35,336 nucleotides of DNA, taken from a virus. Each line of letters begins with the position of its first letter. Within the stretch, counting starts at the first letter, position 1. Position numbers and translations under genes: made by a program. Positions 1 through 35,336 of this stretch are shown piece after piece. The notes beneath the pieces were generated by a model. It made no database searches. It saw nothing but the letters and a program-made list of their open reading frames with translations, and had not been told where the DNA came from. The stretch is taken from positions 1 to 35,336 of the IMG/VR virus record IMGVR_UViG_3300037961_003917; one strand, written 5' to 3'.

Positions 1-1
1 T

Positions 2-139
2 CTCAGCAATGAGGGCAGCACCAACGATGTAGATGGAACGTGGGGCAACTACACTATCCAGGAAGGCGAGGACGACTTGTTCCTCATCAACCGCCGTAAC
101 GGCAAAAAGTACAAGTTCAACCTTACGGAGGTGTCCTGA
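2..139 (+). CDS. Tail-fibre-type protein, C-terminal part (5' end cut by window)
   Basis: An open frame enters at base 2 and runs 45 codons to TGA at 137-139. The residues (GTWGNYTIQEGEDDLFLINR, then a basic NGKKYKFN stretch) resemble the C-terminal end of short marine cyanophage tail-fibre or virion proteins. It lies directly before other fibre genes. The frame is exactly the one reached by joining the last base of the window to the first: the start at 35245 then continues into this segment without a stop, for a 76-residue product. Seen: the open frame and the in-frame join. Inferred: both pieces are one gene on a circular genome. Confidence 0.6.
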   Translation, partial: LSNEGSTNDVDGTWGNYTIQEGEDDLFLINRRNGKKYKFNLTEVS

Positions 140-141
140 TC

Positions 142-642
142 ATGGCTATCAATTTCCCTGAAGGTCAGCAAGACTATCCGGGCCTTTTGCACCGTGTCGT
201 GTCGGACACTAAAACAGATACTTTTACAACTACGTCTACCGGTTTTGTGACGATTAGCGGTTTATCAGCAACCATCTCTCCCCGTACCACTGCAAGCAAA
301 ATTCTTGTAATCTGCGATCTTTCTTGCTGGACACAAAACTCACAGGGCGGTTTTGTCCAGCTAATGCGTGGAACCACTCCGATTTATATCGGAGACTCTG
401 CTAGCAACCGAACTCGAAATTCTTTCGCTGGTTTGTATTCAGGTGGCAGCCCTGAAAACGAAACGAATCAATGCACCGCTGTTTTTCTTGACAGCCCGTC
501 TAGTACGAGCAGCCTTACTTACAGTGTTCGGTGCAAGACTATAAGCAACAAGATTACCGTAAATAGAAGTGATCTTGACCAAAATACAGGTGACATGGCA
601 AGACACTCTTCTAGTATCACTTTGATTGAGGTGGACGCATGA
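142..642 (+). CDS. Tail-fibre / receptor-binding-type protein
   Basis: 166 residues, rich in Ser, Thr and Asn with alternating hydrophobic residues, as in beta-structured virion appendages. The segment around residues 17-50 (VVSDTKTDTFTTTSTGF, then VTISGLSATISPRTTASKIL) is a recurrent module in marine phage tail fibres, which place a jelly-roll-like head domain at the fibre tip. A good GGAGG ribosome site lies just upstream, in the end of the previous gene. The gene overlaps the next one, a tail-assembly-chaperone-type protein, by four bases, the usual fibre-plus-chaperone pairing. Exact receptor and fold are unknown. It probably works outside the cell in host recognition. Confidence 0.6.
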   Translation: MAINFPEGQQDYPGLLHRVVSDTKTDTFTTTSTGFVTISGLSATISPRTTASKILVICDLSCWTQNSQGGFVQLMRGTTPIYIGDSASNRTRNSFAGLYSGGSPENETNQCTAVFLDSPSSTSSLTYSVRCKTISNKITVNRSDLDQNTGDMARHSSSITLIEVDA

Positions 643-965
643 GCACTGTTAATCACAACGCAGTTTTCCGCGCATATCCAAACGTCGTTACCTATGACGA
701 TGGTGCGGGTGCTTTTGATGCGGAAGGCAATTCGGTCACCCTTGACATGACTCTTGTCGATGCAGCAACGCCTGATGTCGAACGAGAAGCTGCTGAATTT
801 ATGTTGCGTTTTGAAAGGAACAAACGTTTGGCAGAAACAGATTATCTAGCCCTGTCAGACGCAACTTTGACCGACGAAATGCGGACATATCGTCAGGCGC
901 TTCGAGATTTACCTGCCAATACAACTGATCCGGCAAACCCCACCTGGCCTACAAAGCCTTCTTGA
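639..965 (+). CDS. Phage tail-fibre assembly chaperone (Phage_tail_APC-like)
   Basis: 108 residues. The C-terminal half carries the family hallmark: a run starting RNKRLAETD, then a YRQALRDLPAN motif, then a Pro-rich PANPTWPTKP end, as in the tail assembly chaperone family Phage_tail_APC (PF16778). Such proteins sit just after fibre genes and help fold or attach the fibre, and they are not usually part of the virion. The start ATG overlaps the stop of the fibre gene (ATGA), so translation is probably coupled. The N-terminal 50 residues are less conserved and may contact the particular fibre. The family call rests on motif memory. Confidence 0.7.
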   Translation: MSTVNHNAVFRAYPNVVTYDDGAGAFDAEGNSVTLDMTLVDAATPDVEREAAEFMLRFERNKRLAETDYLALSDATLTDEMRTYRQALRDLPANTTDPANPTWPTKPS

Positions 966-1002
966 CTTCAAGGGCTACACTTGTTTCATAGCGTTTTAAT
1001 CA

Positions 1003-1329
1003 ATGGCTTCTCCAACCGTCACGCTCACTTACCAGATTGATCGTCTGGATCGCATCCTGGCTACTGGTGCGGTGACTGAGGTTCGCTTTACCTTGGTTGG
1101 TACTGATGGCACTTACACGAAAGGTATTCCTTTCCGCATTGAGCTTGACCAGCCCGAAGATCCTGCGGATCTGACTCCTTACAGCGATTTGACCGCTGAA
1201 TGGGCTATCAACGCTGTCAAAGCCAAGATGGGTGCTGATCAAGTCACCTCCATTGAGTCACAGCTGACTGCAATCGTGCAGGAAATGGCTTCACCTACGA
1301 AAGGTTCTGGACTCCCTTGGGCTGAGTGA
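1003..1329 (+). CDS. Hypothetical phage protein (fibre region, 108 aa)
   Basis: Soluble protein with a beta-rich N-terminal half (TVTLTYQIDRLDR, then a VRFTLVGTDG strand pair) and a helical C-terminal half with a WAINAVKAKMGADQVTSIES segment. It resembles a small family seen in the tail or lysis region of marine phages, where a strand-turn domain is followed by a short helix with a W..NAVKAKLG-type motif, but I cannot name a function. It is preceded by a 37-base gap, with no clear ribosome site beyond weak purines, and overlaps the following small gene by one base. No signal peptide or membrane segment. Confidence 0.6.
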   Translation: MASPTVTLTYQIDRLDRILATGAVTEVRFTLVGTDGTYTKGIPFRIELDQPEDPADLTPYSDLTAEWAINAVKAKMGADQVTSIESQLTAIVQEMASPTKGSGLPWAE

Positions 1330-1520
1330 TGAAGCGCCCAGATCCAATGATCGCCGCTAAGCCTGGTGCGGAAGACGTCCAGGCTATGGCGGCTAGAACG
1401 CTGTGGCTGGAAGAGTTGTACTTCTTGGATGGCCGCGACCAGATCAGCCATCCGCAGCATGGTTTGTTCACCGGGTTGGCACTTAAGTATCAGAACTTGA
1501 ATTCAACTGACGGCATCTGA
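1329..1520 (+). CDS. Hypothetical small protein (63 aa)
   Basis: Starts at ATG 1329, which shares a base with the preceding stop (TGATG); a GTG three bases earlier is the alternative. It contains a helical stretch (VQAMAARTLWLEELYFLDGR) and ends NLNSTDGI. No motif recognised. The stop overlaps the ATG of the next gene (TGATG again), so it belongs to a closely packed fibre-region operon. Probably a small phage accessory protein. Confidence 0.5.
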   Translation: MKRPDPMIAAKPGAEDVQAMAARTLWLEELYFLDGRDQISHPQHGLFTGLALKYQNLNSTDGI

Positions 1521-1645
1521 TGGCGAAGTCGCTTAACGGCCAAACATTCGTTGTCGGTAAACCAAAACGGACCACACAGGGAAATGGTCAACACTCACGC
1601 CCAAAAAAAGGGCGAAAGAAGTACCGTGGCCAGGGAAAACGCTAA
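1520..1645 (+). CDS. Small basic protein (41 aa)
   Basis: A short frame starting on the last base of the previous stop (TGATG). It encodes a Lys/Arg/Gly-rich peptide that begins MAKSLNGQTFVVGKPKRT and ends KKYRGQGKR. The pattern (SLNG, then a GKPKRT box, then a KPKRG.KKYRGQGK tail) matches very short conserved proteins I remember from marine cyanophages, which argues that it is real despite its size. The very basic, unstructured composition suggests nucleic-acid or membrane-surface binding. Function unknown. Confidence 0.5.
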   Translation: MAKSLNGQTFVVGKPKRTTQGNGQHSRPKKGRKKYRGQGKR

Positions 1646-1653
1646 TTCTTCTA

Positions 1654-1995
1654 ATGATCAAGCGTCTTGTTTTTGGTGTAGCCGCTGGCGCACTTGCCTT
1701 GGCTCCCCTCTCTGCCCGCGCAGATTGGTACGTCAATCCTGAGTTGAACGTTGGTGTCGGCCTCGACTCTGGTGTGGGCTCCGGAATCCTTGAGGGCCAC
1801 ATTGGTTATGACTTCGACAATGGTGCCTACGTGCAGGCCGGTCCTGCCGTGGTGTTCCCTGACGCCGGCGACAAAGAACTTGAGCTGACCGGCAAAGCTG
1901 GTATCAGCGGCGGTCCTCTTTACGGTGAGGTCTCCTTCAGCACCGGCGATGAGGTTGGCCTCGGCTTTAAAACCGGAGCTAAGTTCAGCTTCTGA
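1654..1995 (+). CDS. Predicted secreted outer-membrane beta-barrel-like protein
   Basis: 113 residues with a clear Sec signal peptide: basic MIKR start, hydrophobic VFGVAAGALALAPL core, and an A-R-A cleavage site after about residue 23. The mature part alternates hydrophobic and polar or Gly residues (NPELNVGVGLDSG, GHIGYDFDNGAYVQAGPAV, LYGEVSFSTGDEVGLGFKTG) and ends in an aromatic Phe, the typical end of an outer-membrane barrel protein. About 90 mature residues could make only a few strands, so it would have to oligomerise or mimic part of a host porin. It is the last gene before a strong terminator. A role in altering the host surface, such as superinfection exclusion, is inference. Confidence 0.6.
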   Translation: MIKRLVFGVAAGALALAPLSARADWYVNPELNVGVGLDSGVGSGILEGHIGYDFDNGAYVQAGPAVVFPDAGDKELELTGKAGISGGPLYGEVSFSTGDEVGLGFKTGAKFSF

Positions 1996-2023
1996 CGCTA
2001 CGCTTAAAAAGCACAGGAAGGGT

Positions 2024-2051
2024 CCCCGCCTCACCAGCGGGGCTTTTTTTT
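2024..2051 (+). terminator. Rho-independent terminator after the barrel-protein gene
   Basis: A perfect six-base GC stem, CCCCGC (2024-2029) with GCGGGG (2037-2042), and a seven-base loop, followed by C and eight T residues (2044-2051). It lies 29 bases after the stop of the predicted outer-membrane protein. It would end the rightward transcript that passes from the tail genes through the fibre genes, if the genome is circular. Confidence 0.85.
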
Positions 2052-2055
2052 ACCC

Positions 2056-2286
2056 ATGCAAAAGATCTACAACCTGCTGGGCGTTCTCGGCTTCACGATC
2101 TCAACGACCCTCGCTGTGATCGGCGTGATGGCTTACACGCGCGTTCCATCAATGGTCAAAAACTACGCCAGCGAACTGAAGCTGGAGCTGACGGAATCGA
2201 TCCTCAAACAGGTGCCTGTTCCGGAAATGCCTGAGATGCCTCAGCTCCCGACAGAGACTGGCCCTGCGATCACGTCACCATTTTAG
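2056..2286 (+). CDS. Small membrane-anchored protein (76 aa)
   Basis: One N-terminal membrane segment at about residues 6-27 (LLGVLGFTISTTLAVIGVMAY), then a charged amphipathic helix (KNYASELKLELTESILKQ) and a Pro/Met/Glu-rich tail (PEMPEMPQLPTETGP). The one-TM, helix and proline-tail architecture resembles small phage proteins of the lysis region, such as spanin-like or holin-like proteins, but there is no decisive motif. It starts four bases after the T tract of the preceding terminator, so its transcript must come from read-through. The 3' end overlaps the convergent gene on the minus strand by 17 bases. Confidence 0.5.
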   Translation: MQKIYNLLGVLGFTISTTLAVIGVMAYTRVPSMVKNYASELKLELTESILKQVPVPEMPEMPQLPTETGPAITSPF

Positions 2287-2515
2287 TTTCCGCCTGTGGC
2301 TCTACCTCTGGAGCATCCCAGTGATCAAGCCACTCGCGCAACGCCTGCCCTGTTGGCGTGGATTTAGGCCATCGCACAAACTTCAACAGCGCCTGCGGAT
2401 CGGTGAACAGCATCGAGGACTTGCCGGACCTGCAGACATAAACGAGCGGCGGGCCTTCTCTGTGCTCTGTAGCTTCGATCCACAGCTGACCGGCCACAAA
2501 CCGCTCTGATTTCAT
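2270..2515 (-). CDS. Hypothetical protein (81 aa), minus strand
   Basis: Soluble protein with a composition that looks real (GQLWIEATEHREGPPLVYVC, then TDPQALLKFVRWP and QALREWLDHW helices). It fills the only gap between two plus-strand genes. Its ATG (2515-2513) shares two base pairs with the ATG of the divergent proline-rich gene at 2514, so both start codons sit on one CATG. No family recognised. Because neither gene has a clear upstream promoter, one of the two may use another start. Moderate confidence that it is expressed. Confidence 0.5.
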   Translation of the reverse strand: MKSERFVAGQLWIEATEHREGPPLVYVCRSGKSSMLFTDPQALLKFVRWPKSTPTGQALREWLDHWDAPEVEPQAETKMVT

Positions 2516-3038
2516 GGAGATCCGCGAGATCGTCGTGCCCGAGATTAACTCGTCTGTCGATCTCCCTCAGGTGGCGATCCCCCAGGCGCCGCCGATCACG
2601 TTGGATGTGGGCGTTCCCGTCATCGAGCTGCCGCATTTCAACCCGATGGACATGGAGCCTGAGGTTGAGCCTCAGCCCATCAAGCCAGCGCGACCCCGTC
2701 CAGCTGATCCTCCAGCTGCAAAACCACCGCCGGTCAAGCTCCCCAAAAAAGAACCACCAGCAGCAACAAAACCAGAGCCAAAAGAACAACCACCTGTCGA
2801 GCCGAAACCACTGACTCAACGCATTGTTGAGGCGATCCCGACGATCCCGCAAGCGGTCAACACTGCAGGCACATCAGCCATTGCCGTCTCAGCAGCCCTC
2901 GCCACTCCGCTGCTGCTCAAGGCGATCCGGCCGACGATGAAGAAGTTGGCGAAAAAACTTCAACAGGCAATCGGCAAAAAATCGAAACCAGAAAGCGTCA
3001 GGGAGCGGCGGAAGTTCCAGAGGTCGTTACGGAAATAG
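2514..3038 (+). CDS. Proline-rich membrane-associated phage protein (174 aa)
   Basis: N-terminal REIVVPEINSSVDLPQVAIP strand-like region, then a long Pro/Lys/Glu-rich linker (about residues 55-105, many PP and KP repeats). A hydrophobic segment follows at about residues 117-140 (AGTSAIAVSAALATPLLLKA), then a very basic C-terminus. The arrangement of a rigid proline rod, one membrane span and a basic tail recalls periplasm-spanning or inner-membrane phage proteins, and I recall similar proteins with VPQAP-type starts in marine cyanophages. Exact role unknown; tail-tip, lysis or envelope attachment are possible. Its end overlaps the end of the convergent secreted-protein gene by 41 bases. Confidence 0.6.
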   Translation: MEIREIVVPEINSSVDLPQVAIPQAPPITLDVGVPVIELPHFNPMDMEPEVEPQPIKPARPRPADPPAAKPPPVKLPKKEPPAATKPEPKEQPPVEPKPLTQRIVEAIPTIPQAVNTAGTSAIAVSAALATPLLLKAIRPTMKKLAKKLQQAIGKKSKPESVRERRKFQRSLRK

Positions 3039-3633
3039 AGTGGGTGTGCGGGACTGGTTTATGAACGCGAACGTCGCGGCAAACCTTTTCGTATGGGCTG
3101 CCTTTGGCAAAACGAATCCCTTTCATCATCAGCTCACCGCAGTGCTTCAAACGGCTGATCTCAAAGTCAAGTCGCTTGTTCGCTAGGTGCTGCTGTTGCA
3201 GGGCAAGCTGCGTATCAACTGCCTGCTTGCAGCGATCCTGCAGGCCCTGATCGAGCGGGATGGTGGCCTGGATGGAGAGGCCCAAGTTCCAGTTGTGGTT
3301 GTCTTTCTGCCCCGTTCGCGTGTCCTTGAAAAACAGAACGTCACCGGGATTGTCTAAACGACCGTCGTCATCGAGATCGGACAGGTCATAGACCGGATCC
3401 GGGTAGCTGTATTCGTATGGGAGGCCCCACGATTTGGTTCGATTCAGATATGGCGTGACCGTCAGGGTTGGCCCCTGACATTGAATGTTTCCTCCGTAGG
3501 TGTTTGTGATCGCGCTGCCCTGAAGAATCTGTACCGCTTGATTGCTCACCGATCCGCTGCTGGTTGCGGTTGGTGATGCAGTTGCTGAGATCCCGCCAAC
3601 ATCTTGTGCGTTGACTGGGACCGCAGCGATCAC
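2998..3633 (-). CDS. Secreted protein of the three-gene exported cluster (third gene)
   Basis: Mature residues (QDVGGISATASPTATSSGSV, then ILQGSAITNTYGGNIQCQGP, a DLSDLDDDGRLDNPGDVLFF segment and a helical CKQAVDTQLALQQQ region) match a secreted protein type I recall from marine cyanophages. The start given is GTG 3633, which overlaps the stop of the upstream gene as GTGA, the same four-base coupling used at the other two junctions of this operon. The residues just upstream in the same frame (GHGLLLLGVIAAVPVNA) look like a full signal peptide, and the frame stays open to ATG 3795, which would bury it behind about 48 residues. The start is therefore unresolved. The DLDDDGRLDNPG loop resembles a calcium-binding motif. 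Function unknown. Confidence 0.65.
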   Translation of the reverse strand: MIAAVPVNAQDVGGISATASPTATSSGSVSNQAVQILQGSAITNTYGGNIQCQGPTLTVTPYLNRTKSWGLPYEYSYPDPVYDLSDLDDDGRLDNPGDVLFFKDTRTGQKDNHNWNLGLSIQATIPLDQGLQDRCKQAVDTQLALQQQHLANKRLDFEISRLKHCGELMMKGIRFAKGSPYEKVCRDVRVHKPVPHTHSISVTTSGTSAAP

Positions 3634-4022
3634 TCCGAGAAGGAGGAGACCGTGTCCGTAACGCTTGTAATCTCTGTTGTTCTTTGGATCGTTGTGACGT
3701 TGCTGAGGCCCGGTCCTTTCAGGCTTTCGACGAACTGAAACGCCTCGCCAGGTTTGACGATTGACCAGTTGGGCCGCTCTCCTAATGAGGTCCATCCGTT
3801 GACCGTTGTATTAGAGACGGGGTTGATTGCACCGTCCGGAGCGATGTTTACTCCGCTGGCACTGTATTCAAAACCAGTCGAATAGTTCTCGCTGACGATC
3901 GTCTCAGAGACCTTGCTCGTCGTTTCTGTATGGCTGGTCATCGTCCCTTGGGTGAACTGAGGAACGATTGGTGCGGCTGCCGCTGGCGCAGATAGAAACA
4001 TCAGCAGCAGCCAGCGCATCAC
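3630..4022 (-). CDS. Secreted protein of the exported cluster (second gene)
   Basis: 130 residues with a signal peptide (MMRWLLLMFLSAPAAA, cleavage before APIVPQF). The mature protein is Thr/Ser/Val-rich and beta-like (QGTMTSHTETTSKVSETIVS) and ends in a conserved-looking TTIQRTTEITSVTDTVSSFS. Its ATG overlaps the stop of the first gene (ATGA), and its stop lies inside the coding frame of the third. Proteins of this type occur next to the other two in marine cyanophages as I recall. The function is not known. Its predicted place is the periplasm or outer surface of the infected cell, or the virion. Confidence 0.65.
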   Translation of the reverse strand: MMRWLLLMFLSAPAAAAPIVPQFTQGTMTSHTETTSKVSETIVSENYSTGFEYSASGVNIAPDGAINPVSNTTVNGWTSLGERPNWSIVKPGEAFQFVESLKGPGLSNVTTIQRTTEITSVTDTVSSFSE

Positions 4023-4510
4023 TCCACCTCGATGCTCAGAACAACCTGACCCGTTGCCGTGGTGCCAGCTCCGCCAGCCGTGATTGTCATCGCCCCATCA
4101 GAGGCAATCGTTCCGGCCAAGCTACCAGCCACACCACCTGATGTTGTGGTGGTGTTACCCAGCATGGGCAGGCTAGTTACAACGCCGCTGCTCACTGAGG
4201 TTGCCGTTGGTGTGGCATCACCCTCGATGTAGGACTCGCTGTAACTGAAGGCGTCTCCTGCCGTAGTGATGCTGTAGGCACCTGGCGTATAACCCACAGC
4301 AGAACCAGCAGTGAGAGTCCCGAGCACAGGAGCAGTGTCCAAAGTAACGTTGCTACCGCTGACAGAAAGAGTGCTCCCAATCCTTGAAGCCTGTGATGCA
4401 GCGCCATCAACTTGCAGTTGCACGGAGGACTGAATCTTGTGGGTGATGTCAGCTCGGGCAGGCAATGCAGCCGCCAAAGTGACGCCTAATACCAAAAGTG
4501 CCCGGTTCAT
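4019..4510 (-). CDS. Secreted Ser/Gly/Thr-rich protein of the exported cluster (first gene)
   Basis: 163 residues with a signal peptide (MNRALLVLGVTLAAALPARA, cleavage before DITHK). The mature part is low in charge, rich in Ala, Gly, Ser and Thr, and has repeat-like beta segments: SRIGSTLSVSGSNV, GDAFSYSESYIEGDATPT and SGGVAGSLAGTIASDGAMTI. This is a recognisable cyanophage protein type with no assigned function. Its ATG overlaps the stop of the small membrane gene upstream by four bases. The regular glycine-serine beta pattern suggests an extracellular fibrous or adhesin-like fold, which is inference. Confidence 0.65.
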   Translation of the reverse strand: MNRALLVLGVTLAAALPARADITHKIQSSVQLQVDGAASQASRIGSTLSVSGSNVTLDTAPVLGTLTAGSAVGYTPGAYSITTAGDAFSYSESYIEGDATPTATSVSSGVVTSLPMLGNTTTTSGGVAGSLAGTIASDGAMTITAGGAGTTATGQVVLSIEVE

Positions 4511-4773
4511 TTGATGCCAGCTTTGGTGTCTTTGTTGTCAACGATAGTCGGCTTCTTGTTGCCTCCTCCGTTGTTTTTTCGCTCGATGCCAAACGATGCC
4601 ATTGCACCAGTGAGCAGAGAGGCGACGAACGTATTGTCCATCTTCATCTGAGGAAAAATCCCCAGATACGAAGCAGTCAGCAATGCAGCGCTCCACGCTA
4701 AAACCAGCGCCTTAACGACATCTGCCATGCAGATCCCGTCCTTTTCGTGCTGATCCTCAGGGTTGGTGGCCAT
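4507..4773 (-). CDS. Small membrane protein, holin-like
   Basis: 88 residues with two hydrophobic stretches, about 19-40 (VVKALVLAWSAALLTASYLG) and 50-64 (FVASLLTGAMASFGI), followed by a charged Lys/Asn/Gly-rich C-terminus. The size, the two membrane segments and the basic tail fit a phage holin. Its place at the head of an operon of exported proteins, divergent from a C39-like lytic peptidase, adds support. A shorter start (MADVVK at 4728) is possible. I chose 4773 because the N-terminal EDQHEKDGICMADVVK context resembles homologues I remember. The holin role is inference. Confidence 0.55.
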   Translation of the reverse strand: MATNPEDQHEKDGICMADVVKALVLAWSAALLTASYLGIFPQMKMDNTFVASLLTGAMASFGIERKNNGGGNKKPTIVDNKDTKAGIK

Positions 4774-4815
4774 TGGACAACAGAGCTACCTTTACAGCGT
4801 AACTAGGTCAATCCG

Positions 4816-4989
4816 ATGCTTCTAGTTCTCAAGCCGCTGGTCATGACCATGTGGCGCTCGAAAGCGTTCAAAGAATTGATCGTCGCGATGCTGGAGAAGA
4901 TCGTCACTAGAACTGACAACGATCTGGATGATTTGGCTGTGAAGCATCTCAAGGACCTGCTGTTGCCTGATACCCGCATCGACAAGTGA
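4816..4989 (+). CDS. Small helical protein upstream of the lysis peptidase (57 aa)
   Basis: A short frame: MLLVLKPLVMTMWRSKAF, then KELIVAMLEKIVTRTDNDLD and AVKHLKDLLLPDTRIDK. It has an amphipathic or weakly hydrophobic first helix and an acidic-basic second helix. Its TGA overlaps the GTG start of the peptidase gene (GTGA), which supports it as the first gene of a coupled pair. Similar short proteins precede this peptidase in other marine cyanophages as I recall. It could assist lysis, but no function is known. Confidence 0.55.
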   Translation: MLLVLKPLVMTMWRSKAFKELIVAMLEKIVTRTDNDLDDLAVKHLKDLLLPDTRIDK

Positions 4990-5705
4990 GGCCTTGGGTC
5001 ATGGCTTCGCTCGCGCTACTGCCGTTCTTTCAATTCTTCCGTGGTACGCCCCACCAGCTGGCTGCTATCTCAGAGTTGGAACGCTCCCTGCCGCAAGGCG
5101 TTCTGGATGAGGACGCGACTTGGTTTGAGGCATGGCGAGCGAGCGGCATTGCCCAAGAAATCCACATGCCCACCTATTACCGACAGCTCGATCTCCCTAA
5201 CGGGCCTCGGATGTGCTTCACCAGCGCGGCCGCCATGGTTGCCGGTTTTTACAAAAAGGTGCGCTCCCAAGAGGAATACAACCGGATCAGGGCTCGCTTT
5301 GGGGACTCGACTTCTGTCATGGCTCAGGTCAAAGCTCTAACGAGCTTGGGCCTGCAAGTTCGCTACGTGCAGGATGCCGACGCCTCCGACATCGAGGCGG
5401 AGATTGATGACGGCCGTCCCGTCCTGGTTGGTTGGCTGCACGCCGGTGATCTGCTGCGCGGCGAGCCTCCGATGTGCAGCAGCGATACCTGCGGCCACTG
5501 GAGCGTGATCCACGGTTACAGCGGCCGATATAGCAACGACAGCGAGTGGCTCATGAGCGACCCGATGGGCGTGCCTGACATGGCCCACGGTGGTCATAAC
5601 CCCGCACTGAGTGGCTATCGCGTCCGAGTGCGGCAGGCTGAGTTCCACCAGCGCTGGCAGGTGGATGGCCCCCACAGCGGCTGGGCCATTTTTGTCGATT
5701 TCTAA
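4986..5705 (+). CDS. C39-like cysteine peptidase, probable endolysin
   Basis: 239 residues. Papain-fold C39-like signature: catalytic Cys77 in RMCFTSAAAMVAGFY, His171 in CGHWSVIHGYSG, and Asp192 in LMSDPMG. The spacing and the GHWSVIHGY block match Peptidase_C39_2-type proteins that marine cyanophages carry where other phages have a muramidase, so peptidoglycan peptide cleavage at lysis is the likely role. The N-terminus is hydrophobic (MASLALLPFFQFF) and may act as a signal or signal-anchor, which would give holin-assisted or Sec export. The start GTG 4986 overlaps the previous stop; ATG 5001 would begin exactly at the hydrophobic stretch. The downstream gene follows after 16 bases. Confidence 0.7.
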   Translation: MRPWVMASLALLPFFQFFRGTPHQLAAISELERSLPQGVLDEDATWFEAWRASGIAQEIHMPTYYRQLDLPNGPRMCFTSAAAMVAGFYKKVRSQEEYNRIRARFGDSTSVMAQVKALTSLGLQVRYVQDADASDIEAEIDDGRPVLVGWLHAGDLLRGEPPMCSSDTCGHWSVIHGYSGRYSNDSEWLMSDPMGVPDMAHGGHNPALSGYRVRVRQAEFHQRWQVDGPHSGWAIFVDF

Positions 5706-5721
5706 TCTCTGGAGCTACCCG

Positions 5722-5925
5722 ATGGGCTGGGCTGACTGGATGATCGTCCGAGAGAAAAGCCTCGAGGAAGAGCTGGAGCTGGAGCGAACAGTGCGGGAGA
5801 TCAGAGCCTGCACCGATGCTGAGGTGTTGCGGAAACTATGCGAGGCGATGGCCCTACAGAGCTGGCATCACACAAAACTGTTGAAGCAGGCTGTAGAGCA
5901 CATCGCGGCGATTGATCGGATTTAG
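5722..5925 (+). CDS. Small helical protein after the lysis peptidase (67 aa)
   Basis: Begins MGWADWMIVREKSLEEELEL and is almost wholly alpha-helical and charged, with a likely coiled coil over residues 12-40 and a second helix (ALQSWHHTKLLKQAVEHIAA). A GGAG ribosome site lies 9-12 bases before ATG 5722, which decides this start over longer frames. It is the last gene of the short rightward lysis unit and converges with the leftward early operon. No enzymatic motif. It may modulate lysis or be a regulatory protein. Confidence 0.6.
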   Translation: MGWADWMIVREKSLEEELELERTVREIRACTDAEVLRKLCEAMALQSWHHTKLLKQAVEHIAAIDRI

Positions 5926-6014
5926 GGGACTTACACGAAGCGCCGTGAAAGGTTGAATGGCCAGAAACAACCTCCGCAGCCGTTTCCGGTCCTGCACGCT
6001 TGATGCCCCGGCCA
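5926..6014. other. Convergent intergenic region with inverted repeat
   Basis: Eighty-nine bases separate the ends of the rightward lysis unit and the leftward early operon. They hold an imperfect inverted repeat (GGCCAGAAAC at about 5958 against GTTTCCGGTC at about 5980) but no T tract on either strand. It could act as a weak bidirectional or Rho-dependent end. Nothing else is visible. Confidence 0.25.
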
Positions 6015-6347
6015 TCAGAAATCGATGTCGATGCTGCTAGGGGCAGCAACAGGAGCCGGGGCCGGCTTGTTCTCGGGCTTGTAGGGGCCGCTGAGCTTGC
6101 CCTTCAGCATCGGCCGGGGCTCGCCGTTCCGGTTCTTAAACATGCTGTTCCAGCCAGCGAGGCGCAGCCGAACAACAGTTTTGTCTTGGTAGTTGGTCTC
6201 CCGGTCTGCGGTCTGCAAGTGGCTGATCAGAGCCGCGACATCCTCCTCCAAGACCTCGATTGATCCGGTGACATCAGGGCTTTTGTCTGTGCGCTTGTCC
6301 TCCTCGAGCGAGGTGAACTGGGCGAATCCGATTGAAAAGTCAGACAT
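6015..6347 (-). CDS. Putative ssDNA-binding-like protein (SSB-type acidic tip)
   Basis: 110 residues: MSDFSIGFAQFTSLEEDKRT, then an acidic helix, then a strand-rich block (KTVVRLRLAGWNSMFKNRNG, MLKGKLSGPY), a Pro/Ala linker and an acidic-aromatic end SSIDIDF. The layout of beta core, flexible linker and D-I-D-F tip mimics single-stranded DNA binding proteins, whose acidic tip recruits partners. It is the last gene of an operon with an ERF annealing protein and a RusA resolvase, which would need an ssDNA binder. No clear OB-fold motif is visible, so this is inference. Its start overlaps the ribbon-helix-helix gene by eight bases. Confidence 0.5.
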   Translation of the reverse strand: MSDFSIGFAQFTSLEEDKRTDKSPDVTGSIEVLEEDVAALISHLQTADRETNYQDKTVVRLRLAGWNSMFKNRNGEPRPMLKGKLSGPYKPENKPAPAPVAAPSSIDIDF

Positions 6348-6531
6348 TGGTGTGTCCTTTGAAGAAACGAGAAACGATGATTTTCAGCGCTTGGTTGGCG
6401 CTGTAGCTCCGGCTTTGCATGAAGTGGTGGAGCTTGGCGGCTGTATCGGGATCCAGCCGCACAGAGAACTGGTTTGCGCGCCGCTTGTCGTCGGCGATCG
6501 CTTGAGGGGTTTTCCACGGATCATTGGTCAT
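6340..6531 (-). CDS. Ribbon-helix-helix-type small DNA-binding protein
   Basis: 63 residues. A beta-strand (NQFSVRLDPDTAAKL) followed by two short helices (LHHFMQSR, SANQALKIIVSRFF) is the Arc/MetJ ribbon-helix-helix pattern, in which the strand of a dimer enters the major groove. It lies between the ERF gene (four-base overlap at 6528-6531) and the putative SSB. It is a good candidate for a transcriptional regulator of the early operons, perhaps of the GGCGCGCC palindromes described below. That link is untested inference. Confidence 0.6.
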   Translation of the reverse strand: MTNDPWKTPQAIADDKRRANQFSVRLDPDTAAKLHHFMQSRSYSANQALKIIVSRFFKGHTNV

Positions 6532-7202
6532 TTCTTGGCTTGTTTTTTGATGAACTCGTTCTCAAGCAGCCGCACCTGCTCCTCGATCCATGCCTTGTGC
6601 TTCTGCTTTTGGATGCCGTCAGAAACTTTGGTCGCGGTGATGCGGAACTGAGAGCGGAAGGATTCGCACAGCTGTTTCTGGGCAGCCTTGTCGCCCATGC
6701 CGCCGTCCTTCTCAGGCGTGGCGATCGTGGCGATCATTCCGATACAGAGATCCTTCTCTTGTTTGGTCAGGTCCTCTGAGGCTTTGGCTGCGGCCGGCTC
6801 AGCTTTGCCACCTCGGACTGGCGGGGCGGTGGGCTCCAGATCAGCATCGTTGTCCTCGATGCCGACGCAGAGGCCGAGCACTGCCTGCAAGGCATAGCGA
6901 CGGGTATAAGTCATCGCCTTGCCCCACTCCTGCGTGCCGTTCTTGCCGGCATTGATGGTGAGCGGCGTGACGGATGAAACCTGCTGACCGCTGACGTGCA
7001 TCAGCGTGGTCCGCAGTCCTGGTGTGCCATTGATCTGCTCTGGGAGCTGCGAGACGGCGAGGCCGTTCGCTCTGAGAGCGGGGCCAATCGTCGAGAGGAT
7101 GCCGGGCAGGTTGGCGAAGCTGCCGTGATAGCTGTTGTCGTTGTCGTGAATCGTCGGGACCGCCTGCTGAAAGCTGATGAGCGCAGCAGCGAGATCACTC
7201 AA
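6528..7202 (-). CDS. ERF-family single-strand annealing protein
   Basis: ERF superfamily recombinase (PF04404): an N-terminal MSDLAAALISFQQ helix, then the SYHGSFANLPGILSTIGPAL region, and the signature YTRRYALQAVLGLCVGIEDN at about residues 99-118. The C-terminus is Ala/Lys-rich and ends in a coiled region. Such proteins anneal complementary strands in phage recombination and genome circularisation. I place the start at TTG 7202 because the protein then begins like other ERF proteins and overlaps the RusA stop by only eight bases. GTG 7226 and ATG 7295 are longer options. A PD-(D/E)XK nuclease and a resolvase in the same region complete a recombination module. Confidence 0.85.
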   Translation of the reverse strand: MSDLAAALISFQQAVPTIHDNDNSYHGSFANLPGILSTIGPALRANGLAVSQLPEQINGTPGLRTTLMHVSGQQVSSVTPLTINAGKNGTQEWGKAMTYTRRYALQAVLGLCVGIEDNDADLEPTAPPVRGGKAEPAAAKASEDLTKQEKDLCIGMIATIATPEKDGGMGDKAAQKQLCESFRSQFRITATKVSDGIQKQKHKAWIEEQVRLLENEFIKKQAKK

Positions 7203-7635
7203 GGATGGTGACGGTGATGATTGCACAGGGTCTTTGATCGGGGTTTGCGTAACGGCGGTGGGCGATGAGGCTGACGACCTGAGAGTCGTCGTCATAAGCA
7301 ACGCCCGTCAAGGCGTCACAGATTGCTCGACAGAGCTTGTCGAGGTCTCCGATCCGCTTGGCCGGATATTTGAGAGCAGAGGCTTTCAGCTCTCGGGCCG
7401 GGTCGTTGGCGACGTGCTGGTCGTTGGGCCGCTTGAAAACAAACGTCGCCTCGACCTGCATGGGCATCTTGGCGCGCCATTGGACGGACCGCAATGCCCT
7501 CTCGGCAACGAACTTCACGTCAGTCCGCCATGGCTTTGTCCTCTTGCAGGACTCGACCATCAGGCCACGGCCCTTGTAGCTTTTGCTGCCCTGAGGGGCC
7601 GGAATGCCGGGGACAGTGAACGTGAAGCTGTTCAT
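7195..7635 (-). CDS. RusA-like Holliday junction resolvase
   Basis: 146 residues with the RusA pattern (PF05866): N-terminal FTVPGIPAPQGSKSY, then the catalytic acidic cluster GDLDKLCRAICDALTG (Asp97, Asp99) and AYDDDSQVVSLIAHRRYA (Asp115-117). RusA dimers cut four-way junctions symmetrically, and in phages they resolve replication or recombination intermediates before packaging. The start ATG 7635 overlaps the stop of the upstream HTH gene (ATGA-type overlap), and the stop overlaps the ERF start. The usual length of 120-150 residues is met. Confidence 0.85.
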   Translation of the reverse strand: MNSFTFTVPGIPAPQGSKSYKGRGLMVESCKRTKPWRTDVKFVAERALRSVQWRAKMPMQVEATFVFKRPNDQHVANDPARELKASALKYPAKRIGDLDKLCRAICDALTGVAYDDDSQVVSLIAHRRYANPDQRPCAIITVTILE

Positions 7636-8093
7636 GCCTGCAGTTTTTCCAGCTCCTCTTTGACGGCGCGCTGCAGCAGGATCGACGCGATCTGAGGAAA
7701 CGTCATCTGCTCTCTATTGGTCGAAAGGATGATGTCGCCGATCTTTTCCTCGGTGACCTTTGTCCATGAATCGGACTGCCTGATCAGCTCGAGCCCAGCC
7801 CGAGTGTCAGGGCAGATTGCAGTGCTGACGCATTTTTGGCGGATGTCCTCCATGTGGATCTGTCGCTGTTGGCGGCGTTGCTCTCCGATGTCCTTGAGTT
7901 GCTTGAGCACGGCGTCGCGGCAGTAGAACACTTTTCTGTGGCTGTTGGAGGATTGAATCCAGTGCTCGCCCTCGAGGAGGCGACCACCGGCCCGGTACTT
8001 CTTGAGAGTTGGGATTGAGATTTTGGCGGCGAGGGACATCTCGGAGGTGTCAACCCACACGCGGCCGTGCTGATCGGTGAACGTTTTCTGCAT
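7632..8093 (-). CDS. HTH (MerR/excisionase-like) protein of early operon
   Basis: 153 residues from ATG 8093. Residues 18-65 (TSEMSLAAKISIPTLKKYRA, then GEHWIQSSNSHRKVFYCRDA) resemble a winged-helix excisionase or MerR DNA-binding domain, in which a helix-turn-helix is followed by a wing. A helical, glutamine- and charge-rich region follows, and a C-terminal segment (MTFPQIASILLQRAVKEELE) could dimerise. It lies five bases after the AT-hook gene stop and overlaps the RusA start. No integrase exists in the window, so a role as transcription or replication factor is more likely than excision. Confidence 0.6.
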   Translation of the reverse strand: MQKTFTDQHGRVWVDTSEMSLAAKISIPTLKKYRAGGRLLEGEHWIQSSNSHRKVFYCRDAVLKQLKDIGEQRRQQRQIHMEDIRQKCVSTAICPDTRAGLELIRQSDSWTKVTEEKIGDIILSTNREQMTFPQIASILLQRAVKEELEKLQA

Positions 8094-8098
8094 GATGT

Positions 8099-8584
8099 TC
8101 AGGAGGTTTTCTTGGGACGGCCGGGGCCGCGTTTGACTGGCTCGAGGGATGCGACGTAGCGCTTTTCCGCCTCCTCTCGCGCAGCGGTGAGGCTGTCGCA
8201 ATGCGAGCGGGCTTCCTTTTTCAGCTTTTCGGCGGTGTGCTCAGCCATGAGCACGGTTTTGCACTGCTCAATCATCTGATCTTTGATCAGATCAGCAGCG
8301 CGGTTGTAGTGGCTGAACCAGATGTCGCTGCCATCAGGCGTGAGGCGCTTGAGCTGCTTGTCCAGCTCGCTGTCCTCCTCGACATCTTCGTGCTCCCACG
8401 CTTTTTCAACGCAGAGATCGAAGGCCGAAAGCAACATGTCGATCTTTCGCAGCTCGAGCACGATGTCGTGCTTGGCGGATCGGGCCGCTTCGTGCATTTT
8501 GTTATGGCGCTCGCGCACGAGTTTGTAGCCGTCGTCGTTATCGACGAACTCGCGCTGCGCCACCGGATCGATGGGCTGAGTCAT
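8099..8584 (-). CDS. Helical protein with C-terminal AT-hook-like tail
   Basis: 161 residues from ATG 8584 (MTQPIDPVAQREFVDNDDGY). Mostly long charged helices (RERHNKMHEAARSAKHDIVL, AEKLKKEARSHCDSLTAARE) that may form coiled coils. It ends in KRGPGRPKKTS, a typical AT-hook (GRP flanked by basic residues) for minor-groove DNA binding. The ATG overlaps the upstream winged-helix gene stop by four bases. The longer upstream frame is Arg/Ser-rich noise, so I reject it. A DNA-architectural or replication accessory role is inferred. Confidence 0.6.
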   Translation of the reverse strand: MTQPIDPVAQREFVDNDDGYKLVRERHNKMHEAARSAKHDIVLELRKIDMLLSAFDLCVEKAWEHEDVEEDSELDKQLKRLTPDGSDIWFSHYNRAADLIKDQMIEQCKTVLMAEHTAEKLKKEARSHCDSLTAAREEAEKRYVASLEPVKRGPGRPKKTS

Positions 8585-8913
8585 TTGGCGAAGTAGATAC
8601 GGGCAGTTCGGCCGGAGGAATTGACGCGCCGCTGGGGCTTGCCAGTTTTTGGATCCGGGCGAAACTCGAGAGGAGACGGGTGCATCTCCATCAGATCGCG
8701 AAGACGAGCGCTCGCGGTCTGATGTTTCATCCCCAACAGTTGCTCGATCTGTTCGCACGTCAGCCCTGAGGGGCAGTCGCGGACTTTTTCGAGAACATCT
8801 CGGCACATGCCGTTGATCTGAGAGCGGATGCTTTCAGCAGCGTCGCGACTGGTGTCGATGCCGTTATGAGGCGCCGTTGGGTGATTGAACAACGGCAGGT
8901 CGCTGTGATCCAT
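8581..8913 (-). CDS. Winged-helix DNA-binding protein (110 aa), first gene of early leftward operon
   Basis: Residues 20-34 (DTSRDAAESIRSQINGMCRD) lead into a helix-turn-helix (SGLTCEQIEQLLGMKHQTAS, then ARLRDLME) and a basic wing (KTGKPQRRVNSSGRTARIYF). This DTS-helix-HQTASARLRDL pattern is common in small phage proteins, where it marks a winged-helix domain. It is the first gene downstream of a promoter candidate at 8947-8975 whose spacer holds the TGGCGCGCCA palindrome, so it could autoregulate the operon. That is inference. Confidence 0.65.
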   Translation of the reverse strand: MDHSDLPLFNHPTAPHNGIDTSRDAAESIRSQINGMCRDVLEKVRDCPSGLTCEQIEQLLGMKHQTASARLRDLMEMHPSPLEFRPDPKTGKPQRRVNSSGRTARIYFAK

Positions 8914-8946
8914 GAATTGAGAAACAGGTCCCTCTCGGGTGTGCGG

Positions 8947-8975
8947 AAACTAGCGGCTTTGGCGCGCCATGGCAA
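8947..8975 (-). promoter_or_regulatory. Leftward promoter candidate with TGGCGCGCCA operator (copy 1)
   Basis: On the minus strand a -35-like TTGCCA (8975-8970) and a -10-like TAGTTT (8952-8947) are separated by exactly 17 bases. The perfect ten-base palindrome TGGCGCGCCA (8960-8969) fills most of the spacer. The start codon of the winged-helix gene lies 34 bases downstream. The -10 match is weak (three of six), which fits a promoter needing or avoiding a regulator. The element is 21/29 identical to copy 2 at 9231-9259. Confidence 0.5.
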
Positions 8976-8982
8976 CAAAGCC

Positions 8983-9010
8983 AAAAAAAACCCGCTGTGT
9001 TACCAGCGGG
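8983..9010 (-). terminator. Leftward rho-independent terminator
   Basis: Read on the minus strand: stem CCCGCTG (9010-9004), six-base loop, CAGCGGG (8997-8991), then eight T residues (8990-8983). It lies 17 bases after the stop of the 55-residue gene and eight bases upstream of the next promoter candidate. It therefore isolates that gene, and transcripts from the nuclease and zinc-ribbon genes, from the main early leftward operon. Confidence 0.85.
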
Positions 9011-9026
9011 CCTGCCTCATGCTTTT

Positions 9027-9194
9027 TCAATCTAGCGGTGAGATGACGTCCTCAACATCGAAGGTGATGTCGCGGATCCAGTCATCTAAATGCTCGAACA
9101 TGCCGCTGTGCATGTCGGCCTCTTTGACCGTCATCAGCTCATTGAGAGCCTTGCGGATCCGGATGGCCTGATGAAGCCTCTCTGATGGAGTCAT
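9027..9194 (-). CDS. Small acidic helical protein in its own promoter/terminator cassette (55 aa)
   Basis: ATG 9194 to TGA 9029-9027. The peptide begins MTPSERLHQAIRIRKALNEL, continues MTVKEADMHSGMFEHLDDW and ends with an acidic DITFDVEDVISPLD. It is predicted to be two amphipathic helices with an acidic tail. It is the only gene between a promoter candidate with the GGCGCGCC operator (9231-9259) and a strong terminator (8983-9010). No family recognised. Its size, its charge and its private transcription unit resemble early phage host-takeover or regulatory peptides, but that is inference. Confidence 0.55.
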   Translation of the reverse strand: MTPSERLHQAIRIRKALNELMTVKEADMHSGMFEHLDDWIRDITFDVEDVISPLD

Positions 9195-9230
9195 TGGATT
9201 GATTCAAACAGCGCCGTCTCCGGCACCGAT

Positions 9231-9259
9231 GTTCTAGCGCTTATGGCGCGCCACCGCAA
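9231..9259 (-). promoter_or_regulatory. Leftward promoter candidate with TGGCGCGCCA operator (copy 2)
   Basis: On the minus strand TTGCGG (9259-9254), a 17-base spacer beginning TGGCGCGCCA (9253-9244), and TAGAAC (9236-9231, four of six matches to TATAAT). The start codon of the 55-residue gene lies 37 bases downstream. It overlaps the last codons of the zinc-ribbon gene. Spacer length, the position of the palindrome within the spacer and the following CGCTAG are shared with copy 1. Confidence 0.5.
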
Positions 9260-9494
9260 GAAATGAAGGGGTGAACATCCCCGCCGTCTGCTCCAGCTCA
9301 TCCACCAGCTCGTCCCGGACCTTGAATGTCCCCCAGTTCCCAGCCTGCGATGAAATCGGCGGGCAGGTGATCTCAGCCGTCGGCCAGGTATGGGCGCAGA
9401 TCTTGCACTGACGCTTTCGGCTGATCACTCCTTTTCCTGTATGGCGGGATTCGAGGACGCAAATCAGCGTGGCGCCGCAGCTGGGGCAGTTCAT
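9234..9494 (-). CDS. NrdR-like zinc-ribbon protein (zinc ribbon without ATP-cone)
   Basis: 86 residues from ATG 9494, which shares one base with the nuclease stop (TGATG). Four cysteines, Cys3, Cys6, Cys30 and Cys33, with an intervening ESRHTGKGVISRKRQC segment, copy the N-terminal zinc ribbon of the ribonucleotide-reductase repressor NrdR almost position for position. The NrdR ATP-cone is absent, and the rest is a short unknown helical tail. It could bind DNA as a small regulator or bind the adjoining nuclease. No ribonucleotide reductase gene is present in the window. Confidence 0.6.
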   Translation of the reverse strand: MNCPSCGATLICVLESRHTGKGVISRKRQCKICAHTWPTAEITCPPISSQAGNWGTFKVRDELVDELEQTAGMFTPSFLAVARHKR

Positions 9495-10132
9495 CAAAAA
9501 TCAGGTTGATCGAGTTCGTAGCGGGCCCACATGTCCTCCCAAGCGGCGCGGCAGTCGGCGGGATCCTCTCGAATCACGCGGCAGCCTTCCGGGCCAGAGA
9601 CCACGGTGACGCATTGATCGACGCGCAGATCAGGGTGATGCTGCTGCAGCATCCCTAGATACGCACCGAGCTGGGCAGTAGCCGGCTTCCGTCGTTTTAG
9701 CGCCCCGGCGGAGGAGACAGTCTTCAAATCTCCCAAAATCATCAGCCCTGAAACACCCGGCTCGTCCAGCTCGACCAAAAAATCAAAGCTGCCGCCCATC
9801 GACCGCGCTTCATCAACCAGTCGATATTCGCAGGCATGGAGCCGTATGCGATTGAACAGCGACTCATTGAGGAGCGGTTCGATCCATGGACTCCACTGCT
9901 CGTCATGCACGCAGGGCTCGCCCTTCAAGTGATGCTCGAGCACTTTGTGAATAGCTGAGCCACGAGCGGCCCAGCCTTTGGGCCCGTTCTTGTATCGCTC
10001 CATTCCTGCGCGCTGGCTTTCCGTCAGCTGAAAGCCGACGACCTCAGAAACCGAGCGGGCAAGCAGCTCACCTCGGTAGCTGTATCGATGCGACTCCTCC
10101 TCCAGGAGCAGTTCAGGAATTGGACTTAGCAA
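9494..10132 (-). CDS. PD-(D/E)XK nuclease (phage recombination exonuclease type)
   Basis: About 212 residues from TTG 10132 (MLSPIPELLLEEESHRYSYR). TTG 10192 is a longer option but would leave no room for divergent promoters. Nuclease core: a conserved His in SAIHKVLEHHLKG (about residue 62), Asp in GGSFDFLVEL (117), the GDLKT motif (Asp135, Lys137) and QLGAYLGML (Gln154). This is the PDDEXK_1/Cas4-RecB-like pattern. With the ERF annealing protein and RusA it probably forms a phage double-strand-break processing pathway, with the nuclease resecting 5' ends. Confidence 0.75.
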   Translation of the reverse strand: MLSPIPELLLEEESHRYSYRGELLARSVSEVVGFQLTESQRAGMERYKNGPKGWAARGSAIHKVLEHHLKGEPCVHDEQWSPWIEPLLNESLFNRIRLHACEYRLVDEARSMGGSFDFLVELDEPGVSGLMILGDLKTVSSAGALKRRKPATAQLGAYLGMLQQHHPDLRVDQCVTVVSGPEGCRVIREDPADCRAAWEDMWARYELDQPDF

Positions 10133-10182
10133 CTGGGGCTTGCGGGGCCGGCCAACAATGGCAGAGTCAGGGCCCGAATCAA

Positions 10183-10220
10183 GCCCTGCCAATGCCCATC
10201 ACAGGCCCTGCCCATGCCCA
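10183..10220. repeat. Two 16-bp direct repeats, 22 bp apart, at the divergent early junction
   Basis: GCCCTGCCAATGCCCA (10183-10198) and GCCCTGCCCATGCCCA (10205-10220) differ at one base and are offset by 22 bases, about two helical turns, so both lie on the same face of the helix. They cover the start region of the rightward early operon, next to the leftward nuclease start. This is the arrangement of a two-site operator or a short iteron pair. They also overlap coding sequence, so chance or a protein repeat cannot be excluded. Confidence 0.4.
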
Positions 10221-10389
10221 GTCAGGGGAGATCATCGACCCGCACGGCGAATACCGCGTCGTCATCGATCCGCGAGTCCTGCAGGAGCTGCATCGGAAGA
10301 AGCCAATCGGGCAAACCCGCGTCTCTTGGGTGAACCTGCTGCTGCAACGAGCCATCGCTCAAGAGCCCGAGCCCATCGCGCGTGACTAA
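10192..10389 (+). CDS. Possible ribbon-helix-helix protein, first gene of early rightward operon (65 aa)
   Basis: MPITGPAHAQSGEIIDPHGE forms a flexible start, followed by a strand (YRVVIDPRVLQELHRK) and a helix (RVSWVNLLLQRAIAQE), broadly the ribbon-helix-helix order. It opens the rightward early operon directly opposite the divergent nuclease gene, where a regulator is expected. Its first codons lie in a 22-bp-spaced direct repeat, so it may bind its own control region. No clear ribosome site. The longer TTG-started frame (10120) is rejected for lack of domain content. Confidence 0.45.
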   Translation: MPITGPAHAQSGEIIDPHGEYRVVIDPRVLQELHRKKPIGQTRVSWVNLLLQRAIAQEPEPIARD

Positions 10390-10750
10390 AAATGAAGAAG
10401 AGCGGCGCGCCTTTGAGCTGCTCCAGTGGGTGCCCTTTGGGCTCCCTGCAGAATTTGATGACGAGCTAGCTCAGGCCGGCTACTACTCAAAAATCCAGCG
10501 GCAGCGCTCTGATGCAGCGCTTGACGCTTTTGATGCTGCTCACCCCTACGAGACCAGTCCTGAGCTGGCCGCCTTTCGGGAGTTGGAGCGCCTTCGCATC
10601 TATTCCCCCCACACCCTGTTCTCCCCGTCAAAAGCGAAGGATGGTTTCTACACCAGACGACTTAAAGAGCTTCGTCAGCCCGGAAGCTCTGAACGACCAC
10701 AAAACCCTCCTGCGCGACGTCCAAAACGCAGCTACCGCCGTCATCTCTGA
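10382..10750 (+). CDS. Hypothetical early protein (122 aa)
   Basis: Starts at GTG 10382, overlapping the previous stop by eight bases. A helical acidic protein (NEEERRAFELLQWVPFGLPA, then DDELAQAGYYSKIQRQRSDA and PELAAFRELERLRIYSPHTL) with a very basic C-terminus (RRPKRSYRRHL). Its last 110 bases overlap the helicase start, an unusually deep overlap. The two may be translationally coupled, as helicase-loader or helicase pairs often are. The loader role is only suggested by position. Confidence 0.45.
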   Translation: MTKNEEERRAFELLQWVPFGLPAEFDDELAQAGYYSKIQRQRSDAALDAFDAAHPYETSPELAAFRELERLRIYSPHTLFSPSKAKDGFYTRRLKELRQPGSSERPQNPPARRPKRSYRRHL

Positions 10751-12290
10751 CGAGCCGGACCCATTCCTGCAGAGCCAGCGACTTCGCCTGATGGCTGAGG
10801 AGTTGGGCTGTCCTATCAGCGAGCGGACAGCTGCGACCTATTTGGCTCGCGCTCGCGGCGAAACTGCCGGCGTCAGCGTTCCTCGAATGAAAGGGGAGCG
10901 GATGGATACGACCCCTACGCCTTGGGCGTGGGAGGGCGTGATCATGGCCGGGACTTTCAATCTGCTGGTGGCCCCGCCAAAGGTCGGCAAGTCAGCGCTC
11001 ATGGTCGGCATGATCGGTGCGTGGTGGCGCGGCGATGAGGCATACCTAGGGCAACCGCTACATGGACCCTGCCCGAAGGTTTTCATCGTCGGAACTGACC
11101 AGCCGGAGAACGATTGGCACACGCTGTTCCAGCGGGAGGGCCTCGTCGCAAAGGATGGCGGCCTCGGCGGCCCAGTGGAGATGCTTTGGCATACCGGCGC
11201 GCCTCTGCATCTCACGGCCGAGGGGATAGCCCACCTGGGGGAGATTGCAGCGGCCAACCCACGGTCGCTGTTCCTTCTCGATAGCTACCACGCTTGCATC
11301 AGTCCGCTTGGCGTTGATGAAGCAACCAGCGCCTTTGATGGCCCAGCGCGTGACCTTGCTCATGCCTTGGCCCCGCATCACGCCACGCTGGCGATGATCC
11401 ATCACACCAACAAATCCGTTGCGGGCGGAAATGCAACCAACGCCTCTCGCGGATCGAATGCCCTCCCGGCAGCGGCAAGCCTGACGATCCTGATGAACTG
11501 GTTTCGGCAGCCTGCTGAGGGGCAGACCCAAAAGGATCACCGGGTAATCCTGAAAACCCAAGGCCGAGCCAAAGGCACGACGCTGCTGATCGAGCTGCAG
11601 GACGATGGCTGGATCCATCACGGCGATGGTGATGCCGTGCTTCAGGGCGAGGCTTTGCAGGAGGCCGCTGACGACCTGCAGGGCCGAGCTGCCGACATCT
11701 TTGACTACATCAATGAGCGGTGGATCCTCGGATCATTCCCCTGCACGGTTTCGGAGCTTGGGCGCCGCTTCAACCTTGAGGCCAACAAGATCCACCGTTG
11801 CCTCCGCAGCCTGAATCGCAAGGGGCTCGTGCACCAGGTCGGTCAGGCGGAGATCGGTGCAGAGGGAGGCCGCCCCGCTGCGCTGTATGCCCCGATCGCC
11901 CCCCTCCCCTCTGAGCCCCAGATAAACGTCAAAAAGGTGAAAAACCCTGAGGAGGCTCCCACGTACGCGCACGCGCGCACACAGGAAATAAGGGGTTTAT
12001 CACCTTCTTCACGTTCTTTTCCCTTGCAGCAGGGAGGGGAGGTTTATCGCCTCGCTCCTGAGGGTTTGTCACCTCTCTCTGAGGGCGACGCTGTTGAACG
12101 CTTCGCGGGCGGGAAATGGAGCAACGGATGGGTTGTGCATGACGCGTCCAATCCCTTGTCAATCACGATCGCGAAGCTTGGGCAACCGCTGGTTCAGTTC
12201 CGCAATCAGCGCCCCGATCTGGACATCCGTCCCTGTCAAGGCTCCGCCTTTTCGGCCCCAGCTGAGACCGTTGATCCGTTCGACTTCTGA
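10641..12290 (+). CDS. RepA-like RecA-fold replicative helicase with winged-helix tail
   Basis: 549 residues from ATG 10641. RecA/AAA_25-type core: Walker A APPKVGKSAL at about residues 111-120, Walker B SLFLLDSYHA with Asp214, and the HHTNKS motif (254-259) followed by the RepA-type ASRGSNALPAAAS. A winged-helix domain follows (about 350-400: DYINERWILGSFPCTVSELG, then IHRCLRSLNRKGLV), then a Pro/Ser-rich disordered region and a small C-terminal domain (AVERFAGGKWSNGWVVHD). This is the plasmid/phage hexameric helicase type that opens an origin. The phage has no polymerase, so it must recruit the host's. The disordered segment is encoded by the candidate origin (11936-12073). Confidence 0.75.
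   Translation: MVSTPDDLKSFVSPEALNDHKTLLRDVQNAATAVISDEPDPFLQSQRLRLMAEELGCPISERTAATYLARARGETAGVSVPRMKGERMDTTPTPWAWEGVIMAGTFNLLVAPPKVGKSALMVGMIGAWWRGDEAYLGQPLHGPCPKVFIVGTDQPENDWHTLFQREGLVAKDGGLGGPVEMLWHTGAPLHLTAEGIAHLGEIAAANPRSLFLLDSYHACISPLGVDEATSAFDGPARDLAHALAPHHATLAMIHHTNKSVAGGNATNASRGSNALPAAASLTILMNWFRQPAEGQTQKDHRVILKTQGRAKGTTLLIELQDDGWIHHGDGDAVLQGEALQEAADDLQGRAADIFDYINERWILGSFPCTVSELGRRFNLEANKIHRCLRSLNRKGLVHQVGQAEIGAEGGRPAALYAPIAPLPSEPQINVKKVKNPEEAPTYAHARTQEIRGLSPSSRSFPLQQGGEVYRLAPEGLSPLSEGDAVERFAGGKWSNGWVVHDASNPLSITIAKLGQPLVQFRNQRPDLDIRPCQGSAFSAPAETVDPFDF
11936..12073. repeat. Candidate replication origin: four GGGTTTNTCACC iterons plus Z-like tract
   Basis: Four near-identical 12-mers lie within 138 bases of the helicase gene: 11936-11947 (inverted copy), 11993-12004, 12040-12051 (AGGTTTATCGCC) and 12062-12073. 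Between the first two lies a perfect 23-bp alternating purine-pyrimidine run (11961-11983), and a pyrimidine-rich stretch (12004-12026) follows the second. One copy is inverted, so the repetition is not simply a protein repeat. Lambda places its origin iterons inside the replication gene O in the same way. Origin function is inference. Confidence 0.5.
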
Positions 12291-12886
12291 TGAGAGTTCT
12301 TGTCGCTTGTGAATACAGCGCCCGCGTCCGCGATGCCTTTCGGAAGCGTGGCCACGATGCTTGGTCCTGTGACCTGCTCGAATGCGAGGGCGATCCGCAG
12401 TGGCATCTGCAGCAGCCAGTCGAGGAAGTCCTCGATCAGCAGTGGGATCTGATGATCGCCCATCCGCCTTGCACGCATCTTGCTGTGAGCGGCAGCCGCC
12501 ATTTCGCGGAGAAGATCAGGGACGGACGCCAAGGCGAGGCCTTGCGCTTCGTTCGCCTTCTGATGAACTGCTCCATCCCGCGTTGGTGCATCGAGAACCC
12601 CGTCAGCGTGATCAGCTCTGCCATCCGTAAAGCGGATCAGATCATCCAGCCTTGGGAGCATGGGCACGGGGAGGTGAAGGCCACCTGCTTATGGCTGCAG
12701 AATCTGCCTCGTCTTGTTCCCAGCAACTGCGTCGAGGGGCGTGAGGAGATCGTTCATCGAATGCCCCCAGGGCCTGATCGCTGGAAGGATCGAAGCCGTA
12801 CGTACATAGGTGTTGCGGAGGCAATGGCCCAGCAGTGGGGCGCTCGGGATCTCCCGCCGTTGATGGATCAGCTGTCGATTTTCTAG
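12290..12886 (+). CDS. DNA-cytosine-methyltransferase-like protein
   Basis: 198 residues beginning MRVLVACEYSARVRDAFRKR, a Rossmann SAM-binding loop of the C5-methyltransferase type. Then DLMIAHPPCTHLAVSG carries the PPC motif IV (with the catalytic-type Cys), and RWCIENPVSV is an ENP/ENV-like motif VI. The length is short for a full C5-methyltransferase, and a target-recognition domain is not obvious. Relatives are common in phages and annotated as cytosine methyltransferases, but activity is rarely proven. ATG 12290 overlaps the helicase stop. Possible roles: anti-restriction, or methylation-sensitive control of CG-rich operators. Confidence 0.65.
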   Translation: MRVLVACEYSARVRDAFRKRGHDAWSCDLLECEGDPQWHLQQPVEEVLDQQWDLMIAHPPCTHLAVSGSRHFAEKIRDGRQGEALRFVRLLMNCSIPRWCIENPVSVISSAIRKADQIIQPWEHGHGEVKATCLWLQNLPRLVPSNCVEGREEIVHRMPPGPDRWKDRSRTYIGVAEAMAQQWGARDLPPLMDQLSIF

Positions 12887-12889
12887 GGC

Positions 12890-12918
12890 TTGCCATATGG
12901 CGCGCCATGCCTCAACAT
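12890..12918 (+). promoter_or_regulatory. Rightward promoter candidate with TGGCGCGCCA operator (copy 3)
   Basis: TTGCCA (12890-12895) is followed by the palindrome TGGCGCGCCA (12898-12907) and a weak -10 candidate CAACAT (12913-12918) at 17-base spacing. It sits in the 84-base gap before the operon of small genes starting at 12971. The TTGCCA plus palindrome pairing is shared with copies 1 and 2 in the leftward early region. Confidence 0.4.
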
Positions 12919-12925
12919 ACGCACA

Positions 12926-12947
12926 GGAGGCGATCCCCCGCGCCTCC
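12926..12947 (+). other. GC hairpin in 5' leader of small-gene operon
   Basis: GGAGGCG (12926-12932) pairs perfectly with CGCCTCC (12941-12947) across an eight-base loop. No T tract follows, so it is not a standard terminator. It lies between promoter copy 3 and ATG 12971 and would be in the leader of that transcript, where it could protect or attenuate the mRNA. Confidence 0.4.
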
Positions 12948-12970
12948 CCTAGCTGGAGACAGCACTGATT

Positions 12971-13207
12971 ATGGATTGGCACAATTCCTCTTTGGCTCTC
13001 AAAGAATGGCTTGAGGCGACACAGCCCGAGCCTCCTGCAGAGCCTGAGCGCGCTTTCCTTTGCGAAGCCCGCGACCCCAAGACCAACGAGCTGATCTGGG
13101 ACGACTGGATCTACAGCCGCAAGGATCGCCTGCTCCGCATCCGCGAAGCCAAGCAGGACGGCCTCAACCTGTTCATTGACAACGTCCCTTGCGAGATCTG
13201 GTCATGA
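12971..13207 (+). CDS. Hypothetical small early protein (78 aa)
   Basis: First of four tightly coupled small genes. Acidic and aromatic (MDWHNSSLALKEWLEATQPE, then DPKTNELIWDDWIYSRKDRL). GGAGA lies about 14 bases before ATG 12971. The stop overlaps the ATG of the next gene (ATGA). No domain recognised. The block is placed like phage early accessory (host takeover or anti-defence) genes. Confidence 0.55.
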   Translation: MDWHNSSLALKEWLEATQPEPPAEPERAFLCEARDPKTNELIWDDWIYSRKDRLLRIREAKQDGLNLFIDNVPCEIWS

Positions 13208-13389
13208 ACATCGACGGCATTGACACCATTCAGCTTTGCTGCCTGATGCGCCAACGCCTTGAGCGCGCAGCCCGCACCGAATATCTCGAGATTCCTCTCG
13301 ACATCCTTGCCCGCATCGAGGACGACGTTCTCCCTGCCCTTGAGTTCATTCAGACCACTTACGAAAACCTGCCCGAGGACGACCAATGA
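13204..13389 (+). CDS. Hypothetical small early protein (61 aa)
   Basis: Starts at ATG 13204 overlapping the previous stop (ATGA) and ends with the same overlap to the next gene. Sequence: MNIDGIDTIQLCCLMRQRLE, then ARTEYLEIPLDILARIEDDV and LEFIQTTYENLPED. All-helical and acidic. No domain recognised. The regular four-base overlaps indicate one coupled operon. Confidence 0.55.
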   Translation: MNIDGIDTIQLCCLMRQRLERAARTEYLEIPLDILARIEDDVLPALEFIQTTYENLPEDDQ

Positions 13390-13595
13390 CATCCGTTCAA
13401 TTCATCGCCAAGCTCGCTGACCTGCTCGAGCCCGTCATGGAGTGCGACATGCTCGATCAAGAGAGCCTCTTTGAAATGCAGGAGGGCGTCTGTGATCTGA
13501 TCGCAGATGGCGCCAACCAAAACATCGCGATCGCCAAAGAGTTCGCGAGGAACTGGGATCAGATGTTTGTCACCGTTCAGGAGCCCGTCAAATGA
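13386..13595 (+). CDS. Hypothetical small early protein (69 aa)
   Basis: ATG 13386 overlaps the previous stop (ATGA). An acidic, helical peptide (SVQFIAKLADLLEPVMECDM, then LFEMQEGVCDLIADGA). It resembles its upstream neighbour in size, charge and helical pattern, so the two may be distant paralogues or partners. Function unknown. Confidence 0.5.
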   Translation: MTSVQFIAKLADLLEPVMECDMLDQESLFEMQEGVCDLIADGANQNIAIAKEFARNWDQMFVTVQEPVK

Positions 13596-13930
13596 CCGCC
13601 GCCCCCTCCATCCTTCAGACCAAGCAGTTCGAAGTCGGACAGATCGTCTGCTCGAGCTACGGCTACAACATGACCATCGTCGAGTTCTATCTCGTCGATC
13701 GGATGACTAAATCAAACGTTTGGCTCCGCCCCATCGGCCGCATCGTCAAAAATGACGACGGCAGAGGCGACGGCACTGCTGAACCCAGTCTCGACTTCAA
13801 AGCTGTTGACAGCTGCGTCTTCCGTAAAAAGATCCAGCACAGCTCCGATGGCTGCCAGTACATCTCTGACACCATGAAGTCCTTCTCAATCTGGGATGGC
13901 CGCCCGAAATATCACAACACTTGGGACTAG
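13592..13930 (+). CDS. Hypothetical phage/plasmid protein with GYNMT/WDG motifs (112 aa)
   Basis: Mixed alpha-beta protein: KQFEVGQIVCSSYGYNMTIV, then EFYLVDRMTKSNVWLRPIGR, and near the end YISDTMKSFSIWDGRPKYHN. The order G.I..SSWGY(D/N)(M/Q)T..EFY.V, then FRRK, then WDG.P..Y is one I associate with a widespread small phage and mobile-element protein family of unknown function. Coupled to the upstream gene by ATGA. It is the last gene before a 159-base gap. Confidence 0.6.
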   Translation: MTAAPSILQTKQFEVGQIVCSSYGYNMTIVEFYLVDRMTKSNVWLRPIGRIVKNDDGRGDGTAEPSLDFKAVDSCVFRKKIQHSSDGCQYISDTMKSFSIWDGRPKYHNTWD

Positions 13931-14089
13931 CGCCGGCCCTTAAATTTGGGGCGTCGGGGAGCCTGACGCCTTCGGGCTGAAAGCCATACAACACCCACGT
14001 GCAGAGCGGGAAAAGCAGGGCGCGGATAACAGCGCGATCCATCCCCCGACATCAAAAATCAGTCCAGCAAATCCTCTGTTCTCAAAACC
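13931..14089 (+). other. Intergenic region with two small hairpins
   Basis: It holds two adjacent hairpins: GGCGTC (13950-13955) with GACGCC (13965-13970), and GGCT/AGCC just after (about 13975-13985). Neither has a T tract. A longer leftward frame here lacks protein-like composition. No promoter is convincing. Confidence 0.3.
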
Positions 14090-14308
14090 ATGACTTTCGA
14101 TCCGGACAAAAACCTGAAGCGGATTGCCGACGAAATTTCTGATGATAACTATGGCCGGCCCAGCGTCCTTAAGGAGATTGCTTGGGCGTTGGAATCCATA
14201 GCGAGATCGATGAACGCAGACTTTGAAACCCTCGAGGATCATCGGGATAACTTCAACGCAAGCATGGAGGCCTTCAGGCGTCAGCACAATCTCCCATCTA
14301 AGCCCTGA
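14090..14308 (+). CDS. Hypothetical small early protein (72 aa)
   Basis: MTFDPDKNLKRIADEISDDN then SVLKEIAWALESIARSMNAD: an all-helical acidic protein, possibly coiled coil. No domain recognised. It follows a 159-base gap, so it may have its own promoter, though none is clear. The next gene starts three bases after its stop. Confidence 0.5.
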   Translation: MTFDPDKNLKRIADEISDDNYGRPSVLKEIAWALESIARSMNADFETLEDHRDNFNASMEAFRRQHNLPSKP

Positions 14309-14311
14309 CCT

Positions 14312-14635
14312 GTGGACATCCATCCCAAACGCCTCCACGGACCGGAGCTGATCGCCACGGTCAAAATGTCAGCCAAACTCCGGAAAGCAGCCCTTGTTCT
14401 TCGCTGTGGCTACGCCAAAGTTCTCCCGAGGACCGGCCATATCCTCCCGGACTACGAGGCGTTTTACACCTCGTTGATCGAGGCCAGACGTGAACAGGAG
14501 CAGGCCCTCGGCTCCGCTCAGCAATGCAACAACGACCTCAAAGCTTTCACTGACTATGAACGCCGCCTCCGTGACGCATATGCCAAATCCCAAAATCAGA
14601 GTCCTCAACAGCGGAGTTATCCGCATTCAGATTGA
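14312..14635 (+). CDS. AbrB-like (cyanobacterial type) regulator-like protein
   Basis: 107 residues from GTG 14312 (VDIHPKRLHGPELIATVKMS). The block LIATVK.., then LVLRCGYAKVLPRTG, then PDYEAFYTSLIEAR matches the order of cyanobacterial AbrB-like proteins (PF14250-type: LL.KVK, GY...G...F..F...LL.A). Marine cyanophages often carry these, and the host family regulates nitrogen and carbon genes. The C-terminal 40 residues are an extra Gln-rich helix. The match is recognisable but divergent. The host-regulation role is inference. Confidence 0.45.
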   Translation: MDIHPKRLHGPELIATVKMSAKLRKAALVLRCGYAKVLPRTGHILPDYEAFYTSLIEARREQEQALGSAQQCNNDLKAFTDYERRLRDAYAKSQNQSPQQRSYPHSD

Positions 14636-14753
14636 CGACCTGGTGGGTTTTGTCGATTCTCAGCACCTAGTAGATCCGAAGATCTTGCAGCTGCAGGTAG
14701 CGTGGCGGCAGCGAAACAATCCGCGTGGCGTCAATCAACAGCCTGAAGTCTGA
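14580..14753 (+). CDS. Hypothetical small protein (57 aa)
   Basis: MPNPKIRVLNSGVIRIQIDD then LVGFVDSQHLVDPKILQLQV and a Gln/Asn-rich end. Beta-strand-rich start. It overlaps the previous gene by 56 bases and the ParB-domain gene by 29 bases, a crowded arrangement. Protein-like composition supports it, but overlap on both sides lowers confidence. Confidence 0.4.
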   Translation: MPNPKIRVLNSGVIRIQIDDLVGFVDSQHLVDPKILQLQVAWRQRNNPRGVNQQPEV

Positions 14754-15354
14754 CCATAAAAACGCACGGAAACGCACAGATCGGTCCTCGGAACTAATCA
14801 AAGAGTCCCTGCAGCGTTACGGCGCTGCTCGCTCCATCGTCATTGACGAGGAGAATCGCATCCTCGCCGGCAACGGAACCATCGAAGGGGCCAAGGCCGC
14901 CGGCATCAAGAACCTCCGCGTCATCGAGACAGAAGGCGACGAGATCATCGCCGTTCGACGCACCGGCCTTTCTGAGGAAGAAAAGGTCGGCCTAGCTCTC
15001 GCCGACAACCGCACGGCCGATCTTTCCGAGTGGGACGTCGAGATGCTCCACAGCCTCTCGCAAGAGCACGACATCTCCAGCTGGTTCACCGAGGAAGATC
15101 TCGAGGCATTCCTCGGCGATGAAGTCGAGCCGCTGGATGAGATGCCAGAGCTGAACTCTGACGATCGCGAGCCGATCCAGCAGATGACGTTCATCGTGCA
15201 CGACCTTCAGGCCGAGATCATCAAAGAGGCCATTGAGAAGGCCAAGGCCATGGGCCCGTTTGTCGATACCGGCAATGAGAACGGCAATGGCAACGCCATC
15301 GCTCGAGTTGCTGAACTGTTCCTCAGCTGGGGAGGTGATCATGGCCTCAGCTAA
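14725..15354 (+). CDS. ParB/Srx-domain protein, partner of the Mom-like enzyme
   Basis: 209 residues from GTG 14725. N-terminal ParB domain: KNARKRTDRSSELIKESLQR, then the hallmark RILAGNGTIEGAKAAG and LRVIETEGDEIIAVRR, and a EEEKVGLALADNRTADLSEW region. The C-terminal part is an acidic linker and a short alpha-beta segment (QMTFIVHDLQAEIIKEAIEK). ParB-domain proteins use CTP or nucleotides. In phages they are often fused or adjacent to DNA-modification enzymes, not segregation systems, and no ParA is present here. It overlaps the Mom-like gene by 14 bases. A guiding or accessory role in modification is inferred. Confidence 0.75.
   Translation: MASINSLKSDHKNARKRTDRSSELIKESLQRYGAARSIVIDEENRILAGNGTIEGAKAAGIKNLRVIETEGDEIIAVRRTGLSEEEKVGLALADNRTADLSEWDVEMLHSLSQEHDISSWFTEEDLEAFLGDEVEPLDEMPELNSDDREPIQQMTFIVHDLQAEIIKEAIEKAKAMGPFVDTGNENGNGNAIARVAELFLSWGGDHGLS
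15328..15343 (+). promoter_or_regulatory. Strong ribosome binding site for the Mom-like gene
   Basis: GGAGGTGATC immediately before ATG 15341 is an almost full-length match to the anti-Shine-Dalgarno sequence, far better than most starts in this genome. It lies inside the end of the ParB-domain gene. It decides the start at 15341 and suggests high expression of the modification enzyme. Confidence 0.6.
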
Positions 15355-16108
15355 GGACATCAAGGTCGCGCCCATCTCTGCCAAAGATGCAGCGGCTGTC
15401 GTCAAGCGGATTCACTATTCCGGCTCGACTGCCGCAACCTCAAGCCTTCACCTAGGCGTCTTCCTCAACGGCCGGCTTGAAGGGGCCATGCAATTCGGCA
15501 GTCCCATCGATAAACGCAAGGTTCTCCCTCTTGTCGAGGACACGCCTTGGAATGGCTTCCTAGAGCTGAACCGAATGGCGTTCAGCGAAAACCTGCCCCG
15601 CAACAGCGAAAGCCGGGCCTTAGCCGTTGCCTTTCGGCTGATCAAAAAGCATTACCCGCACATCCAGTGGGTGCTCTCATTTGCCGACGGCGCTCAATGC
15701 GGAGATGGCACCATTTATCGGGCCAGTGGCTTTCACCTGACCGGCATCCGGCAAAACAAGACGATCCTCAAGCTCCCCAACGGCAAGGTCGTCACTGACC
15801 TAACGCTCAACGTCAACCCGCAAAAGATGGGCGGCAACGCCTCTCAGTGGAAAAAGCGTGGCGCCAAACCTCTGGCGGGCTTCCAGCTTCGCTACATCTA
15901 TTTCCTCGATCCAACAGCCAAAGAACGCCTCACAGTGCCGATCCTTCCCTTCACCCGAATAGCGGAAATGGGCGCAACTATGTACCGTGGTGAGAGCACG
16001 CGCGTGAAGCAGGCCACTGTCGGGACCACCGATAAGGCGGCGGAGCATCACCGACCCACGCGCTCCAATCTTTCCCAGGCCAGCCCCAAGACCCAGGAGG
16101 CTGACTAA
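15341..16108 (+). CDS. Mom-like DNA adenine hypermodification enzyme
   Basis: 255 residues. The GNAT-related Mom pattern is clear: HYSGSTAATSSLHLGVFLNG (25-44), LELNRMAFSENLPRNSESRA (74-93), and WVLSFADGAQCGDGTIYRAS (110-129), a near-diagnostic block shared with phage Mu Mom. Mu Mom adds an acetamido (methylcarbamoyl) group to adenine N6 and protects DNA against many restriction enzymes. The C-terminal 70 residues beyond the core are basic and unstructured. The gene lies right before the terminase genes, so DNA would be modified late, before packaging. The exact product here is inferred from the family. Confidence 0.8.
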   Translation: MASAKDIKVAPISAKDAAAVVKRIHYSGSTAATSSLHLGVFLNGRLEGAMQFGSPIDKRKVLPLVEDTPWNGFLELNRMAFSENLPRNSESRALAVAFRLIKKHYPHIQWVLSFADGAQCGDGTIYRASGFHLTGIRQNKTILKLPNGKVVTDLTLNVNPQKMGGNASQWKKRGAKPLAGFQLRYIYFLDPTAKERLTVPILPFTRIAEMGATMYRGESTRVKQATVGTTDKAAEHHRPTRSNLSQASPKTQEAD

Positions 16109-16446
16109 TGCCAAAGCCCCACAATCCTCGGAGGAGATCATCAAAGGCCGAGCTGGGCCTGCGGGTGAATCGCGTCGCACGCCTTCTCGCCAATGGCGGC
16201 ACGCGCTCTGACGTCCTGCAATATGCCTCGACTCAGTGGGAATGCTCCACGAGGACCACGGACGATTACATCCGCAGAGCGCGGGAGATCTTGTGCCAAG
16301 ACTGGGAGCTTGATCGCCGCGTCTTTACAGCAGAGCTTCTGTCGCAGCTGGCATCGCTTCAGAAGGAGGCCCGGAAGACCAACCAGCTCAACTGCGCCTT
16401 AGGCGCAATCAACTCCGCAGCGCGGATCGCGAGGATCCTTGAGTGA
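16108..16446 (+). CDS. terS: Terminase small subunit
   Basis: 112 residues with an N-terminal helix-turn-helix-type domain (ELGLRVNRVARLLANGGTRS, DVLQYASTQWECSTRTTDDY, IRRAREI) and a C-terminal helical oligomerisation region. This matches small terminases that recognise the packaging site and load the large subunit. The ATG overlaps the previous stop (TAATG), and the stop overlaps the GTG of the large subunit (GTGA). It ends shortly after the helix, so it is compact. Confidence 0.75.
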   Translation: MPKPHNPRRRSSKAELGLRVNRVARLLANGGTRSDVLQYASTQWECSTRTTDDYIRRAREILCQDWELDRRVFTAELLSQLASLQKEARKTNQLNCALGAINSAARIARILE

Positions 16447-17792
16447 GCATCCTGTCCTCAATCCCTGAGGGCTGTGTCCTCGAACGGGTTGGCGATCTTG
16501 GCCGCGACCTTGATCTTGACCAGCTGCTCTTGCAGGTGCGGGACGATCTGCATCCTGGGCAGCGAGCCTTTGTCGACGATGACAGCACAGAGATCCTGGG
16601 CATCTCTGCTGGCTACGGGGCGGGTAAGACGAGAGCGTTAGCAGCCAAGACCCTGTTCATGGCAGCGGCTAACCAAGGCTTCACGGGCTGCGTTATGGAG
16701 CCCACTGGCCCATTGATCCGGGACATCTGGCAGACGGATTTCGAGCAGTTCCTCGAGCAGTACGACGTGCCCTATACGTTCCGGGCCTCGCCTTTGCCCG
16801 AATACATCTTGCATCTGCCCCAGGCGGATACGAAGGTGCTTTGCCGGAGCTTCGAGAACTGGTCGCGGATCATCGGTTTGAACTTGGCGTACGTTCTCGC
16901 TGACGAGATCGACACCGTCAATCCATCGACATGTCAGCGCGCCTTCCCCAAGATCCTCGGCCGCCTTCGGGCTGGCAATGTCCGGCAGTTTGCTGCTGCA
17001 TCAACGCCAGAGGGCTTCCGCTGGATGTGGAAAACCTTTGGATCAGACGATGCCCAGCAACGAGAGGATCGCAAGCTCATTAAGATGCGATCGGTAGACA
17101 ATCCGCATCTACCCCAAGACTTCATCGAACGGCTCGAGGCCAACTACGACCCAAGCCTGCTGCAGGCATATCTGCACGGCGAGTTCGTCAACCTCAACAC
17201 CGGACAGGTTTACGACCGCTTCGATCGATCGAAGCACGTAACCAGCAACATTCCTGACGTCAGCTCCGAACCTCTACGCATCGGCGTTGACTTCAACATT
17301 GGCAACATGTCGGCCGTTATCGGTGTCCGTCTTGGCAACAAGCTCGTGCTGATCGATGAGATCAGCGGCGCCCATGACACCGACGCTTTGGGTCAAGAAA
17401 TCAGACGGCGATTTCCCGACCGCCGCATATACATCTACCCTGACGCATCAGGCGGCTCGCGTTCTACTAACGCCTCCCGCACAGACATCCAGATCCTCGA
17501 ATCCTATGGATTCAGCAATCAATCGCCGAGGGCAAATCCTCCCGTCCGTGATCGGGTGGCTGCTGTTCAAGCTGTTCTGGAGAACGGGCGGGGCGAAGTC
17601 CGAATGCAAGTAGCGAGTAGCTGCAAGCGAACGATCGAATGCCTAGAGCTGCAGAGCTATACGGAAAAAGGGGAACCGGACAAAGAAGGCGGGTATGACC
17701 ATATGAACGACAGTTTGGGTTATCTCGTTTGGCGTGAATTCAATCCTCTGCACGCTCGTGCTGGTCGTGGTACAGGAATCAGGCTTTACTAA
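16443..17792 (+). CDS. terL: Terminase large subunit
   Basis: 449 residues. ATPase: Walker A GYGAGKT (57-63), Walker B VLADE (Asp154, Glu155) and the coupling region RQFAAASTPEGFRWMW. RNase-H-like nuclease: Asp283 in RIGVDFNIGN, Asp334 in YPDASGG, and Asp419/423 in DHMNDSLGY. It cuts concatemers and pumps DNA into the prohead. The GTG start overlaps the small subunit stop. The three acidic clusters are intact. The length is typical. Confidence 0.95.
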   Translation: MSILSSIPEGCVLERVGDLGRDLDLDQLLLQVRDDLHPGQRAFVDDDSTEILGISAGYGAGKTRALAAKTLFMAAANQGFTGCVMEPTGPLIRDIWQTDFEQFLEQYDVPYTFRASPLPEYILHLPQADTKVLCRSFENWSRIIGLNLAYVLADEIDTVNPSTCQRAFPKILGRLRAGNVRQFAAASTPEGFRWMWKTFGSDDAQQREDRKLIKMRSVDNPHLPQDFIERLEANYDPSLLQAYLHGEFVNLNTGQVYDRFDRSKHVTSNIPDVSSEPLRIGVDFNIGNMSAVIGVRLGNKLVLIDEISGAHDTDALGQEIRRRFPDRRIYIYPDASGGSRSTNASRTDIQILESYGFSNQSPRANPPVRDRVAAVQAVLENGRGEVRMQVASSCKRTIECLELQSYTEKGEPDKEGGYDHMNDSLGYLVWREFNPLHARAGRGTGIRLY

Positions 17793-17819
17793 ACTGCGAG
17801 GATCAGGCGGAGTTGCGCT

Positions 17820-19265
17820 GTGTATTCAGGCTTTACGAATGTTGGCCGCCAGCGCGTCGGCACTGTCACCAATGTCAACGATCCGAGTACTGCCTGGATC
17901 AACATGGAGCCTCACTGGCTCCTGATTGAAGTTCTGCTGCAGGGCACATACGGCATCAGGAAAAAGCACCGTACATATCTGCCACAAGAGCCTCGGGAGC
18001 TAGACGAGGCATATGACAATCGTCTGCTCCGTAGCGTTTTGTCGCCCTACTACGTGCGACTCGAGCGGATGCTGGCGGGCATGTTGACTCGGAAGCCGGT
18101 CAGGCTGACTGATGTCTCAGATCAAGTGATTGAGCATCTGTTCAACGTTGACTTGCAGGGCAACGACCTCAACGTTTGGGCCTACGAAACAGCTCGCAAG
18201 TGCATCCGCTACGGGCACGTCGGCGTACTGGTTGATGCCCCTGCAGCAGGGGAAAACGGTCGGCCCTACTGGGTGACTTATACGCCACGCGACATCCTTG
18301 GATGGCGGACTGAGATCCAAGACGGAGAGCAAAAGCTGACGCAGCTGCGGCTGATGGAGAAGATCGTTATTGCTGACGGCGACTATGGCGAGCAGCACGT
18401 CGAGCAAATCCGGGTGCTCACGCCCGGCACTTTCGAGATCCATCGCAAGGACGAGGCCGGCGACTTCCGGGTTGTCGAGGAGGGCACCACCAGCCTCTCG
18501 GAGATCCCGTTCGCTGTTGCCTACTCAAACCGCGCCAACATCCTTGAGTCCACGCCGCCCTTGGCTGACATTGCTGAGCTGAATCTGCAGCACTATCAGA
18601 CGCAGAGCGATCTCAGCAACCAGCTGCACATCAGCGCCGTACCGATGCTGGCCTTCTATGGGTTCCCCCAGGCAGCAGAGGAAGTCAGCGCCGGCCCTGG
18701 AGAGGCGATCGCATTTCCCGCCGACGGACGGGCGGAATACATCGAGCCTGGCGGCCGCAGTTATGACGCTCAGTTCAAGCAGCTGGACAGGATCGCTGAG
18801 CAGATCAACAGCTTGGGCCTTGCTGCCGTGCTTGGGCAAAAGCTCGGAGCAGAGACAGCTGAGGCCAAGCGCATCGATCGCAGCCAAGGCGACAGCACCA
18901 TGATGGTGATCGCTCAGCAGATGCAGGATCTGATCGACAACTGCCTGCAGTTCCACGCTGATTATCTGCAAGAGCGGCAAGCGGGGACCAGCTTCGTGAA
19001 CCGCGACTTCCTGTCAACGAGGCTTGATCCGCAGGAAATTCAAGCGTTGCTCGCCCTATATACGACCGGGACGATCACGCAGAAAACGCTGCTTGATCAG
19101 CTGGAGGCGGGCGAAGTCTTAGGCGACGAGTTCGACGTTGAGGAGGAGCTAGAGGCAACGCAGACCGGCGGCTTGATCGAGATGGATCAGCCTGATCAGC
19201 GGGAGCGAGCGGTTATGCCAGAGGCGGAGCCTGAGGAGGAGCCAACCGAGAGGATCCCTGACTGA
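17820..19265 (+). CDS. Portal protein (DUF4055-type)
   Basis: 481 residues. N-terminal RELDEAYDNRLLRSVLSPYY, then VRLERMLAGMLTRKPVRL, the central beta region around WVTYTPRDILGWRTE, and the long helix SDLSNQLHISAVPMLAFYGF that matches DUF4055 portals, a family frequent in cyanophages and related siphophages. The C-terminus is Glu-rich. It forms the dodecameric DNA channel at the capsid vertex. Start GTG 17820 with GGAG ten bases upstream. It follows the terminase by 27 bases and precedes the small gene with a one-base overlap. Confidence 0.85.
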   Translation: MYSGFTNVGRQRVGTVTNVNDPSTAWINMEPHWLLIEVLLQGTYGIRKKHRTYLPQEPRELDEAYDNRLLRSVLSPYYVRLERMLAGMLTRKPVRLTDVSDQVIEHLFNVDLQGNDLNVWAYETARKCIRYGHVGVLVDAPAAGENGRPYWVTYTPRDILGWRTEIQDGEQKLTQLRLMEKIVIADGDYGEQHVEQIRVLTPGTFEIHRKDEAGDFRVVEEGTTSLSEIPFAVAYSNRANILESTPPLADIAELNLQHYQTQSDLSNQLHISAVPMLAFYGFPQAAEEVSAGPGEAIAFPADGRAEYIEPGGRSYDAQFKQLDRIAEQINSLGLAAVLGQKLGAETAEAKRIDRSQGDSTMMVIAQQMQDLIDNCLQFHADYLQERQAGTSFVNRDFLSTRLDPQEIQALLALYTTGTITQKTLLDQLEAGEVLGDEFDVEEELEATQTGGLIEMDQPDQRERAVMPEAEPEEEPTERIPD

Positions 19266-19543
19266 TGGGCTGGATGAATCGGCGACCGAAACGAGGCAGC
19301 GATCAGCCAAAGCAGCTGCTTTATTTCGCTGAGCAGGAACTAGAAAACGAGTTCTATGCCGTCATCCGCGTTACATGGTTTGAGGGCAACCGAGTCAGGC
19401 AAGTCGAGGAGTCGGCCTACAGCTTTTACGACGGGATGACTCCTCATGATCTGCGGCTGCTGCTCAAGGATCTGTTGACTAAGGGCGCAGACGTCTCTAT
19501 CTGCTGCATTGATGGAGCGGATGAGCTTGGCCTGAAAATGTAA
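19265..19543 (+). CDS. Hypothetical head-region protein (92 aa)
   Basis: The sequence DQPKQLLYFAEQELENEFYA then VRQVEESAYSFYDGMTPHDL suggests a small beta-alpha protein of the head module. The C-terminus has LLLKDLLTKGADVSICCIDG. ATG 19265 overlaps the portal stop, and its TAA overlaps the next ATG (TAATG). No family recognised. Portal-side accessory protein by position. Confidence 0.5.
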   Translation: MGWMNRRPKRGSDQPKQLLYFAEQELENEFYAVIRVTWFEGNRVRQVEESAYSFYDGMTPHDLRLLLKDLLTKGADVSICCIDGADELGLKM

Positions 19544-20688
19544 TGAGCGAGCTAACAGAGCTGTTCCGCAACGCGATCGACCTGAATCGCTACAGCAATG
19601 GCATCTCGCTGAGGCTGGTGCGTGCTTGGAATGATGCAGTGCTTGACGTGGTTGAGCAGCTGCAGCTCTTGGGCGAGCTGAATCAATCAGCGAAAGCAAG
19701 CCAGCTGCGGTCTGTCTTGGCGCAGCTGAAAGAGTCGCTGGACAGCTGGGCGGGCACCAGCACGCTCGCAATGCAGCAGGAACTCCAGGGCTTAGCAGTG
19801 CTCCAGGGCGAGTTCGCGACGAGGCAGCTGCAGCGAGCGCTTCCTGCAGGGAGGGCCGACATCGTACGGACGGTTGAGATCAGCCCAACGCTCGCCCAAG
19901 CGATCGTGACCGCCGAGCCAACAGCTGCAGGCGTTGTGAATCTCAGCGATAGTCTCACTAGAATCACAAGCCAGCCGATTACCTTTCAGCTGACGCTTGG
20001 GCAACAGCTAACGCTCCCAAACGGCGAAACGATCAGGCAGGCATTCCGCAGCATGTCGGAGCGGCAAGTTGAGATCTTCAGCCGTACGGTCAGAAATGGA
20101 ATCATTGAGGGCGAGTCGATCGAGGCGATCACCCGCAGAGTCCGTGGGCGGCTCCAAAGAGATCAGGCCGGATCTGTTGACGCGATCATCGCGAGAGGCG
20201 GCCAAGCAACGGCCATCCCAAACAATCAGATCAGGGCGATCGTTCGCACCAGCGTTAATCAGGTCGCCTCGACTGCTGATCAGCTGATTGCAGCTCAGAA
20301 TCCAGAGCTAACGAAGCATTACATCTACACGGCGACGCTCGATACAAAAACGAGCGACATCTGCAGAGCGCTCGACGGGAAGATGTTCCGGCACAGGGAA
20401 GGACCAGTACCGCCGCAGCACTATCAATGCCGCTCGAGAATTCGCAACGTGCCGCGTGGATTAGAGAAGGAGTTCTCGGAAATCAGAGAGACCTACGGCG
20501 AATGGCTCAACGCTCAGGATGAAGCGACGAAGCGGGATGTCTTGGGCCCAGAGAGGTTGAAGCTATGGAATGGGCTTGTCAAAAAATACGGCCCGACCAA
20601 CGCGATCCGTAAGTTTGTTTCGCAGGACGGCGCGACGCTAACTTTGGATCAGCTCAAAGACCGTGGCTATGGCTCCACTAGCAAGTAA
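19543..20688 (+). CDS. Minor head protein / head morphogenesis (Mu gpF-like)
   Basis: 381 residues. The C-terminal Phage_Mu_F domain (PF04233) is plain: VRTSVNQVASTADQLIAAQN, then KHYIYTATLDTKTSDICRAL with the conserved TS.IC, and HYQCRSRIRNVP with a conserved Cys. The N-terminus is helical, and a central region has a VRNGIIEGESIEAITRRVRG helix pair. Such proteins bind the portal and help start head assembly. Order portal, accessory, gpF-like, scaffold, capsid is normal. Confidence 0.85.
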   Translation: MSELTELFRNAIDLNRYSNGISLRLVRAWNDAVLDVVEQLQLLGELNQSAKASQLRSVLAQLKESLDSWAGTSTLAMQQELQGLAVLQGEFATRQLQRALPAGRADIVRTVEISPTLAQAIVTAEPTAAGVVNLSDSLTRITSQPITFQLTLGQQLTLPNGETIRQAFRSMSERQVEIFSRTVRNGIIEGESIEAITRRVRGRLQRDQAGSVDAIIARGGQATAIPNNQIRAIVRTSVNQVASTADQLIAAQNPELTKHYIYTATLDTKTSDICRALDGKMFRHREGPVPPQHYQCRSRIRNVPRGLEKEFSEIRETYGEWLNAQDEATKRDVLGPERLKLWNGLVKKYGPTNAIRKFVSQDGATLTLDQLKDRGYGSTSK

Positions 20689-20788
20689 GTACAAGTTCAA
20701 AGCTTCCGAATCGTCTGAGGCTGCCTCCTGCCCTCCCAAGAAACCAGCGGCCAAAAAAACTAAGGCGAAGGCCTCGTCAGAGGAATGA
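20669..20788 (+). CDS. Small Lys/Ala-rich protein (39 aa)
   Basis: ATG 20669 overlaps the end of the gpF-like gene by 20 bases. The peptide MAPLASKYKFKASESSEAAS then KKPAAKKTKAKASSEE has low complexity and is basic. The TGA overlaps ATG 20785 of the next short frame. It is part of a run of five small basic proteins. Their shared composition and regular overlaps favour real genes. No known function. Confidence 0.4.
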   Translation: MAPLASKYKFKASESSEAASCPPKKPAAKKTKAKASSEE

Positions 20789-20901
20789 GGACCCATTACG
20801 ATCGGCACAGCAGCGCTTGCTCCATGCCTGGTTACATGAAGGGGCCCAAGAAGCCCCAGAAGCCCGCCGGTAAGCGCAAGAAGGCTGGCAAGAAAAAATA
20901 A
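20785..20901 (+). CDS. Very small Lys-rich protein (38 aa)
   Basis: From ATG 20785 (MRTHYDRHSSACSMPGYMKG) to the tail KRKKAGKKK. The start could be internal ATG 20824 (MPGYMKGPKKPQK), which resembles short MPGYMK-type phage peptides. The TAA overlaps the ATG of the next gene. The strongly cationic C-terminus suggests nucleic-acid or capsid binding. Confidence 0.4.
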   Translation: MRTHYDRHSSACSMPGYMKGPKKPQKPAGKRKKAGKKK

Positions 20902-21095
20902 TGGCCTCCCGCAACGTTCCCACAGACAAGGCTTTGTATAGCCGCGTCAAGGCGGCAGCGAAGCGGAAGTTCGACGTCTATCCGAGCGCCTACGCGAACG
21001 CTTGGCTAGTTCGTGAATATAAAAAGCGCGGCGGAACCTACACGACGCAATCATCCAAACCAAAGAGCCGTGGCCGCAAGAAAAAGAAAACCTAG
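20901..21095 (+). CDS. Small basic protein with PSAYANAWLVREYKKRGG motif (64 aa)
   Basis: MASRNVPTDKALYSRVKAAA, then KRKFDVYPSAYANAWLVREY, KKRGG and a Lys-rich tail. The VYPSAYANAWLVREYKKRGG block is a conserved motif I know from DUF5872-linked proteins of marine phages and large eukaryotic algal viruses. The ATG overlaps the previous stop (TAATG). The next protein overlaps this one in another frame. In other genomes the two segments can occur in one polypeptide, as I recall. Confidence 0.65.
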   Translation: MASRNVPTDKALYSRVKAAAKRKFDVYPSAYANAWLVREYKKRGGTYTTQSSKPKSRGRKKKKT

Positions 21096-21342
21096 GGGCG
21101 GCCTCGGGCGTTGGTTCGCCGAGAAATGGGTTGACGTGAAAACGGGCAAACCCTGCGGCCGGCAGAAAGGCGAGAAGCGCGACGGCTACCCAGCCTGTCG
21201 GCCATCCAAGCGAGTATCATCCAAGACGCCGAAAACAGCGGGCGAGATGACTGCCGCTGAGAAGGCCAAGTTCAAGCGGGAGAAAAAGGGCCCGGCGAAG
21301 ATCAAGTATCAGCATCGCCGCCGCCGGAGGAAAAAGTCCTAA
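21070..21342 (+). CDS. DUF5872-type basic protein (about 90 aa)
   Basis: From GTG 21070 (the longer GTG 21013 is unlikely). Core: GGLGRWFAEKWVDVKTGKPC, GRQKGEKRDGYPACRPSKRV, then KTAGEMTAAEKAKFKREKKG and a basic RRRRRKK end. The order RWF.EKWVDV, then PCGR, YP.CRP and EK.KF.REK is characteristic of DUF5872. The two Cys may bind zinc. It overlaps the preceding gene by 26 bases, and its TAA overlaps the next ATG. Function unknown. The cationic character suggests DNA or RNA binding. Confidence 0.65.
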   Translation: MAARKRKPRGGLGRWFAEKWVDVKTGKPCGRQKGEKRDGYPACRPSKRVSSKTPKTAGEMTAAEKAKFKREKKGPAKIKYQHRRRRRKKS

Positions 21343-21629
21343 TGGCTAAGAAAAAGGACCCGAGGCTCGAGCGCCATGGGCTGAAAGGCGTCAACAAGCC
21401 CAAGCGAACACCAAGCCATCCCACCAAAAGCCACGTTGTTCTGGCAAAGGAGGGGGACAAAACAAAGCTGATCCGCTTCGGGCAACAAGGCGTTTCTGGT
21501 TCACCTAAGCGCCCTGGGGAATCTGCGGCAGCAAAGGCTCGGCGTCAGTCCTTCCTAAAGCGTCACGCGAAGAACATTGCCAAAGGCAAAATGAGCGGCG
21601 CTTGGTGGGCAAAAAAAGTGAAGTGGTGA
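21342..21629 (+). CDS. Small basic protein with FGQQGVSGSP motif (DUF6321-like?)
   Basis: MAKKKDPRLERHGLKGVNKP, then KRTPSHPTKSHVVLAKEGDK, LIRFGQQGVSGSP, an R..FL.RH segment and a WWAKKVKW end. This pattern of FGQQG(V/A), then R..F..RH..NI.KGK.S..YWA, recurs in phages and algal viruses together with DUF5872; I believe the family is DUF6321. Very basic, so likely nucleic-acid binding. It is the last of the five-gene basic cluster, before the scaffold gene. Confidence 0.65.
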   Translation: MAKKKDPRLERHGLKGVNKPKRTPSHPTKSHVVLAKEGDKTKLIRFGQQGVSGSPKRPGESAAAKARRQSFLKRHAKNIAKGKMSGAWWAKKVKW

Positions 21630-21672
21630 ACTGTTGTTAGTCTTGGGCAGCAATTTAGCCCGTGGCTAATTC

Positions 21673-22401
21673 ATGTCTGAAGAACAAAATGCTCCCGTGG
21701 AGCAGGCTGTTGACATTCAAAAGATGCAAGGCGAGTTGGAAGCGATGCGTCGGAAGAACGCAGAGCTTCTCAAGGAATACAAGGATTTCAAGGAATCAGC
21801 CCAGAAACAGGCGCCTGTACCGGATGGCGTTGATGTTCAAGAACTGCTTGAGTTCAAGCGCAGAGCAGAGCAAGCAGAGCTTGAGTCTCAGGGCAAATAC
21901 ACAGAGGCTCGACAGGCTTTGGAGCAGCAGTTCCGTGAGGCGTCGGCGCAAAAGGACCAGCGCATCGCCGAGCTAGAGGCCCGCGTTCGTGAGCTGGAGG
22001 TGATCGCCCCGGCAACGCAGGAGCTGTCGCAGCTGGTGCACGATCCCTCGTTGATTTTCAAGGCAGGGATGCTTGATCCGAAAAACATCGAGACAGGCAA
22101 CGACGGCAAACCAGTCGTGGTTGATGGCTACGAACGAATCTCTTTCCCGCAGTGGGTAGAGCGCAATGTGCAGCCCTACATGCAGATCACGGCAAAGCCT
22201 CAAGGCAGCGGAGCGCCTGCAGGCCGGGCAAGTGATGGCAACGTTCGCTTTGACGAGCAACTGATGGGCCGATTAGTTCTTGATGGCAATGGCCGCCCAG
22301 GTTTGAACATCTCTGTGCTCTCAGAGATTCAATCAAAGCTTGGACGTGATGCTCGCATTGCATATAACGCCGAGGCCACTCGTCGTTTACAAGGGCGGTA
22401 G
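21673..22401 (+). CDS. Capsid scaffold protein
   Basis: 242 residues. Long coiled-coil region (about 15-115: KMQGELEAMRRKNAELLKEY, then REASAQKDQRIAELEARVRE), then a LVHDPSLIFKAGMLDPKNIE turn and a basic helical C-terminus (LGRDARIAYNAEATRRLQGR) that would bind the capsid protein. Acidic helical proteins placed immediately before the capsid gene are typically scaffolds that organise the prohead and are then lost. No protease motif is seen. A ribosome site is weak. Confidence 0.75.
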   Translation: MSEEQNAPVEQAVDIQKMQGELEAMRRKNAELLKEYKDFKESAQKQAPVPDGVDVQELLEFKRRAEQAELESQGKYTEARQALEQQFREASAQKDQRIAELEARVRELEVIAPATQELSQLVHDPSLIFKAGMLDPKNIETGNDGKPVVVDGYERISFPQWVERNVQPYMQITAKPQGSGAPAGRASDGNVRFDEQLMGRLVLDGNGRPGLNISVLSEIQSKLGRDARIAYNAEATRRLQGR

Positions 22402-22476
22402 TATTTGTAGCAAGGCGAAGCCGTGCTGAGCTGAAGGGCCGTGCCCGACTGTAAACATCATTTCTGAGGATTTGTC
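22402..22476 (+). promoter_or_regulatory. Leader of the major capsid gene
   Basis: Seventy-five bases between scaffold and capsid genes, one of the longest gaps in the head module. It contains a GGGC/GCCC hairpin (about 22436-22446), a possible -10 TGTAAAC (about 22450) and a GAGGA ribosome site eight bases before ATG 22477. A stand-alone capsid transcript is plausible but not proven by sequence. Confidence 0.35.
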
Positions 22477-23502
22477 ATGGCGACTCTTCGCTCTGACTTG
22501 ATCATCCCCGAAATATTCACGCCGTACGTCATTGAGCAGACGACTCAACTGGACGCCTTTTTGGCATCCGGAGTTGTTCAGCCGATGGCCGAGCTGAATG
22601 CTACTGAGGGTGGTGATTTCGTTCAGGTGCCTTTTTACAAGGCAAACCTGACCGGAGACTTCGAGGTGCTTTCTGATAGCTCCTCCCTGACTCCGGGCAA
22701 AATCACGGCTGATAAACAGGTGGGTGTTGTGCTCCACCGTGGCCGTGCGTTTGAGGCTCGCGACCTCGCTGCTCTTGCAGCTGGTTCCGATCCCATGGCT
22801 GCGATCGGTCAAAAGATTGCCGCCTACGTTGCTAACCAGCGTCAGAAAGATCTTCTGTCCTGCCTGGCTGGTGTTTTCGGCTCTGTGAACACCACCGACA
22901 GCAACGCTGCCTTCTTTGATCTGACCATCGACGGCGGATCAAGCGACACCCCGACTGCCCTTGCTCCCCGCCACGTTGCGGAAGCCAAGGCCAAGCTGGG
23001 TGATCAGGGCGAGAAACTGACCGCCATTTGTATGCACAGCAAGGTCTACTACGACCTCGTTGAGCGCCGCGCTGTTGACTTCGTTGTCGCAGGCGATGCA
23101 AACGGTGGCGCTGCAACTGCCTCTGGTGGTTCTATCGCCGGTGCATTCGGCAACCCCACTGTTCCGACCTTCATGGGTCTTCGCGTGATCGTCAGCGATG
23201 ACGTGACCACGGCTGGCAGCGGTGCTTCAACCGAGTACAGCACCTTCTTCTTCACCCAAGGCGCTGTCGCCTCCGGTGAGCAGCTGGCACTGCAAACTGA
23301 AACCGACCGTGACATCCTCGCCAAGAGCGATGCGATGTCCATTGACTTGCATTACTGCTATCACCCGGTCGGCTCGAAGTTCAGCACTTCGGTCACCAAC
23401 CCGACTCGCTCTCAGCTCGAGACTGTCGGCAACTGGACCAAGGTGTACGAAACCAAGAACCTTGGGATCGTGCGTGCCACCAACGTATCCAACATGGATT
23501 GA
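22477..23502 (+). CDS. Major capsid protein (HK97 fold, SPP1 gp13-like)
   Basis: 341 residues. N-terminal arm MATLRSDLIIPEIFTPYVIE, the E-loop region VQVPFYKANLTGDFEVLSDS, and VLHRGRAFEARDLAALAAGS leading to the spine helix IGQKIAAYVANQRQKDLLSC, then AICMHSKVYYDLVERRAVDF and a P-domain ending in SMDLHYCYHPVG-like residues. This order matches Gp13-like coat proteins. It lies between scaffold and decoration genes. No delta domain or protease is encoded, in line with a separate scaffold. Confidence 0.85.
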   Translation: MATLRSDLIIPEIFTPYVIEQTTQLDAFLASGVVQPMAELNATEGGDFVQVPFYKANLTGDFEVLSDSSSLTPGKITADKQVGVVLHRGRAFEARDLAALAAGSDPMAAIGQKIAAYVANQRQKDLLSCLAGVFGSVNTTDSNAAFFDLTIDGGSSDTPTALAPRHVAEAKAKLGDQGEKLTAICMHSKVYYDLVERRAVDFVVAGDANGGAATASGGSIAGAFGNPTVPTFMGLRVIVSDDVTTAGSGASTEYSTFFFTQGAVASGEQLALQTETDRDILAKSDAMSIDLHYCYHPVGSKFSTSVTNPTRSQLETVGNWTKVYETKNLGIVRATNVSNMD

Positions 23503-23517
23503 CGGAGGTAACTAACC

Positions 23518-23883
23518 ATGGCATCCAAGTTTGAAGCAACGGCCGGCAAACTGATCGGCCCCACCGTTGGCACGTCTGTCACCCAGGCAACCAACAAAAG
23601 CACCGGCGTGACTGCTAACGCAGCAACTGGTGTCATCACCATGAACGACGCTGCGCTGGCTGCTGCCGCTGAAGTTTCGTTCACCGTGACCAACAGCGAA
23701 GTTGCAGCCACTGACGTGGTGGTTGTGAACCATGCCTCAGGCGGAACCGCTGGTTCCTATCTGGTGCAAGCCAACTCGCTCGCCGCTGGATCTTTCAAGA
23801 TCACTGTGGCGAACGTCTCCGCTGGTTCTCTGTCTGAGGCAATCGTCCTCAACTTCGTTGCTCTGAAGGGCGCAAGCTCCTGA
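23518..23883 (+). CDS. Putative head decoration/structural protein (121 aa)
   Basis: Ala/Val/Thr/Ser-rich, all-beta pattern (KSTGVTANAATGVITMNDAA, EVSFTVTNSEVAATDVVVVN, SAGSLSEAIVLNFVALKG). A GGAGG site lies 8-12 bases before ATG 23518. The placement directly after the capsid gene and the Ig-like strand pattern suggest an external head decoration protein. Family not certain. It could be an Ig-like capsid fibre. Confidence 0.55.
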   Translation: MASKFEATAGKLIGPTVGTSVTQATNKSTGVTANAATGVITMNDAALAAAAEVSFTVTNSEVAATDVVVVNHASGGTAGSYLVQANSLAAGSFKITVANVSAGSLSEAIVLNFVALKGASS

Positions 23884-24113
23884 TGGGGATCTTCGCTTTT
23901 AAGCGAATGCGGGAACGTGAGGCTGCTGCTCAAGCGGCGGCCTCCGCCCCTAAACGCAAGACTTCTACTGTGACGCCCGATGGCAGTAACAATCGACGCA
24001 ACAGCGGGCGGCGCAAACGCCAACAGCTACATCACGCTGACGGAGGCGAACACGTTCGTGGAGGCGATGATCTCCAGCACGGACGTAAGCAAGTGGACGA
24101 CGGGAACGGATGA
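23883..24113 (+). CDS. Small basic head-region protein (76 aa)
   Basis: MGIFAFKRMREREAAAQAAA then APKRKTSTVTPDGSNN, with an Arg/His-rich tail. ATG 23883 overlaps the previous stop (TGATG). The first half looks like short MG(I/L)F.F.R.RE peptides of marine cyanophages. The second half is read in the same DNA as the next connector gene (134-base overlap), so the natural C-terminus may be unconstrained. Function unknown. Confidence 0.4.
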   Translation: MGIFAFKRMREREAAAQAAASAPKRKTSTVTPDGSNNRRNSGRRKRQQLHHADGGEHVRGGDDLQHGRKQVDDGNG

Positions 24114-24540
24114 CACCCGTAATCGGGCTCTAGCAGCTGCCGCACAGCGCCTTGATCGTGAGCGCTTCCTTGGGGCTAGGGCGACAGATACGCAGGCCCT
24201 GCAATGGCCTAGGACGGGCGTTCGCAAACCAGACACCTACGTCAACACGTATTCGACGGGGTTTCCGTTTCGCATCTCTGAGGATTACTTCACCGATACC
24301 GAGGTTCCCGATCAGGTGAAACGGGCGCAGATCGAGCTTGCCGTCTATCTGCACAACAACACTGATGGAATCGGCCTGAGCGGGCTCGAGGATTACAAAC
24401 GAGTCAAGCTGGGCAACATTGAAGTTGAGCCTGACAAAACAGGCGCTGTTGGTGCTGATCGAGTGCCGCCTATGTTTGAAAGGTATTTGACCGGCCTTAG
24501 AATCTCAGGGCCGGGCAACATCGGTATCAAACGGAGTTAG
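23980..24540 (+). CDS. Head-tail adaptor (DnaT-like / gp6-type connector)
   Basis: 186 residues: MAVTIDATAGGANANSYITL, then EANTFVEAMISS, RNRALAAAAQRLDRERFLGA, ALQWPRTGV, and VPDQVKRAQIELAVYLHNN. The pattern, with a NSY(V/I)T..EA start, RL(D) helix, W.R.G and VP..VK.A..ELA, belongs to the DnaT-like/head-adaptor family (PF20557 or gp6-like connector) found between capsid and tail genes. It docks under the portal. The overlap with the preceding small gene is deep, but this frame has the family signature. Confidence 0.75.
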   Translation: MAVTIDATAGGANANSYITLTEANTFVEAMISSTDVSKWTTGTDDTRNRALAAAAQRLDRERFLGARATDTQALQWPRTGVRKPDTYVNTYSTGFPFRISEDYFTDTEVPDQVKRAQIELAVYLHNNTDGIGLSGLEDYKRVKLGNIEVEPDKTGAVGADRVPPMFERYLTGLRISGPGNIGIKRS

Positions 24541-24542
24541 TC

Positions 24543-24782
24543 ATGATGGGTTACGAGCCTTCTAAGGCGAACATCATCAACGACACGAATGCCCAAACCG
24601 GCAAGTTCGTGAAAGTTGTTGCTCTCGAGGACAGCGTGATCACGCTGGTTTCCGATTTCATCACTGAGAACGGATCATCCACCGTTAGCAGCATCAACCT
24701 GAACGCCAACTGCGCGATCGAGGGGCTGGTGATCACCAGCATCACGCTCGGCAGCGGCACCGTTATTGCCTACGAAGCCTGA
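24543..24782 (+). CDS. Hypothetical structural protein (79 aa)
   Basis: Begins ATGATG; the second ATG is equally possible. Beta-rich (TGKFVKVVALEDSVITLVSD, then SSTVSSINLNANCAIEGLVI and SGTVIAYEA). The end, with TSITL.SGTVIAY, is a pattern I recall from cyanophage virion proteins near the connectors. Next gene ATG overlaps its stop. Confidence 0.5.
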   Translation: MMGYEPSKANIINDTNAQTGKFVKVVALEDSVITLVSDFITENGSSTVSSINLNANCAIEGLVITSITLGSGTVIAYEA

Positions 24783-25141
24783 TGGCACTCCGAGGGCTCG
24801 ACAAGGTCGCGCAGACCATCGTGGACAAGCTCGGCGGAGATGTGACGATCCGTTACGTTTCTGGCGGCAGCTACAACACGACAACGGGCGCGATCACCGA
24901 GACAACCTCAGATACGTCGATCAAAGGCCACGTCTATGACGTCAACGTCAGCGAGGCAAACGAGCTGATACAGGCTGGCGACAAACGCCTGATCGTTGCG
25001 GCAAAAGAGCTGACAACGGCGCCAGAAACAAAAGATCGGGTCGTCATCAGCAGCATCGTCTATCAGATCATCCGGGTCGAAACGACGTTCCAAGAAACAG
25101 CCGGCGATGCGACCCACTACGAACTGATCTTGAGGGCGTGA
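24782..25141 (+). CDS. Head closure/head-tail joining protein (119 aa)
   Basis: Strand-rich protein, RGLDKVAQTIVDKLGGDVTI, then TTSDTSIKGHVYDVNVSEAN and KDRVVISSIVYQIIRVETTF, ending in YELILRA. The length and the order of strands, with a ...YQIIRVE... penultimate hairpin, resemble head closure proteins (SPP1 gp16-like). It overlaps the next gene ATG at 25141. Confidence rests on position between adaptor and tail-completion genes. Confidence 0.6.
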   Translation: MALRGLDKVAQTIVDKLGGDVTIRYVSGGSYNTTTGAITETTSDTSIKGHVYDVNVSEANELIQAGDKRLIVAAKELTTAPETKDRVVISSIVYQIIRVETTFQETAGDATHYELILRA

Positions 25142-25539
25142 TGGCTAGGGGTTCTACTCGGCTGATCAAAATTGACTCCATGATTCAAGAGGTAGCCGAG
25201 CGAGTCATCAAAAAGGCAGGGATTAGCCTGCACGGCAGGCTGAAAACAGCAGAGCCGCCGATTGGAACACCAGTCGTCAGTCACAACCTGATCAACAGCT
25301 GGCAGCTGAACACAGACACCCCAGGAGAGGCGAGGGTTTTCACCATCGTCAAATACGCGCCCGCTGTGATGTATGGGGAGAACATGCCGCCCAACTGGAA
25401 CAACGAGTACAAGCCCGGCAACAGCGAAAAGACAACAGGCACTAAAGCAGTCGTGAAGGGATACCCGGATCTGATACTCAAAGAGGTAGCCAGGAAGGAC
25501 ATTCCTAAACTGATCAGGATTGAGAACCGGAGGCGCTGA
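25141..25539 (+). CDS. Tail completion protein (gp10-like type)
   Basis: 132 residues from ATG 25141, one base overlapping the previous stop; GTG 25138 would add one residue. MARGSTRLIKIDSMIQEVAE, then VVSHNLINSWQLNTDTPGEA and KYAPAVMYGENMPPNWN. The mid-protein VxxG.L..SW and Y.x..MYG pattern is common in phage neck or tail completion proteins. It couples to the next gene by one base. Fold not certain. Confidence 0.55.
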   Translation: MARGSTRLIKIDSMIQEVAERVIKKAGISLHGRLKTAEPPIGTPVVSHNLINSWQLNTDTPGEARVFTIVKYAPAVMYGENMPPNWNNEYKPGNSEKTTGTKAVVKGYPDLILKEVARKDIPKLIRIENRRR

Positions 25540-25964
25540 TGGCCGCAGCAGATCTCAACTCCGTCCGGGCAACGATCGAGGCACGCCTTGCTACGGAGCT
25601 AGCCAACAGCCCTGCGATCCCTGTTGTTTTTCACAACATGGCGTACGAGCCAACACCCAACTCATCATGGGTTCAATGCCAAACAGCGTTCGGAGCCAAC
25701 GAGTATTTGAGCCAGGGACTGACAACTAACTCTCAGAACCGCATCCTTGGGTTATTGGTGATGAACATTTTCACCGCCAAAGGCGTTGGCCCCGGTGCTA
25801 ACTACACCATCGGCAAACGCATTCGCGACCTTTACAATAGGGTCATCGTGTCGGGGGTTTACTTCGACGCTCCATCCGGTCCAGAGGCACTGGCTTCACC
25901 AGCTCCCGAGGGCTATTTTCAAACACAGGTCCGTGTGACCTTTGAATTTATCGAGGAACTCTGA
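25539..25964 (+). CDS. Tail terminator-like protein (DUF4128)
   Basis: 141 residues: ADLNSVRATIEARLATELAN, then IPVVFHNMAYEPTPNSSWVQ and RILGLLVMNIFTAKGVGPGA with KRIRDLYNRVIV. The N-terminal R..IE.RL, PVxFxNxxFEP and G.V.V.IF...G.G matches phage tail terminator-like proteins (DUF4128, PF13554). It caps the tail tube. Next gene begins three bases later. Confidence 0.75.
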   Translation: MAAADLNSVRATIEARLATELANSPAIPVVFHNMAYEPTPNSSWVQCQTAFGANEYLSQGLTTNSQNRILGLLVMNIFTAKGVGPGANYTIGKRIRDLYNRVIVSGVYFDAPSGPEALASPAPEGYFQTQVRVTFEFIEEL

Positions 25965-25966
25965 CC

Positions 25967-26389
25967 ATGGCCGTCCTTCGCGGAGAACAAGGCGCAGTCC
26001 AATTTGACGCCGCTGGCTCAAGCAATGCCACCATCGTTGGCACACGCAGCTGGAGCCTTTCAACCACCAAGGAAACTTTGGATGTCTCCAAGCATGGTGA
26101 CACCTTCCGCAGCTTCGTTGGCAGCATGATCAGCGGCTCTGGCACTGTTGAGCTGGTTTATGACCCTGACGCTACCGGCCAAGCTGCTTTCCTCGAAGAT
26201 GTTCTGACCACTGCGGATCCTGCAGACGCAACCTTCGAGCTGTTCACTACTGGCACCAGTTCTGGTACAGATTCTGTGAGCTTTGCCGGAATCATCACTG
26301 ACATGGAAATCACTTCCACCGTTGGTGAGATTGATATTGTCACCTGCAACTTCATCACCAGCGGCACCATTACCGGCAACCTTGAGTGA
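25967..26389 (+). CDS. Major tail tube protein
   Basis: 140 residues, beta-rich, MAVLRGEQGAVQFDAAGSSN, then TIVGTRSWSLSTTKETLDVS and GSGTVELVYDPDATGQAAFL, ending in a ...VTCNFITSGTITG strand. Tail tube proteins of siphophages with similar length show the W.L....E..DVS.....F...V.G..SG.... order. It is immediately upstream of the frameshifted chaperones, which fits. Confidence 0.8.
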   Translation: MAVLRGEQGAVQFDAAGSSNATIVGTRSWSLSTTKETLDVSKHGDTFRSFVGSMISGSGTVELVYDPDATGQAAFLEDVLTTADPADATFELFTTGTSSGTDSVSFAGIITDMEITSTVGEIDIVTCNFITSGTITGNLE

Positions 26390-26425
26390 TAAAGCTATAG
26401 TTTGTGCTATCTGCACATCTATTAA

Positions 26426-26779
26426 ATGACCGGATCCAAGCGATTCGTCGACGAACTGGTTGAGGCGTTTGATCTCAACCAGCGTCGGAAATTCGTTTTG
26501 ACCCTGCCATCAGGTGCAACTAGGAACCTCTACTTCAAACCGATCACGCGCGCTGATCGCAAAAAAGCGCAGCAGCTAGCAGGCACAGACGAGGCGCTCG
26601 ACCTCAGCACCAACATGCTTTGTCTTCTTGCAGAGCTGGAGGACGGAACAAAGCCGTTTGCCCCTGCTGATGCAGCAAAGCTGCAACGGAAGCTGCCTGA
26701 GTCTGTCCTCAACGAGCTAGAGCTGTTCCTGTTTGGCCTCAGCGACACCGCTGACATGGAAGAAACAAAAAACGACTGA
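26426..26779 (+). CDS. Tail assembly chaperone G (0-frame product)
   Basis: 117 residues, MTGSKRFVDELVEAFDLNQR then KFVLTLPSGATRNLYFKPIT and RADRKKAQQLAGTDEALDLS, ending METTKND-like (DMEETKND). Siphophages encode this protein between tail tube and tape measure; it coats the tape measure during tail assembly. Its last codons contain the slippery A-AAA-AAC (26767-26773), and the -1 frame continues open to 26955. Together they are the classic G/GT pair. Confidence 0.8.
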   Translation: MTGSKRFVDELVEAFDLNQRRKFVLTLPSGATRNLYFKPITRADRKKAQQLAGTDEALDLSTNMLCLLAELEDGTKPFAPADAAKLQRKLPESVLNELELFLFGLSDTADMEETKND

Positions 26780-26955
26780 GGCAGGACAAGTGGACCTTTT
26801 TTGAGTTTCACTTGGCCTGCACTTTGGGCATGACAGTCAGCCGACTCCGCACAGAATTGACTGATGCTGAGCTGATTCACTTCGCGGCTTACTTTGAACT
26901 CAAGGCTGAGTTTGAGGAGCAAGCAGTGCAGCGCGCTAAACAGATGCGTCGGTAG
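26426..26955 (+). CDS. Tail assembly chaperone GT, made by -1 ribosomal frameshift
   Basis: If ribosomes slip back one base at A-AAA-AAC (26767-26773), the G protein continues with the -1 frame from CGA 26773: RLRQDKWTFFEFHLACTLGM, then TVSRLRTELTDAELIHFAAY and a helical tail ending KQMRR at TAG 26953-26955, for about 176 residues in total. The added T domain (W...EFHLA..LGM.V..L...L...EL..F.AYF..) is the known shape of GT-type extensions. It is otherwise unannotated coding sequence that lacks its own good start. The ratio of G to GT controls tail assembly in lambda. Confidence 0.75.
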
Positions 26956-26979
26956 TATTGGCTAGTTGACCAAGGGCTG

Positions 26980-29211
26980 ATGGAATCCGTCCAGCTAGTT
27001 CTAAAGCTCGAGGATCAGCTCAGCGGCAAGCTCAAAAAGATTAGCCGTGATAGCACTCGCCTCGAGCAGGCTGTCATCAGGGTTCAGAACCAAGCTGTTC
27101 GCCTGCAGCAAAAGGCGAAGCAGATGGGCGACACGCTAGGAAACGCTTTCAACCGAGCCCGCAGGGGAGCAGACGGGCTAGTTAAAAAGCTCAATGGAGT
27201 GAAAGGATTAGTTGTTGGCCTCGGGGCAGGAGCAGCAACCAAAGGGTTTATTGAGCAGGCCGCCTCGTTCGAACAAACGCAGCTCCGCCTTGAGCTGTTG
27301 TCCCGTCAATACGGAGAGTTCGATCAGGTTCAGAAGCTAGTCAGAAAGAACGCCACCACGTTCAACCAGTCCCTAGGCGAATCGTCTAGCAATTTCGCCA
27401 ACATCTTTGCTCGTTTGCGGCCGCTTGGTAAATCGCTGTCCGAGATCCAAACGGTCTACCAAGGCTTTAATGCTGTCGCGCTTGCTAGCGGCACGTCTGC
27501 TCAGGCTGCATCCTCTGCGTTCCTGCAGCTGAGCCAAGCCCTCGGATCTGGTCGACTTCAGGGCGATGAGTTCCGCTCGATCTCTGAGCAAATCCCGGGC
27601 ATCTTGACCCTCGTCTCCCAGGAGATGGGCGTCACTGTTGGAGAGCTTAAAAAGCTGGGAAGCGAGGGCAAAATCACGTCCGACATCCTGATCAACTCTT
27701 TGGCGAAAGGCTTTGAGTTGAACAAGGACAAGATTCAGGAGCTGCTTGCTGAGTCGCCTGCTGCCAAGTTCAAAGAGTTCAAAAATCGCGTTGACGAGCT
27801 GCAAGTGTCTATTGGACAGACACTGTTGCCAGCAGCCGAGGGTGCAGTCAGCGTATTAGGCGGATTGCTGGACATTGTTCAAAAACTGCCGCCTGAGCTG
27901 CAAGCATTGCTCAATGCTGCGGTAGGGGTTGGCGGCGCACTAGCTGCTGCAGCGGCTGCCGCAAACCTTTTGGGCATCAGTCTGACCAGCGCAAAAATCA
28001 AAGCTGGTTTCCTCGCGTTCGGCAAATTTGCACTTCTTGCAGGACCGATTCTCGGCGTGACTTTGGCGCTTGAGGACGCCCGACGGAAGTTCAAAGAGTT
28101 CTCGGACCTAATCAAAACCGGAACGGTTGATGAGCTTGAGACTGCGATCGAGACAACGGATGGCAACCTGAAGAAGATGGAGAAAACGCTGGCGGCTATC
28201 GAGGGCGCTGGTTACTACAAGGGACAGGCATCTGATGCCGCAGGATTGCGAGATCGCATCAGCGAAGCGGTTGATCAGCTCGACAGGCTTAGGGCTCGAA
28301 AGGACGTTCTCTCACAAACGTTCACCATCGCTGGCATCAAATACGACGCAAACATGGTTCCGATTGATCCGCCAGAGACGGTGTCTCAGCGCCTAGCTCG
28401 CGAGGAGGCAGAGCGAAAACGCAAAGAGGAAGAGGAGAAGAAAAAGCCTAAGCCGTCAATAGTTGATCCCCTTGCAGGAATTAAAGGGCAGGTTCAAGGC
28501 CTGCGAGATAGGGCAAAAATCAGCAGGCAAGAAACAGAGGAGGGCAAGCGTCAACAGCAGTTGTTAAACGACATTGCTGCGCTAACGCGGATCAGAACGG
28601 AGGAGAACGCACACCTCGTCGATGAGGCGATCAAACTGACCGGGGAGATATTTCACCAAGAGACAAAAACCCGCCAAGCCGCCAAGGCTGACAAAGATCG
28701 AGCTGACGCTGCAACGGCTGCTTTGAAGGCGCAGCAGGCAGAGGCTGATCGTTTGGAACGCTTGTATGGAGGCATCGGACAAACGATCAGCTCAGGCATT
28801 GTTGACTCGTTGATGCAGGCACAAAACGCGACGCAAGCTCTCGGGAACATGCTGCAGAGCGTCGCAAAACAGATAATGCAGCTCGGCGTCAACACACTGC
28901 TCAAAGCTGCCTTCCCTGGGGCCGGGCTTTTCAGTGGGCTGCTTGGTTTCGCAAATGGCGGCCGTCCTCCTGTTGGCCGCCCATCAATCGTTGGGGAGCG
29001 TGGGCCTGAACTGTTTGTCCCTGATCGCGCTGGAACGATTGTTCCAAACAGTGCAATGGGCGGAGCTAGCGTGACAGTCAACGTCGATGCTTCTGGCTCG
29101 TCTGTTGAGGGCAACTCCGATCAAGCCTCTCAGCTTGGGCGGATGCTCGGAGCAGCAGTGCAAGCCGAACTTATCAAGCAAAAACGTCCCGGCGGTCTCC
29201 TTGCAAGCTGA
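26980..29211 (+). CDS. Tail tape measure protein
   Basis: 743 residues. N-terminal helical part, then the tape-measure core at about 90-250 (SFEQTQLRLELLSRQYGEFD, TFNQSLGESSSNFANIFARL, GRLQGDEFRSISEQIPGILT, KITSDILINSLAKGFEL). A hydrophobic stretch follows (about 310-330: ALLNAAVGVGGALAAAAAAA), then a long coiled-coil and a C-terminus with the GERGPELFVPDRAGTIVPN motif typical of tape measures. It sets tail length and is injected. At about 1.5 A per residue it predicts a tail of roughly 110 nm. Confidence 0.9.
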   Translation: MESVQLVLKLEDQLSGKLKKISRDSTRLEQAVIRVQNQAVRLQQKAKQMGDTLGNAFNRARRGADGLVKKLNGVKGLVVGLGAGAATKGFIEQAASFEQTQLRLELLSRQYGEFDQVQKLVRKNATTFNQSLGESSSNFANIFARLRPLGKSLSEIQTVYQGFNAVALASGTSAQAASSAFLQLSQALGSGRLQGDEFRSISEQIPGILTLVSQEMGVTVGELKKLGSEGKITSDILINSLAKGFELNKDKIQELLAESPAAKFKEFKNRVDELQVSIGQTLLPAAEGAVSVLGGLLDIVQKLPPELQALLNAAVGVGGALAAAAAAANLLGISLTSAKIKAGFLAFGKFALLAGPILGVTLALEDARRKFKEFSDLIKTGTVDELETAIETTDGNLKKMEKTLAAIEGAGYYKGQASDAAGLRDRISEAVDQLDRLRARKDVLSQTFTIAGIKYDANMVPIDPPETVSQRLAREEAERKRKEEEEKKKPKPSIVDPLAGIKGQVQGLRDRAKISRQETEEGKRQQQLLNDIAALTRIRTEENAHLVDEAIKLTGEIFHQETKTRQAAKADKDRADAATAALKAQQAEADRLERLYGGIGQTISSGIVDSLMQAQNATQALGNMLQSVAKQIMQLGVNTLLKAAFPGAGLFSGLLGFANGGRPPVGRPSIVGERGPELFVPDRAGTIVPNSAMGGASVTVNVDASGSSVEGNSDQASQLGRMLGAAVQAELIKQKRPGGLLAS

Positions 29212-29552
29212 TGGCTACCTTCCCGTCAATCACCCCAACCTACGGGCTGCAAAAACGCAGCGGGCCAAGTGTTCGCAAGGTGCAGTTTTCTGATGGCTAC
29301 GAGGCTCGATTGACTTTTGGTTTGAACCAAAACCCAAAGCTGTACAACTTGACGTTTGAGGTGTCAGAAGCTGACGCCGACACGATCGAAACGTTTTTGG
29401 ATGCTCGTGCGGACGACAACGCACCATTCGACTTCACACCACCAGGAGAGGCTTCAAGCTCGAAATTTGTCTGTGAGTCGTGGAGCAAGTCGATTCCCTA
29501 CCTGAATCGCGCCACAATCCAAACAACGTTCCGCGAAGTATTTGAACCGTAA
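29211..29552 (+). CDS. Minor tail protein M-like (distal tail)
   Basis: 113 residues, TFPSITPTYGLQKRSGPSVR, VQFSDGYEARLTFGLNQNPK, LTFEVSEADADTIETFLDAR, then FDFTPPGEASSSKFVCESWS and FREVFEP. This is the lambda gpM-like pattern (Phage_min_tail), with the DGY.QR...G.N and F.FTPP...S. blocks. It lies between tape measure and L, as in lambda. Start overlaps the tape-measure stop. Confidence 0.85.
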   Translation: MATFPSITPTYGLQKRSGPSVRKVQFSDGYEARLTFGLNQNPKLYNLTFEVSEADADTIETFLDARADDNAPFDFTPPGEASSSKFVCESWSKSIPYLNRATIQTTFREVFEP

Positions 29553-30676
29553 TGGCGACAGCAGTTTGGACCGCTAGCACCGCGTTTTCTGTTGGTGACG
29601 TTCGTCGCCCAACGGTTTCGTATGGAACTGGCTTGTGGTTTCGATGTATTCAAGCAGGAACGTCTGGCACGTCGGAGCCTACTTGGCCTACGGAGCTTCT
29701 TCGATATGACTCATCAGTAGACGTAGCAGTAGATGCCGAGGTAGCCGCCAACTGTCTTTTTCTGTTTGACGGCAAATGTGTTGCTGCTGGTGCGGTTAAG
29801 GACAACACCGTTGTTTGGGCAGCGATTTCGGCTGTTTACGACGAGCTGCTGAAGCTTGCGCCTAGCGCAGTTATCGAGTTGTTTGAACTGCGTTTGGACA
29901 GCAGTCTGCACGGCAGTTCAGACGTGTATCGGTTTCATGCTGGCATGAGCCGAAACGACCGCAATCAAGACGTCAACGTTGTTTTTAATGGAGCGGAGTA
30001 CACGCGACTTCCAATCAAGGCAGAAGGGTTTGAGTACACCAGCACTGGAACGTTGCCACGTCCAACGCTGACAGTCAGCAATATGGACAGCACTATGACG
30101 GTGCTGCTTGCGCTGGTTAATGAAACAACAGCAGGCAATGACCTTGGTGGAGCGGAGGTTCGACGCATCCGCACACTTAAGAAATACCTTGACGACATCA
30201 ACTTTCGTTTTGAAAACATTGCCGTTACTCAAGGTGGCGACATGTTGACCACACAGAGCGGAGACTCATTAAATCCTGAGACTGTTGGCAACCCCAGCGG
30301 CGTGCCTGATCCTCACGCTCAATTCCCTCAAGAGCGTTGGTTTATTGATCGGAAAGCCAGCGAGTCACGCGACACAGTGACGTTTGAGCTAGCCAGCAAG
30401 TTTGATTTGGCGGGTCAAAAGCTGCCTAAGCGTCAGGTCATCGCCAATGTTTGCCAGTGGATCTACAAGTCAACGGAGTGTGGTTACAACCCATCTACCG
30501 GCCCAGGTAAAACAATCGACGGCACTAACTTCAGGCGCTTTGATGTGAACAACGAAGGTGTGACCACTGATGCTGAGGACGTGTGCGGGAAGCGTGTTGC
30601 TAGTTGCAAGTGCCGTTTTGGCGATAACGCTGAGCTGCCATTTGGATCGTTCCCTGGAGCAGGTCTCACCAAATGA
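29552..30676 (+). CDS. Minor tail protein L-like with N-terminal CBM-like extension
   Basis: 374 residues. The C-terminal two thirds match lambda gpL/DUF1833-type: LFELRLDSSLHGSSDVYRFH, PTLTVSNMDSTMTVLLALVN, RRIRTLKKYLDDINFRFENI, and a Cys set (VCQWIYKSTECGYNP, CGKRVASCKCRFG) like the metal- or Fe-S-binding cysteines of gpL. The first 90 residues are extra: AVWTASTAFSVGDVRRPTVS, then LWFRCIQAGTSGTSEPTWPT, and an NTVVWAA end. That W...YSVGD.V.PT..NG..Y.C..AGTSG..EPTWP module is a small carbohydrate-binding-like domain found in tail appendages. Confidence 0.8.
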   Translation: MATAVWTASTAFSVGDVRRPTVSYGTGLWFRCIQAGTSGTSEPTWPTELLRYDSSVDVAVDAEVAANCLFLFDGKCVAAGAVKDNTVVWAAISAVYDELLKLAPSAVIELFELRLDSSLHGSSDVYRFHAGMSRNDRNQDVNVVFNGAEYTRLPIKAEGFEYTSTGTLPRPTLTVSNMDSTMTVLLALVNETTAGNDLGGAEVRRIRTLKKYLDDINFRFENIAVTQGGDMLTTQSGDSLNPETVGNPSGVPDPHAQFPQERWFIDRKASESRDTVTFELASKFDLAGQKLPKRQVIANVCQWIYKSTECGYNPSTGPGKTIDGTNFRRFDVNNEGVTTDAEDVCGKRVASCKCRFGDNAELPFGSFPGAGLTK

Positions 30677-31383
30677 TGCGGCTGTCAGCAGCCATGAAGG
30701 CTGAGATCTTAGAGCACGCCAAAGCTGAAGCACCTCGCGAATGCTGTGGTTTGGTTGCTGTTGTCAAAGGGCGGCGCAGGTACTTTCCGTGCCAAAACAT
30801 TGCTCAAACACCAGACGAGCACTTTGTGCTTAGCGGTTGGAACGAAGTAGAGGACCAAGGCGAAGTGGTGGCGATCGTGCATAGCCATCCGATTACGAAG
30901 CCTGAGCCATCAACAGCTGATCGAGTGGCCTGCGAAAAGTCAGAGCTGCCTTGGTTCATCGTCAATCCAAACACTGAGGCATGGGGCTACTGCGAGCCAG
31001 CTGGTTTTGAATTGCCGTATGTGGGGCGGGAGTTTGTCCATGGCGTTGTGGACTGCTACACCCTTGTGCGCGATTGGTACCTAAGGGAGTACGGCATTGA
31101 GCTGCGTGACTATGACCGGCGCGATCAGTGGTGGGACCACGGTCAAAACCTGTATCTGGACAACTTCAGCAAAGAAGGATTCCGCAAGATCCCAGTGGAA
31201 GAGGTGCGGCGGGGTGACTTAATCCTGATGAATCTTGTATCACCCGTGCCAAATCATGCGGCGATTTACATGGGTGATCAGCAGGTGCTGCACCACGTTC
31301 AGGGCAGGCTCTCAAGTCGCGACCTCTATGGTGGCTACTATGGCAAGAGCACTGCCTGTGGCCTAAGGCATGAAAGTCGTTAA
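30673..31383 (+). CDS. Tail tip protein K-like: JAMM plus NlpC/P60 domains
   Basis: 236 residues. JAMM domain: Glu23 in PRECCGL, HSH (His70, His72), and the S..D partner (Ser80, Asp83) in HPITKPEPSTAD. NlpC/P60-like domain: Cys128 in GVVDCYTLVRDWY, His195 in PNHAAIYMG, then HHVQGRLSSRD. This is the lambda gpK composition: a zinc metallopeptidase-fold plus a papain-fold peptidoglycan hydrolase that may open the cell wall during entry. All catalytic residues are intact. It overlaps the L gene stop (ATGA) and the I gene by 14 bases. Confidence 0.9.
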   Translation: MMRLSAAMKAEILEHAKAEAPRECCGLVAVVKGRRRYFPCQNIAQTPDEHFVLSGWNEVEDQGEVVAIVHSHPITKPEPSTADRVACEKSELPWFIVNPNTEAWGYCEPAGFELPYVGREFVHGVVDCYTLVRDWYLREYGIELRDYDRRDQWWDHGQNLYLDNFSKEGFRKIPVEEVRRGDLILMNLVSPVPNHAAIYMGDQQVLHHVQGRLSSRDLYGGYYGKSTACGLRHESR

Positions 31384-32038
31384 GGTCTACGGCGCTTTGC
31401 GTAAACGGCTTGGTCAGTGCCGGTTTGAGTTTGACGTGACGACACCAGCGCAGGCCATTAAGGCGTTGTGCGTAAACTTTCCCGGCTTGGAAAAGTGGCT
31501 AATCGATAGCGAGCGTGATGGCGTTGGTTACCGCGTCGCAGTCAGCAAGGAAAAAGTGACTGAGACAAATCTTGCACCTTTGCTGATGCCTTTTAGTGAT
31601 CGAGAGGTGTTCAGCATCACACCTGTAATTGCTGGCGCAGGCAGAGGAAGTGGGGCGATTTTTCTGGGTGCTGCTTTAATCGGTGCGTCTTTTTTGTTTC
31701 CGGGAGCCGGCCTGTTTGGAACGTCTGGGTTGTTTGGCGCTGGACAAGCTGCTGTCGGTGTTTCATCTGCTGGTGTTTTGCAAGCTGCCGCTGTTGGCAC
31801 AGCCTTATCCGCTGTAGGCGCAGGTCTTGTTCTCACCGGGATTGCTCAAGTAATTTCGCCGCAACCTGACACCGGCTTAGAGCGTGGGGTGGAAGCTGCC
31901 AAGTTGGAATCTTCCGTTTTTAATAACGTGGTCAACACCTCTCAGCAAGGATTGCCTGTGCCAATAGCCTACGGGAGAGTGTTTGTTGGTTCAGCAGTGC
32001 TGTCCAGCGGACTTGACGTTGACCAGAAACGAGGATGA
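31370..32038 (+). CDS. Tail assembly protein I-like
   Basis: 222 residues. N-terminal ubiquitin-like beta-grasp (VVKVYGALRKRLGQCRFEFD, then TTPAQAIKALCVNFPGLEKW), then a long Gly/Ala-rich hydrophobic region (about 100-165: GAIFLGAALIGASFLFPGAG) and a C-terminus with VNTSQQGLPVPIAYGRVFVG. This is the lambda gpI pattern, including the PVPI.YGR.. motif. It is needed for tail tip assembly. It overlaps the J gene by four bases (ATGA). Confidence 0.85.
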   Translation: MKVVKVYGALRKRLGQCRFEFDVTTPAQAIKALCVNFPGLEKWLIDSERDGVGYRVAVSKEKVTETNLAPLLMPFSDREVFSITPVIAGAGRGSGAIFLGAALIGASFLFPGAGLFGTSGLFGAGQAAVGVSSAGVLQAAAVGTALSAVGAGLVLTGIAQVISPQPDTGLERGVEAAKLESSVFNNVVNTSQQGLPVPIAYGRVFVGSAVLSSGLDVDQKRG

Positions 32039-34749
32039 CACAGACTAAATACGTTCAAGGTGCTGGCGGCGGCGGCAAAGGCGGCGGTGGCGGCGGTAGC
32101 CGTACCCCTACTGAAGCCGACGACACACTGCAGTCGATTCAGTTTGCCAACGTTTTAGATTTGATCAGCGAGGGAGAAATTCAAGGCTTAGACGATGGCA
32201 ACAAAAGCATTTTTTTAGATAACACTCCAGTTCAAAACGCGGACGGTTCTAATAACTTTTCTGGTTACACGGTTGCTACACGCAACGGCACACAATCGCA
32301 GAACCATATTCCTGGTGACTTTGGCTCAACTCAAGTCGAAAGACCTGTCAATGTTGAAGTCACCAATGGGTCTTCAGTAACTCGAAACGTCACTGGAACG
32401 GAGGTTGATCGTCTTCGTGTAACGCTAACGATTCCTAGCCTTCAAAGAATTGAAGACGATGGCGACATTGTCGGACATAGCGTTCAGATTAAGATTCAGA
32501 TTCAGTATGATGGCGGCGGTTTTAATGACGTTGTTACAGACACAATCAGCGGCAAAAGCAGCAACCGCTATCAACGTGATTACATGATCACGCTAAGCAG
32601 TAGCACGAATGTTCAGGTTCGCATGATACGAGTCAGCGCCGACGAAACTAGCAGCAAAATTGGCAGCACCACTATTTTTCAAAGTTTTACGGAAATTGTT
32701 GACGAAAAATTCAGCTACCCAAACTCTGCGCTTGTCGCTTTGCGTTTTGACTCTCGCGAGTTCCAAAGCATTCCGTCTCGCAAGTATTTAATACGTGGAA
32801 TTAAAGTCAAAATTCCGAGCAACGCGACCGTAGACACGACAACTCATATTGGCAGGATTACCTATTCGGGGGTTTGGGATGGGACCTTCCAAGCTGCAAC
32901 TTGGTGTAATGATCCTGCATGGTGCCTTTACGACTTGTTGATTTCAGACAGATATGGGGCTTCTGTACCTGAATTAACTCTTGACAAGTATGACTTTTTA
33001 GGGGTTTCTCAGTATTGCAACGAGCTTGTAGACGATGGCAAAGGCGGTCAAGAACCGCGTTTCAGCCTCAACATTCTGCTTAACAGCCGTGATGAAGTCT
33101 ATAACGTCATTCAGGAAATGACAGCTATTTTTAGAGGCATCGCGTATTACGGGGCAGGCTCTTTAGTTCTTAACCAAGATAAGCCAACGGACTCAAGTTA
33201 TGCGCTCGGTCCGTCAAATGTGATTGATGGTTTATTTACTTACGCGGGTACATCGCAAAAAGCTCGCCACACAGTTGCAACGGTTGCTTATCAAAACTAC
33301 GACACGCAAGGCGACACAGAGTTTGAATATGTTGAGGATCATGACGCTGTGGCCAAGTACGGCATCATCAACAAAGACATCAAAGCTATTGGCTGCTATA
33401 GCCAAGGGCAGGCGCACAGAATCGGCAAATGGACCTTGTTGTCAGAACAAAACTTGACTGAAACCTGTCAGTTTGCAGTTGGCATTGAAAGTGGAATTGT
33501 TCTTCGCCCTGGGCAGGTTGTAGACATTGCTGATCCTGTTAGAGCTGGTGTGCGGCGTAGCGGTCGTGTCCGCTCTGCTACAACAACTCAGCTGACGGTT
33601 GATAGCAGCACCAACCTGTCAGTCAGCTTGGCAACCAGCGATAACGATCCAAAAGTGTCGGTCATGCTGCCCAGCGGCATTGCTGAAACCCGCAACATCC
33701 CGGCAGGTGGTATTCAGCCACAAGCCAATGGAACGGCAACGATTGACGTGACATCTGCGTTTAGCCAAACACCTACAGCTGGTTCGGTGTTTCTAGTGCA
33801 GACATCTGATGTTCAGTCGCAGCAATTCAGGATTGTTTCTGTTACTGAGACTGAAGAAGGAGTCTATGGAGTAAGCGCAGCGGCTTACAACGCGAGCATC
33901 TACGACGCGGTTGAGTCTGATAATGAACTGACTACTCGGGACATTACCAATCTTTCTGCCGTACCAAACCCCGTTAGTGCTATCGCTGTTGAAGAGTTCT
34001 TGTACGAAACAGGTCAAGGCGTGTTTGTTGGTGCGTCAGTTAGCTGGGAGCATGATCGCGTCAACATCAGCGAGTTCCGCGTTCAATATCGCGTTGATGA
34101 CGACAACTTTGAGACGCTAACGACCGCATCACCGTCAATCACTATTCGTGACATCCGAGCTGGCACGTTGCATGTTCAGATTCAAGCCAGGAACTATCTG
34201 AATCGGGGCAGCATCATTACGACCAACAGCTTCACGATTGCAGGCAAGACTGCTCCACCACAGCTGGACAACAGTGAGTTCTTGGCAGATGGGACTACAG
34301 CCAACCCCAACTACATCAGTTTCGACATGATTCCGGTCAACGGACAGGCCAAGTTGACTTGGCGTCAGTCTCTTGATCTTGACGTGCGAAATGGTGGTCA
34401 CGTCAGGTTGCGCCATTCACCCAACACTTCCAACGTTACTTGGAGTAATTCCACCAGCATCTCTGAAGAGATTGCAGGATCTGCGACTGAGGCATACGCA
34501 GACCTGAAGGGTGGAACGTATTCAATGAAGTTCATCGACTCTGGAGGTCGCGAGAGTCAGAACTTTGCGTTGATCGAGTATGTCAAGCCAGAGCTTGAAA
34601 GTACAGAAGAGGTGTCATCACTGTCTGCGACAGAGGATCCGACATTCCCTGGCAATAAAACCAATTTACACGTTGAGCAAGGTTGGCAGCTTGCGACTCG
34701 AAAGTACCTTGCGTGCTCGCTCGTTCTTCCCAGGCACAAACCTGATTGA
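32035..34749 (+). CDS. Host-specificity tail tip protein J (N-terminal 904 aa, ends in a frameshift)
   Basis: Starts with a Gly-rich GAGGGGKGGGGGGSRTPTEA, followed by SIQFANVLDLISEGEIQGLD and VDEKFSYPNSALVALRFDSR, all hallmarks of phage J-type central tail proteins. Fibronectin-type regions follow (SAIAVEEFLYETGQGVFVGA; DISEFRVQYR-like strands). The C-terminus after about residue 880 (QLATRKYLACSLVLPRHKPD) is not J-like, whereas the overlapping +1 frame resumes clear J sequence. So the true protein appears interrupted near 34650-34700. J mediates receptor binding in lambda-like phages. Confidence 0.8.
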   Translation: MTQTKYVQGAGGGGKGGGGGGSRTPTEADDTLQSIQFANVLDLISEGEIQGLDDGNKSIFLDNTPVQNADGSNNFSGYTVATRNGTQSQNHIPGDFGSTQVERPVNVEVTNGSSVTRNVTGTEVDRLRVTLTIPSLQRIEDDGDIVGHSVQIKIQIQYDGGGFNDVVTDTISGKSSNRYQRDYMITLSSSTNVQVRMIRVSADETSSKIGSTTIFQSFTEIVDEKFSYPNSALVALRFDSREFQSIPSRKYLIRGIKVKIPSNATVDTTTHIGRITYSGVWDGTFQAATWCNDPAWCLYDLLISDRYGASVPELTLDKYDFLGVSQYCNELVDDGKGGQEPRFSLNILLNSRDEVYNVIQEMTAIFRGIAYYGAGSLVLNQDKPTDSSYALGPSNVIDGLFTYAGTSQKARHTVATVAYQNYDTQGDTEFEYVEDHDAVAKYGIINKDIKAIGCYSQGQAHRIGKWTLLSEQNLTETCQFAVGIESGIVLRPGQVVDIADPVRAGVRRSGRVRSATTTQLTVDSSTNLSVSLATSDNDPKVSVMLPSGIAETRNIPAGGIQPQANGTATIDVTSAFSQTPTAGSVFLVQTSDVQSQQFRIVSVTETEEGVYGVSAAAYNASIYDAVESDNELTTRDITNLSAVPNPVSAIAVEEFLYETGQGVFVGASVSWEHDRVNISEFRVQYRVDDDNFETLTTASPSITIRDIRAGTLHVQIQARNYLNRGSIITTNSFTIAGKTAPPQLDNSEFLADGTTANPNYISFDMIPVNGQAKLTWRQSLDLDVRNGGHVRLRHSPNTSNVTWSNSTSISEEIAGSATEAYADLKGGTYSMKFIDSGGRESQNFALIEYVKPELESTEEVSSLSATEDPTFPGNKTNLHVEQGWQLATRKYLACSLVLPRHKPD

Positions 34750-35245
34750 CAACGCACCAGACTTCGATGCGATCACCGATTTTGATGGCACGACGCCGAC
34801 TGACTGTGATGTCAAGCTTTACGTGCGAACAACCGAGGATGATCCCTCAGGGTCACCGACTTGGACCTCTTGGCGGCATTTCAATAATGCAGAAATCAAG
34901 TGCCGTGCATTTGAGTTGAAAGCCGAGTTTGAGACTGGGAGCAGCGATGAGCAGATTGCCGTTGACCAGCTGCGTGTCAAAGCGTTGATGCCATACCGCA
35001 CATTATCTGGCACGGTGACGACCAGCACTAGCGCCAACGTGTCAGTGGCTTTTGGAACGGGCAACGGCTTTTATGTCGATCCGTCTGTTGGCATCATTTT
35101 TAATGCTCAGGCCACTGGCGAGTTCTACAAGATTGAGAATCTCTCCGCTACCGGATTTGAGGTATCGGTTTATGATGCGAGTGCGACTCCCGCTCGTGTA
35201 TCACGAACGGTGCGTTGGAACGCTGTTGGACACGGTAGAGGCTAA
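34580..35245 (+). pseudogene. C-terminal part of protein J in the +1 frame
   Basis: The frame is open from 34580, but meaningful sequence starts near 34673: VGSLRLESTLRARSFFPGTN, LIDNAPDFDAITDFDGTTPT, VKLYVRTTEDDPSGSPTWTS, FNNAEIKCRAFELKAEFETG and IAVDQLRVKALMP, then a beta domain ending VRWNAVGHGRG. This is the usual C-terminal domain of cyanophage J-like proteins. The first 30 residues of the frame are noise, so independent translation is unlikely unless it restarts at a TTG (about 34674). The gene is either split by a real indel, by a sequencing error, or bridged by +1 frameshifting. Confidence 0.6.
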
Positions 35246-35336
35246 TGGCACAAGCTGACCAGCAAATTCAAAATGCCACCGGCAGTGACGTTCGGGCCGA
35301 CCTAAACAACAACTTCGACGCGCTGTTCAGCAATAA
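35245..35336 (+). CDS. Tail-fibre-type protein, N-terminal part (3' end cut by window)
   Basis: ATG 35245 overlaps the J stop (TAATG). Thirty complete codons, MAQADQQIQNATGSDVRADL then NNNFDALFSN, are visible. The MAQADQ.(I/V)QNA...VRAD(L/I)N.N..ALF pattern is the usual start of short fibre proteins that follow J in marine cyanophages. The two leftover bases plus base 1 make AAT, and the frame then runs on into 2-139 without a stop. Confidence 0.65.
   Translation, partial: MAQADQQIQNATGSDVRADLNNNFDALFSN

Follow-up and report, generated by a model that had tools for sequence, protein, structure and literature searches.

A candidate ribbon-helix-helix regulator and promoter-spacer operators in a family of uncultured cyanobacterial viruses

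Results

Gene content of the window

The stretch of viral DNA analyzed here (the window) comprises positions 1 to 35,336 of IMG/VR virus record IMGVR_UViG_3300037961_003917. Based on its S-CBS3-like helicase (10512-12290), which shares 50% protein identity with that of Synechococcus phage S-CBS3 and 40% with that of S-CBS1, the window is assigned to a cyanosiphovirus. A leftward operon was found to encode an exonuclease, a Zn-ribbon protein, the Holliday junction resolvase RusA (7195-7635, minus strand) and an Erf-like single-strand annealing protein (6528-7301, minus strand), followed by a ribbon-helix-helix (RHH)-like protein of 63 residues (6340-6531, minus strand) and by ssb, a label given from the position and sequence of the gene. 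Genes for a winged-helix-like protein (8581-8913, minus strand) and a 55-residue acidic protein (9027-9194, minus strand) were also located, as was an NrdR-like Zn-ribbon ORF (9234-9494). No integrase or resolvase match (PF00589 or PF00239), of the kind that would mark a lysogeny repressor-operator system, was detected in the record, which may be incomplete. Elsewhere in the window, a Mom-like DNA modification protein is encoded at 15233-16108 (plus strand; phrog_1384, E 1e-50), adjoining a ParB-like protein (14725-15354) and the terminase, an arrangement that may point to DNA modification against host restriction. A small protein (2056-2286, plus strand) matched a 'plasmid stability' PHROG family (phrog_568, E 6e-9).

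Four promoter-like sites share one palindrome

Two minus-strand elements, P1 (9231-9259) and P2 (8947-8975), had been predicted as a near-identical pair of promoters with a palindrome in the spacer, and their coordinates, the 21 of 29 equal positions and both palindromes were reproduced. P1 reads TTGCGG-TGGCGCGCCATAAGCGC-TAGAAC and P2 reads TTGCCA-TGGCGCGCCAAAGCCGC-TAGTTT, each with a 17-nt spacer and with the operator at spacer offset 0 (TGGCGCGCCA at 9253-9244 in P1; 8969-8960 in P2). The distance to the ATG is 36 nt for P1, which overlaps the 3' end of the NrdR-like ORF, and 33 nt for P2, which heads the winged-helix/rusA/erf/RHH/ssb operon with the winged-helix gene as the first gene downstream. 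The prediction had missed two further copies of the palindrome, one inside rusA (7470-7479) and one in a rightward site (12898-12907). The former belongs to P4 (7466-7494, minus strand; TTGCGG-TCCGTCCAATGGCGCGC-CAAGAT, 17-nt spacer, operator at offset 9), which is located upstream of erf and the RHH gene. The latter belongs to P3 (12890-12918, plus strand; TTGCCA-TATGGCGCGCCATGCCT-CAACAT, 17-nt spacer, operator at offset 2), which is located upstream of a small gene (12971-13207, plus strand) of a family that is also preceded by operator-promoters in relatives.

The palindrome TGGCGCGCCA was found to be the commonest 10-mer palindrome in the window, with 4 exact copies where Markov models of three orders predict 0.06-0.10. 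All 4 copies fall in promoter-like sites with a 17-nt spacer. A strict sigma70 consensus scan of positions 6000-11500 found no promoter, since the hexamers, which are weak at P1 (TTGCGG/TAGAAC), are too degenerate for such a scan and comparison with relatives is needed. P1 and P2 are very probably genuine promoters that incorporate a site for protein binding.

The architecture recurs in related viruses

The same architecture, TTGNCN-17-CATANT with a 10-bp operator of the form TGGYNNRCCA, was found in about 150 related contigs. After collapsing near-identical contexts, 146 non-redundant operators were obtained, and 124 of these lie in TTG-17-[TC]ANNNT. A spacer length of 17 scored 129, while other lengths of 13 to 21 nt scored 2-25. 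The start positions of TTG over the operators were concentrated at -15 (90), -8 (14), -7 (7) and -6 (12) and hardly elsewhere, and the operators were found at discrete spacer offsets of 0, 1, 2 or 9 after the -35. In the first promoter-context scan, 124 hits were detected compared to 17, 8 and 17 in Markov controls. The family dyad was also recovered as the top over-represented near-palindrome in many relatives when no motif was presupposed.

A wider survey of eighty helicase-bearing contigs revealed other cores in the same architecture, and the operators of the different clades were of class TGGCGCGCCA, TGGCATGCCA or TGGTATGCCA. The TGGCATGCCA operator is repeated in one group of contigs (L042/L044/L054), TGGTATGCCA (equal to TGGCATACCA) is present in most other helicase-bearing contigs, and TGGCCGGCCA was found in contig L089. 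Near-consensus TTGACA and CATAAT hexamers are present in many relatives, and the operator-promoter system recurs over distant helicase lineages. Taken together, these genome comparisons indicate that the operator set is genome-wide and common to a large family of uncultured cyanobacterial viruses.

A contig search by helicase profile gave one contig, which carries a gammaproteobacterial MAG label, and thus provided no host or prophage information. An S-CBS3-like helicase contig (L181; PAFU01000001.1) that is filed under a gammaproteobacterial MAG (MED810) is probably a mis-binned virus contig.

An operator written into the codons of rusA

Inside rusA the operator is in frame as TGG-NNN-RCC-A and, depending on the clade, specifies W-Y-A, W-H-A, W-H-T or W-R-A, with TAT, CAT, CGC or CGT as the middle codon, GCC or ACC after it and an A to close the site; the window has TGG CGC GCC A (W-R-A). 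The site was found to be conserved across clades, with synonymous codons fixed while the residue changes among Y, H and R. Representatives were taken below 85% identity, and four of the 38, in which the W-R-A is probably at a different position, were set aside. In the 26 representatives with W-Y/H-A/T, the middle codon was always TAT or CAT and the next always GCC or ACC, with A as the following base, and no TAC, CAC or other Ala/Thr codon was detected. Elsewhere in these genes, TAT and CAT are used at 40-44% and GCC and ACC at 30-36%; compared to this usual codon use, the fixed codons indicate selection on the DNA site. At this place in rusA the operator is absent from some groups (e.g., L065, L075 and L089).

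The 55-residue gene and its operator-promoter

The acidic 55-residue ORF and a terminator were present between P1 and P2 as claimed, the latter an intrinsic terminator (8988-9013, minus strand) with a 10-pair stem and a T-run tail. By sequence, this gene has a promoter and a terminator of its own, as is expected of a moron. The prediction of paired promoter-operators would have been contradicted by relatives that keep the genes and not the palindrome, which is not what was observed. Ahead of the 55-residue gene, the palindrome was found to be conserved or nearly so in the ten contigs that carry a close winged-helix homologue, and the place of P1 in relatives is occupied by TTGCCA-17-TAATGT and similar sequences. 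The whole P1-gene-terminator-P2 arrangement is present in contigs L005 and L014. Contigs L006-L008 keep P1 and the 55-residue gene and lack the terminator and P2, such that the gene reads directly into the winged-helix gene. In L009-L013 the promoter is TTGACG-17-CAATGT, and its GGCGCGCC core shifts by one base among these contigs while the 17-nt spacing stays constant. A GGCCCTTCGGGGCC-T5 hairpin abuts the winged-helix start codon in this last group, which has no second promoter, and could be an attenuator. The 55-residue gene is retained at this locus across L005-L014, and no homologue was detected beside the winged-helix gene in L015-L019.

Homologues of the 55-residue gene are found 42-49 nt behind an operator-promoter at several genomic places. 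The exact upstream operator is present at this distance in 13 of the 20 distinct homologues; the other seven comprise four with the variant P1 of L009-L013, one without an operator (L035) and two for which the start was called too far upstream (L048 and L049). The window clade carries the gene leftward, the L042 clade has it rightward after the helicase, and in L016 and L047 it occupies other places. An operator-promoter likewise precedes other small genes, mostly with 30-50 nt from the -10 to the ATG, and arrays of different ORFs, each with its own operator-promoter, were detected in L065 (5059, 5351, 5859 and 6157) and L017. These small-ORF arrays span 5044-6420 of L065 and 3884-5108 of L017.

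The view of P1, gene and terminator as a moron-like cassette is thus borne out in one respect, as the 55-residue gene is found at different genome positions together with an operator-promoter of its own, and fails in another, as the variable piece in the nearest relatives is the terminator with P2 and the gene itself is kept. None of the sequences seen supports insertion or deletion of the gene through recombination of P1 with P2; where close relatives differ, it is the terminator and P2 that are missing. The findings support the moron idea in a broader form, in which the exchanged unit would be an operator-promoter with its gene.

The RHH protein as candidate regulator

Control of P1 and P2 by one regulator, as the original prediction proposed, is very probable. 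Among the candidates it had named, the RHH protein at 6340-6531 is favored over the winged-helix protein and over a second RHH-like protein of 65 residues (10192-10389). The latter is divergent from the exonuclease gene, and its placement was corrected to the plus strand. The winged-helix protein as common regulator was rejected, as it was not detected in most operator-bearing relatives. The NrdR-like Zn-ribbon protein was also considered and is not universal. A third RHH-like gene, located after the helicase in L042, L044 and L068, was set aside as well, as its pattern was not found in the window clade, which has operators.

The 63-residue protein has a predicted DNA-contact triple of Q21, S23 and R25 in the strand QFSVRL, positions that we take to correspond to Gln9, Asn11 and Arg13 of Arc and to His6, Asn8 and Arg10 of Mnt. 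In the majority of contigs covering the region a homologue lies in synteny behind rusA/erf, and among these homologues R25 is invariant while the positions of Q21 and S23 vary. An AF2 monomer model was extended at residues 20-27 with helices at 28-41 and 45-62 (pLDDT only 69.5), and the top Foldseek hits of this model were mostly RHH proteins (CopG, AmrZ and Arc), all weak with E > 1. Sequence homology to Arc/Mnt or to an RHH family of Pfam or PHROG was not found: there was no Pfam hit, the PHROG Arc-like repressor family matched only at E=0.2, and a PDB profile search gave no significant Arc/Mnt match (best E=0.16, to '56B', 2kel). Searches for the RHH protein in named phages by tblastn gave no match.

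Operator class appears to track the two variable DNA-contact positions of this protein, a correlation among genomes that share descent. The strand is QFSVRL in the window clade and QFGVRL in L009-L013, with TGGCGCGCCA as the operator in both; QFQVRL or FFQVRL goes with TGGCATGCCA, HFQVRL or LFQVRL mostly with TGGTATGCCA, and KFNVRL is found alongside CG cores. For operators in promoter context, with some operators inside rusA counted in and the HQRC clade (2 sites) kept apart, the middle contact residue was Q with an AT core in 91 of 92 cases, S or G with GC in 13 of 13 and N with CG in 2 of 3. When all RHH columns were ranked by their normalized mutual information against operator class, the two variable contact positions came first and second. 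A second contig set was fetched by RHH profile alone, and the top near-palindrome of each contig, with no motif named, gave the same pairing. Exceptions at the first contact residue were HQR with TGGCATGCCA in L171-L179, L067 and L069, and FQR with TGGCATACCA in L170; a KNR locus (L111) with an AT core is a further exception. On the helicase tree the GC operator arose once. On a rusA plus exonuclease tree, independent pairs for the first contact residue were typically 2-3 concordant and almost none discordant, and a sign test on these pairs was without significance as there were too few independent switches. Given the shared descent, the few switches and the exceptions, the RHH protein at 6340-6531 is a well supported but not proven regulator.

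A clade with the strand HFQCRL (L121 7983-8189, L127 and L146) is perhaps a further specificity class; GGGTATACCC is repeated in these three contigs, and TGGCGTGCCA lies within rusA in five HFQCRL contigs.

The small number of independent switches, together with the many small uncharacterized proteins of these phages, would be compatible with a host factor or an unconsidered phage protein that binds the palindrome while the RHH protein tracks it by shared descent only. We regard this as unlikely, as the operator core varies by phage clade though the hosts are presumably similar, the association is carried by the predicted contact columns and not by random ones, and the system recurs over distant helicase lineages. 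Binding by the RHH-like protein at 10192-10389, with the 6340-6531 protein doing something else, was weighed in the same manner. Nearly all operator-bearing relatives with coverage of the region, S-CBS1 and S-CBS3 among them, encode the 10192-10389 protein, but its strand does not follow operator class: it differs under the same operator TGGCATGCCA (GEYRVLVD in L042 and AVARVLID in L044) and is near-identical under different operators (GEYRVLVD in L042 and GEYRVVID in the window). Its best mutual-information columns are, in addition, mostly outside the predicted strand, and we consider it an improbable ligand of the operator.

Discussion

A model for early gene control

The RHH protein at 6340-6531 is likely, with a probability that we put at roughly 0.7, to be an Arc/Mnt-like autorepressor that shuts off early promoters through the spacer operator. 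P1 and P2, two of four such sites in the window, would be active as sigma70-type early promoters, and their 10-bp operators would most likely be bound directly by the phage's own 63-residue RHH protein, with one dimer per palindrome. The DNA would be read through residues Q21, S23 and R25 of the antiparallel beta-ribbon, and, with a dimer centered on the 10-bp dyad, the middle residue would fall above the central two base pairs, the place of greatest difference among the clades. The bound protein would be expected to block RNA polymerase, as each of the sites is placed between the -35 and -10 boxes or overlaps them. P2 and P4 point toward the RHH gene from upstream, no terminator was found in the interval, and the product of this gene should thus repress its own synthesis (candidate autoregulation). 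Upon accumulating, the protein would switch off the early genes, i.e., the 55-residue gene, the recombination operon and the rightward small genes, and the simplest such circuit would be a negative feedback that ends early transcription. Accessory small genes in this phage family often form a unit with an operator-promoter of their own and would thereby enter the regulon as they arrive.

The operator positions are most simply read as steric repression, since each site overlaps the core promoter and the spacing already has its optimal length. Activators normally bind upstream of the -35. An RHH protein that activates, or that represses at some offsets and activates at others in the manner of AmrZ and NikR, would nevertheless fit the imperfect hexamers such as those of P1 and the dual regulation described for some RHH proteins (PMC3325190). 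This alternative is rendered doubtful by the overlap of all sites with the core promoter, by the 17-nt spacing and by the near-consensus hexamers of many relatives, and repression by the 6340-6531 protein is preferred. A chance palindrome or coding-sequence coincidence at P1 and P2 might be suspected from the shortness of a 10-mer in a GC-rich window, the empty strict consensus scan, the overlap of P1 with an ORF end and the copy within rusA, but is extremely improbable and already contradicted by the comparative data, namely the copy excess, the scan against Markov controls, the unbiased recovery of the dyad, the fixed registers and a rusA codon choice that fits the operator and not usual codon use.

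Implications

A broader proposal, which we advance tentatively and at somewhat under even odds, is that the RHH protein and its operators co-evolve as specificity groups in marine cyanosiphoviruses, that small accessory genes are traded with a matching operator-promoter, and that the operator is constrained enough to dictate which residue (Y, H or R) RusA has at the center of W-x-A. If true, these viruses would offer a naturally occurring set of specificity changes in an Arc-like protein, which possibly defines groups by whether they cross-repress when they infect the same cell. A rule is suggested by which new small genes arrive behind a promoter with the shared operator and so enter without escaping control. 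Early-gene control of cyanosiphoviruses appears largely undescribed in the searchable literature. The present analysis supplies a regulator that can be tested, together with its sites, and a natural set of matched changes in protein and DNA at known contact positions. These matched changes bear directly on how RHH proteins switch DNA specificity.

Comparison with known systems

Phage RHH autorepressors and repeated elements before small phage genes are already known. The searchable literature yielded no description of this operator family, of the registers it occupies or of a protein cognate to it, and a search by the letters of the motif gave no phage-operator paper among the matches listed. 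Synechococcus phage S-CBS3 resembles the window in its related helicase, its rusA and its RHH homologue (gp32; L020 23378-23638); it is the only cultured relative in which the RHH protein was found, and it has just one matching promoter site, of class TGGTATGCCA. The S-LBS1 comparison paper (PMC6157547) describes no such regulon, and the word 'repressor' is absent from its main text.

Repeated conserved elements are located before many small genes of Cluster K mycobacteriophages, where the inverted repeats of the ESAS have a consensus that differs by subcluster and are suspected protein sites (PMC3203893). These SAS/ESAS elements differ from the present operators in sequence; the SAS is thought to act in translation initiation, and no promoter register or cognate protein was proposed there. 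The Pseudomonas RHH regulator AmrZ reads GGC half-sites by strand residues that include Lys18 and Arg22 (PMC3325190), a likeness to the TGGC...GCCA and the invariant Arg at the third contact position found here. By contrast, AmrZ is a cellular regulator, with two dimers on an 18-bp site that has separated half-sites.

P22 Arc acts between the -35 and -10 of Pant, a placement that resembles that of the present operators, and controls itself; its operator is a 21-bp site. Compared to the Arc/Mnt system of P22, the viruses examined here have one short palindrome, TGGYNNRCCA, at several promoters per genome, with no significant sequence match between the proteins and no antirepressor gene recognized. 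Autogenous control by Arc is a subject among the reference titles of PMC2629481. The likeness to Arc and Mnt in the immunity I region of P22, with its 'ant moron', lies in a small phage RHH-like protein whose variable contact residues are at the same strand positions, in its predicted autogenous control, and in regulated genes that have a moron-like setting.

Follow-up and report, generated by a model that had tools for sequence, protein, structure and literature searches.

Production of a tail assembly chaperone, G, together with an extended form, GT, by ribosomal frameshifting is a well-known device of phages, the classical cases reportedly being those described by Levin in 1993 and Xu in 2004, and the slip site of phage lambda is GGGAAAG. 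Another heptamer, AAAAAAC, is given as the G/GT slip site in the relevant passages of reports on the Caulobacter phiCbK group (PMC3556154), Acinetobacter phages Loki and IME_AB3 (PMC5313236), and haloarchaeal HCTV-2, where G/GT frameshifting is itself described (PMC5009743), and "possibly" also on P. larvae phage Dragolir (PMC6003738). According to the sections of PMC4066793 that deal with it, A_AAA_AAC is a low-efficiency motif in E. coli that insertion sequences nevertheless very probably exploit. Frameshifting in cyanophage tail chaperones was the subject of none of the titles and abstract openings listed for cyanophage and frameshift terms, which is not proof of its absence from the literature.

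The stretch analysed here, referred to as the window, comprises 35,336 nt of a viral genome (positions 1 to 35,336 of IMG/VR record IMGVR_UViG_3300037961_003917), and it very probably encodes a lambda-type G/GT pair expressed by -1 frameshifting at A_AAA_AAC with the help of a downstream hairpin. G, T, the slip site, the hairpins, and the two flanking genes described below lie on the plus strand. Similar to lambda gpG/gpGT and to HK97, a tail protein gene is followed by G, by a T region overlapping the 3' end of G over a short distance in the -1 frame, and by the tape measure gene. G (26426..26779, 117 aa) is located between the gene for a major tail protein (25967..26389; phrog_10528, 4e-20), which is preceded by a tail terminator (phrog_179), and the gene for the tape measure protein (26980..29211; PF20155 TMP_3, 1.8e-37), beyond which gpL-, NlpC/P60-, and gpJ-like proteins are encoded. 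Profile searches with G revealed matches to phrog_20784 (2e-32) and to phrog_344, a tail assembly chaperone family (0.0016). Unlike the lambda and HK97 pairs, the window G gave no match in Pfam, and its profile hit nothing in a PDB sequence search up to an E value of 1; Phage_TAC_13 (Pfam) was matched by one of 14 G members, at 0.0044. An AlphaFold2 model of G built from 33 sequences (the window and IMG/VR loci; pLDDT 82.5) had its top structural match in the PDB with 2ob9, a tail assembly chaperone of HK97 (E 2.8e-3, prob 1.00, TM 0.50/0.54), with YqbN (3klu) ranking fourth. Since no PDB match of the model passes an E value of 0.001, this similarity provides moderate support, and we assign the tail-assembly-chaperone fold to G with moderate confidence.

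Among the named phages of the collection searched, those closest to the window were KBS-S-2A (80% in the major head protein), S-H1 (70% in G), and MED4-184/P-HS2. As these named relatives infect marine Synechococcus and Prochlorococcus, a marine Synechococcus is the presumed host of the window phage. The window also encodes a Mom-family DNA modification protein (15233-16108; PF25680, 4.6e-53). For comparison, at least 277 loci were collected from IMG/VR scans and named phages (275 of them having a G match with a stop, and some contigs being present twice) and split into three clades, A, B, and C, by their best G match. A pattern scan of GTDB species with the G alignment for prophage relatives matched 193 stretches, none of which was a relative. 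Clade A, which contains the window and S-H1, consists of at least 153 loci with 108 distinct 160-nt sequences in 51 clusters at 90% identity.

G ends with the codons ACA AAA AAC GAC TGA (stop codon 26777-26779), so that the heptamer A_AAA_AAC lies in the G frame at 26767..26773, just as the preliminary description had read it. By itself it is weak proof, because AAAAAAC occurs in the window at a frequency not above chance (6 copies on both strands, 4.07 expected). In-frame X_XXY_YYZ heptamers were found at 14 of 5305 codon positions in the 15 other ORFs of the window, without any A_AAA_AAN among them; therefore, such a heptamer would fall by chance within the 8-codon overlap in about 2% of cases. 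The sequence evidence that goes beyond chance is the conservation of the heptamer in clade A, the dN/dS of T, and the downstream hairpin. Conservation in relatives, a check that the preliminary description had proposed, turned out positive in this clade: all 153 listed clade-A loci carry the heptamer in the G frame (146 with AAC, 7 with AAA), and T continues in the -1 frame but not in the +1 frame in all 152 listed loci with more than 200 nt past the G stop, these figures being counts and not probabilities, because relatives are non-independent samples. The wobble positions of the heptamer are likewise fixed. The codon preceding its AAA ends in A in 51/51 clusters, and its Lys codon is AAA in all 49 clusters of usual spacing, compared with 41% of the Lys codons upstream in G.

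That tRNA modifications affect frameshifting is a known idea, and a host Asn-tRNA without queuosine would ease slippage on AAC and so explain a heptamer that is weak in E. coli, an explanation that we regard as very unlikely. It draws on the E. coli data given in the relevant part of PMC4066793, which agree with the earlier characterization of AAC as the weaker motif, yet clade A keeps AAC. On the other hand, the queuosine gene tgt (TIGR00430) was present in all seven cyanobacterial genomes examined (above the cut-off in six, split over two matches in the seventh), among which the phage's own host is not certainly included, so that a queuosine-lacking host as the reason for AAC was not supported. 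Compensation of the weak AAC by the strong hairpin described below appears likelier.

The T extension (26770..26955) adds 61 aa past the slip. As predicted in the preliminary description, the -1 frame is open, namely from 26755 to the TAG at 26953-26955, giving a deduced fusion of 115 + 61 = 176 residues. While the window T had no match in Pfam, phrog_337 ("tail protein") was matched by all ten T members scanned, with a best E value of 1.8e-6. Beyond the signal region (codons 18-54), comparison of 50 clade-A clusters revealed a dN/dS of 0.068, and synonymous differences drop from 0.73 in these codons to 0.55 in codons 0-17, which make up the signal. Stop codons over the T region were found in none of the 50 clusters in the T frame, but in 50 and 44 of them in the other two frames. 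In the window, T has no ATG, GTG, or TTG upstream of its conserved Trp. Based on these data, T is a coding region that lacks a separate start codon.

An alternative in which T is a separate small protein, with a translation start of its own or with ribosomes reinitiating behind the G stop, is highly improbable, even though its frame in the window contains a CTG (26776-26778) overlapping the TGA of G and the T region of S-H1 is annotated as an ORF with a start inside T. Start codons of the three kinds are absent before the Trp in 48 of the 51 clade-A clusters (the remaining three have TTG only) and in all 11 clade-B clusters. Reinitiation at the CTG was rejected, as this codon is not conserved in clade A: of 48 clusters with Leu at this place, 28 have CTG, 16 CTA, and four TTG or TTA. 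In addition, the start annotated in S-H1 falls inside the conserved domain and truncates it, and separate translation of T would leave the fixed A at the wobble positions of the heptamer unexplained. The S-H1 product in question is AZB50580.1 (3393-3536 of locus L073), whose start is probably an annotation error. The GT fusion is unannotated in the records of S-H1, MED4-184, KBS-S-2A, and S-2L, which either lack the T product or give it in truncated form. Frameshifting into T remains our preferred reading.

The search for a downstream stem-loop, also suggested in the preliminary description, revealed a hairpin (hairpin 1, 26781..26820; -23 kcal/mol), which is the likely frameshift stimulator. 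It begins after a 7-nt spacer (26774..26780) that includes the G stop codon, inside the range of 4-10 nt for bacterial -1 signals. GCAGG (26781-26785) pairs with CCUGC (26816-26820) and 26787-26794 with 26807-26814, separated by an A.G mismatch (26786/26815); the complete 5' arm is GCAGG-A-CAAGUGGA, pairing with its complement. Compared with dinucleotide shuffles, the window hairpin reached a z of -5.1 (0/200 as good), and 5 of 1000 shuffles were as good when codons were shuffled with the T protein kept. With this codon-preserving null, the mean z was -2.89 in clade A (44/50 clusters at or below -1.64, none above 0) and -2.57 in clade B (10/11 clusters at or below -1.64). For clade C, it was -2.15 (21/24 clusters (95%) at or below -1.64), but no stem appeared against dinucleotide shuffles (mean z 0.1). 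When this test was slid along T, the structure signal peaked only at hairpin 1 and at one second place. Wobble positions in the stem are fixed in clade A, with CAG in 44/44, GAC in 47/49, and TGC in 43/43.

For the RNA alignment of clade A, 67 of 102 distinct sequences were chosen by hand, departing stems being left out, and hairpin 1 showed no covariation in this selection, because its four consensus pairs never vary. The support from sequence for hairpin 1 in this clade is codon constraint plus the replaced stems in some departing members. Altogether, 15 of 104 distinct folded clade-A sequences depart from the GCAGGA/CCUGC form, and several of these form different stems in roughly this position, e.g., AGGAAGA/UCUUCCU and GCCAGGA/UCCUGGC. 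Clade B has a stem of other sequence at the same spacing; its alignment held 15 of 16 sequences, leaving out L189, for which folding gave no stem. There, 97.9% of cells were paired and 4 of 13 pairs showed two-sided changes, a number reached by 108 of 500 shuffles, while the covariation score exceeded that of all 500. Joining of the frames by slippage of RNA polymerase on the A run, and not of the ribosome, can practically be dismissed, for although the site is a run of six A (seven in the A_AAA_AAA variants), efficient polymerase slippage usually requires longer runs, the run is six in 146 of the 153 listed clade-A loci and phased with the G codons as X_XXY_YYZ, and a conserved RNA hairpin sits 7 nt downstream.

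The predicted frameshift signal at this locus resembles the -1 signals of dnaX and IS3-family elements in combining a heptamer with a hairpin 4-10 nt downstream, following the criteria in the part of PMC4066793 concerned with them. Unlike these, the window has C and not G as the last heptamer base, and an SD-like stimulator, which is an optional feature, was not found 6-17 nt upstream of its heptamer; such a stimulator was detected in 10 of 51 clade-A and 10 of 11 clade-B clusters. The heptamer itself differs from that of lambda. Phages of the phiCbK group, Loki, IME_AB3, HCTV-2, and possibly Dragolir share heptamer and gene pair with the window but differ in their hosts, and a conserved stimulatory hairpin as in the window clade is unmentioned for them in the relevant portions of the four reports cited above. 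The sequence establishes the frames, the conserved heptamer, a coding T without a start, a selected hairpin, and a chaperone-like model of G.

We infer the occurrence and the rate of the shift as well as the roles of G and T as follows. Most ribosomes would translate G and terminate at its TGA, releasing the 117-aa chaperone, and a minority would pause at hairpin 1. The Lys- and Asn-tRNAs on AAA AAC may then slip back by one base and pair with AAA AAA, so that the shifted ribosomes would read the T frame to its TAG and produce GT with its 176 residues. If the analogy with lambda holds, the tape measure protein would be bound by many copies of G and few of GT, with T recruiting the major tail protein. 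The interpretation as a G/GT tail chaperone pair, already put forward in the preliminary description, is supported by gene order, the fold match of G, the conserved heptamer, and the lack of a start in T.

Outside clade A, the heptamer is not kept throughout: it is replaced by A_AAG in clade C and missing, with T in the +1 frame, in 12 of the 40 listed clade-B loci. Separate frames with proper starts were not found, because these departing clades keep the overlap of G and T. Clade B comprises at least 40 loci, including KBS-S-2A, whose G is 27% identical to that of the window. One version of the slip region in this clade is ATGAAAAGC, and 26 of the 40 listed loci have A_AAA_AAC or A_AAA_AAA right before the stop. 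Other heptamers are G_GGA_AAG in L192 and C_CCA_AAG in S-2L, a distant member assigned to this clade, whose T is at -1 by homology, although the +1 frame is longer. In the S-2L genome (L076), C_CCA_AAG is found in the G frame at 3330-3336 and is not annotated as a frameshift. In the +1 loci (L181, L182, L184-L188, L190, L191, L194, L195, and L077), T opens just before the G stop at the AAA of a common ATG-AAA-AGC (TTG-AAA-AGC in L077). The shift appears to have changed direction within this family. G of these +1 loci can be more than 70% identical to that of relatives using -1.

Clade C, the Prochlorococcus-phage clade with MED4-184 (L074, L075, and L198-L277), has at least 82 loci, with T at -1 wherever the sequence suffices. 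All 82 listed loci carry AAAGGAAT, i.e., A_AAG_GAA (3333-3340 in L074), and none of them has an X_XXY_YYZ near the slip. According to the relevant passages of PMC4066793, A_AAG is the best tetramer in E. coli, but it needs a strong stimulator.

The second structured place corresponds to T codons 18-24, with a z of -1.64 or lower in 44 of 56 clade-A clusters when placed at codon 21. This site (hairpin 2, 26840..26876), about 66 nt past the heptamer, is strong in most clade-A relatives (e.g., L091) and degraded in the window, with 3 of 15 pairs broken and a z of 0.6 to -1.6 depending on the offset. Hairpin 2 is formed by a 12-bp outer stem and a short inner stem. Among 63 sequences, 88% of cells pair, and the nine main pairs all form in 40. 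Two-sided changes affect 6 of 15 pairs, which was equalled by 5 of 500 shuffles; percentage paired and covariation score exceeded those of all 500, a result that kinship alone can give without structure. A kissing interaction or pseudoknot between the interior of hairpin 1 and the loop or flanks of hairpin 2 was rejected, since duplex energies were no better than in codon-preserving shuffles; the four pairings tried in 56 clusters had mean z values of 0.06, -0.08, 0.17, and 0.23. Hairpin 2 may belong to the stimulator or serve another purpose. Rather doubtful is the broader proposal that hairpins 1 and 2, equally selected, act as a bipartite stimulator that makes a weak heptamer work, in a family that keeps the G-T overlap and swaps its slip sites between A_AAA_AAC, A_AAG_GAA, G_GGA_AAG, and the +1 site ATG-AAA-AGC.

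While frameshifting of the G/GT kind and the use of A_AAA_AAC are known, its clade-wide conservation, the replacement of slip sites, and the second hairpin are new. The evolutionary evidence for the device is unusually clear in this case. With this analysis, G and GT are assigned in a widespread group of marine cyanophages. Moreover, the loci form a large natural data set of related clades with several types of slip site and one protein pair, which is useful for asking how a slip site is exchanged while the protein pair stays, and in what way a motif as weak in E. coli as AAC is used in cyanobacteria.
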